Assembly (NCBI GenBank): GCA_945889015.1
Contig: CAMDBL010000012.1
Location: forward strand, 1 to 39,368
Direction: 5' to 3'
Source: Devosia equisanguinis
GTDB lineage: Bacteria; Pseudomonadota; Alphaproteobacteria; Rhizobiales; Hyphomicrobiaceae
DNA: 39,368 nt
The notes under the pieces are model-generated. The model was not told the origin of the DNA. It searched no databases and worked only from the letters and a program-made list of their open reading frames with translations. Position 1 is the first letter of the stretch. Every line of letters begins with the position of its first letter. Shown one piece after another: positions 1 to 39,368 of this stretch. A program made the translations under genes and the position numbers.

Positions 1-138
1 AACCGCATCGAAAATTAGACCGCGACATCAGCGACAATCAGAAACGACTTGCCGGCGGAACGAATCGAGATGATCGTGCACTCGCTATCGGCCGCCGCAA
101 TCTCTATCGATCGCCGCCCGCCGTCTCACCCAGATTGA

Positions 139-900
139 CGCGCTACACACGAGCCGCTCATCAGCTTTGAGACGTTCCTCAAGATTCAAGACCGGCTTGA
201 TGGGAAGCAAACAGCACCCGCCCGCCCCGACGTCAAAGACGACTTCCCGCTGCGCGGCTTCGTGAACTGCGATTGCTGCGACAAGCCGATGACGGCTGCG
301 TGGGCGAAGGGCAGTAAGGGAAAGCACTACGCATACTACTGGTGCTTTACCAAAGGCTGCAGCGCGGCGCGCAAGTCGATTCGAAAGGAGACGCTTGAGG
401 CGGCATTCGACGGCCTCCTGAACGACATCAGGCCGACGCAGGAGCTGCTGTTCGCCGCCCACGCCATGATCAAACTTCTATGGGAAACCCGCGAGAGCGC
501 ATCCAAGGAACTCGCGGGCACCGCCGCACGCGAGCTTCAGGTCATCGAGCGCAAGATCGAGCAGCTGGTGGCTCGGCTTGTGGAGACGGACAGTCGCACC
601 ATCATCGACGCCTACGAAGCCCAGCTTCACAAGCTGCAGGATCAGAAGAATCTCCTGGCCGAGAAAGCGGCCTCGGGAGGCCGTCCGAAGAAGAGCTTCG
701 AGGAAAGTTTTCGAACCTCCTTCGGCTTCCTCTCAAACCCCCGGATTCTATGGGATTCCGGGCGTATCGACCAACGCCGGAAACTGCTTCGTCTCCTGTT
801 TGGGGGTCGTGTCAAATACTCGATTTCCGAGGGACTTCGAACCCACGAAACCACCACATTTTTCAAGGCTTTGCGGTCGGTTTTTGGGGGTGAAAATGGA
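139..900 (+). pseudogene. Serine recombinase C-terminal remnant
   Basis: The open frame begins after a TGA at 136-138 and reads the C-terminal half of a large serine recombinase. It contains the conserved start of the recombinase domain ([10 protein letters not shown]), a zinc-ribbon with CDCC and a later WCFTKGC, then a long coiled-coil helix region (about 480-680) typical of the C-terminal part of these enzymes. The catalytic N-terminal resolvase domain is missing and the preceding 138 bases contain in-frame stops at 16 and 136, so the gene is broken within or before the window. The frame has no stop of its own before it runs antisense through the adjacent tRNA gene. In intact relatives this enzyme drives integration and excision of mobile elements; here it is probably the residue of one that sat next to the tRNA. 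Confidence 0.7.
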
Positions 901-901
901 G

Positions 902-978
902 TGGCGCACCCGACAGGATTCGAACCTGTGACCTTTGCCTTCGGAGGGCAACGCTCTATCCAGCTGAGCTACGGGTGC
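902..978 (-). tRNA. tRNA-Arg (anticodon CCG)
   Basis: The minus strand folds as a complete 77-nt cloverleaf. The acceptor stem is GCACCCG paired with CGGGTGC, the D stem is GCTC/GAGC, and the anticodon stem is TTGCC/GGCAA around the loop CTCCGAA, giving anticodon CCG for codon CGG. The T stem is ACAGG/CCTGT with loop TTCGAAT, followed by discriminator G and an encoded CCA. The 3' end faces the recombinase remnant, as expected when a tRNA 3' end served as an integration site. Antisense translation of this gene produces the well-known spurious peptide [14 protein letters not shown]. Confidence 0.97.
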
Positions 979-1088
979 ATGCCGGCGCGCGGTGGCGCGA
1001 AGGCCTCTGATAGCGCATCTCGGGGCGGCCCGCAAATGGCGATCTCATCACGCCGCGGCTTGAACCGCACGCGCCACCCAGCAGGTGG

Positions 1089-2054
1089 CTACCGCTTCCA
1101 GCTGCCGTCGATGAAGGCGGTGATCAGCGCGCGGGCGATGGCCTGCTGGCCGGGAATCCAGCAGCCGTCGGGGTGCTTGCCCTCGGCCATCAGCGCGACC
1201 TCCGCGCGCGGGAACCAGCGCGCCTCCACGATCTCGGTCGGATCGATGGTGATATCCGTCGTCTCGGCGATGCCGATGCAGCCGATCATCAGAGAGTGCG
1301 GGAACGGCCAGGGCTGCGTCGAATGGAAATGGACGTCGCCGACGCGGATGCCGGCCTCCTCGAACACCTCGCGCTGCACGGCGTGCTCGATGTCCTCGCC
1401 CGCCTCGATGAAGCCTGCCAGCGTGGAGTACATCTTCTCGGCGAAGCGCGCCTCGTGGCCGAGCAGGCAGCGGTCGTTCGCGGGATCGACGATCAGCATG
1501 ATCACGACCGGGTCGGTGCGCGGGAAATGCTCCATGCCGCACGCCCAGCACTTGCGCTTCCAGCCGGCATCCTTGACCTGATTGCTGCCGCCGCAGTGGC
1601 CGCAGTGATGGGCGTTCTGGTGCCAAGCGGCGAGCGCGCGGGCCTGCCCCGCGAGCGACAACTCCTCGGCCGGCAGCACGCCTTGCATGGCGAGCGAGCG
1701 CAGATCGACGGCAGGCCGCAGCATCTCGATCGCATGCGGCGCCGCGTTGCAGCGGTGATCGGAGAAGGCGAGCGCCCAGTGCGGGGCCTTGGTGGTGCGG
1801 TCGAGACCGAGGAACATGGCCTCCGCGGTCGGCAGCTCCAGCCTTGCGATGTCGGTTTGACCGAACCAGCGCAGAGAGCCGGTCTTCTTGTCCAAGCTCG
1901 AATGAATCACCGGCTTCAAGTCGGCCAGAATGATGAAACGGGCGTCAGCGGCGGCGAGCTGGCCAGCCATGTATTTCGCATCGGCGCGTCGCGTCCCCAC
2001 GCGATCGAGCAGGGTGGTAGTGTGTACGGTCGGTATGAAACTCGGCTTGGCCAT
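1089..2054 (-). CDS. nudC: NADH pyrophosphatase / NAD-RNA decapping enzyme NudC
   Basis: A 321-residue Nudix hydrolase of the NudC subfamily, which cleaves NAD(H) to NMN(H) and AMP and in E. coli removes 5'-NAD caps from RNA. The zinc ribbon has Cys151, Cys154, Cys169 and Cys172. The Nudix box is complete at 214-236 (Gly214, Glu220, Arg228-Glu229, Glu232-Glu233, Gly235). The subfamily-specific QPWPFPHS follows at 247-254. The N-terminal domain (1-120) is the divergent part, as usual. The start is the ATG with AGGAG about 10 bases upstream; the open frame continues further upstream but that extension looks like arginine-rich noise. It lies on the same strand as the channel gene upstream, with about 90 bases between them. 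Confidence 0.93.
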
Positions 2055-2143
2055 CTGGGTCGTCTCCTCTTGCGGCAGACATGAGCATGAGGCGCGGGCC
2101 AAGGCAACGCCGTGCGCAGCAGATGGCGGATCACCGGCCTGCC

Positions 2144-3856
2144 CTACCGGCGTGACCGGCCCGGGACCAGCCACTGCCAAATGGTGCCTTCGAGCGAGCC
2201 CCGGCCGGCGACGACGGTGGCGGCGATGTTGGCATTGCGAACCACCTCGCGCTGCTCGCGCCGCGCGGCTGGCGTGCCGGCGAACAGCAGCCGGTCCCCT
2301 TCCTGCACCGGCGTGTCGTCGGGGGGAAGGTCCCACGTCTCGCGTCCGCGGATCAGCAGCAGGGCGACACTACCGGTCTGGATCCTGCGGTCGAACGAGC
2401 TGCGGCGGAGGTCGCCAATGCTGACCGCACCCTGAAAGCGCTGCAACACGCCGTGCAGCCCCGGCGTGTCCGCCGCCGAGATCTCGAAGCTCCAGAAGTC
2501 GGGCGAGGCGTCACCGGAGACCGCCGTCAAGCGAGAGACCAGATCCTGTGACCAGTCCTCGTCGCGGCTGCGCACGATGGCGAGAAAATCGGCCAGCAGC
2601 TTCGTGCGCAGGATCGAGACGCACTCGTTGGCGACGATCTGGCTGGAAACCATCGTCATGTCGGCGGACAGCGCATCGAACAGCGGGCGGTTGGCGACGA
2701 TATTCTGGCGGACGATGACGAACAGCTCTGGCTTGAGCTGCCGGGCCGCGATGGCGATGGCGAGGTTGGCGGTGTCGTTGTCGGTTCCCGCGACGATGCC
2801 CGAGGCCTCGGCAATTCCGGCCGCGTGCAATGTCTGCCGGTCGGTGCCGCGACCGCGGACCCGGCGGATGCCGGCGGCTTTGTCCTCGCCGGCCTCGTGC
2901 GCGGGATCGATGATGGTGACGGCGAAGCCGCCGTGCCGGATGGCCGGCACCACCTGCTCTCCGAAACGGCCATAGCCGCAGACGATCCAGTGGCCGGGCG
3001 GCACCGGGATCGCGGGCGTCAAATAGGCGCCCGGCGGTCCGGTCAGCCAGGTCAGCAGCCGGTGACGGTCCGGCGCCGTCATCGCATGGCGGAGCTGATC
3101 GCTGAACTGCACGAACGGGTTGATCGTCTGGTAGGTGCCGACCGTGGTCATGGAGGCCGCGATGCCCGGCGTGAAGGCGCGGCAGATGGCCGGCAGGCCG
3201 GGGTGCAGCAGGCGGGTATTGATGGCGATGGCGAGGTTCGCCTCCTCGTCGCTGCTGAGCGCCAGCACGCCGCGGCACTCGTCCTTCTTGAGCCCGGCGA
3301 GGATCAGGTTCTCAGGCACCCGCGCGTCGGTGTCGAGGGATGGAACGTCGGCGGCCAGGCCGAGCAGCTGCAGCTCGCCGAGGCGACCTTCGTCCTGGTC
3401 GAGCACGACACAACGCCGCCCCAGCCGGTCGAGCGCCTTGACCACCATCAGCCCGGTCTCGCCGAGACCGCAGACGAGATAGAACGGCTCGCGCAGCGAC
3501 TGCACCGCGCGGCGGAATCGCGCCGTCTGGATCGATTGCTTGAAGCCGTTGTCCTGGCTGAGCCCCAGCACGGAGCCGAGCAGGAACGCCCAGCCCATCA
3601 CCGACAGATAGATGATCAGCGTGACCCACAGTCGCTGCACGTCCGTGAACGGATGGGGTATCTCGCCAAAGCCGATCGTGGTGGCGGTGTAGGTGACGAA
3701 ATAGAACGCCTGGAACGGACTCATGTGCCAGGGCTTGCCTTCCGGGCCGACGCCCGGGATCAGCGTCAGCCCGAGCGTGGCGACGGTGAAGATCAGGATG
3801 ATCAGGACCAGCGGCGCGCGCAGCCGGCGCAGAGCGATGAAGAAGACGCTGCCCAC
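2144..3856 (-). CDS. Potassium channel protein with two RCK (TrkA-N) domains
   Basis: A 570-residue ion-channel protein. The N-terminal membrane part has a helix at about 13-35, a pore loop with selectivity filter TTIGFGE (59-65) and a second helix at 75-98, so one two-helix pore module per subunit. Two nucleotide-binding RCK domains follow, with glycine-rich Rossmann turns CGLGETG (129-135) and CGYGRFG (293-299), and a TrkA-C-like region at the end. The filter reads GFG rather than the classic GYG, which is seen in some prokaryotic channels. I chose the GTG at 3856: it lies one base after the TGA of the upstream small membrane protein, suggesting translational coupling, and the first hydrophobic helix follows directly. 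Ion choice and ligand (NAD, Ca2+ or nucleotides) cannot be read from the sequence. Confidence 0.88.
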   Translation of the reverse strand: MGSVFFIALRRLRAPLVLIILIFTVATLGLTLIPGVGPEGKPWHMSPFQAFYFVTYTATTIGFGEIPHPFTDVQRLWVTLIIYLSVMGWAFLLGSVLGLSQDNGFKQSIQTARFRRAVQSLREPFYLVCGLGETGLMVVKALDRLGRRCVVLDQDEGRLGELQLLGLAADVPSLDTDARVPENLILAGLKKDECRGVLALSSDEEANLAIAINTRLLHPGLPAICRAFTPGIAASMTTVGTYQTINPFVQFSDQLRHAMTAPDRHRLLTWLTGPPGAYLTPAIPVPPGHWIVCGYGRFGEQVVPAIRHGGFAVTIIDPAHEAGEDKAAGIRRVRGRGTDRQTLHAAGIAEASGIVAGTDNDTANLAIAIAARQLKPELFVIVRQNIVANRPLFDALSADMTMVSSQIVANECVSILRTKLLADFLAIVRSRDEDWSQDLVSRLTAVSGDASPDFWSFEISAADTPGLHGVLQRFQGAVSIGDLRRSSFDRRIQTGSVALLLIRGRETWDLPPDDTPVQEGDRLLFAGTPAARREQREVVRNANIAATVVAGRGSLEGTIWQWLVPGRSRR

Positions 3857-3857
3857 G

Positions 3858-4244
3858 TCAGCGCCTCTGCAACGTCGTCTCGACCACCATGATGACGACG
3901 GAGACGACATTGGCGAGCAGCGCGCCCGCGGCGAGCGAAACGATGCTCGCCATCTGGCTCGGTGTCAGCGGGGCGTCGCCGGCCGTGCGCGAAACGAAGA
4001 ACCACGCCAGCGCCGCAGCACCGAGCTGCAGCAGCGCCACCAGGCTCGAAGCGAGATGCACGGCGCCGATGTGGGTTCGGTCCCCGAACTTCAGCACGGT
4101 CGCGATCAAGTTGACGACGATGGCGGCGAACAGCTCCCAGAAGTGGTGGTACTCCGGATTGCCGATGTCTCCCAGCACGAAGCCGAAGTTGAGGGTTGCC
4201 GACAGCAGGATGAAGAAGCCGAAGACGACTTTCTCGAGATTCAT
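3858..4244 (-). CDS. Small four-helix membrane protein (DUF6394-like)
   Basis: A 128-residue integral membrane protein with hydrophobic segments at roughly 5-25, 38-52, 62-86 and 97-121. Conserved-looking stretches are GDIGNPEYHHFWELFAAIVV and LKFGDRTHIGAVHLA. From memory these match the uncharacterised DUF6394 family, but I cannot search to confirm. The ATG at 4244 starts a compact protein, and its stop is separated by one base from the GTG of the potassium-channel gene. The two are therefore probably co-translated, and the small protein is a candidate accessory or regulatory subunit of the channel. No catalytic motif is visible. Confidence 0.75.
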   Translation of the reverse strand: MNLEKVVFGFFILLSATLNFGFVLGDIGNPEYHHFWELFAAIVVNLIATVLKFGDRTHIGAVHLASSLVALLQLGAAALAWFFVSRTAGDAPLTPSQMASIVSLAAGALLANVVSVVIMVVETTLQRR

Positions 4245-4366
4245 GTCCCAGCCCTGGTTTGCGAGCGTTGTGCGATGCCGGACACGGTGAGCCCGGTCAC
4301 GACCGATCAAGCACAAGCCATAGGACGCCATCCGCCGAAGCGCCAGCCTGGACGCCGGACACTGTG

Positions 4367-4401
4367 AAAAAGGGCGTGCGAGCCGTAGCCCGCACGCCCT
4401 T
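4367..4401 (-). terminator. Rho-independent terminator of the dehydratase gene
   Basis: The minus-strand transcript forms a perfect 11-bp stem, AAGGGCGTGCG with CGCACGCCCTT, around a 10-nt loop, running into five consecutive U residues (A at 4367-4371 on the plus strand). It starts 25 bases after the stop codon of the dehydratase gene, so it ends that transcript and insulates the channel operon downstream. Confidence 0.85.
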
Positions 4402-4426
4402 GTCCGCCAACGGTCTCTGTGATGCC

Positions 4427-6295
4427 TCAGAACGCCTTGGTCGTGCTCGGGCGATACTTGTTCTTGGGCACGAAGCCCGAGCGCTCGGCCGTGCGGGGCT
4501 CGCGCACCCAGATCTCGCGACCTGGATGCAGGCCGCCGCCGCGGGTCGCGGGAACGGCGGTCAGGCGCGCACGATGCAGGAGCCGCGTGTCGGCGATGCC
4601 GCAGTCGGGGTGGACGCCGCCATTGGCCGCGACGACCTTGTCCCACGCCGCCTTGCGCTTCTTCACCGTGGCCGGATCGGAAAGCGCGGTGCAGTTCAGC
4701 TCGTTGGTGTTGAGGTCGGCGACGATCTCGTCCCCCTCCTCGATCAGCGCGATCGGACCGCCCAGCGCCGCCTCGGGGCCGACGTGGCCGATGACGAGGC
4801 CGACCGAGCCGCCGGAGAAGCGGCCGTCCGTCATCAGCGCGACGACAATGCCGCGCTCGCGACACAGCGTGGTGATGCGCGAGGTGGAATCGAGCATTTC
4901 CGGCATGCCGGGCGCGCCGCTCGGCCCCTCGTAGCGCACGATGATCATGTCGTGGTTCTGGAAGCGATCCGGCGTCTTGTCGAGCGCCTCGAGCAAGCCC
5001 TGCTCGCCGGCGAAGACGCGCGCCTTGCCCTTGAACAGGTTGTTCTCGAGCCCGCCCTCGACGCCAGCGAGCTTCAGGATCGCGGAGAACTCCGGCGACA
5101 GGTTGCCGCCGAGCACGCGCAGTCCGCCGGTCGGCTTGTAGGGCCTCTCGACCGGATAGATCACCTTGCCGTCGACGGGCTTCGCCGCGAGACGCTTGAC
5201 CTGAGCCGCCAGCGTCTCGCCGGTGCAGGTCATCACCTCGCCGTTGAGCAGTCCGGCGTCGAGCAGCTCGCGCACGATCACCTGCACGCCGCCGACGTTG
5301 TCGATGTCGAGCATCGAGTACTTGCCGTAGGGCCGCGCGTCGGTCAGCACGGGGATGACGTGCTGGGAGAGGTGGTTGAACTCCTCCGGCGTCATGATCT
5401 CCTTCCAGAAATCACCGTAGCCGGCGGCGCGCGCAATCTCGGGCGCATGCAGCGTCACGTTGGTCGATCCGCCGACGGCCATCGCCACGATCACCGCGTT
5501 GCGGATCGAATCGCGCACGACGATGTCGCGCGGCTTCAGGCCCTTGGCGATCAGGTTGGCGAGATGGTCGACCAGCTCCTTGGGGAACTGCTCGAGCCGG
5601 CGCGGGTCGTCGGAGGCCGGCGCCACCATGTGCAGGGGCTGCATGCCGACGACGCCGATGAAGGTCTGCATCGTGTTGTAGGTGAACATGCCGCCGCAGC
5701 TTCCAATGCCCGGGCAGGCATGACAGGCGATGTGGTGGCGGTACTCCGCGTCAGGGTGGCCGGCAACCTGGTAGGCGCTGACGATGTCCAGCGCCTCGCC
5801 GGTCTTGGGGTCGTGGCCCGGACGAATGGTGCCGTCCGACATGATGATCGCGGGCTGGTTGTGCTCCAGCATCGCCGCCAGCGTGCCCACCGGCGGCTTG
5901 TCACAGGCGACGACGGCGATGGTGCCGGCGAGGCCGGTGGCTGACAGATGCTCGCACATCGAGTCGTTGGTCACCTCGCGGCCGATCAGCGAGTAGCGCA
6001 TCTCGCGCGTGCCGTTGCGGATGCCGTCCGAGGTGGCGATGGTGTACTCGGGCTGCACGAGACGCAGCTTGAGTTGGCCGGGGCCGGTGCCGATGCGCCT
6101 TTTCAACTCGGCGTGGATGGCGTCGACCTTCGAGAGCACGCCGAGGTAGCACTGGCTGTCGCCCTTGGTGCCGACGACGCCGACGGAGGGCTCGTGAATC
6201 AGGTCGGGATCGGTACCGAGTTCGCGCGCGATGCCGATGGTCTGGGTCGAGCGGCCGGGATGGCGGTCGATCAGCACGACAGTGGTCTTGGTCAT
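4427..6295 (-). CDS. IlvD/Edd-family dehydratase (dihydroxy-acid or sugar-acid dehydratase)
   Basis: A 622-residue member of the IlvD/Edd family of Fe-S dehydratases, which remove water from 2,3-dihydroxy acids or aldonic acids. The three cysteines expected to hold the Fe-S cluster are at Cys49, Cys131 (ACDKPPVG) and Cys200 (GSCGGMFTYNTM). Other family signatures are GGSTNVTLH, YEGPSGAPGMPEML and DGRFSGGS. The CDKPPVG variant and the length (about 560-615 is usual for IlvD) point away from housekeeping IlvD and toward the sugar-acid dehydratase branch, but the substrate cannot be assigned. The start is the ATG preceded by GGGAGGAC at 7 bases. It is a single-gene unit: a strong terminator follows and a divergent kinase gene precedes it. 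A 7-bp palindrome lies in its leader. An eda gene exists in the window but is far away. Confidence 0.88.
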   Translation of the reverse strand: MTKTTVVLIDRHPGRSTQTIGIARELGTDPDLIHEPSVGVVGTKGDSQCYLGVLSKVDAIHAELKRRIGTGPGQLKLRLVQPEYTIATSDGIRNGTREMRYSLIGREVTNDSMCEHLSATGLAGTIAVVACDKPPVGTLAAMLEHNQPAIIMSDGTIRPGHDPKTGEALDIVSAYQVAGHPDAEYRHHIACHACPGIGSCGGMFTYNTMQTFIGVVGMQPLHMVAPASDDPRRLEQFPKELVDHLANLIAKGLKPRDIVVRDSIRNAVIVAMAVGGSTNVTLHAPEIARAAGYGDFWKEIMTPEEFNHLSQHVIPVLTDARPYGKYSMLDIDNVGGVQVIVRELLDAGLLNGEVMTCTGETLAAQVKRLAAKPVDGKVIYPVERPYKPTGGLRVLGGNLSPEFSAILKLAGVEGGLENNLFKGKARVFAGEQGLLEALDKTPDRFQNHDMIIVRYEGPSGAPGMPEMLDSTSRITTLCRERGIVVALMTDGRFSGGSVGLVIGHVGPEAALGGPIALIEEGDEIVADLNTNELNCTALSDPATVKKRKAAWDKVVAANGGVHPDCGIADTRLLHRARLTAVPATRGGGLHPGREIWVREPRTAERSGFVPKNKYRPSTTKAF

Positions 6296-6318
6296 TCTGG
6301 TGTCCTCCCGGGCGAGGC

Positions 6319-6335
6319 GGCCTCGGCACGAGGCC
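6319..6335 (-). promoter_or_regulatory. Perfect 7-bp palindrome in the dehydratase leader
   Basis: GGCCTCG and CGAGGCC are separated by three bases, 24 bases upstream of the dehydratase start codon. This could be a repressor operator or a leader hairpin close to the ribosome-binding site. No matching regulator gene is visible nearby, and palindromes of this size do arise by chance in G+C-rich DNA. Confidence 0.3.
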
Positions 6336-6670
6336 TGCGGTGGGCCGCACATGATGCGCTCGCGCGCGTTATGGCCGGAGACGGCAGGCGAGACAAGGGC
6401 GCAGGTCAAGGAGCGCGAGCGATACCGGCGGCGGCAACGACCGGCCGCTCGTTCCCCCGCTTGCTCGGCCGCGGCTTCCACGATACCGTGCGAAAAGTCG
6501 GCAATCGACCTGAAAACGCGGGATAAATCGGCTCTTTGGCCTCGCAGCCTCGGCGAAGAAGCTGCACTCGCCGAGCTGGGCCGCCGCTTCGTCCCTGGAT
6601 TGCTCGTGTGACAGCGACCGGCAGGTCCTGGTCCACCGCTCCGAACAACCTCGAACCAAGGATCCACGCG
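6336..6670. other. Divergent intergenic region, no gene seen
   Basis: This stretch separates the divergent dehydratase and histidine-kinase genes and should contain both promoters. I see no convincing -35/-10 pair, no tRNA or hairpin terminator and no GGAAC-type general-stress promoter. The kinase frame is open back to 6536 through alternative TTG/GTG codons, so part of this region might be coding if the kinase starts earlier than chosen. Confidence 0.4.
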
Positions 6671-7888
6671 GTGGCCGCCGAGAGCAGCAACGACACTCCC
6701 ATCGTCGAGGCGAACCCGACGGGCGACACTCCCGACACGGGGTTGAGGGCGCTGCAGGTTCGCATTCGTCAGCAGGAGCTGCTCGCAGACCTCGGTGTTT
6801 TGGCCTTGCAGGGAGCAGCGCTCGACATGTTGCTCCAGGAGACAGCGCGATTGACGGCTCAGGGCCTCGACGCCCAATTCTGCAAGATCCTGGAGCATCG
6901 GCCGGCCGACAATCGGCTGCTTGTCCGTGCGGGCGTGGGATGGGACGCCGGCGTGGTCGGAGTCGCGACCGTTGGCGCCGATCTCGATTCCCCGGCCGGT
7001 TTCGCATTGCGCACCGGCAAGCCGGTGATTTCGAACCACCTCGAGAACGAAGAGCGCTTCCGGACGTCGGAACTACTCAAAACTCACGGCATCCGGCGCG
7101 CCATGAACGTCATCTTGCAGGGTGACGGAAAACCGTATGGCGTGCTCGAGGTCGACAGCCAATCAGAAGGCGAGTTCCTCGAGCATGATTTGGCGTTTCT
7201 GCAGGGCGCGGCCAACGTTCTGGGCATGGCGATCGAACGAGAAAGGCATGACCGGAAGCTCGCCGCGGCGCTCGAAAGGCATCAAGTCCTGCTCAAAGAA
7301 ATGAACCACCGCGTCAAGAACAGCCTCGCGATCGTTGCGAGCATGTTGAACCTGCAGGCGCGCGACAACGCGAGCCCGGAGTTGACGGAACATCTGAATG
7401 AGGCCGCGCATCGCATCACGGCCATCGGAAAACTTCACGATCAGCTGAGTTTCGGTTCCGACATCGAACGAATGGACATCGGCCGATACATCGTCACCAT
7501 CTGCAAGGATCTGGATCAGAACGTATCCCGCTGTGAAATCGTCACCGACGTGGTCGAAGGCGTTCTGGTCGCAACAGAGCGCGCCGTCGCCATCGCCCTG
7601 ATCGTCAACGAACTGATCACCAACGCTGCAAAATACGCGTACAAGGACGAAACGGGCGGCAAGATCGACATCAAGGTCCAACAGGTCGAGCCGGGCACTC
7701 TCTCGATCTCCGTCGGCGACGAAGGCACCGGCCTGCCTCAGAGTTTCGATCCGCGCGGGGCGAAGGGGCTCGGAATGCGCCTCATAGCGGTGTTCATCGG
7801 CCAGCTGAATGCAAAAATGGCCGTCCGCCAGAGAAATCCCGGAACCGAGTTCGTGATCTCCATCCCGCTCGATGCTTCGACGTCGTGA
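6671..7888 (+). CDS. GAF-domain sensor histidine kinase (HisKA_2 type)
   Basis: A soluble 405-residue sensor kinase. A GAF sensor domain occupies about 35-190. It is followed by a short coiled coil and a HisKA_2 dimerisation domain with the phospho-acceptor His213 in MNHRVKNSL. The HATPase domain has the N box NELITNAAKYA (313-323), the G1 box VGDEGTGLP (348-356) and GLGM (366-369). No membrane segment is present, so the signal is probably cytoplasmic. No response regulator lies beside it, so it is an orphan kinase; HisKA_2 kinases in alphaproteobacteria often feed the PhyR stress pathway, but nothing here proves that. The start is uncertain: GTG at 6671 has GGAT about 8 bases upstream, while GTG at 6608 and TTG at 6536 are in frame. 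Confidence 0.88.
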   Translation: MAAESSNDTPIVEANPTGDTPDTGLRALQVRIRQQELLADLGVLALQGAALDMLLQETARLTAQGLDAQFCKILEHRPADNRLLVRAGVGWDAGVVGVATVGADLDSPAGFALRTGKPVISNHLENEERFRTSELLKTHGIRRAMNVILQGDGKPYGVLEVDSQSEGEFLEHDLAFLQGAANVLGMAIERERHDRKLAAALERHQVLLKEMNHRVKNSLAIVASMLNLQARDNASPELTEHLNEAAHRITAIGKLHDQLSFGSDIERMDIGRYIVTICKDLDQNVSRCEIVTDVVEGVLVATERAVAIALIVNELITNAAKYAYKDETGGKIDIKVQQVEPGTLSISVGDEGTGLPQSFDPRGAKGLGMRLIAVFIGQLNAKMAVRQRNPGTEFVISIPLDASTS

Positions 7889-7915
7889 TGCTGGCACTGT
7901 TAGACGGCCCGCGTC

Positions 7916-8788
7916 TCAGACTGTCCGATTCCATGGCGGTGGCACGATGTTGCCGCGCCGGACGGCCATGACCAGTATCATCAGGCCGACGGTCGTGCAG
8001 ACCACCAGCGCGACACTGCTCGCCTCCATGCCGAACTTTCCACCGGTCAGCAGCTCCGGTCCTTCGATGGCAGCCTTGAACAGACCAGGTTGCTCGAATG
8101 CGCCGGACACCGAGCCGGAGAAGATGCCACTCTGGGTGAAGTTCCAGGCGATGTGAGAGCCGATGCTCAGCCACAGCCGGCGGGTCAGCAGATAAACAGC
8201 GGTCAGCAACACGCCTGCTTCGATGGTGATGGCAACGGCCCCGACAATGTTGCCGTCGGCGTTGCCCAAATGCCTGAAACCGAAAAACAGCGCTGATGCC
8301 AACAATGCGATCCAGCTGCCCAGCAATTGCTCGACATTGCGGAAGATCGTTCCCCGGTGCAGCAATTCCTCCAAGACCCCTGAGCTCAGCGCCATTGCGA
8401 CGGACGGCAACATCAGCGCCAGGGAGTTCACGCCTTCGATGCGGTAAATGCCGAGCGCCATCAACACAAGCACGCACAAAGCATAGAGGCCGGCCCCCGC
8501 CGTCATGCCCAGCGCAAGCTCTCGACCCATCGTCGGGAAGGCCAACTCGCTGACCGGTCGCCGCTCGACGAGCCTCACGAACGCAACGTAGACGGCAATG
8601 CCGAGAGCCGTCATCACGGCCGCACTGGCGATGGCGAACACTGGCCGATCTGCAAATTTTTGGCCCCACAAGCCATTGCTGATACCTGCCAGCAAAAACA
8701 GCAGCGGACCCAGCAAGAAAAGGCGGACGAGCGGGAATTGCAGGATTCGCAACCATAGGGGCGGTTGCGGCTTCGACGTTTCACCCAT
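7916..8788 (-). CDS. CPBP-family intramembrane metalloprotease
   Basis: A 290-residue polytopic membrane protein with about eight hydrophobic segments. It carries the CPBP/Abi (Rce1-like) signature: Glu140-Glu141 and Arg145 in EELLHR, His173 in FFGFRH, and His212 with Asn216 in HIAWN. In this family these residues form the glutamate-activated active site of a membrane-embedded peptidase. Bacterial members have been linked to bacteriocin immunity and peptide processing, but the substrate here is unknown. I chose the ATG at 8788 because a G-rich ribosome-binding stretch precedes it; the GTG at 8860 lacks one. It converges with the kinase gene, with 27 bases between the stops. Confidence 0.82.
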   Translation of the reverse strand: MGETSKPQPPLWLRILQFPLVRLFLLGPLLFLLAGISNGLWGQKFADRPVFAIASAAVMTALGIAVYVAFVRLVERRPVSELAFPTMGRELALGMTAGAGLYALCVLVLMALGIYRIEGVNSLALMLPSVAMALSSGVLEELLHRGTIFRNVEQLLGSWIALLASALFFGFRHLGNADGNIVGAVAITIEAGVLLTAVYLLTRRLWLSIGSHIAWNFTQSGIFSGSVSGAFEQPGLFKAAIEGPELLTGGKFGMEASSVALVVCTTVGLMILVMAVRRGNIVPPPWNRTV

Positions 8789-9023
8789 GTGTGGCCCCCC
8801 CGGTTGTTGCCGTGCGGCGTCCAAGACGGTGCCCCTCTGGCATCCCAGCGCCTCGCTCACTTACCCAAGTCATGCAGCAGGCACGGGTAAGGCGCAACGG
8901 GGACGGAGCAAATGTCGAGGCGCATCTTGCGGCGTGGCGACGATCTGCGCGCCGGGCTGCAGACGCGCTCTTTCGCCACTGCGGCGAGCTTCGGCACCAC
9001 GCCGAGAGCGGACACCACCCTCC

Positions 9024-10517
9024 TCAAACCCTGCCGCCCTCCGGCAATCCCGCCTTCAACGCCGCATCGAGGGCCGCGGGGCCCGCCCTGCGCGCCACGC
9101 TCTCCGGTACGACCCACAGCCGATAGTCGCTGGCCTTGATGCCGGCGGCGCAGGTGAGGCGAGGGCCGACCATATCGCAGGTCGGATCGGCGCGGACCTC
9201 GCGTGTCTCGCGGCGGTCGTGATGCATGATCTTCAGGTCGATCGGCTGCAGCATCGCCCTGACGGCGCCGAGATCCACGTTGCGGAACACGCAGCCGAGG
9301 CTGTTGTTACAGGCGCCCGCGCGCTTGCCGAGTGTGTTGAACGTGCCCAGCGCCTGCCAGCGGTTGACGTGACGGGCATCGGCCTCGGAGCCTTTGCTGA
9401 CATAGCAGTCGGGGCCGAGGCACAGCACGGGATCGGCGGTCTTGTTGGTGCGGCGGATGCCGCGATTGCCCGGTTGCATCAGGATCAGCACGGTGACGCG
9501 CGTTTCAGGCGCGACCCGCGGGGCAACGGCCGCCGGTGCAGTCGGCACGGCCGACGCCACGGTGGTTGGCGGCGGCGTGGCCGGTGGCGGCATCGTCGAG
9601 GGGGGCGCTGGAAGCAGTTCAGGTGGCGCCGCCCCGACCGGAGGAAACGGACGCTCCGGCGCGGCCGCAACCACGGAAGGTGGAGCGGCCGGGCTCGGCT
9701 GTTCCGGCTGCGGCACGGCCACATCAGCCGACCTCGATGGTGCCCATGCGCCCGACGGCGGCGGTGTGATCGCCGGCGCCGGCGCAGTGGAAGGGGCAGC
9801 GGCGTGATTGCTCTCGGACGGCGGCGGCTGCAGCACAGCTGCGCGGGCAGCCTGCTGCGCGGCGCGACGCTCCTGCGCCAGCTTCAGCTTCTCGGACAGG
9901 CGCCGGGCTTCCTCGGCGCGCGCGTCCTCCATCGCCACGCGGGCGGCATCGGCGGCCTTTGCCGCCTCGATCAGCCGCTCCGCGTCCGCCTCGCGATCGG
10001 CGGGTGTGCGTCGGTTGTCGAGATCCTGGGTTTCGAGTTCGGCGGCGATGGCGGCACGCTCGGCGTCGCGGCGGTCGACCTCGGCCTGCAGCGCGCGCTC
10101 CTCGGCCGCGCGCTCGGCCGCTTCGGCGCGGGCTCGCGTCAGCATGTCCTGCTCGTCGATGCGGGCCTGCAAGGACGCACGGCGGGCCGCATCGGCCCGC
10201 CGCTTGGCCTCAGCCGATTTACGCTTGGCATCGGCAGCGGCTTTCTGCGCGGCCTCCTGCTTCGCCTCGGCCTCGCGGCGGCGCGCTTGGGCGGTCTCGT
10301 CGGCCGTGCGGGTTCCGGGTGGTGCCGGGTCGGTCTTGGCCTCCTCGGCGAATTTCTGGGCGAGAGCGTGGGCATCCTTGTCGTCGGCGCGAACGGCGCC
10401 GGCCCCCCAGGCCACGCCCAGCAGCAGCGTCGCAGCCAACACTGCCAGAGAGGCCAGGAGACGGGTCGCGAGAGGGGCCGTGCTCGACCTCAGATGCCTT
10501 GGTCCATTCGTCTGCAT
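9024..10517 (-). CDS. Secreted coiled-coil/proline-rich protein of unknown function
   Basis: A 497-residue protein I do not recognise. Residues 1-44 look like a Sec signal peptide (hydrophobic 20-40, possible cleavage after AVRA). Residues 50-225 are an Ala/Glu/Arg-rich coiled coil without prolines. Residues 226-345 are extremely proline- and alanine-rich, like a periplasm- or wall-spanning spacer. Residues 346-497 form a globular domain with cysteines in CLGPDCY, ACNNSLGC, TCDM and LTC, suggesting two or three disulfides. The order is anchor, rod, spacer, then cysteine-rich head. It is the last gene of the minus-strand group containing queG, 108 bases after the epimerase gene. The first half of the gene is compositionally simple, so similarity searches should use only the C-terminal domain. 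Confidence 0.75.
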   Translation of the reverse strand: MQTNGPRHLRSSTAPLATRLLASLAVLAATLLLGVAWGAGAVRADDKDAHALAQKFAEEAKTDPAPPGTRTADETAQARRREAEAKQEAAQKAAADAKRKSAEAKRRADAARRASLQARIDEQDMLTRARAEAAERAAEERALQAEVDRRDAERAAIAAELETQDLDNRRTPADREADAERLIEAAKAADAARVAMEDARAEEARRLSEKLKLAQERRAAQQAARAAVLQPPPSESNHAAAPSTAPAPAITPPPSGAWAPSRSADVAVPQPEQPSPAAPPSVVAAAPERPFPPVGAAPPELLPAPPSTMPPPATPPPTTVASAVPTAPAAVAPRVAPETRVTVLILMQPGNRGIRRTNKTADPVLCLGPDCYVSKGSEADARHVNRWQALGTFNTLGKRAGACNNSLGCVFRNVDLGAVRAMLQPIDLKIMHHDRRETREVRADPTCDMVGPRLTCAAGIKASDYRLWVVPESVARRAGPAALDAALKAGLPEGGRV

Positions 10518-10625
10518 CTATCGTCACCAATCCGATCGGTCCCGCGGAAGCAAGTGCGGCGCGCGGGACGGCATGGCCCTGGGAGCCGAAGGAACCCGAG
10601 ACCGCCTGAACGCACCCTGAATGCC

Positions 10626-11540
10626 TCAAATTTCGGTCAAGATCTGGGCAAGGCCCTCGCGGAACGTCGGATAGGTGAGGATAACGCCGAGATCGCGCTT
10701 CAGCCGGGCGTTGTGAACGCGCTTCACTTCTGCATAGAAGCTCGCTCCCATCGGCGACAACCGAGCATCCGCGAAGGCGATCTCGGGCGGCGGCGGCAGC
10801 CCCATCAAGTCCGCTGCAAAGGCGATGACGTCCTGCGGCGGCGAGGGCTCGTCGTCGGTGACGTTGTAGACGCCGCCAGCCGATGGCTGCTCCAGCGCCG
10901 CGATGCTGGCCGAGGCGACATCCTCGACGTGGATGCGATTGAACACCTGTCCCGGCTTGACGATGCGCCGCGCGGTGCCGGCCTTCAGGTTGTCGATCGC
11001 GCTGCGGCCGGGACCGTAGATGCCGGCCAGGCGCAGGATGCTGGTGCGTTTGCCCGTGGCAGCGCCCAGCGCCAGCCACGCGCTCTCGGCATCGAGGCGG
11101 GCGCGGCTGCGCTCCGAGCCGGGATTGGCCGGGCTCGCCTCGTCGACCCAGGCCCCGCCCGTGTCGCCGTAGACCCCGATCGTGGAGAGATAGACGATCG
11201 CCTCCAGCCCGGGCGCGGCACGAATGTCGGCGGCGTGGTGGGCGAGGACGGGATCCAGCGCATCTCCAGGACTCTTCCCAGCCCGGCTCGCTCCCCGCAA
11301 GGCGGAAGGGAGAACCGGCGGCACGGAGACCAGCAGATGCGTGGCCGTCGAGAGCGCCGCGGTGATTTGGGAGCCGGGCGCTGTCCCGTCGAACACGACG
11401 GCGTCATATCCGGCAGCAATGACTTCGTTCGCGCCCTCGGCCGTCCGCGCCGTGCCCGTGATGCGCCAGCCACCAGCACTGAGGCGGCACGCAGCCGTGC
11501 GCGCGCTGTAGCCGAGACCGAAACAGAGGAGATGGGGCAT
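10626..11540 (-). CDS. NAD(P)-dependent epimerase/reductase, YeeZ-like SDR
   Basis: A 304-residue extended short-chain dehydrogenase/reductase. A glycine-rich nucleotide-binding turn FGLGYSA is at 7-13 and the active-site region YLSTIGVYGD at 117-126. Conserved downstream segments include LRLAGIYGPGRS and RIHVEDVA. It resembles the YeeZ/NAD-dependent epimerase group, whose substrate is unknown. Residues 77-96 form an Arg/Gly/Pro-rich insert that breaks the expected strand-loop spacing and is encoded by a partly palindromic sequence, described separately. Its ATG is 3 bases after the queG stop, so the two are co-transcribed and probably coupled. Confidence 0.82.
   Translation of the reverse strand: MPHLLCFGLGYSARTAACRLSAGGWRITGTARTAEGANEVIAAGYDAVVFDGTAPGSQITAALSTATHLLVSVPPVLPSALRGASRAGKSPGDALDPVLAHHAADIRAAPGLEAIVYLSTIGVYGDTGGAWVDEASPANPGSERSRARLDAESAWLALGAATGKRTSILRLAGIYGPGRSAIDNLKAGTARRIVKPGQVFNRIHVEDVASASIAALEQPSAGGVYNVTDDEPSPPQDVIAFAADLMGLPPPPEIAFADARLSPMGASFYAEVKRVHNARLKRDLGVILTYPTFREGLAQILTEI
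11253..11312 (-). repeat. Palindromic element inserted in frame in the epimerase gene
   Basis: In the gene's sense, CTCCCTTCCGC pairs imperfectly with GCGGGGAG, followed by an AGCCGGGCTGGG tail. This resembles the abundant intergenic palindromic repeats of alphaproteobacteria (CTCCC...GCGGGGAGAGG type). It adds about 20 residues to the epimerase without breaking the frame. The assignment rests on sequence appearance only. Confidence 0.4.
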
Positions 11541-11543
11541 GGC

Positions 11544-12668
11544 TCAATCCTCGATCGTCCATTCTGCACGCACGGCCGGATCTGCCTCGGCGGTCAATCC
11601 TCGCTCCCTCAGGTCTGCGATCCGGGCCGGCGAACCCAGTCGCCGCAAAGCCCAGATCGCCATGGCGCGGACCAAGGGGGATACGTCCGACACCAAACCC
11701 TCGATCAGTGGCAGCAGGCCCGCGTCACCCGAGTTGCCGGCGGCGATCAGGGCGTTGCGGACGACGCGGTCGCGGCCGGTGCGCTTGACCGGCGTACCGG
11801 CAAAGCGCGCGCGGAAACCGGCGTCGTCGAGTTGCAGCAACTCGGCCAGCGGCGGGTGATCGGTGCTGCCGGGGCGCGCGGAGAACCGGATCTCGCGTGC
11901 TGCTGCCGCGAACTTGTTCCACGGACAGACCGCGAGGCAATCATCGCAGCCGAACACGCGGTTGCCGATCGGACGGCGGAGCCCGACGGGAATATGCCCT
12001 TTGTGCTCGATCGTCAGGTAGGCGATGCAGCGGCGTGCGTCGAGTTGATAGGGGGCCGGAAAGGCATCCGTCGGACAGACGTCGAGGCAACGCCGGCAGC
12101 TGCCGCAAAGATCGGCCTCGGGCACGTCGGGCTCGATGACCGCCGTGGTCAGAATGGCGCCGAGGAACAGCCAGGAGCCGTGACGGCGCGAGACGAGATT
12201 GGTGTGCTTGCCTTGCCAGCCGAGCCCTGCCGCCGCGGCGAGCGGCTTCTCCATCAGCGGCGCGGTGTCGACGAAGACCTTCACGTCCGCCCCCGACGCG
12301 ACCACCAGTGCGCGCGCGATACGCTTCAGCCCGGACTTGACGATGTCGTGGTAGTCGCGGCCCTGAGCATAGCAAGAAATGGCGCCCTGGCCCGGCTTGC
12401 CGAGCACCGCCAGCGGATCGACTGCGGGCGCATAGCTCAAGCCCAGCATAACGATCGAGCGGACGTCGGGCCAGAGTGCGCTCGGATCACGCCGCCGCTC
12501 CTCGTGGGCCGCAAGCCAGTCCATGTCGCCATGCCGGCCTTCCGCGAGGAATTGCGTCAGCCGGTCCGCGGTGCCGGGCGGCAAGCGATCCGGCGCCGTC
12601 ACGCGCACGTCGTCGAAGCCGGCCTCCGCGGCTTCGCGATCGATCAGCGCTCTCAACGTCTCGCTCAC
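11544..12668 (-). CDS. queG: Epoxyqueuosine reductase QueG
   Basis: A 374-residue cobalamin- and Fe-S-dependent enzyme that performs the last step of queuosine synthesis, reducing epoxyqueuosine in tRNA. An N-terminal cobalamin-binding domain contains VDTAPLMEK with Asp134, the likely proton donor. Two [4Fe-4S] clusters are bound by Cys188, Cys191, Cys194 and Cys198, and by Cys214 with Cys241, Cys244 and Cys248 ([12 protein letters not shown]). A HEAT-like C-terminal region from about 290 contacts tRNA in known structures. The length matches the family. The start at 12668 is the first ATG of the conserved region. It is followed after 3 bases by the epimerase gene. Confidence 0.95.
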
Positions 12669-12748
12669 GCCCGACCGGCTCCAGACTGTACGCCCTCCGC
12701 GTCTCTATACGCGCAAAGCCGTCCGGAATGGAGCCGTCATGCCGTGCT

Positions 12749-13663
12749 TCAGCGCGCAGGCTTCGCCGGGACAACGCGGGTCGACCAGCCGCCGACCGCG
12801 GTGCCGGGCATCACGCCGGCGGTGATGGCGCCGGCCTGGGTGGACGGCTTCTGAGGCGTGGCCTTCACCATCTGCCGCATCAGGGTGCTGTTGGCGGAGG
12901 CATCGGTCGGGCTGTCGAGCGAGGCCAGCTGCTTGGCCTCGTCGTGCCGCCCCTGCACGCCGAGCACCAGAGCCAGGTTCTGGCGGATCTTGGCCGCGTG
13001 CGGTCCGTCGTTGGCGGAGGCCTGCCGCAGCAGCTCCTCGGCCTTCTGAGGCTCACCGCTCATCGTGTAGGCGAGCGCCAGGTTGTTCAGCACCGAGGGC
13101 TCGTTGCTGGAGAGCCTGAGCGCCTTCTCGTAGAATGGGATCGCCTCGGCGTACTTGCCCTGCTTGGCCATCACCGTGCCGCGCGCGGACACGACACGCC
13201 AATCAGGAGCGGCCGGATCGTCGGCCCCCTGCAGCACCTGCTGGGCGACGTTGGTCTGGTCGAGTTCGAGCGCGAGGCGACCGTACTCGGAGGCGAGCTT
13301 GCGGTCCTGGCCGTGATACATGGCCGCTTGCTGCAGCACTTGCAGCGCCTCACCCTTCTGTCCCGCGGCCTTCAGGTTGCGGGCATAGTTCAAGGCAGCG
13401 TCGAGGTCGCTCGGCTTGTCGCGGGCCTGCTTGCCCCAATAGGCGAGCGCCTTGTCGAGCTCGGTCTTGGGCGGGCCAGCCTTGTCCGACGCGGTGGCGC
13501 CGGTCTCGGTCTGTGTGAGCGAGGCCTGCTCGCCGAGCTGGTTGAAGCTGCCGACCTGGGCACAGGCGCCGAGCATCAAGCTCGCGGCCACGGCAGCCAG
13601 CAAACCGCCCCGCGGACGCGTCTGCCGGGCTCCAGAGAACACACACGCAGCGCGATCCGACAT
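12749..13663 (-). CDS. TPR-repeat lipoprotein (TadD-like)
   Basis: A 304-residue outer-membrane lipoprotein candidate. The signal sequence ends in the lipobox LGAC with the lipidated Cys34. A linker is followed by several tetratricopeptide repeats between about 70 and 245 (for example ALNYARNLKAAGQKGEALQ, and VLNNLALAYTMSGEPQKAEE). The tail is Ala/Pro/Thr-rich. The layout matches TadD, the pilotin-like TPR lipoprotein of Flp/Tad pilus systems, but no other tad gene is nearby, so a general scaffold role is equally possible. The ATG at 13663 has an excellent GGAAGGAGTG ribosome-binding site. The open frame continues 51 codons upstream but that part is not convincing. Confidence 0.82.
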   Translation of the reverse strand: MSDRAACVFSGARQTRPRGGLLAAVAASLMLGACAQVGSFNQLGEQASLTQTETGATASDKAGPPKTELDKALAYWGKQARDKPSDLDAALNYARNLKAAGQKGEALQVLQQAAMYHGQDRKLASEYGRLALELDQTNVAQQVLQGADDPAAPDWRVVSARGTVMAKQGKYAEAIPFYEKALRLSSNEPSVLNNLALAYTMSGEPQKAEELLRQASANDGPHAAKIRQNLALVLGVQGRHDEAKQLASLDSPTDASANSTLMRQMVKATPQKPSTQAGAITAGVMPGTAVGGWSTRVVPAKPAR

Positions 13664-13919
13664 GGTCTTCACTCCTTCCGGCGCTTGGCGCCGTTGATTC
13701 GCATCCCTGCCGTCAGTTTCCGGGACACAGGTCAATAAAAGTTTAATCCTTGCGGCAAAGATTTCCCGGCACCGGACAAACGGGCGCGGCCGGGATGCGG
13801 AAAGGTCCGAGGCCATTGTGTTTCAGGGCCGGCTCGCAATAATGCGGAACGATCAGCGCGACGCGGCACGCAGCGAGCCTCGATGGCGCTGGCGGCGCCC
13901 CAGCCACCGGAACCAAGCC

Positions 13920-15365
13920 ATGTTGACGCTCGCCGACCCGAAGGACCTCTACGCCGCAGCCGACCAGCCCGTTCCCGGCGGACCGAGCGTACCGATCCAC
14001 CTCGTCGGCGATCGCGCGCCGATGGAGGCGCTCGCCCACCTCGCACCCGAGCAACGGCGCTGGCTCGAGACCCAACGCTTCAACGGCGCGGCGAAAAAGC
14101 ACGTGCTGGTTCCAGCTCTCGACGGCAGCCTCGCCGCCGTCGTGCTCGGCATCGGCGGTGGCGCGGGCGATCCTTGCGGCCCGGCGGGCCTGCTCGTCGG
14201 CGGGCTCGCCGCGTCGCTTCCGCCCGGCACCTATCACCTCGCGGGCGATCGCGCCGATTGCGCCGATGCGGCTCTGGCGTGGGGGCTCGGCGGCTACCGC
14301 TTCCGCCGCTACAAGACCAGCGTCGGCAACGGTGAGCCCGGTGCCCGATTGCGGCTCGACATGGCCCATCGAGCCAGCACGCTCGCCGCCGTCGAAGCGA
14401 TCTGGCTCGGCCGCGACCTGATCAACACGCCCGCCGAGGACATGAGCCCGGCCGAGCTCGAAGCCGCCGCCCGCACCCTCGCCGAGCGCCACGGCGCCAG
14501 CGTCACCTCGATCGTCGGCGACGCCCTGCTGACCGAGAACTTCCCGATGATCCACGCGGTCGGCCGCGCCAGCACGCGACCGCCGCGGCTGATCGATCTC
14601 ACATGGCGCAAGCCGGGTGGCCGCAACGACGCGCCGCGCGTGACGCTGGTCGGCAAGGGCATCACCTTCGACACCGGCGGCCTCGACATCAAGCCGGCCT
14701 CCTCGATGCTGCTGATGAAGAAGGACATGGGCGGAGCCGCCACCGCGCTGGCGCTCGGCCACATGATCATGTCGGCCGCCCTCGACGTTCGACTGCGCAT
14801 CCTCGTGCCGTCGGCCGACAATGCCATCGCCGGCAACGCATTCCGCCCCGGCGACGTGCTGAGAAGCCGCTCGGGCAAAACCGTCGAGATCGGCAACACC
14901 GATGCGGAGGGGCGGCTGGTACTGGCCGACGCGCTGACGCTCGCCGACGAGGAGGCGCCCGATACGCTCGCCACCTTCGCGACGCTGACCGGGGCCGCCC
15001 GCGTAGCGCTCGGACCGGAGCTGCCGGCGATGTATGCGACCAGCGATGCCTTCGCCGCCGAGATCCGAGCCCACGGCGAGCGGATCGGCGATCCGGTCTG
15101 GCAAATGCCCTTCTGGCCGGGCTACGAGCGCTCGCTCGACAGCGACATCGCCGACGTGAACCACATCGCCGACATGCCGTTCGCCGGCTCGATCACCGCG
15201 GCGCTGTTCCTCAAGCGGTTCGTGCAAAAGGCTGGTCGCTTCGCCCATTTCGATATTTTCGCCTGGCGGCCGTCGGCCCGCTCGCTCGGTCCCAAGGGCG
15301 GCGAGGTGCAGGTCGCCCGTGCGCTGATGGCGACGCTCGCGACGGCGGCGCGCACCAACGGTTGA
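13920..15365 (+). CDS. M17 leucyl aminopeptidase family protein
   Basis: A 481-residue cytosolic metallo-aminopeptidase that removes N-terminal residues from peptides. The catalytic domain has VGKGITFDTGG (Lys246, Asp251), KKDMGG (Asp269) and the M17 signature NTDAEGRL at 326-333 (Asp328, Glu330, Arg332), so all expected metal-binding and catalytic residues are present. The N-terminal domain is short and diverges from E. coli PepA. The ATG at 13920 precedes a plausible N-terminus; the open frame starts 34 codons earlier with low-complexity Arg-rich sequence. It is transcribed divergently from the TPR lipoprotein gene and is followed 9 bases later by an NlpC/P60 gene, so the two probably form an operon for peptide or muropeptide turnover. 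Confidence 0.92.
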   Translation: MLTLADPKDLYAAADQPVPGGPSVPIHLVGDRAPMEALAHLAPEQRRWLETQRFNGAAKKHVLVPALDGSLAAVVLGIGGGAGDPCGPAGLLVGGLAASLPPGTYHLAGDRADCADAALAWGLGGYRFRRYKTSVGNGEPGARLRLDMAHRASTLAAVEAIWLGRDLINTPAEDMSPAELEAAARTLAERHGASVTSIVGDALLTENFPMIHAVGRASTRPPRLIDLTWRKPGGRNDAPRVTLVGKGITFDTGGLDIKPASSMLLMKKDMGGAATALALGHMIMSAALDVRLRILVPSADNAIAGNAFRPGDVLRSRSGKTVEIGNTDAEGRLVLADALTLADEEAPDTLATFATLTGAARVALGPELPAMYATSDAFAAEIRAHGERIGDPVWQMPFWPGYERSLDSDIADVNHIADMPFAGSITAALFLKRFVQKAGRFAHFDIFAWRPSARSLGPKGGEVQVARALMATLATAARTNG

Positions 15366-15374
15366 GGAGCCCCG

Positions 15375-16253
15375 ATGCCGGCCGAGATCCCACACCCCGA
15401 CCGTCGCCGGAACGCCTGGCGCGACGATCTCGCCGCCGATGCACTGCGCGGGGTCGTGACCGTGCCGCGCTACGTGGCCGGCACGTCGTGCCAGGTGATC
15501 ACGTCGTCGGCACCGCTGAGGCGCCAGCCGCGAGCCGACGCCGCGCTCGACACCGAGGCGCTGATGGGCGAGGTCGTCAACGTGCTGGAAATTTGCGACG
15601 GCTGGGCCTGGGGACAGCTCGCCCGCGACGGCTATGTCGGCTATCTGCCGGCTTTCACACTGAGCGAGCGTGTCGCCGCGCCGACCCATCGCATCGTGGT
15701 GCCGGCGACGCTGGTGTTTCCTGCCGAAGACATCAAGACGCCACCTCTGACCCAGCTCAGCCTCAACGCCGAGATAACGGTCGAAAGTACGGGCGAGCGG
15801 CTGTCCAGGCTCGCGTCCGGCGGCTTCGTGCCATCACCCCACATCGCCACGATCGACGCCGCCGCAAGAGACTTCGTCACCGTCGCCGAGCAGTTCCTCG
15901 GCACGCCCTACCTGTGGGGTGGCAAGACCCGCGCCGGCCTCGACTGCTCGGGCCTTGTGCAAATCTCGCTGCAGGCCGCCGGCATCGCCGCGCCGCGCGA
16001 CAGCGACATGCAAGCAAGCGAGGTCGGCGATCCGCTCGATCCCGGCGCCTCGCTCGGCGGCCTGCGCCGCGGCGACCTCGTGTGCTGGAAGGGGCACGTC
16101 GGCATCATCGCTGGCGCCGGCACGCTGCTGCACGCCAACGCCCATCACATGGCCGTCGCGCGCGAACAGCTCGGCGAGGCGATCACCCGCATCGCCGCCA
16201 CCTCCGGCGCACAGCCGAGCGCCTGTCGCCGGCTACCGCGCCTCGGCGGCTGA
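15375..16253 (+). CDS. NlpC/P60-family cysteine peptidase with SH3-like domain
   Basis: A 292-residue putative cell-wall hydrolase, probably an endopeptidase cutting stem-peptide bonds in murein peptides. An SH3-like module spans about 38-100. The NlpC/P60 domain from about 165 has nucleophile Cys191 in GLDCSGLVQ, His241 in GHVGII and a third polar residue at His253 or His257. No signal peptide or membrane segment is evident, so it may act on imported muropeptides in the cytoplasm, like dipeptidyl-peptidase VI relatives. GAGGAG lies just upstream of the ATG. It sits 9 bases after the aminopeptidase gene, a common pairing that fits sequential degradation of recycled peptides. Confidence 0.9.
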   Translation: MPAEIPHPDRRRNAWRDDLAADALRGVVTVPRYVAGTSCQVITSSAPLRRQPRADAALDTEALMGEVVNVLEICDGWAWGQLARDGYVGYLPAFTLSERVAAPTHRIVVPATLVFPAEDIKTPPLTQLSLNAEITVESTGERLSRLASGGFVPSPHIATIDAAARDFVTVAEQFLGTPYLWGGKTRAGLDCSGLVQISLQAAGIAAPRDSDMQASEVGDPLDPGASLGGLRRGDLVCWKGHVGIIAGAGTLLHANAHHMAVAREQLGEAITRIAATSGAQPSACRRLPRLGG

Positions 16254-16343
16254 AACCAACCCTGAACCCACGATGGGGCTTGCGCGGCGGCGGGGTTGAC
16301 ACGACAGTCGCCCCGCCAGCCGTTGCGCAAAGGACCAACCGAC

Positions 16344-16667
16344 TTGGACCGACATAACGACAACCCGCCGCGCCCCCTGAACGACGCCGAGGCCGCCCAC
16401 GTCCGCACCTGGCAACGCCGGATGTATGCCTATTTCGGACTGGCCATGATGGTGATCTTCGGCCTGTACGTCGCGGCTGGAAAGTACGGCGACAGTCCGA
16501 CCGCGCGCTGGCTCGTGCTGGGAGGCGTCGCTTTGCTGGTTGTGGCGGCGACGTTCGTGCAGTTCTCGGGACGCTGCCCGCGCTGCAATGCCTACCTCGG
16601 CCGTCAGGCTCGCCTCGTGCTGCCGTCCAAGTGCCGCGTCTGTGGCGTCGAGTTCCCAAGGCCTTGA
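16344..16667 (+). CDS. Small membrane protein with C-terminal zinc ribbon
   Basis: A 107-residue protein. After a charged N-terminus with an aromatic stretch (RRMYAYFGLAMMVIFGLYV) there are two membrane helices at about 31-48 and 57-75. A short cytoplasmic tail follows with two CxxC pairs (CPRC and CRVC), likely binding zinc. I do not recognise a named family. The TTG at 16344 is chosen because AGGA lies about 10 bases upstream; an earlier in-frame TTG at 16296 is the alternative. It is on the same strand as the NlpC/P60 gene, 90 bases downstream. Confidence 0.65.
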   Translation: MDRHNDNPPRPLNDAEAAHVRTWQRRMYAYFGLAMMVIFGLYVAAGKYGDSPTARWLVLGGVALLVVAATFVQFSGRCPRCNAYLGRQARLVLPSKCRVCGVEFPRP

Positions 16668-16771
16668 GAACGTAGGCAATCGCGCCGACCAGTTCAGGCC
16701 GGCGCTGCATCCCATTGCCCGCCTGCCCGCGGCGGCGCATTGTGAGCCAAACGCCAAACGAGGGACATGGG

Positions 16772-17917
16772 ATGAAACGCTCCACCGACCGCTTCCTGAC
16801 GACGCACACCGGCAGCCTGCCGCGGCCAGCCGATCTCGTGACCATGATGTACGCGAAGGAGAGCGGCGTCCCCGTCGAGCCGAAGGCGCTCGGCGCCCGC
16901 ATCAAGGCCGCCGTCGCCGAGGTTGTGGAAAAGCAAGTCGCGGCCGGCGTCGATCTCGTCAACGACGGCGAGATGTCGAAGCCATCCTACGCCACCTACA
17001 TCAAGGACCGCCTCGACGGCTTCGGCGGCACCGGCAATACCTTCCACTATCAGGATCTCGACGAGTTCCCGAGTCTGCGCGATCGCGTCTTCGGCGACCC
17101 CGGCCGCTCGCGCCGCAAGACGCCGGCCTGCAACGCGCCGATCAAGGTGCGCGACCACGCGGCCGCCGTGACCGACGTCGCCAATCTCACCGCCGCCCTG
17201 AAGGGCAAGAAGGACGTCGAGGGCTTCATGAGCGCGGCCTCGCCCGGCGTCGTGTCGCTGTTCTTCCGCAACGATCATTACAAGGACCACGAGACCTATT
17301 TGTACGCCATCGCCGACGCGATGCGCGAGGAGTATGAGGCCGTCGCCAAGGCCGGCTTCACGCTGCAGATCGATTGCCCCGATCTCGGCATGGGCCGGCA
17401 TATCCAGTATGCCGATCTCGACATGAAGGAGTTCCGCAAACGGATCGCCGTGCATGTCGAGGCGCTGAATCATGCGACGAGCAACATCCCCGTCGAGCAG
17501 CTGCGGATGCACCTGTGCTGGGGCAACTACGAGGGCCCCCATCACTGCGATGTGCCGCTCGCCGACATCGTCGACATCGTGTTCAAGGCCAGGCCGCACG
17601 CGATCTCGCTGGAGGCGGCCAACCCTCGACACGCGCACGAGTACACGCTGTTCGAGACGGTCAAGCTGCCCGAGGGCAAGGTGCTGATTCCCGGCGTGCT
17701 CGAGTCCAAGTCGAACTTCATCGAGCACCCCGAGTTGATCGCGCAGCGGATCGGCCGCTACGCCGATCTCGTCGGCCGCGAGAACGTCGTCGCGGGCTCC
17801 GATTGCGGCTATGGCACCTGGGTCGGCCAGGCAGCCGTCGACCCCGACGTGGTCTGGGCCAAGCTCGCGGCGATGGCCGAAGGCGCGCGGATCGCCAGCC
17901 GCAAATACTGGAAGTGA
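16772..17917 (+). CDS. Cobalamin-independent methionine synthase-like (MetE C-terminal type) methyltransferase
   Basis: A 381-residue protein equal to the catalytic C-terminal barrel of MetE, without the N-terminal half found in full-length MetE (about 750 residues). It begins with the typical THTGSLPRP and has DLVNDGE at 61-67. Zinc-site residues match the MetE pattern: His247 and Cys249 (HLCWGN), Glu281 and Cys345 (GSDCGYG). The family includes archaeal-type short methionine synthases and alkylthiol transferases, so a methyl- or alkyl-transfer to a thiol is expected. The donor and acceptor are not predictable. The ATG at 16772 has GAGGGA upstream. It lies upstream of a TRAP transporter on the same strand, but a hairpin and a separate sigma-54 promoter lie between, so it is probably its own unit. 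Confidence 0.85.
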   Translation: MKRSTDRFLTTHTGSLPRPADLVTMMYAKESGVPVEPKALGARIKAAVAEVVEKQVAAGVDLVNDGEMSKPSYATYIKDRLDGFGGTGNTFHYQDLDEFPSLRDRVFGDPGRSRRKTPACNAPIKVRDHAAAVTDVANLTAALKGKKDVEGFMSAASPGVVSLFFRNDHYKDHETYLYAIADAMREEYEAVAKAGFTLQIDCPDLGMGRHIQYADLDMKEFRKRIAVHVEALNHATSNIPVEQLRMHLCWGNYEGPHHCDVPLADIVDIVFKARPHAISLEAANPRHAHEYTLFETVKLPEGKVLIPGVLESKSNFIEHPELIAQRIGRYADLVGRENVVAGSDCGYGTWVGQAAVDPDVVWAKLAAMAEGARIASRKYWK

Positions 17918-17948
17918 CGCAGGCTCGAAACAGCGTAGCCGTCCCGAT

Positions 17949-17985
17949 GGGCACCTGCTGAAATGCTGGGCAATGGCAGGTGCCC
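17949..17985 (+). promoter_or_regulatory. 10-bp inverted repeat: activator site or terminator
   Basis: GGGCACCTGC and its exact complement GCAGGTGCCC are separated by 17 bases. The repeat lies 31 bases after the methyltransferase stop and about 84 bases upstream of the sigma-54 -24 element. It lacks a following T-run (GGTTCTTG follows), which weakens a terminator reading. Its distance from the sigma-54 promoter suits an upstream activating site for an enhancer-binding protein. Both roles are possible. Confidence 0.5.
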
Positions 17986-18068
17986 GGTTCTTGTGCGCAT
18001 GCCTTCAATTCAGACTCGCCTATTCGACTGCACCCATGAAACATAACGTCATTTCAACATATTAACGA

Positions 18069-18085
18069 TTGGCACGGAGATTGCT
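18069..18085 (+). promoter_or_regulatory. Sigma-54 (-24/-12) promoter of the TRAP operon
   Basis: The sequence TTGGCACG-GAGA-TTGCT matches the RpoN consensus YTGGCACG-N4-TTGCW at every specified position. The GG (18071-18072) and GC (18083-18084) have exactly ten bases between them. Transcription would start near 18096, leaving a leader of about 70 bases before the binding-protein gene. Sigma-54 promoters need an enhancer-binding activator; none is encoded in the window. TRAP and Dct uptake genes are classic RpoN targets. Confidence 0.82.
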
Positions 18086-18168
18086 ATCCCTGCTTTTGGA
18101 AACGGCCTCTCGTGCACCGACAAACGGTGCTGCGACCGAAATTGCCGTTTTTGATCAGGAGCTGACGC

Positions 18169-19269
18169 ATGAACCGTCGCAAGTTTCTTCGTTCCGGTAC
18201 CGCCATCGCAGCCGGCGCGGGCGCAACCCTTGCCGCGCCCGCCGTCGTCACGGCACAGGCGAAGACCTTCAGCTGGAAGATGACCAACGCCTACGGTCCC
18301 GGCTCGCCGTTCTACGTGCAGGGCCCTGGCTCGCCGACCGACTTCATCAAGATGGTCGACACGATGTCGAGCGGCCGGCTCAAGATCCAGCACTTCGCTG
18401 CCGGCGAGTTGATCCCCGCGCTGGAAGGCTTCGACGCGGTGTCGAAGGGCACCGTCGAGATGAACTGCGCCAACGCCTATTTCTGGGCCGGAAAGACCTT
18501 CGCCGCGCAATATTTCACGGCCGTTCCCTTCGGCTTGAACTTCCAGGGCATGAACGCCTGGCTTTACCACGGCGGCGGCTTGAAGCTGTGGGAGGAAGTC
18601 TACGCTCCATTCGATCTGGTGCCACTGCCGATGGGCAACACCGGCGTGCAGATGACCGGCTGGTTCCGCAAGCCGATCGAGAAGGTCGAGGACTTCAAGG
18701 GCCTCAAGATGCGCATCCCGGGTCTTGCCGGCAAGGTCTACGCGGCCCTCGGCGTGGACGTGAAGCTGCTGCCCGGCGGCGAGATCTTCCCCGCGCTCGA
18801 GCGCGGTGTGATCGATGCGGCCGAGTTCGTCGGTCCGTTCCAGGATCGTCGTCTCGGCCTGCACAAGGCGGCCAAATTCTACCACACCACCGGCTGGCAC
18901 GAGACCGCGACCGTCACGGAGCTGATCATCAACAAGAAGGCTTGGAGCACGCTGCCGCCGGATCTTCAGGAGATCGTGCGCGTCGCCGCCGCCGCCTGCA
19001 ACGTCATCAGCCAGTCGTGGTGCGAGCAGACCAACGCCGAGGCGCTGGACGACCTGGTCAAGAACCACGGGGTCAAGGCGAGCCCGCTGCCACCCGACGT
19101 CATCGCCAAGCTGAAGGAGGTGACGGTGCAGTCGCTCGCCGACGCCACTGCCAAGGATCCGCTCGTGAAGAAGGTCCACGACAGCTACATGACCTTCAAG
19201 GCGAGCGCCGACAAATGGGCAGCGATCTCGGAAGGCGTCTACCACAGCCAGATCCGCGGTCAGATCTGA
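18169..19269 (+). CDS. TRAP transporter periplasmic substrate-binding protein (DctP family)
   Basis: A 366-residue binding protein of a tripartite ATP-independent periplasmic transporter. The N-terminus is a Tat signal (NRRKFLRSG, then an Ala/Gly-rich hydrophobic stretch, likely cleaved after VTAQA). Typical DctP features follow: LEGFDAVSKGTVEMN, the ligand-binding segment DFKGLKMRIPG with the conserved carboxylate-binding Arg, and LPGGEIFPALERGVIDAAEFVGP. The last two resemble the TakP/mannitol-type (DctP7) branch that binds 2-oxo acids or carboxylates. The exact ligand cannot be named. It leads the operon, directly downstream of the sigma-54 promoter, and is separated from the permease genes by a strong hairpin that may favour excess binding protein. 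Confidence 0.93.
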   Translation: MNRRKFLRSGTAIAAGAGATLAAPAVVTAQAKTFSWKMTNAYGPGSPFYVQGPGSPTDFIKMVDTMSSGRLKIQHFAAGELIPALEGFDAVSKGTVEMNCANAYFWAGKTFAAQYFTAVPFGLNFQGMNAWLYHGGGLKLWEEVYAPFDLVPLPMGNTGVQMTGWFRKPIEKVEDFKGLKMRIPGLAGKVYAALGVDVKLLPGGEIFPALERGVIDAAEFVGPFQDRRLGLHKAAKFYHTTGWHETATVTELIINKKAWSTLPPDLQEIVRVAAAACNVISQSWCEQTNAEALDDLVKNHGVKASPLPPDVIAKLKEVTVQSLADATAKDPLVKKVHDSYMTFKASADKWAAISEGVYHSQIRGQI

Positions 19270-19279
19270 TCGCATCGTC

Positions 19280-19303
19280 GGAGCCGGCCACAGGGCCGGC
19301 TCC
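19280..19303 (+). promoter_or_regulatory. Intercistronic hairpin between TRAP dctP and dctQ genes
   Basis: GGAGCCGGCC and GGCCGGCTCC form a perfect 10-bp stem with an ACAG tetraloop, 11 bases after the binding-protein stop codon. A run of C, not T, follows, so it is not a classic intrinsic terminator. Such hairpins commonly protect the upstream message from 3' exonucleases and raise binding-protein levels over permease levels. Confidence 0.6.
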
Positions 19304-19333
19304 CCCCCCCTCCAGGCAGCTTCGGAAAAGCTC

Positions 19334-19873
19334 ATGACAGGCGACGAACAACGGCACGGGCTCGCCCGCCTCGCCGACCGGTTGGACATGTTCATCGATC
19401 GAGTCGGCCGCATCACCGGCTGGTGCTCGTTCGCGCTCGTCTGCGTGATGGCCTTCAACGTGCTGCTTCGATATCTCTTCCGCACCGGCTCCGTCGCCAT
19501 GCAGGAACTCGAGTGGCATCTGATGGCGCCGATCTGCCTGCTCGGCCTCTCCTACGCACTGCTGCACGATGGCCACGTCAAGGTCGACATCCTGTACGGC
19601 CGCTTCCCGCCGCACGTCCGCCGGATCATCGATTTCATCTCGATGCTGCTGATCGTGCTGGTCGTCGCGATCCTGGTTTACCTGTCGCTCCCCTACGTCG
19701 AGCAGTCCTTCCGTATCGGCGAGAAATCGCCCGATCCGGGCGGCCTGACGCACCGCTGGATCCTCAAGGCCATGCTGCCACTCGGTTTCGCGCTGCTGCT
19801 CATTCAGAGCTTCGCATGCATGCTGCGTGCCTGGGTCGCCGTGATCGATCCGTCCGCTCCGCAGATCAAGTGA
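19334..19873 (+). CDS. dctQ: TRAP transporter small permease subunit (DctQ family)
   Basis: A 179-residue membrane protein with four helices at about 27-48, 60-78, 97-118 and 146-166. It contains typical DctQ sequence: NVLLRYLFRTGSVAMQELEWHLM and DGHVKVDILY. It forms the membrane domain together with the large subunit encoded 39 bases downstream; uptake is driven by a sodium or proton gradient. The start is the ATG at 19334. Confidence 0.92.
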   Translation: MTGDEQRHGLARLADRLDMFIDRVGRITGWCSFALVCVMAFNVLLRYLFRTGSVAMQELEWHLMAPICLLGLSYALLHDGHVKVDILYGRFPPHVRRIIDFISMLLIVLVVAILVYLSLPYVEQSFRIGEKSPDPGGLTHRWILKAMLPLGFALLLIQSFACMLRAWVAVIDPSAPQIK

Positions 19874-19912
19874 CGAAAACCGTCTAAGCACAGAACAACA
19901 ACAGGGACGGCC

Positions 19913-21238
19913 ATGAGCCCGAACGAGATCCTTGCGATCCTCTGCATCGTGTCGTTTTTCTGCATGCTGGCGATCGGCATTCCCGTCGCGCTCACGCTCG
20001 CCGTGTCGGGCCTGGTATTCGGCTATCTCGGGTTCGGCGCGACCCTCTTCAACCTGCTTCCCGCGCGCATCTTCGGCGTAACGGCCAACTACACGCTGAT
20101 CGCGATCCCGCTGTTCGTGTTCATGGGGGTGATGCTCGAAAAGTCGAAGATCGCCGATGATCTCATGGACGTCATCGGGCATCTCGCCGGCTCAGTCAGC
20201 GGCGGCATGGGCGTCGGCATCGTCCTCGTCGGCGTGCTGATGGGGGCGACGACCGGGATCGTCGGAGCCACCATCGTCACGCTCGGGCTGATCACGCTCC
20301 CCGCGCTGATGCGGCGCAACTATCACCTGCCCACGGCCTGCGGCACGATCTGCGCCTCGGGCACGCTCGGGCAGATCATTCCGCCATCGACCATTCTCAT
20401 CCTGCTGTCCGACATTCTCGGCCAGTCGGTCGGCACCCTGTTCGCCGCAGCACTCATTCCCGGCCTCCTGCTCTCGGGAATCTTCTGCCTCTACCTGCTG
20501 GCACTCGGCAGGCTGCGGCCGGATCTGGTGCCGCCGGTCTCACTCGCCGAACGCGATCTGATGAGCCGCGCCGAGTTGACGCGGAAGGCCTTGCGTGTCG
20601 GACTGCCGCCCGTGGCGCTGGTGCTCGCCGTCCTCGGCTCTATCATCGGCGGCGTCGCCGCGCCGACCGAGGCCGCTTCGATGGGCGCCCTCGGCTCGAT
20701 CCTGGTGGTCGCGATCGCCGGCCGCTTCTCGTTCCGAGTGCTGCGCGAAGCGACAATGGCGACCACGCGCATCACGGCCGGCATGATGTTCATCTTGATC
20801 TGCGCGCAGGTGTTCGCGCTGACCTTCCGCGGCCTCAACGGCGAGCAACTCGTCCACGACATGTTCAAGTGGATCCCGGGCGGCATCAACGCCGAGATCT
20901 GGTTCATGATGCTGATCATCTTCATCCTCGGATTCTTCATCGAATGGATCGAGATCAGCTACATCGTGGTGCCGCTGTTCCTGCCGATCCTGCAAGCGGC
21001 CGACGTCAATCTCGTCTGGATCGCCATCATGGTCGCCGTCAATCTGCAGACGTCATTCCTGACGCCGCCATTCGGATGGGCGTTGTTCTATCTGCGCTCC
21101 GTGGCGCCACCGGAGGTGCCGACCGGGGCGATCTACAAAGGCGTGTTGCCGTTCATCGGCATGCAGTTCCTGGCGCTGGTGCTGTGCTTCATGTACCCCG
21201 ACGTCGCGCTCTGGCTGCCCCGCGCGATCGGCTGGTGA
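19913..21238 (+). CDS. dctM: TRAP transporter large permease subunit (DctM family)
   Basis: A 441-residue transporter with about twelve membrane helices, the elevator-type translocation subunit of a TRAP system. Family signatures include GIPVALTLAVSG near the N-terminus, FVFMGVMLEKSKIADDL, the re-entrant hairpin region GATTGIVGATIVTLGLI, SGTLGQIIPPSTILI, and near the end NLQTSFLTPPFGWALFYLR. The length is normal. It is the third gene of the operon and is followed after 123 bases by a cyclase-family gene that may process the imported compound. Confidence 0.94.
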   Translation: MSPNEILAILCIVSFFCMLAIGIPVALTLAVSGLVFGYLGFGATLFNLLPARIFGVTANYTLIAIPLFVFMGVMLEKSKIADDLMDVIGHLAGSVSGGMGVGIVLVGVLMGATTGIVGATIVTLGLITLPALMRRNYHLPTACGTICASGTLGQIIPPSTILILLSDILGQSVGTLFAAALIPGLLLSGIFCLYLLALGRLRPDLVPPVSLAERDLMSRAELTRKALRVGLPPVALVLAVLGSIIGGVAAPTEAASMGALGSILVVAIAGRFSFRVLREATMATTRITAGMMFILICAQVFALTFRGLNGEQLVHDMFKWIPGGINAEIWFMMLIIFILGFFIEWIEISYIVVPLFLPILQAADVNLVWIAIMVAVNLQTSFLTPPFGWALFYLRSVAPPEVPTGAIYKGVLPFIGMQFLALVLCFMYPDVALWLPRAIGW

Positions 21239-21361
21239 CGGACAGCGATCCAAACGGGCGGCATGCCTCCAACGCGGCCAGCGCATGTGGCGCCGCTGGT
21301 CTCGTTGCCAAGGGTCCGTTAAGCTGCCCGGCAAACACGTAGAACCCGGGGGCGAGACGCC

Positions 21362-22348
21362 ATGCACAACTCGAGCGACAAGACGTTCCACTTCGACATC
21401 GAGCACATTCGCGCCACGGGCGAGGCTTGCAAGCAATGGGGCAAATGGGGCCCTGACGACGAGAAGGGCACGCTCAACTACATCACCGAGAAGGAGCGCA
21501 TCGCCGCCGCCAAGCTCGTCAAGAAGGGCAAGGCGTTTCCGCTGGGCTTGAACTTCGACGAAAATGGGCCCCAGAAGGGATCGTTCGGCGGGCGATGGAA
21601 CCCGATCCACTCTATGCTCGCGAGCGGCACCGATGCTGTCGCCGGCTATCAGAAGCCGCCCCCAGGCAAGAAGTTCGCCAGCCAGTATGCCGATGATGCC
21701 GTATCTATGCCGCTGCAGTGCGGCACCCAGTGGGACGCGCTCGGCCACATCTTCAACGAAGGCAAGATGTGGAACGGCTACCCCGCCGAACTCGTCGGCT
21801 CGCGCGGTGCGCTCAAGAACTCGATCGACAAGGTCAAGGGCGAGATGTTCGGCCGCGGCGTGCTGCTCGACATCGCGCGGTGGGCCGGAGTCGAAAGCCT
21901 CGACGACGGCACCGCGATCGACGCCGATGATCTCGACGCCTGCGCCAAGGCGCAGAAGGTGGAGATCAGGCGCGGCGACTTCGTGATCTTCCGCACCGGC
22001 CACATGGAGCGCTGCCTGAAGGCCGGCGACTGGGGCGGCTACGGCGGCGGTCCGGCCCCTGGCCTCTCGTTCCACACCTGCGAATGGATCAAGAAGAAGG
22101 AGATCGCCGCGATCTGCGCGGACACCTGGGGCTGCGAGGTGATCCCGAACGAAACCGACGCCTGCTTCCAGCCTTGGCACTGGATCGTGATCCCGATGAT
22201 CGGCATCACCATGGGCGAGATCTTCAAGGTCGACGAACTCGCCCGGGACTGCGCCGAGGACAAGGTCTACGAGTTCCTGTTCTGCGCGCCGCCGCTGCCA
22301 ATCACCCGCGCGGTCGGCTCGCCGATCAATCCGATGGCGGTGAAATAG
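21362..22348 (+). CDS. Putative cyclase / kynurenine formamidase-like metal hydrolase
   Basis: A 328-residue member of the cyclase superfamily (kynurenine formamidase and isatin hydrolase relatives), which use metal to hydrolyse amide or lactam-like bonds. The hallmark HxGTHxDxPxH motif appears as CGTQWDALGH at 120-129, so the first two histidines are Cys120 and Gln123, while Asp125 and His129 remain. The GTQWD form occurs in a large subgroup of cyclases, so this is a subfamily trait rather than damage. Cysteines are unusually frequent. It lies on the same strand as the TRAP genes and probably belongs with them functionally, cleaving the imported molecule or a product of it. The substrate is unknown. 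The ATG at 21362 follows a GGGGGCGAG-type ribosome-binding stretch. Confidence 0.82.
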   Translation: MHNSSDKTFHFDIEHIRATGEACKQWGKWGPDDEKGTLNYITEKERIAAAKLVKKGKAFPLGLNFDENGPQKGSFGGRWNPIHSMLASGTDAVAGYQKPPPGKKFASQYADDAVSMPLQCGTQWDALGHIFNEGKMWNGYPAELVGSRGALKNSIDKVKGEMFGRGVLLDIARWAGVESLDDGTAIDADDLDACAKAQKVEIRRGDFVIFRTGHMERCLKAGDWGGYGGGPAPGLSFHTCEWIKKKEIAAICADTWGCEVIPNETDACFQPWHWIVIPMIGITMGEIFKVDELARDCAEDKVYEFLFCAPPLPITRAVGSPINPMAVK

Positions 22349-22370
22349 CAGGAGAAGAGGCGGCGTGCGG

Positions 22371-23303
22371 TCACCGCGCCGTCTCCTGGATCGCCTGCGC
22401 CTTCTGGACGAGCGTGTCGACGATCTGGTGATCGGTCACGGCGTCGAACTTGCGGGCGAAGAAGGCGCCCGTGCTCTCGATCTGCGACAAGTGCCTCATC
22501 GTCAAGATCTCGGGATGCGGCGATCGCGGCCCGGGCCAGATGATGAGACGCTTGTTGTCGTCGATGCGCGTGCCCTTGTAGGGGCCGTTGCAAATGATGG
22601 TCTGAAACAGCATCTCGTCGGGCAGCTTGGCAGGTCGCAACGCGGCGATGGTGCGTTGTGCCACCTCGTCCTCGAGGACATGGTGGCAGAAGTCGCGGCT
22701 GAGCTTTACCCAGCACGAGCCCTTGTAGAGGTGTAGATCGCGCGGCAGCCGTCGCGGAATTGGCGTGAAATACAAGCGGCTGCCGAGCTCGACGTAATGA
22801 AAGCCGGCCCACCGCAGCGCCCGGCGGAAGTCGGTCTCCACATCGACGGCCTCGATGAAGTTGGCATCGGGGGCGGTCGCCAGAAATGCGGCCAACTCCC
22901 TCATTGGACGTATCGGCAGGCACTGGCCGCTGAGATTGACGAAGTGCCCCCAGTCTTGCCGCCAGTCGAGTGCGATCTGCATCGCCTCCAGGGTCGTGCC
23001 GATCAGTCCCCAGCCGCCCCAGGTGATCGGGCGGCGCTCCATGAAGCGAACGTTCGGGTGCACGGCTTCGCGCAGGCGGCAGCGGATCACACGCTCGAAA
23101 TCCACGCCTGCCCTGCTGTCGCAATGGACGACGCAGATATTCGTTTTGAGGTCGAGTGAATTGATCAGGTCGGCAACCTGGACGGGATTCTTGTGGGCCA
23201 GGACGGCGAAGGCGATCGGTGGAACGGCGGCCCCGGCGGCAGGCAGCTGCCGGTCGCCGGTCACACTTGGCTCAAGGCAGGCGGCGTCGCGTGGATTGAT
23301 CAT
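22371..23303 (-). CDS. Glycosyltransferase family 14 protein (core-2/I-branching type)
   Basis: A 310-residue protein matching the GT14 fold, known best for eukaryotic beta-1,6-N-acetylglucosaminyltransferases and xylosyltransferases, with bacterial members of unknown acceptor. Visible signatures are FAVLAHK at 32-38, HFVNLSGQCLPI at 120-131, GSCWVKLSRDF at 195-205 and LPDEMLFQT at 227-235, where Glu230 is the likely catalytic base. No membrane anchor is present, unlike the eukaryotic Golgi enzymes. It stands alone, converging on the cyclase gene with 22 bases between the stops, and is not part of a visible polysaccharide cluster. It probably adds a sugar to a surface glycan. Confidence 0.82.
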   Translation of the reverse strand: MINPRDAACLEPSVTGDRQLPAAGAAVPPIAFAVLAHKNPVQVADLINSLDLKTNICVVHCDSRAGVDFERVIRCRLREAVHPNVRFMERRPITWGGWGLIGTTLEAMQIALDWRQDWGHFVNLSGQCLPIRPMRELAAFLATAPDANFIEAVDVETDFRRALRWAGFHYVELGSRLYFTPIPRRLPRDLHLYKGSCWVKLSRDFCHHVLEDEVAQRTIAALRPAKLPDEMLFQTIICNGPYKGTRIDDNKRLIIWPGPRSPHPEILTMRHLSQIESTGAFFARKFDAVTDHQIVDTLVQKAQAIQETAR

Positions 23304-23485
23304 GCCTCACCAGGACCTAGCTTCGATGGGCCATTCACGCCTCATCACGGACGCGCGAGCGGTGAAACTCCCACTCGAAGCCATCGTAGCTCCATTCATC
23401 AGCCAAACGACAAGCTACTGAAAATAATGGTGAACACTGACGGTAGCTGACCTTCGGAGCGCCCACTCGAACCTGGAGATCACCG

Positions 23486-23623
23486 ATGAAAACTCTTGCG
23501 ACGCTGACCGCTCTTGTCCTTCTCGCAGCTGCCGCCCCGGCTGGCGCGTCCGACTGCAGCAAGGCTCTGAGCATCGGCGGGGCCAAGGCCTTCTTCGCCT
23601 GCATCGAGCGCGACAGGAACTGA
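23486..23623 (+). CDS. Small secreted two-cysteine peptide, unknown function
   Basis: A 45-codon gene. The start ATG is preceded by GGAG at 7 bases. The product has a clear Sec signal (MKTLATLTALVLLAAAAPAG, predicted cleavage around AGA/S), leaving a mature peptide of about 24 residues that begins SDCSKALS and ends AFFACIERDRN, with two cysteines 15 residues apart that could form one disulfide. Codon use favours G/C at third positions like its neighbours. I do not recognise a family. It lies between the divergent GT14 gene and aat, with a 182-bp upstream gap that should hold its promoter. Confidence 0.6.
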   Translation: MKTLATLTALVLLAAAAPAGASDCSKALSIGGAKAFFACIERDRN

Positions 23624-23758
23624 CGACGACGGGCCGGGGCGCAGACGCCCGCCCCGGCCGCCTCGCTGGAGAGGCCTGGAAAGTGACGTGAATCAGAACC
23701 GCCTAGCCTTCGACACGTTGCTGTCGTAGCCTTTTGCACACGCTTCATCCGAGGCTCG

Positions 23759-24433
23759 ATGGCTGCTCGCGACGACATCAACACCGACATCACGCCGCAG
23801 GTCCTGCTGAAGGCCTACAGCTGCGGGATCTTTCCCATGGCGGAAAGCGCCGATGATCCGGCGCTTTATTGGATCGAGCCACAGCAGCGGGGCATCCTGC
23901 CGCTGGATTGCGTCCACGTGCCCAAACGACTCGCGCGGACCGTGCGCACCGCCGAGTTCACGGTCAGGATCGACTCCGACTTCGACCTCGTGATCTCGGG
24001 CTGCGCCGAGCCGCGTCCGGGCCGCCGGTCGACGTGGATCAACACCCGCATTCACCGCCTTTACCGCGATCTGTTCGACATGGGCCGCTGCCATACCGTC
24101 GAGGTCTGGGCTGGCGACGAAATTGCAGGTGGCCTTTACGGGGTCTCGCTCGGCGGCGCTTTCTTCGGCGAGAGCATGTTCTCCAACATGCGGGATGCCT
24201 CCAAGATCGCGCTGGTTTACCTTTGCGCACGGCTGGTGCACGGCGGCTACCGGTTGCTGGACACTCAGTTCGTCACCGACCACCTGCGCCAGTTCGGAAC
24301 CATCGAGATCGACCGTCGCGAGTTCCATCGCCGCCTCGAGCACGCACTGGCCGTGGAAGGCGATTTCGGACGGCTGCCGGTGGACGCGACGCCAGATATG
24401 GTATTGGCGGCGCTCGAACGCGACGCCGCGTGA
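23759..24433 (+). CDS. aat: Leucyl/phenylalanyl-tRNA-protein transferase
   Basis: A 224-residue L/F-transferase of the N-end rule pathway. It adds Leu or Phe from aminoacyl-tRNA to proteins with N-terminal Arg or Lys, marking them for ClpS/ClpAP. Family signatures include [12 protein letters not shown], the segment [19 protein letters not shown] at about 123-141, MRDASKIAL, and [15 protein letters not shown]. Length and order are normal. The ATG is at 23759. The moeB-like gene follows 59 bases later on the same strand. Confidence 0.95.
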
Positions 24434-24492
24434 GCCGTGACTGGGCCCGCGCCCGCGTTTACCACCGCCATGCCCCAACTACGATACAGGCC

Positions 24493-25359
24493 ATGACACC
24501 TTCACCATCGAGACCGACACCGGCTCCCCTCTCTGCCGCCGAGATCGACCGCTACAAGCGCCATCTCGTGCTGCGCGAGGTCGGGGGCCAGGGTCAGCAG
24601 ACGCTGAAAGCGGCGCGCGTGCTCGTCGTCGGCGCGGGCGGACTCGGCTCTCCGATGCTGCTCTACCTCGCCGCGGCCGGCGTCGGCACAATCGGCATCG
24701 TCGACGACGACACGGTCAGCCTCGACAACCTCCAACGGCAAGTGGTGCACGAGACGTCCCGCGTCGGCTTGCCCAAGGTCGAGAGCGCCAGGGAGACGCT
24801 GGCCGCCGTCAATCCGCACGTCACGGTCGAGACCTGGCCCGAGCGGCTGACGGCCCGCAATGCACGCGATATCATTGCCCGATACGACATCGTCGCTGAC
24901 GGCTCAGACAATTTCGCCACGCGCTATCTCGTGTCGGATGCCTGCTGCCTCGCGCGGCGGACGCTGGTGTTCGCCGCGGTCGGCCCGTTCGACGGCTATC
25001 TCACCACCTTCAAGCCGCACGAGCGCGCAGCCGACGGCACGCCACTGCCCACCTACCGTTGCCTGTTTCCCGAGGCGCCACCGCCCGGAACCGTGGCCAA
25101 CTGCTCCGAGGTCGGCGTGCTCGGCTCGATCGTCGGCGTGGTCGGCACGCTGCAGGCGACCGAGGTGCTGAAGGAGATCCTCGGGATCGGCGACAGCCTC
25201 GCGGGACGATTGGTGATCTACGACGCCCTGGCAACGCGCTTCGAGACGATGCGTTACACCTGGGATCCGGACAATCCATTGACGGGTGTTTCGCCCACGA
25301 TCACCGATCTGTCGATGCACACCAGCGGAGAGCCGGCCGCGGTCTGCGCGGCACAGTAA
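24493..25359 (+). CDS. moeB: MoeB/ThiF-family adenylyltransferase (HesA/MoeB/ThiF)
   Basis: A 288-residue E1-like enzyme that adenylates the C-terminal glycine of a ubiquitin-fold sulfur carrier (MoaD for molybdopterin or ThiS for thiamine). The ATP site is GAGGLGSP (47-54), with DNLQRQV at 78-84 and DGSDN at 136-140. Unlike E. coli MoeB, it lacks most of the structural zinc site: the CYRC pair is TYRC (Thr187, Cys190) and the C-terminal CxxC pair is absent. Cys204 in NCSEVGVLG aligns with the region holding the catalytic-loop cysteine. Whether it serves MoaD, ThiS or another carrier is unclear, and no moaD or thiS is adjacent. The ATG is at 24493. Confidence 0.82.
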   Translation: MTPSPSRPTPAPLSAAEIDRYKRHLVLREVGGQGQQTLKAARVLVVGAGGLGSPMLLYLAAAGVGTIGIVDDDTVSLDNLQRQVVHETSRVGLPKVESARETLAAVNPHVTVETWPERLTARNARDIIARYDIVADGSDNFATRYLVSDACCLARRTLVFAAVGPFDGYLTTFKPHERAADGTPLPTYRCLFPEAPPPGTVANCSEVGVLGSIVGVVGTLQATEVLKEILGIGDSLAGRLVIYDALATRFETMRYTWDPDNPLTGVSPTITDLSMHTSGEPAAVCAAQ

Positions 25360-25417
25360 CTCACCACCAGCCTCAGTCTGGCCCCGCGTCAGGCTGGCGA
25401 CATCGAGAGGCCCCGGC

Positions 25418-26074
25418 ATGCCCTTATCGGCGAGCGAGCGCAGCGCCCACACCGCCAGCCTCCTTTCCGGCTGCCCGGTCGTCCCGGTAATCACCATCGA
25501 GCGCTCGGCCGATGCGGTGCCGCTGGCCCGCGCACTCGTCGCCGGCGGCATCCGCGCCATCGAGATCACGCTGAGGACCCCGGCTGCACGCGACGCTGCT
25601 GCCGCGATCGTCAAGGACGTCCCAGAGGCAATCGTCGGTGTCGGCACCGTTCTCAATCCAGGCGACTTGGCCACGGCCCGGGATCTCGGCGCCCGCTTCA
25701 TCGTCTCGCCAGGTGCCACTCCTGATCTGCTGGCTGCCGCGGCTGCGAGTGATCTCCCCTTCCTGCCCGGAGTGCAGACCGCATCCGAATTGATGGCCTG
25801 CCTCGCCGCCGGCTTCGACATCGTCAAGCTGTTTCCCGCCGTGCCGGCCGGAGGTCTTGCCCTGTTGCGCGCTCTCGCTGGTCCGTTTCCCGGCGTGCGC
25901 TTCTGTCCTACGGGCGGCATCGGCGAGGGCAATGCCGCCGAGTGGCTGGCGGAGCCCAACGTGCTGGCGGTCGGCGGTTCATGGGTGGCGCCCCCCGGCG
26001 CCATCCGCAAGGGCGACTGGGCCGCGATCACGGCGAGCGCGCAACATGCGCAAGCCTTGATGCTGGGCCGTTGA
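25418..26074 (+). CDS. eda: 2-dehydro-3-deoxy-phosphogluconate aldolase
   Basis: A 218-residue class I aldolase splitting KDPG into pyruvate and glyceraldehyde-3-phosphate (Entner-Doudoroff), and often 4-hydroxy-2-oxoglutarate as well. Catalytic residues correspond to the E. coli enzyme: Glu49 and Arg53 in EITLRT, and the Schiff-base Lys137 in IVKLFPA. The phosphate-binding region PTGGI is at 164-168. The ATG at 25418 has GAGAGG upstream; an open extension of 44 codons upstream overlaps nothing conserved. It is 58 bases after the moeB-like gene on the same strand. An IlvD/Edd-type dehydratase exists 19 kb away but is not obviously linked. Confidence 0.94.
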   Translation: MPLSASERSAHTASLLSGCPVVPVITIERSADAVPLARALVAGGIRAIEITLRTPAARDAAAAIVKDVPEAIVGVGTVLNPGDLATARDLGARFIVSPGATPDLLAAAAASDLPFLPGVQTASELMACLAAGFDIVKLFPAVPAGGLALLRALAGPFPGVRFCPTGGIGEGNAAEWLAEPNVLAVGGSWVAPPGAIRKGDWAAITASAQHAQALMLGR

Positions 26075-26512
26075 AAACCTGGGCGCTGCCCTGGCGCGAC
26101 GCTTCACCGACGCTTCAACGGCCCCAGAACGCGAGTGATTTGCGCCCGCGCAACGCCGACAAAAGACTTATCCACAGCGCATATTATACAGATGACGAAT
26201 CATAGTGACCCGCACCTGGTTCTTGTCTAGATTGTGGTTGTCCAGATGTGCGTTTGTTGCGTTGATGTTGATATCTGGATTCCAGTGTATGCGTACCAGT
26301 AAATGCGTAGGAAAGCCTCAGCAGTTTGCAGTCACCCTCCTGCCGACAATCCCCGCGATTGTCTTTGCAGAAGGTCGAGACTGACGTTGCTGAGTATCTC
26401 CTATTGGAAAATGCTCATCGAAGACTGAGTGAGTGAAGACGGACACGAATGAAGATTGACTGAGGCGACCGTCGACGACGCTCACGATGCCCCGGGGCTC
26501 CTCACACCCGCA
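26075..26512. other. A+T-richer convergent intergenic region with a DnaA box
   Basis: This gap lies between two convergent genes (eda and the thioesterase), so neither needs a promoter here, yet it is 438 bases long. Its middle (about 26160-26440) is visibly poorer in G+C than the rest of the window. It contains a perfect DnaA box TTATCCACA at 26168-26176 and an inverted repeat TCCAGAT/ATCTGGA in 26240-26285. ATGCGTA occurs twice within 26289-26309. Only tiny open frames without ribosome-binding sites are present. It could host a small RNA, a titration site or a remnant of inserted DNA. Confidence 0.45.
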
Positions 26513-26947
26513 TCACCGCCGGTCCACGCGCATCATCGTCGCCTGCATCAGGGCACATTCCGCGACAGCGCCGTCATCGATGCACGCCACCTCTGCCCTG
26601 ATCACCGTCACCGACTTGCCGGCGCGAACGACTTGGCCGGTCGCGCGCACAAGCTGTCCCCTCGCGGGCTTCATGAAATTGATCTTGTACTCGATCGTCA
26701 GTACTTCGCTGCCCGCCGGCATCAGACTCAACGCGGCATACCCCCCGCTGTTGTCGGCGATGGCACCGATGACGCCCCCGTGAAACAGGCCATGCTGCTG
26801 CGAGACGCTCTGCGAGAACGGCAACTCGATGACCACGCGTCCCGGCTCCACCGAGACGAGGCGCGCGCCGAGCGTGGCCATCAAGCCTTGGCTGTCGAAG
26901 CTTGCCCGCACCGCACGCGCGAAATCGGGATTGCTCGCCCTGTTCAT
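26513..26947 (-). CDS. PaaI-family acyl-CoA thioesterase
   Basis: A 144-residue hotdog-fold thioesterase. The helix motif HGGVIGAIADNSGGYAA at 56-72 is the PaaI/YdiI-type active region, with Asp65 or the adjacent Asn66 as candidate catalytic residue, followed by TIEYKINFMKPARG. These enzymes hydrolyse aryl- or acyl-CoA thioesters, usually relieving CoA trapping. The substrate is unknown. I chose the ATG at 26947 with AAGGGGCTG just upstream; the frame is open for 29 more Arg-rich codons that do not belong to the fold. It is monocistronic and divergent from the sulfotransferase gene. Confidence 0.88.
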   Translation of the reverse strand: MNRASNPDFARAVRASFDSQGLMATLGARLVSVEPGRVVIELPFSQSVSQQHGLFHGGVIGAIADNSGGYAALSLMPAGSEVLTIEYKINFMKPARGQLVRATGQVVRAGKSVTVIRAEVACIDDGAVAECALMQATMMRVDRR

Positions 26948-27252
26948 GCACAGCCCCTTCAAATTGCGCGCGAAACCTATCGCATCGCGCCGCCCGCGCA
27001 AACGCCGCTGTGCATGAGACCTCGACCTGGCCAACGGTCAATTCGTTCGGCATGACTCAGTCCTACAGACTGCATTCCCAGCCTTATGCTTTCAGCCTCG
27101 CTGGCCGAGGCATTTGAACAATGTTTCGAGCATGCCTCACTGGCGACAGATTGCCGGTTGCAACTCTGGACTGAGTACCTGCAACAGGTGCACTATGACA
27201 TTTGGAGCAAGACCTCCGCGGTCGAGAGTGTAAAAGGCCTAAACTCGGATGC
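26948..27252. other. Divergent intergenic region, no gene supported
   Basis: This region separates the divergent thioesterase and sulfotransferase genes. Small open frames run through it on both strands (for example a minus-strand frame starting MPNELTVGQVEV), but none shows a ribosome-binding site together with a recognisable product. Promoters for both neighbours should lie here; I see no strong -35/-10 pair. Confidence 0.4.
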
Positions 27253-27275
27253 GTGCAGGTCGCACAGACAATTGA

Positions 27276-28064
27276 CCGAGGCGCGCGCGACGCACGGTAC
27301 GTCTCTGGCTGAAGGGTCTGCAGGCCCGGCGCAAGGGCCTCGAGCCGGTCCACGTTCTGCATATCTACAAAACCGGGGGCACCGCGCTGAAGCATGCGCT
27401 CGCGGGCCTGACCGAGACCTCGAGCCATGCGATCTTCTCGCACAAGCACTCGATCGGCCTCGACTGCATTCCACGCGGCCACACGGTGGTGTTCGTCGTC
27501 CGCGATCCCGTGGCGCGGTTCGTCAGCGGCTTTTACGATCGCAAGCGCGAGGGACGTCCGCGGTACCACTCACCCTGGTCAGCCGCCGAGCGGCGGACTT
27601 TCGAGCGGTTCGACACGCCAGGCGCCATCGGCGAAGCCCTCGCCGCCGGGGGGGAGGGCGCCGATGCCGCGCGGGCCGCGCTGACGAGCCTCGATCGCAT
27701 GACAGTGCCGTGGTCCCGCTGGCTCGGGTGCACCGACGACTTCCTTGCACGCCGCGCCGATGTGCTGCTTGTCGGCCGCCAGGAGACGCTCGCCGCCGAT
27801 TTCGAGCGATTGCGCCAACTGCTCACTCTGCCCGACAGCGCGCGGCTGCCGGCCGATGATATCGACGCCCATCGCGCCAGCAACGTCGAGCGACACATGA
27901 GCGAGTCCGCACGCGCCGCGCTGGTGGCGGCTTTCGCTGAGGATTACGCCTGGCTCGACGTGCTGGAGCGAAACGGCCTGCTCGTGCCACTGCCGGCGGC
28001 CGGTCAGACGACCGATCGTACGGGTAACACGTCCAGTGAAGCGGCCAGTCAAGCCGCCAGCTAA
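27276..28064 (+). CDS. Sulfotransferase-family protein, start unresolved (probable frameshift)
   Basis: The frame encodes a PAPS-dependent sulfotransferase-like protein. The 5'-phosphosulfate loop appears as HVLHIYKTGGTALK near the N-terminus, and the 3'-phosphate site as VVFVVRDPVARFVSGFYDRKREG. After these come family-typical SSWLG-like and SNVERHMS segments. The first ATG, GTG or TTG in this frame is GTG 27486, which lies after the first loop and would remove it. The frame is closed upstream by TGA 27273-27275. A neighbouring frame (from GTG 27253) reads ARDARYVSG up to a stop at 27310. Adding one base near 27308 would join it smoothly to LKGLQARRKGLEPVH. I infer a one-base deletion, natural or a sequencing error. 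If natural, the gene may be inactive or use a rare start. Confidence 0.72.
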   Translation, partial: PRRARRTVRLWLKGLQARRKGLEPVHVLHIYKTGGTALKHALAGLTETSSHAIFSHKHSIGLDCIPRGHTVVFVVRDPVARFVSGFYDRKREGRPRYHSPWSAAERRTFERFDTPGAIGEALAAGGEGADAARAALTSLDRMTVPWSRWLGCTDDFLARRADVLLVGRQETLAADFERLRQLLTLPDSARLPADDIDAHRASNVERHMSESARAALVAAFAEDYAWLDVLERNGLLVPLPAAGQTTDRTGNTSSEAASQAAS

Positions 28065-28104
28065 CCCTCGACTGCCAGACAGCGCTGAAGCCAGCCGTCC
28101 ACCC

Positions 28105-29286
28105 TCAGCTGCCGGCGGAGTTCCAGCCGCGGCCGGTGTCGCCCAGCCCTTCGAACCCGGTCCCCGTCACCAGCACGGTGTCCTCGAGCTTGACGAAGCC
28201 GCGCCTGGGATGGCGCATCGTGGTCTCCAGCGACAGGCACATGCCCGCCTCCAGTGGCCGCTCGATATCGAAGCCGTCGTACGACCAGCGCGGATTGTTC
28301 ATCACCCGCGGCGCCTCGTGCGTGACGAGGCCCATGCCGTGGGCGATGAAATCCGAGTACTTGGCGTGCGGCGAGGCAGCGACGAGCGCATGCCCGGTCT
28401 CCCAGATGTCGCCGCCGCGGGCGCCGGGGCGGATCTTGCGCCGCGAGACCATCTGCACCTCGTCGATCCAGCCGAGCAGATCGACCAACTCCTGGTCCGG
28501 CTTGCCGATGATGCCCATGCGGCAGAGGTCGCCGATGTAGCCCTTGTAGTTGCCGCCGCTGTCGAGCGAGAGGATGTCGCCGGCCGCGAGCTTCTGATCG
28601 GAGGCGGTACGGTTGAGCGAAGTGCCGGCGGTCATCAGCAGGTAATCATAGACGAGCCCGCGCTCGACCTCCTCACGCCGGAGCGCCTCCTGCACCTGCT
28701 GCTTGGTGGCACCGGGCACGCAATGCCGACGGAACGTCACCATCATTGCGTCCGTCACCCGCTCCGACGCCTCGCGCAGATAGCCGATCTCCTCCGCCGT
28801 CTTTACCGCGCGCATCCGCTCCAGCGGCACCACGGCGTCGACCAGCTCCACGTTGCACAGGCCACGGCGGAGCTCGTCGTGCGCATCGACAGGCAGGAAG
28901 CCCTCCTCGATACCGATCGCGCGGACGGGGCCGAGCTTTCCCACGTGTTCGACCACGCGCTTCATGGTGAAGCGGCTGCCGATCCAGCCGAGGTCGCGAT
29001 TGGGAATGGGAATGCGGCCAAGTTGCTCCTCGAACTTCTCGATGTCGCAGCCGACGTAGGTGGTCCGCTCGGGCTTGCCCTTCTGGTAAATCAGGGCCGC
29101 GAGGTAGCGCGAGGTTCCCGCCGCCTCCATCGTCTCGAAAAAGAAAAAGCGATAGCCACCGAGCAGATACTGGATGTTGTGCCTCGACGTCGCGATGATC
29201 ACATCGAGACCGGCCGCCTCCATCAGTGCGTCGAGCTTGCCCGTGTCGAACGGAACGAGCTTGGGCGCAGTCGCAGCACTTGCCAT
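28105..29286 (-). CDS. M24-family (Xaa-Pro type) metallopeptidase
   Basis: A 393-residue protein with the creatinase/aminopeptidase P architecture: an N-terminal domain (1-165) and a C-terminal pita-bread domain. The five metal-site residues are visible at Asp242 (SLDSGG), Asp253 (GDLCR), His316 (HGMGLVTHE), Glu354 (SLETT) and Glu368 (KLEDT), so it should bind two metal ions. M24B proteins include proline dipeptidases but also hydrolases such as creatinase, ectoine hydrolase and DddP. Its DxxxD spacing does not show the DddP pattern, and the substrate stays open. The ATG at 29286 has GAGGAG 8 bases upstream; the long open extension beyond it is not conserved-looking. It converges with the sulfotransferase gene. 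Confidence 0.9.
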   Translation of the reverse strand: MASAATAPKLVPFDTGKLDALMEAAGLDVIIATSRHNIQYLLGGYRFFFFETMEAAGTSRYLAALIYQKGKPERTTYVGCDIEKFEEQLGRIPIPNRDLGWIGSRFTMKRVVEHVGKLGPVRAIGIEEGFLPVDAHDELRRGLCNVELVDAVVPLERMRAVKTAEEIGYLREASERVTDAMMVTFRRHCVPGATKQQVQEALRREEVERGLVYDYLLMTAGTSLNRTASDQKLAAGDILSLDSGGNYKGYIGDLCRMGIIGKPDQELVDLLGWIDEVQMVSRRKIRPGARGGDIWETGHALVAASPHAKYSDFIAHGMGLVTHEAPRVMNNPRWSYDGFDIERPLEAGMCLSLETTMRHPRRGFVKLEDTVLVTGTGFEGLGDTGRGWNSAGS

Positions 29287-29372
29287 GGCGTTCACTCCTC
29301 GGACTTTGTCATTGCCCGCATCTAAGCAGAGACGACGCGTGTTGCCGAGGCCGCAGAATGCAGGTCTCGACT

Positions 29373-29738
29373 CTAAAATCCGCCCAGGCAATCGCAGGCG
29401 CCGACCTCGATGCAGGAAGGATCGGCGGAGCAGCAATCGACACCCGAGAGCGGATCGCAGTCGCTGCGTGTGCCGGCCTTCCGCTTCCCGTCCTGCTCGG
29501 GCTTCTGGTCCACCGCCGGCGCGGTGGCCATCAGCACGCGATAGGCGCTGCGGCATTCCGCGAAACGGCGGCGCAACATAGCCGTGGCTTTCGAGAACGC
29601 ATGGCGACCGTAGACCCGGAGCCCGAAATCGGAGCAGGTTCCGCGATGGTGCAGCGCCGCATGCGCGCAGCGGAAGCCCTTTAGCGGCGAGAGATAATGA
29701 CGGTAAACTCCGATCGCGCCCACGGCCATGGTCGACAT
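29373..29738 (-). CDS. yidD: YidD-like membrane-insertion factor with cysteine-rich tail
   Basis: A 121-residue protein. Residues 7-68 match YidD: AIGVYRHYLSPLKGFRC, then TCSDFGLRVYGRHAF replacing the usual PTCSxYA, and a basic amphipathic helix (SKATAMLRRRFAEC). YidD is a small inner-membrane-associated factor that helps YidC and Sec insert proteins, and is normally 70-90 residues. Here the segment between the first cysteine and TCS is changed (AHAALHHRG) and the usual CHPWHPGG end is absent. It is replaced by a linker and a tail with six cysteines (94, 102, 103, 109, 115, 117) in CDPLSGVDCCSADPSCIEVGACDC. The gene is not next to rnpA or yidC, so this is an orphan variant rather than the housekeeping copy. 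AAGGA precedes the ATG. Confidence 0.72.
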   Translation of the reverse strand: MSTMAVGAIGVYRHYLSPLKGFRCAHAALHHRGTCSDFGLRVYGRHAFSKATAMLRRRFAECRSAYRVLMATAPAVDQKPEQDGKRKAGTRSDCDPLSGVDCCSADPSCIEVGACDCLGGF

Positions 29739-29910
29739 GACGGCAATCCTTCTTCGTCCATGCCCCCGAATTCAACCGGTGCCAGCGGCAATTCGATAGC
29801 GGGTCGAAGGCAGATTGCGGCAGCGCCGCGGCTTCCGCTGACAAGGTAAATCCGGCGTGCGCGCCTGATTTCGCTCGCGTGGCTCGCTTGACGAAGGATG
29901 ACGCGACACT

Positions 29911-31290
29911 TCAATTCCGCACGTACCGCCAATACGTCCCGCCCGGCGACGTTTGCGCCAGATAGACCGGGAACCGCTTGTCGGGGGGATGCACGCCGTC
30001 GCGGAACAGTGCTCGCAGGTCGGCGAGCACGTGGCCGCCTTCCGCATACGTATTGTGATTGAGTGACAGCAGCGCATCGGTGCCCGCCGCCGTGATGTCG
30101 ATGGTCTCGACGCCGGCGACCACGACGGGCCCGCCATCAGGCACATCGCCTGCCCGCGAAGCGCCGCGTGCCAGCGTCCGCGACAGCTTCAACGCCCTGT
30201 CGTTGTGGGCGGCATAGAGCGTCGTATTGCGTCCCGCGCCGTTCACCGCACGCGCGATCTCGACGAACACGTCACGGTCGATGTCGGGCGCGGCCAGAAC
30301 GATCTGATCGATACGGAGCTTTCTCGCAGTCTGCGCGGGATTGCCGCGCGCACGCAGCGCCTCCAGCAGAGGGCGGTTCCCAAGGCTGTGCGCGACGAGA
30401 TGAATCCGCTCCGCCTTGGAGTCCTTCGCCACCATCTCCAGGAATTCCAGGAAGTACCGCTGCGCCCGGTCGGCACTGTCGCGATCGTAGAGGTAGCCGG
30501 TCTCCTCGCCGCGTGACGGCCAGCTGTAGAGATAGGGCACGCCGTCGAACTCGAGATCGTAGGCGAGCTGCGCCGTACGGTAGAGCGCGTCCTCGAAGGT
30601 CGAATTGAAGCCGTGTACGAACACCAGCGCCTGCCCGGGATTGCGCACCGCCTTGGCGAGTTGCTCGTTGCCAAGACGCGCGAAGGTCGCTTGGTCCATG
30701 GGCTCGAAGCTGCCGAGCGTGAAGTGGCGGCGCGGGTCCTCCTTCTGCGCATAGAAGGAGACGTTGAGCACACCGACCTGCCAGGGCCGCTGGATCGAGC
30801 CCTTGTCGCGGGCGATGTGCGGCACCGTCACGTAGGAGCGGCCAACGACCAGCCGGTCGCCACGGTCGATGCCGGGCAAAACGGCCTTGTCGATGGAGCC
30901 GGTGACGATGCCGGCCGTGCTGGAGGTGGCGGGAGCGCGGACCAGCGCCATGGGTCCGGAAGGGATCTTGCGGTCGGTGCCCCAGTAGACGGGTACGACG
31001 TCGAAGGCCTGCGATTGTGTGATGGGCACCCCGGCCACACCGCGGGTCGCTGGCGCAGACGAGCTGATCGTCGCCAGGGCAGTCGGGGCTGTGGCGGCGC
31101 TTCGGGTCGCAGGGGCTTGCCGCGCCAGGGGAAGCTCGACCACCTCGCGCCCGCCGAGACGTGGCGAGCCGGCCGAGACCGCGGTGGTCGGCACGCCGCC
31201 CGGCAATGCCACGTCGAGGCCGGCGCAGGCACCCGGAGCCACAGCAGCTAGCATGATCGCCAGCGCTCGCAGAAGCCTCGTTCCCGTCAT
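29911..31290 (-). CDS. Secreted alpha/beta hydrolase (DUF900 family)
   Basis: A 459-residue exported hydrolase. The N-terminus is a signal sequence ending near APGACAG; Cys22 might be lipidated although the lipobox is not canonical. An Ala/Thr/Ser-rich linker (30-95) leads to the DUF900-type alpha/beta domain. It begins VYWGTDRK (101-108) and has VFVHGFNSTFEDA (223-235), SWPSRGE (256-262), the nucleophile elbow AHSLGN with Ser302, and AAPDIDRD with the likely acid Asp336 or Asp338. The catalytic His is probably in the C-terminal region near NHNTYAEGGH. These proteins are esterase/lipase-like; the substrate is unknown. It is monocistronic as far as can be seen, upstream of the yidD-like gene with 172 bases between. 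Confidence 0.85.
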   Translation of the reverse strand: MTGTRLLRALAIMLAAVAPGACAGLDVALPGGVPTTAVSAGSPRLGGREVVELPLARQAPATRSAATAPTALATISSSAPATRGVAGVPITQSQAFDVVPVYWGTDRKIPSGPMALVRAPATSSTAGIVTGSIDKAVLPGIDRGDRLVVGRSYVTVPHIARDKGSIQRPWQVGVLNVSFYAQKEDPRRHFTLGSFEPMDQATFARLGNEQLAKAVRNPGQALVFVHGFNSTFEDALYRTAQLAYDLEFDGVPYLYSWPSRGEETGYLYDRDSADRAQRYFLEFLEMVAKDSKAERIHLVAHSLGNRPLLEALRARGNPAQTARKLRIDQIVLAAPDIDRDVFVEIARAVNGAGRNTTLYAAHNDRALKLSRTLARGASRAGDVPDGGPVVVAGVETIDITAAGTDALLSLNHNTYAEGGHVLADLRALFRDGVHPPDKRFPVYLAQTSPGGTYWRYVRN

Positions 31291-31523
31291 GACGTCCGCA
31301 CCCCGATCGTCCACGTCCAGGGGCGAAATGGGCCGCGACTCGCTCCAACCGGGCAAGCCGAACCACCGTCATGCAGCGGATGCTCCACACAATTCTGCCG
31401 ACGGCCCGATAGTCTCGGCCCGATCACAGTCGGCGATGGAGAACGAACGGGGTCCCGCAAGAAGCCCGGCAGCCCAGCAGGGACGCGTCGATGAACCTTG
31501 CAGGTGCCCTTCGGTCGGCGGGA

Positions 31524-32738
31524 CTACAACGGCTTGTCGTTGCCGAGCGTGGTCTGGCCGATGCCGAATTTGTCTGCCAGCCAGTCGAGCATGATCTCCT
31601 GGCCGATCGTCGGATTGTCATGCTGACAGTGGTCGGCGCCGGTCTCCTCCTCGGTGACGAAGCGCAGCGTCACGTCGAGGCCGACCTTCCTGGCGTAGTC
31701 GTGGACGAGGTTGGCCGTCTGCACGCCGAGGACATCATGGCCTCCGTGGCAGATCAGGAATGGGCACTTCATGCTGTCGAGCGCGCCCTCGAGCTTGAAC
31801 GCCTTCGACACCTCCCAGACGTCCTTCATGCTCGTGCTGCCGAACACCCAGCGCAGGTGGCTTGCCAGCATATGGTCGTCGTCGCGCTCGCGCATGCGGG
31901 AGCCGACGTCCCACTGGGCGCCATGCGCGATGCAGGCGGCCAGCCGCGGCTCCTTGGCGCCGGCGCGAGCCGCATAGTAGCCGCCGAGCGAGGATCCCGA
32001 GACCGCGATGCGATTCATATCGACGTCGGTGCGCGTACCGAGCCAGTCGATGCAGGCGCCGACCGGAACCTCGTAGTCGAACCGCGTCGGAATGCCGAGC
32101 CTGCGCAGCGTGCCGCCCTGGCCCGGACCATCGACGAGCAGCACCGAGATTCCCCGCTGCAAGGCGCCGCGGCCTACCATGAACCAGAGCTCGTCCTTGA
32201 AACTGTCGAGTCCGCCGAACGCGATCAATACGGGTTGCTTGGGCGTATGGTAGGGCGCGCGGATGAAATAAGCGTAGAGGTGCTTGCCCTCATACGGCAC
32301 GTGCACGACCTCGCCCTTGGGCACGCAGCAGTCGAGGAACTTGTGCGTCGCCGCCTCGCACTTCTCGAAGGTCGCCATGCGGCGCGGATCGTCGTGCGTC
32401 AGCCAGAATTCTGCGGAGCGGTAGAGGTCGGCTGCTCGAAGCCAGCAGTTCATGGCCGTGCGGACATGCCCCTTGGCCGCCTCGTCGTCGCCGCGACGCA
32501 TGTTGTTGTCGGAGACCTTGAGCAGCTCCATGTGCCAACTGTCGAGATCGCCGGGCTTCATCCGGCTCGCAGCCAGGAACAACTCGGAGACCGAGCCGCC
32601 GCCTTCCTGGGTCTCGCCGAGGGCGCGGCGGAACTGATAGCTCAGCCAGGGAAACTCGGGCCAGTGCTGCCAGCCGTAAGGCTCGTAATGAGGCAGCTCG
32701 CCCTGCCTGACGACGTTGATTCCGAGCGCTTCGGCCAT
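31524..32738 (-). CDS. Alpha/beta hydrolase, pseudooxynicotine-hydrolase-like (paralogue A)
   Basis: A 404-residue hydrolase with a helical N-terminal cap (1-145) rich in aromatic residues and a C-terminal alpha/beta core. The triad is visible: Ser250 in SGSSLGGYY, Asp335 in HGGHDVLG and His370 in GADHCQHD. The oxyanion-region motifs are FGGLDSFKDE and DGPGQGGT. The cap-plus-core layout resembles 2,6-dihydroxypseudooxynicotine hydrolase and the FrsA/DUF1100 group; the former cleaves a carbon-carbon bond. It is closely related to the first gene of the same operon (36742-37968) throughout its length. GAGGAC lies 7 bases upstream of the ATG. As last gene of the operon, 50 bases after the permease gene, it probably acts on the imported compound or its product. 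Confidence 0.88.
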   Translation of the reverse strand: MAEALGINVVRQGELPHYEPYGWQHWPEFPWLSYQFRRALGETQEGGGSVSELFLAASRMKPGDLDSWHMELLKVSDNNMRRGDDEAAKGHVRTAMNCWLRAADLYRSAEFWLTHDDPRRMATFEKCEAATHKFLDCCVPKGEVVHVPYEGKHLYAYFIRAPYHTPKQPVLIAFGGLDSFKDELWFMVGRGALQRGISVLLVDGPGQGGTLRRLGIPTRFDYEVPVGACIDWLGTRTDVDMNRIAVSGSSLGGYYAARAGAKEPRLAACIAHGAQWDVGSRMRERDDDHMLASHLRWVFGSTSMKDVWEVSKAFKLEGALDSMKCPFLICHGGHDVLGVQTANLVHDYARKVGLDVTLRFVTEEETGADHCQHDNPTIGQEIMLDWLADKFGIGQTTLGNDKPL

Positions 32739-32788
32739 GACTTGTCCTCGTGAATTCAGTGGCGGCGGATGAGCGGTCTGACGTCCGC

Positions 32789-33622
32789 TCACGTATTGGT
32801 CTTCATGCCCCAGCGGTCGATGGTCCGCCGCTCGACCCAGTCGAAGAACCAGTTCTCCGACACCCAGCCGATCATCGCGATCGTGATCATGCCGCAGACC
32901 ATGATGTCGGGGCGCAGCTGCCATCTCGCGTTGTCGATCAGAAACCCGAGCCCGACGATCGAGGAGATCATCTCGGCACCGACGATCACACGCCAGCCCA
33001 CACCATAGGTGAGGCGCAGGCCGGCGATGATGAACGGCAGCGATCCCGGTATCAGGATGCGCCGCGTGTAGAGACCGCGAGGTGCCATGTAGACCCGCGC
33101 GACGTCCGTATACTGCCCGGACAACGTCTGTACGCCGGCCATCGTATTGAAGATGATTGGCCAGATGCCGGAGAAGAAAATCACGAACACGGTCGAGTTG
33201 AAGCCGACGCCGAACCAGAGGATGGCGAGGGGAATCCAAGCGATACCGGGGATGGGATAGACCAGCCGGCAGAGCGGGAGGAACGCCGCACGTGCCGTCG
33301 GCGACGCCCCGAGGGCCAGTCCGACGGGGATGCCGAATATCGCCGCCAGGATCACGCCGGTGAACTGGCGCAGCATGCTGGCGCCGGCGTTGGTCAGCAA
33401 CTCGCCGCTGAGCGTCAGATCGTAGAAGGCTCGCGCCACCTGGATCGGCGAGGGAAATGCCCACTTGGGCATCAAGCCAAACCGGAACACCGCTTCCCAG
33501 ATGATCAAAAGGGCGATGATCGTACCGCCGCCGAGCAGCATGTCGCGCGAGGTCGAGGGGAGTTTCCAGGACGCGCGCTGCATTGCCACCTCGCGGCTGT
33601 CGGTCGTCGTTGCGTCAGCCAT
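32789..33622 (-). CDS. ABC transporter permease (SsuC/TauC type)
   Basis: A 277-residue inner-membrane permease with about six helices. It contains the conserved cytoplasmic EAA-like loop around GSLPFIIAGLRLTYGVGW, and the C-terminal WQLRPDIMVCGMITIAMIGW typical of the nitrate/sulfonate/taurine/thiamine-precursor group. It follows the ATPase gene after 5 bases and presumably forms a homodimeric channel. Start is the ATG at 33622. Confidence 0.92.
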   Translation of the reverse strand: MADATTTDSREVAMQRASWKLPSTSRDMLLGGGTIIALLIIWEAVFRFGLMPKWAFPSPIQVARAFYDLTLSGELLTNAGASMLRQFTGVILAAIFGIPVGLALGASPTARAAFLPLCRLVYPIPGIAWIPLAILWFGVGFNSTVFVIFFSGIWPIIFNTMAGVQTLSGQYTDVARVYMAPRGLYTRRILIPGSLPFIIAGLRLTYGVGWRVIVGAEMISSIVGLGFLIDNARWQLRPDIMVCGMITIAMIGWVSENWFFDWVERRTIDRWGMKTNT

Positions 33623-33627
33623 GATCG

Positions 33628-34416
33628 TTATCCCGCTGCAACCAGATCGGCCTTCTCGTAGGCCGCCGCCCTGTCGATTTCCTCGGCCAGGATGCCGCGC
33701 ACCTGCCGATAGATCGCGCTCATGGCCGGCGATGTCATATCGCGCGGCCGTTCCTCCTCGACCTCGATCACCGCCTTGATGCGACCGGGACGCGCCGTCA
33801 TGATGACGATGCGGTCGGAGAGGTAGATCGCCTCCTCGATGGCATGGGTCACGAAAATCACCGTCTTGCGGTAGACCTTCCAGATCCGCAGCAATTCCTC
33901 CTGCATGACCGAGCGCGTCTGGGCATCGAGTGCGCCGAACGGCTCGTCCATCAGCAGGTACTTTGGCTCCACCGCCAGCGCCCGCGCGATCGACACGCGC
34001 TGCTTCATGCCGCCGGAGAGATGATGCGGGTACTTCCTGGCGAAGTCCTGCAGGCCGACCACCTTCAGCAGCTCCGCCGACGTCCGGCGCCGAGCGGCGG
34101 GCGGCACGCCGCGCGCCTCCAGCCCGAACTCGACATTGTCCTCCACCGTCATCCAGGGGAACAAGGCGTAGTCCTGGAACACGACGGCGCGCTCGGGTCC
34201 AGGCCCCTTCACCGTCGCGCCCTCGATCTCGATCTGGCCGCCGGTCGATCCGATCAAGCCGGCGGCGATCTTGAGCAACGTCGACTTTCCGCAGCCGGAT
34301 GGACCGAGCAGGCTGACGAACTCGCCGTCGCGGATGTCGAGGTTGATGTTCTCGAGGGCATGCACCTCGGCTTCGTTGGTGCGATAGGTCTTATACAGGT
34401 CGGTCACGGTCAGCAT
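33628..34416 (-). CDS. ABC transporter ATP-binding protein (SsuB/TauB type)
   Basis: A 262-residue ATPase energising the importer. It has Walker A GPSGCGKS (38-45), Q-loop Gln81 in VVFQDYALFPW, signature LSGGMKQR (133-140), Walker B YLLMDEP (153-159) and the switch His191 (VTHAIEEA). The sequence belongs to the nitrate/sulfonate/taurine importer branch. I chose the ATG at 34416, 11 bases after the stop codon of the binding-protein gene, with GAGG in between; an in-frame GTG at 34431 overlaps that stop codon. The permease gene follows after 5 bases. Confidence 0.93.
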   Translation of the reverse strand: MLTVTDLYKTYRTNEAEVHALENINLDIRDGEFVSLLGPSGCGKSTLLKIAAGLIGSTGGQIEIEGATVKGPGPERAVVFQDYALFPWMTVEDNVEFGLEARGVPPAARRRTSAELLKVVGLQDFARKYPHHLSGGMKQRVSIARALAVEPKYLLMDEPFGALDAQTRSVMQEELLRIWKVYRKTVIFVTHAIEEAIYLSDRIVIMTARPGRIKAVIEVEEERPRDMTSPAMSAIYRQVRGILAEEIDRAAAYEKADLVAAG

Positions 34417-34427
34417 CGGGTGGCGCC

Positions 34428-35417
34428 TCACTTCTTGAGCTTTTCCCAGCCGGGATAGCCGGGGTAGCTCTTGGCGAAGGAGGCATCGACGAGATCTTCG
34501 TACTTCACCGGATTCTGGATGAGCTTGTCCTCTGTCATCCAGGCCATCGTCGTATCGATCCAGCTCTTGGGGATCTCGTTGTAGGTCCAGGCGCAGTTGT
34601 CGTAGCTGTCCTCGATGAGCTTCTCGTCCATCGCCTTGTTGTAATGCTTGATCACCTTGATGCCGGTCGCCTTGTCCGCCCGCATCAGATGCACGGCATC
34701 GAGATGTGCCCAGACAATCTTCTGCGCCAGGTCCTTGTGCTCGGCGATGAACTTCTTGTTCAGGATCAGCGCATTTCGCAGCAGATCCGGAAAGCCCTTC
34801 GACTTGTCCATGAGATCGCCGGCCGCCAGCAGCAGCTTGGCGCCCTTGGCGATGGCATTGGTACCGTACGGCTCGAACGGGAAGGCTGCCGCGACGTCTC
34901 CGGTCAGCAGACCGGCGGCGATCTCGGGCACCGGCACCTGGGCCGGCTGGATGTCCTTCTCGGTCAGACCGAAGCGCGGCAGGATGTGCTTCATCAGCGC
35001 CATGTACTGCATGTCGTACTTGGTCACGATGCCGAACCGCTTGCCCTTGAGATCCGCCCAGGACTTAACGTTCGGATTGGCGACGATCAGCGCACAATTC
35101 GCAGACGACGGAGCCACGATGACATTGGGGATGCCCGCCGAATTGTAGCGGACGGCACTGGCGATCTGATTGTAGCCGGCGTCGAAGTCGCCGATCGACA
35201 TCTGCTGGTTCGATCGAATGTAGTTGCCGCCGGTGAACGTAACCTTCAGACCGTACTTTTCCCAGATCTTCAGGTACTCGGCCATGAACGGCTGGATGTG
35301 ATCGTAGCCCGGCGAGCCCGCGACGACGCGGACGGAGTAGTCCTGCGAAGCTGCAGGAACCGTGCCGGCAAGGACGCCGGCCGCAGCAATGGCAATGAAG
35401 CGACGCCGTACCATCAT
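34428..35417 (-). CDS. ABC transporter substrate-binding protein (NMT1/TauA-like)
   Basis: A 329-residue periplasmic binding protein. The signal peptide has a basic RRR start, a hydrophobic Ala-rich core and likely cleavage after PAAS before QDYS. The mature part shows the NMT1/SsuA/TauA layout: GDFDAGYNQIASAVRYNSAG, then LKGKRFGIVTKYD and GDVAAAFPFEPYGTNA. The mature sequence carries several Trp and Tyr residues, which would suit an aromatic or heterocyclic ligand; that is only a hint. The ribosome-binding site GGAGAAGAG sits before a double ATG (35417 or 35414). It lies between the BtrH-like gene (62 bases upstream) and the ATPase gene (11 bases downstream). Confidence 0.92.
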   Translation of the reverse strand: MMVRRRFIAIAAAGVLAGTVPAASQDYSVRVVAGSPGYDHIQPFMAEYLKIWEKYGLKVTFTGGNYIRSNQQMSIGDFDAGYNQIASAVRYNSAGIPNVIVAPSSANCALIVANPNVKSWADLKGKRFGIVTKYDMQYMALMKHILPRFGLTEKDIQPAQVPVPEIAAGLLTGDVAAAFPFEPYGTNAIAKGAKLLLAAGDLMDKSKGFPDLLRNALILNKKFIAEHKDLAQKIVWAHLDAVHLMRADKATGIKVIKHYNKAMDEKLIEDSYDNCAWTYNEIPKSWIDTTMAWMTEDKLIQNPVKYEDLVDASFAKSYPGYPGWEKLKK

Positions 35418-35479
35418 GCTCTTCTCCTTTGTCGAATTCGTTTTTGCAGGGCTGCCAGCGGATCCGCTGTTCTGGCTGC

Positions 35480-36727
35480 TCACTCGGCTGCGATCGCCGG
35501 CTGCCGCCGAGGGCGTGCGGTGGTGATTTCCTTCACGTCGCTCCAGGCCTCCCGCATCGAAGCCAGAGCCTGCAACTCGTGATCGGCGATCCGGGCCAGC
35601 ATGTCGCCACCGACCCGAGTGTCGGACTGATAGCGCAGCTCACGGAAGATATCCGAGGAGGCCCGCATGCTGGCGGCCGCGCGCTCGATCGCCCCCGATG
35701 CCAGTCCGCGCAGTCGCATTTCGCCGGCCACCCGGTTCAGGTAACCCGCCGCGCCCGCACGTCCGAGCACACCGTGATTGGGAATGTTGGCTTTGGCGAA
35801 CAGCGGCTCTCGCGTGCCGTCGGGCTTCAGCGCATCCTCGAACTCGCCTTTGCGGATCGCCTCGGCGCAGCGGGCCATACCGGGCGCGCCCGCCTCGTAG
35901 CGCGGGATCTGCCACTGACTGAAAAACACCGAGTACGGCTTGGGGTACTCGCCGCCGAGGATCTTGATGTTGCGCGCGAAGCTGTGGCGGATCGAGGCGG
36001 CGATGTCCCAGGCGGGATCGCGCCCCGGCTCGATCCAGATCATCAGAAACGGTCCGTAGCCATCGTGCAGCGTCCACTCGCCGTCCCAGGCCTTGTGGTC
36101 GACCCACGGGGCGAACCCGTTGGCGTCGCGCTGGCTCGCCTCCTCCCACGCACGACGAAACACGGAGATCGGTGCCTCGTACCTGGAATGCGGCATCGTG
36201 TCGTTCGGCTCGAACACCGTCACGGTGCCTTTCGCGAGATCGTAGCCCGCGATGACGACGTGGTGGCCGAAGCCGGTAGGTGGCATGATCGAGTGCAGAA
36301 ACGCTAGCCGCGGCGACGTCTTGGCGCCATAGGGCAGCAGATGCGAGTAGTGCAGGCCGACCTGCACCGGTATGCCGCGGTCAATCAGGCCACAGAGCTT
36401 GGCGAACGCCTCATCGAACCCGCCTTCTGCGTCCTCTTCCCACCTCAAGTCGAAGCCGAGCGCCTTGCTCGTATACTCCCAGATCTCGTGAAACGCGCCC
36501 TTGCCGCCGTTGAAGGCCGGACACCCCCACTTGGACCACCAACGAAATGAAAATCCGTCACCGGACGTTCCATCCGCGAACAGGATGTCGCTTTCGCCGT
36601 TGAGACGATACATGCCAAGCAGACCGGTGAAATAGCAGCGTCCGGCGTTGGCGTTCTCGGGATAGCCCTTGGGACCGAGCCACGTCATCGAATAGTAGGC
36701 GTCGTCATAGGCCTTGATCTCAGGCAT
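35480..36727 (-). CDS. BtrH_N / C39-fold-like protein in a transport operon
   Basis: A 415-residue protein. Its first half resembles the N-terminal domain of the butirosin protein BtrH, which has a papain/C39-like cysteine-peptidase fold. Cys31 lies in AGRCYFTG, a glycine-rich stretch ADGTSGDGFSFRWW at 51-64 follows, GLHYSHLLPYG is at 124-134, and GHHVVIAGYD at 154-163 brings His155/His156. VFEPND at 171-176 supplies the Asn or Asp. This gives an ordered Cys-His-Asn/Asp triad. The second half (230-415) is helical and unrecognised. BtrH itself is an acyltransferase acting on an acyl carrier protein substrate; this protein could be an amidase, acyl- or glutamyl-transferase, or non-catalytic. 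GGAGGC precedes the ATG. It is second in the operon, 14 bases after the first hydrolase gene. Confidence 0.75.
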   Translation of the reverse strand: MPEIKAYDDAYYSMTWLGPKGYPENANAGRCYFTGLLGMYRLNGESDILFADGTSGDGFSFRWWSKWGCPAFNGGKGAFHEIWEYTSKALGFDLRWEEDAEGGFDEAFAKLCGLIDRGIPVQVGLHYSHLLPYGAKTSPRLAFLHSIMPPTGFGHHVVIAGYDLAKGTVTVFEPNDTMPHSRYEAPISVFRRAWEEASQRDANGFAPWVDHKAWDGEWTLHDGYGPFLMIWIEPGRDPAWDIAASIRHSFARNIKILGGEYPKPYSVFFSQWQIPRYEAGAPGMARCAEAIRKGEFEDALKPDGTREPLFAKANIPNHGVLGRAGAAGYLNRVAGEMRLRGLASGAIERAAASMRASSDIFRELRYQSDTRVGGDMLARIADHELQALASMREAWSDVKEITTARPRRQPAIAAE

Positions 36728-36741
36728 CGGAGCCTCCGTCG

Positions 36742-37968
36742 TCAGATCAGGGGATTGAGGGATTTCGTCATCAACATGCGCTGGTCGATACCGAAGCGAT
36801 CCGCCAACCAGTCGGCCATCAGCTCCTGGCCGATGGTGGCGTTGTCGTGCTGGCAATGCTCAGCACCGGTTTCTTCCTCGGTGACGAAGCGCAACGTCAC
36901 GTCGACGCCGCTGGCCTTGGCATGGTCGTGAACCTGAGTGGCCGCCGCCACGCCGAGAACGTCGAAGCCGCCATGCACGATCAGGTAGGGGCATTTCATG
37001 TTCTTCAAATGCCCCTCGAGCTTGAACGGCTGGGCGCGCTCCATCGCCTCCTTCATCGTCCTGGTGCCGAAGACCCACTTGATGTGATCGGCGAGGCCGT
37101 GTTCCTCGGTGGCGCCTTCCCACAGCGCCGGGATAGACCAGATCGCGCCGTGCGAAATGGCGGCGGCGAGGCGTGGCTCATAGCAGCCGGCGCGCGCCGC
37201 GTAGTAGCCACCGAGCGAAGAGCCGCAGACCGCGATGCGGCTGGGATCGATATCGTCACGCTGCTCGAGCCAGTCGATGCAGCGTCCAATCGGCACCTCG
37301 TAGTCGTGCCGGGTCGGAATCTTGTGACGGCGCAGCGTCCCGCCCTGCCCTGGACCGTCGATCATCAAGACCGAGATGCCGCGCTGCAGAGCGCCGTGCG
37401 TCTGCATGAACCACATCTCGTCCTTGATGCTGTCCAGGCCACCCATCGAGATCATGCAGGGCTGCCGGCCGGTATCGAAAGGGGCCCGCACGAAATAGGC
37501 GCACAGCGAGGCGCCGTTCTCGTAGGGAATATCGACCGGGATGCCGGCCGGCCGCAGTTGGGCGATGAACTTCTTGCTGCAGGACTCCATCAACTCGAAC
37601 GTCGCCAGACGGCGCGGCTCTTCGGGCTCGAGCCAGAACTCCGCTTGCCGATAATAGTCCGCCGCCCGTAGCCAGCAGTTCTTCGCGGTCTGCACATGGC
37701 CCTTCGCCATCGCCTCGTCGCCGCGCGTACGATTGAAGTCGGCGACGGCCATCCACTCGACGTGCCAGCTCTCCTTGTCCCCGGGGATCATCCGGCTCGC
37801 GGCCCTGAAGCACTCCGAGACCGTGCCGCCGCCCTCCGACGTCTCTCCGAGCGCGCGCCGGAACTGGTAGCTCATCCACGGATGGTCGGGCCAATGGTGC
37901 CAGCCGAAGGGCTTGTAATGAGGGTCCTTGCGATCCGAGGCCTCGTCAATCAACAGCTTTTCCGCCAT
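36742..37968 (-). CDS. Alpha/beta hydrolase, pseudooxynicotine-hydrolase-like (paralogue B)
   Basis: A 408-residue paralogue of the hydrolase at 31524-32738. They share the N-terminal pattern (GWHHWPDHPWMSYQFRRAL against GWQHWPEFPWLSYQFRRAL) and a full triad, here Ser251 (CGSSLGGYY), Asp336 (HGGFDVLG) and His371 (GAEHCQHD). Differences cluster in the cap (130-170) and in the segment after the nucleophile (272-300, AIWSIPALWEGATEEH against AQWDVGSRMRERDDDH), which lines the active site in relatives. That suggests different but related substrates. The ATG at 37968 has AGAGGAC immediately upstream; a start at 38010 is less likely. It is the first gene of the operon, 269 bases from the divergent regulator. 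Confidence 0.88.
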   Translation of the reverse strand: MAEKLLIDEASDRKDPHYKPFGWHHWPDHPWMSYQFRRALGETSEGGGTVSECFRAASRMIPGDKESWHVEWMAVADFNRTRGDEAMAKGHVQTAKNCWLRAADYYRQAEFWLEPEEPRRLATFELMESCSKKFIAQLRPAGIPVDIPYENGASLCAYFVRAPFDTGRQPCMISMGGLDSIKDEMWFMQTHGALQRGISVLMIDGPGQGGTLRRHKIPTRHDYEVPIGRCIDWLEQRDDIDPSRIAVCGSSLGGYYAARAGCYEPRLAAAISHGAIWSIPALWEGATEEHGLADHIKWVFGTRTMKEAMERAQPFKLEGHLKNMKCPYLIVHGGFDVLGVAAATQVHDHAKASGVDVTLRFVTEEETGAEHCQHDNATIGQELMADWLADRFGIDQRMLMTKSLNPLI

Positions 37969-38026
37969 GTCCTCTCTCGCCTCACGCTTGCCACGCGGCC
38001 CAAGTTGCATGCTACTTTCTCTTTAG

Positions 38027-38064
38027 TCAAGTCACTTGAACTCATTGCGCCAGTGAGATATTTC
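38027..38064 (+). promoter_or_regulatory. Palindromic operator and putative promoter in the XRE-cupin/hydrolase divergent region
   Basis: A perfect palindrome TCAAGT-C-ACTTGA lies at 38027-38039. It overlaps a possible -35 element TTGAAC (38036-38041) that is 17 bases from TATTTC (38059-38064), a weak -10 for the regulator gene on the plus strand. The palindrome lies 59 bases upstream of the first operon gene on the other strand. A protein bound there could control both directions; the XRE-cupin regulator encoded beside it is the obvious candidate. The promoter part is weak; the palindrome is certain. Confidence 0.5.
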
Positions 38065-38237
38065 TGCATGAAACAGCATCATATCGTGCCCCTTTTTGTG
38101 GCGGACTGGACATCGCGCGCACCCCATGTCCATGCAGTGGCGGGACAGGACACGATGGGGCGGCTACTGACACTGACGAATGGCGAGGCAGACAGTGCGT
38201 CTCGATCGACGGATCGGCCGCGGCAACTCCAGCTTCA

Positions 38238-38933
38238 ATGGGAAACATGACCAGGACAGGATCGAAGTCTCCGGCGAAGGCTGCCGCGCGCAAGCCACCG
38301 GCTCGAGGGCGGCAGTCAGCCGACGGACAAGCCGACGACGATGCCCTCGCGGCCGATACCGCAGACACGCCGCCGCCGCTCCAGATCGGAACGCGCCTCC
38401 ACCATGCGCGCCTGTTGCGCGAAGCCCGCATGAAGGACATCGCACAGGCGGCTGGATGCTCCGAGAGCCTCATATCCAAGATCGAGAGCAACAAGCTGGT
38501 GCCGTCGCTGCGGGTGCTGCACCGCATCTGCGAGGCCCTCAACATCGCGATGGGGGATCTGCTCGGCGGCAGCGCACCGTCCGACAAGGTCGTCACGCGG
38601 GTAAGCGAGCGCCATATCGTCTCGATCGATGCGCTGCGCACGGGGAAGGGCATCCGCATGGAGCGCCTCATTCCCTACGCGAAGGGACATTTGCTTCAGG
38701 GCAACATCCACATCGTCGCGCCCGGCGGCACCACCGACGGCGACATCACGCACAGCGGTGAGGAGGTCGGCTACGTCATCAGCGGCCGGATCGCGCTGAC
38801 GGTGAACGGAACCACCTACGAGGTGAGCGAGGGGGATTCGTTCTGCTACCGCTCCGACCTGCCCCACGGCTATCGCAACATCGGCGACACCGAGGCTCGC
38901 GTGCTCTTCATCAATACGCCACCGACGTTCTGA
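38238..38933 (+). CDS. XRE-family regulator with C-terminal cupin domain
   Basis: A 231-residue transcription factor. After a disordered Lys/Ala/Pro-rich N-terminus (1-48), an XRE helix-turn-helix spans about 51-108 (DIAQAAGCSESLISKIESNKLVPSL). A cupin_2 sensor domain covers 155-228 (HSGEEVGYVISGRIALTVNG, and YRSDLPHGYRNIG) with His172, Glu176 and His210 as possible metal or ligand contacts. Regulators of this type usually repress adjacent uptake and catabolic genes (amino acids, polyamines, small acids) and respond to the substrate through the cupin. It is divergent from the six-gene operon, which makes it the likely local regulator. ATG at 38238 or at 38247 could be the start. Confidence 0.9.
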   Translation: MGNMTRTGSKSPAKAAARKPPARGRQSADGQADDDALAADTADTPPPLQIGTRLHHARLLREARMKDIAQAAGCSESLISKIESNKLVPSLRVLHRICEALNIAMGDLLGGSAPSDKVVTRVSERHIVSIDALRTGKGIRMERLIPYAKGHLLQGNIHIVAPGGTTDGDITHSGEEVGYVISGRIALTVNGTTYEVSEGDSFCYRSDLPHGYRNIGDTEARVLFINTPPTF

Positions 38934-38981
38934 TCCCCGGACCACCGCCGCACACTTTGTTCGCGCCCACGCCCGCGTCCC

Positions 38982-39368
38982 TCACGTCGCGAAAGCCTCC
39001 GGTCCAAAGCCGCCGGTTTGGCGCAGCGCCTCGCCGAGCACCAACGCGGCGGCGACGGCGATGTTGAGTGAGCGCAGGCCCGGCCGCATCGGAATGCGGA
39101 TGCGGGCCTCGGCCGAGGCGTGGACACCGGCAGGCACGCCGGCCGATTCGCGGCCAAGCAGCAGGATGTCGCGATCCTCGAAACGATGCGCGAGGTGGCT
39201 GACCGCACCGTGAGAGGTCAGCAGTACCAGCCGCCCTCCAGGTGCAGTCACGCCGTCGCCCGTCCGCACCCGCGCCGCGAAGAAAGCCTCCCAGTCGGCG
39301 TGACGGGTCATATCGACGTGCGCGAGGTAGTCGAGCCCCGCCCTGCGCAGAGCCCTATCCGACAGGTC
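38982..39368 (-). CDS. trmL: tRNA (cytidine(34)-2'-O)-methyltransferase, partial
   Basis: The 3' part (128 residues) of a SpoU/TrmH-family RNA methyltransferase, cut by the window edge at its N-terminal side. Visible motifs are LRRAGLDYLAHVDMTRHADW, then LLGRESAGVP (knot motif, SAM pocket), and IPMRPGLRSLNIAVAAALVLGEALRQ, the trefoil-knot signature of TrmL. TrmL methylates the ribose of the wobble base in tRNA-Leu isoacceptors. The first in-window ATG (39311) is internal, because the homologous sequence continues in frame to the edge. It converges with the XRE-cupin gene, 48 bases between stops. Confidence 0.88.
   Translation of the reverse strand, partial: DLSDRALRRAGLDYLAHVDMTRHADWEAFFAARVRTGDGVTAPGGRLVLLTSHGAVSHLAHRFEDRDILLLGRESAGVPAGVHASAEARIRIPMRPGLRSLNIAVAAALVLGEALRQTGGFGPEAFAT

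Follow-up and report, generated by a model that had tools for sequence, protein, structure and literature searches.

Cysteine enzymes of the BtrH type are characterised for joining amides in antibiotics. BtrH itself is an acyl carrier protein:aminoglycoside acyltransferase (passages of PMC10318531), while the lincosamide condensing enzymes CcbD and LmbD form amides by a carrier-dependent ping-pong mechanism with a Cys-His-Glu triad, CcbD being tolerant of many acyl and amine partners (passages of PMC12945683). The BtrH family is also placed among transacylase-like enzymes of peptide-synthesis neighbourhoods in the relevant passage of a 2010 paper (PMC2922099). BtrH-type annotation outside antibiotic clusters has precedents. 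A "butirosin biosynthesis protein H" from an acetone cluster of Desulfotomaculum geothermicum is, in passages of PMC8084838, abundant during growth on acetone, and a passage of PMC12863089 shows a BtrH-annotated gene of Haloferax mediterranei in the vicinity of phaC. The Desulfotomaculum cluster resembles the locus described below by annotation, but belongs to a CoA-dependent ketone pathway (passages of PMC8084838). Beyond these annotations, titles, beginnings of abstracts and text passages yielded no description of a catabolic BtrH-type enzyme with carbon-carbon hydrolase partners, and no paper was found on a degradation cluster combining these families.

The gene analysed here lies in a 39,368-nucleotide stretch of Devosia equisanguinis DNA, referred to as the window (Table 1). 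Its product has no signal sequence evident by eye. The placement given in the first-pass annotation, between a hydrolase gene and a binding-protein gene, holds: an alpha/beta hydrolase gene (HydA) is located upstream, ending 14 bp before the start of the BtrH-like gene, and an ABC-type binding-protein gene downstream. Genes of this operon overlap or are separated by short gaps, the largest of about 62 bp.

Table 1. Features of the BtrH-like operon and of the BtrH-like protein (window coordinates)
Feature	Position	Strand	Remarks
Divergent XRE-cupin regulator	38238..38933	+	
HydA, alpha/beta hydrolase of the DHPON-hydrolase/Ayg1/AntI kind	36742..38010	-	PDB 2jbw, E 5.1e-27; Pfam FrsA-like
BtrH/CcbD-like cysteine enzyme gene	35480..36727	-	415 aa; ATG at 36727, stop ends at 35480
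N-terminal papain/C39-like domain	36026..36727	-	Residues 1-234, approximate boundary; sub-threshold Pfam matches, profile alignment, fold ranges
Cys31 codon, predicted nucleophile	36635..36637	-	Aligned with invariant Cys of BtrH_N proteins
His155 codon, predicted catalytic His	36263..36265	-	Aligned with invariant His of BtrH_N proteins
Glu173 codon, predicted catalytic acid	36209..36211	-	Aligned with invariant Asp of BtrH_N proteins
C-terminal helical domain	35480..36025	-	Residues 235-415; counterpart of C-terminal half of BtrH_N proteins; score of C-halves, full alignment to 393
ABC substrate-binding protein, NMT1/SsuA type	34428..35417	-	Open frame to 35483, likely start 35417
ABC ATPase	33628..34431	-	
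ABC permease	32789..33622	-	
HydB, HydA paralogue, last gene of the set	31524..32738	-	Likely start at 32738

A relation to C39 and BtrH_N domains had been proposed from the letters of the sequence, on the basis of ordered Cys31, His155/His156 and Asn175/Asp176 and of the motifs GHHVVIAGYD and VFEPND. All these residues and motifs occur in the translation where they were placed, and the resemblance is above chance. The Pfam models Peptidase_C39_2 and BtrH_N (PF14399) both match all ten members, i.e. the window protein and its nine orthologues, at E <= 1, with best E-values of 5.4e-5 and 7.3e-4, respectively. The window protein itself stays below the gathering cut-offs of both models, with 18.6 bits against 24 for Peptidase_C39_2 (residues 101-175) and 19.1 bits against 29.7 for BtrH_N. 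Pfam and NCBIfam scans gave no match above a curated cut-off, and the protein was not reported by a BtrH_N search of its own genome at E <= 0.001 and is not filed as a PF14399 member. Searches of PDB sequences with phmmer and hmmsearch retrieved nothing significant; 8gbe came closest, with E 1 and 0.065, respectively. Guanylate_cyc_2 is weakly matched by five of the ten members (best E 0.011).

For profile comparison, 11 BtrH_N matches above the Pfam cut-off were collected from 10 of 299 genomes, and the ten with cleaner starts were aligned (alignment A2; the truncated L082 was omitted). Using hhalign, the ten-member profile aligns with A2 over residues 28-393 (296 columns, probability 96%, E 5.5e-9 in a single comparison), and Cys31, His155 and Glu173 meet the invariant Cys, His and Asp of A2. 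An earlier comparison with nine of the 11 BtrH_N proteins, their starts untrimmed, was set against 60 column-shuffled profiles and a reversed profile. The full-length score of 38.7 exceeds both the shuffled maximum of 22.5 and the 19.8 of the reversed profile. C-halves alone score 22.3, above the 19.3 that shuffled ones reach at most (n=60). N-halves alone score 20.4, which one of the 60 shuffles equalled, so they are not separated from controls; a mismatched pair of N-half and the other family's C-half scores 20.3 over 33 columns. Since the split halves are weaker, it is the full-length signal that carries the case for family membership.

Comparison of predicted structure, the other check proposed in the first-pass annotation, likewise found a relation to the BtrH-type fold. 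The AlphaFold2 model, built from the ten sequences, is of modest quality (pLDDT 62.6, pTM 0.66; pLDDT below 50 at residues 1-34). Even so, the six matches that Foldseek gives at E <= 0.001 (best 2.2e-5) are without exception CcbD chains, at TM-scores of 0.38-0.54. In VIA, the first 14 rows are AziU3 (PDB 7wuw, 8gs1), CcbD and CtaG (PDB 9quz and variants), with Z of 11.7-13.3 and rmsd of 4.8-6.7 over 267-293 aligned residues. They span residues 29 to 400, and the row after them has Z 7.9. Chance alone can give mostly helical models such Z values; these 14 rows are credible because all of them agree with the separate sequence result. AziU3 and CtaG, which we take to be antibiotic biosynthesis proteins, share only 8-12% identity with the window protein. 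CcbD and LmbD (PDB 7yn1, 7yn2, 9dkr, 9dks) resemble it in that both domains are covered and in the Cys-His-Glu triad predicted here, but are 10-16% identical and are not matched by sequence profile. CcbD further differs in that a carrier protein supplies its acyl groups and that its gene lies within an antibiotic cluster. CcbD rows in VIA begin after Cys31, itself within the low-pLDDT stretch of the model, and so do not bear on its position. Titles of PDB entries name the variants C19S of CcbD and C11A, H128A and D144N of CtaG. The A2 profile finds AziU3 among PDB sequences (E 1.4e-5); with E <= 10 as the limit, CcbD and CtaG are not found.

Taken together, these comparisons identify the window protein as remotely related, over its full length, to the BtrH/CcbD/AziU3/CtaG cysteine enzymes. 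Both parts of this two-domain superfamily are present: an N-domain with ordered Cys, His and acid and a C-terminal helical domain, as seen in the profile alignment and in fold matches that reach residues 395-400. Such coverage bears on whether the protein could instead be a C39/papain-type peptidase with a peptide or protein as substrate. The best E-value of Peptidase_C39_2 is indeed better than that of BtrH_N, and the C39-like chain 3erv is matched in VIA at Z 7.9 over 90 residues; however, similarity to C39 is confined to a portion of the N-terminal domain, whereas that to BtrH-type proteins extends over both, and the ORF has no exporter fusion. A peptidase thus appears very improbable.

Alignment of orthologues bore out the expected conservation: Cys31, His155, His156, Glu173, Asn175 and Asp176 are invariant in all ten sequences, of which that from L006 is C-terminally cut. 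Two details of the first-pass annotation need revision. Asn175/Asp176 had been taken as the third catalytic position and are conserved, but it is Glu173 that meets the invariant Asp of the BtrH_N family, and the distance of 18 residues between His155 and Glu173 equals that between His127 and Asp145 in the BtrH_N protein L081. Judged from these alignments, Glu173 rather than Asn175/Asp176 most likely fills the third catalytic position, which would make the triad Cys-His-Glu, as reported for CcbD. The C-terminal half, described before as unrecognised, can be recognised as the helical domain of the family, since the profile alignment is full-length and the fold ranking places AziU3, CcbD and CtaG first. 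Compared with BtrH_N proteins, the window protein thus shares the aligned Cys and His, an acid opposite the invariant Asp and a single alignment across both halves, but has no counterpart of the GTGG-GFR stretch that is conserved across the ten aligned PF14399 proteins and scores below their cut-off.

Relatives of the gene were sought in a genome collection by a scan for exact short peptides, which may miss remote or diverged copies. It retrieved 29 stretches, nine of them encoding BtrH-like relatives 62-69% identical to the window protein. Their hosts are alpha- and betaproteobacteria (Bradyrhizobium, Xanthobacteraceae, Rhodospirillales, Ramlibacter, Bordetella, Rubrivivax and others), with a single BtrH-like copy per genome in all nine (E <= 0.01). 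No further orthologue was found among 397 other genomes of the phylum, 99 other relatives (samples that overlap), 241 other genomes of the genus of one host (G491) or 348 others of the family of another (G496); the searches of 397, 241 and 348 genomes scored the best first-look candidates per genome, a procedure that remote or diverged copies can escape. Plasmid records contained no orthologue either. The BtrH-like gene is rare. Its rarity, along with close similarity across two classes, suggests horizontal transfer.

In all nine loci, an alpha/beta hydrolase gene of the HydA/HydB type is found near the BtrH-like gene, and most loci also have an uptake gene; the view that the gene sits outside known antibiotic clusters therefore stands. 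Every one of the ten genomes with a BtrH-like gene contains a match to the HydA query, with a best E-value of 2.7e-175 or lower in each. At E <= 1e-100, none of 248 other genomes of the phylum has a match to HydA, and none of 199 other genomes of the G496 family has one to HydB. Because the genes are mostly neighbours, this co-occurrence counts as one association, not as ten independent ones. Both HydA and HydB are present in six of the ten genomes; G490 has HydA only, G493 and G497 have HydB only, and in G494 HydB is accompanied by a fragment resembling HydA, situated where a contig ends. In three genomes (G492, G496, G498) a HydA copy is located on a contig other than that of the BtrH-like gene.

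The closest PDB relative of HydA is 2,6-dihydroxypseudooxynicotine (DHPON) hydrolase (2jbw, E 5.1e-27, residues 80-411), followed by 3fnb, named as an acylaminoacyl-peptidase (5.1e-18), the Ayg1-like 8qd7 (9.2e-14) and AntI 6hxa (2.5e-9). Ser, Asp and His motifs are kept in HydA and HydB alike, and both can be regarded as DHPON-hydrolase-like, HydA by its relation to 2jbw and HydB as its paralogue. The likeness to 2jbw is one of sequence; no nicotine gene was recognised among the genes scanned. 2jbw, Ayg1 and AntI presumably cleave carbon-carbon bonds next to carbonyl groups. A first hydrolase tree was uninformative on account of four very long rows and was rebuilt with 17 rows, drawn from 23 hydrolase matches. 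In it, L050 and L064 (copies of the window) were replaced by the window sequence and L067 by the third hydrolase of L003, and L066 (a fragment) and L068 to L072 (distant) were omitted. HydA and HydB fall on opposite sides of a branch with 97/93 support. The third hydrolase of L003 (9194-10360) is a divergent alpha/beta hydrolase, about 35% identical to HydA and HydB, encoded between permease and HydB.

The matches of HydA to Ayg1-like protein and AntI, and the known occurrence of the BtrH fold in such pathways, would also suit a small secondary-metabolite or polyketide-tailoring pathway, in which HydA and HydB would shorten chains, the BtrH-like protein would form an amide and the importer would take in a precursor. 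HydA is nonetheless nearer to DHPON hydrolase. The neighbour genes scanned, a limited sample, encode no ketosynthase or carrier domain, and the sole adenylate-forming enzyme among them is an acyl-CoA-ligase-like protein encoded in L001, about 4.6 kb from the BtrH-like gene. Neighbours are instead uptake genes, amidohydrolase families and regulators of the IclR, GntR and XRE-cupin families. We consider a pathway of this kind improbable.

Uptake genes differ among the loci. The ABC set of the window also occurs in L002 and L003, and in the genome of L006 on another contig (L094). A TctC-type receptor is found in L004, L005, L007, L008 and L009 (by Pfam for L007, by tblastn at 60-83% for the others), and L001 has an MFS-like transporter, recognised by eye. 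An XRE-cupin regulator similar to that of the window (46-47% identity) is divergent from HydA in L001, L002 and L006. Further, a gene similar to PuuE allantoinase is present in five of the nine loci (L001, L002, L006, L007, L008), its copies being 77-92% identical to that of L002; in L007 and L008 it precedes the BtrH-like gene by 13-14 bp. L002 encodes both a biuret-hydrolase-like isochorismatase and an ACMSD-like amidohydrolase; L006 shares the first of these and L001 the second. In the 39 kb of the window, no close relative of the PuuE-, isochorismatase- or ACMSD-like genes was found, and four of the nine loci are without the close PuuE-like gene. PuuE-like genes of the window genome are 32-51% identical and located on other contigs; a nearby linked PuuE-like step was rejected for this genome, the closest copy (51%) adjoining cytochrome bd genes. 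PuuE-like genes of about 50% identity also occur in G492, G493, G494, G496 and G498, on contigs apart from the BtrH-like gene. These belong to clusters (L086 in G496, L087 in G492, L088 in G494, L090 in G498, L091 in G493) with one or two PuuE-like genes each, accompanied by a selection, different from genome to genome, of HydA-like, isochorismatase-like, ABC transporter and amidohydrolase genes. Several open frames were discarded as genes (L002 2965-4629 and 4666-5799; L001 12126-13142 and 13235-14203; L008 7013-7915): they have no Pfam match, and the genes on the opposite strand do.

The BtrH-like enzyme probably helps to break down an imported nitrogen-containing compound. The reading we put first, tentatively and with slightly less than even confidence, is that the soluble two-domain BtrH/CcbD-type cysteine enzyme serves as a catabolic hydrolase in the uptake operon of this compound. 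The importer (NMT1/SsuA-type ABC here, TctC-type receptor in other species) would take in a small nitrogen-containing molecule. Cys31, activated by His155 and Glu173, would attack an amide (or ester/thioester) carbonyl with formation of an acyl-enzyme, from which water would release the acyl group. HydA/HydB-type serine hydrolases, acting before or after, would cleave a carbon-carbon bond adjoining a ketone. The hydrolysed amide, ester or thioester would belong to the imported compound or to a breakdown product. Observation covers the ORF and its conserved residues, the relation of both domains to the family, the triad alignment, the layout of the operon and the association with HydA/HydB-type genes, whereas catalysis, hydrolytic direction, order of steps, carbon-carbon cleavage and the kind of substrate we infer. 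As importers and hydrolases surround the gene and no carrier is seen, water would be the likeliest acceptor.

In a more specific and still more tentative form, a fold for carrier-dependent amide synthesis may have been recruited, with its Cys-His-Glu triad and without a carrier, as a hydrolase dismantling a nitrogen-containing compound, probably a cyclic amide or ureide. It would act with an exchangeable importer, with DHPON-hydrolase-like carbon-carbon hydrolases and, in several species, with PuuE-, isochorismatase- and ACMSD-like enzymes. Several observations speak against a catabolic hydrolase: BtrH and CcbD/LmbD, as far as the passages of PMC10318531 and PMC12945683 describe them, form amides with acyl groups bound to a carrier; the window lacks the PuuE-, isochorismatase- and ACMSD-like genes; HydA and HydB are not both found everywhere; and L001 contains the ligase.

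The same relatives, as ping-pong Cys acyltransferases with BtrH acting on aminoglycosides (passages of PMC10318531) and CcbD accepting many acyl and amine partners (passages of PMC12945683), invite the idea of an acyltransferase within the degradation pathway. An acyl group arising from the carbon-carbon hydrolases, or from acyl-CoA, would be moved via Cys31 to an amine, either on the imported compound or on its product, and the ligase-like gene of L001 could be part of such a route. This ligase was seen in one locus only among the neighbours scanned, and the six proteins of the window operon that were scanned do not include a CoA ligase. ORFs of 65-130 aa, in the nine loci and over the last 11 kb of the window, were searched with a crude carrier-protein motif; a carrier acting in trans would fall outside these stretches. 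No carrier-protein-like gene was detected, the one hit, in L005, being membrane-like and due to chance. Nor do the genes of the window operon leave enough room between them for a carrier gene. An acyltransferase is thus rather unlikely in our estimate. An amide may, as first supposed, be made or broken on the imported molecule; of the two, we prefer hydrolysis.

If a hydrolase is indeed at work here, the BtrH-like fold, described so far for amide joining, also serves degradation, and the enzyme might offer a carrier-independent catalyst for comparison with CcbD. The set of BtrH-like and HydA/HydB-type genes is compact and rare, and would mark a pathway whose substrate growth tests could find.

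Other genes of the window were noted as well. Downstream of the operon, an M24 creatinase/prolidase-type protein is encoded at 28105-29280, with a DUF900 alpha/beta hydrolase gene in between. A second set of uptake and hydrolase genes in the window occupies 18169-22348: a TRAP transporter, its DctP receptor identified by Pfam and its two membrane subunits recognised by eye, and after it a putative cyclase of PF04199. An NlpC/P60 protein with SH3 domain (15375-16253) is apparently unrelated to the BtrH-like operon.
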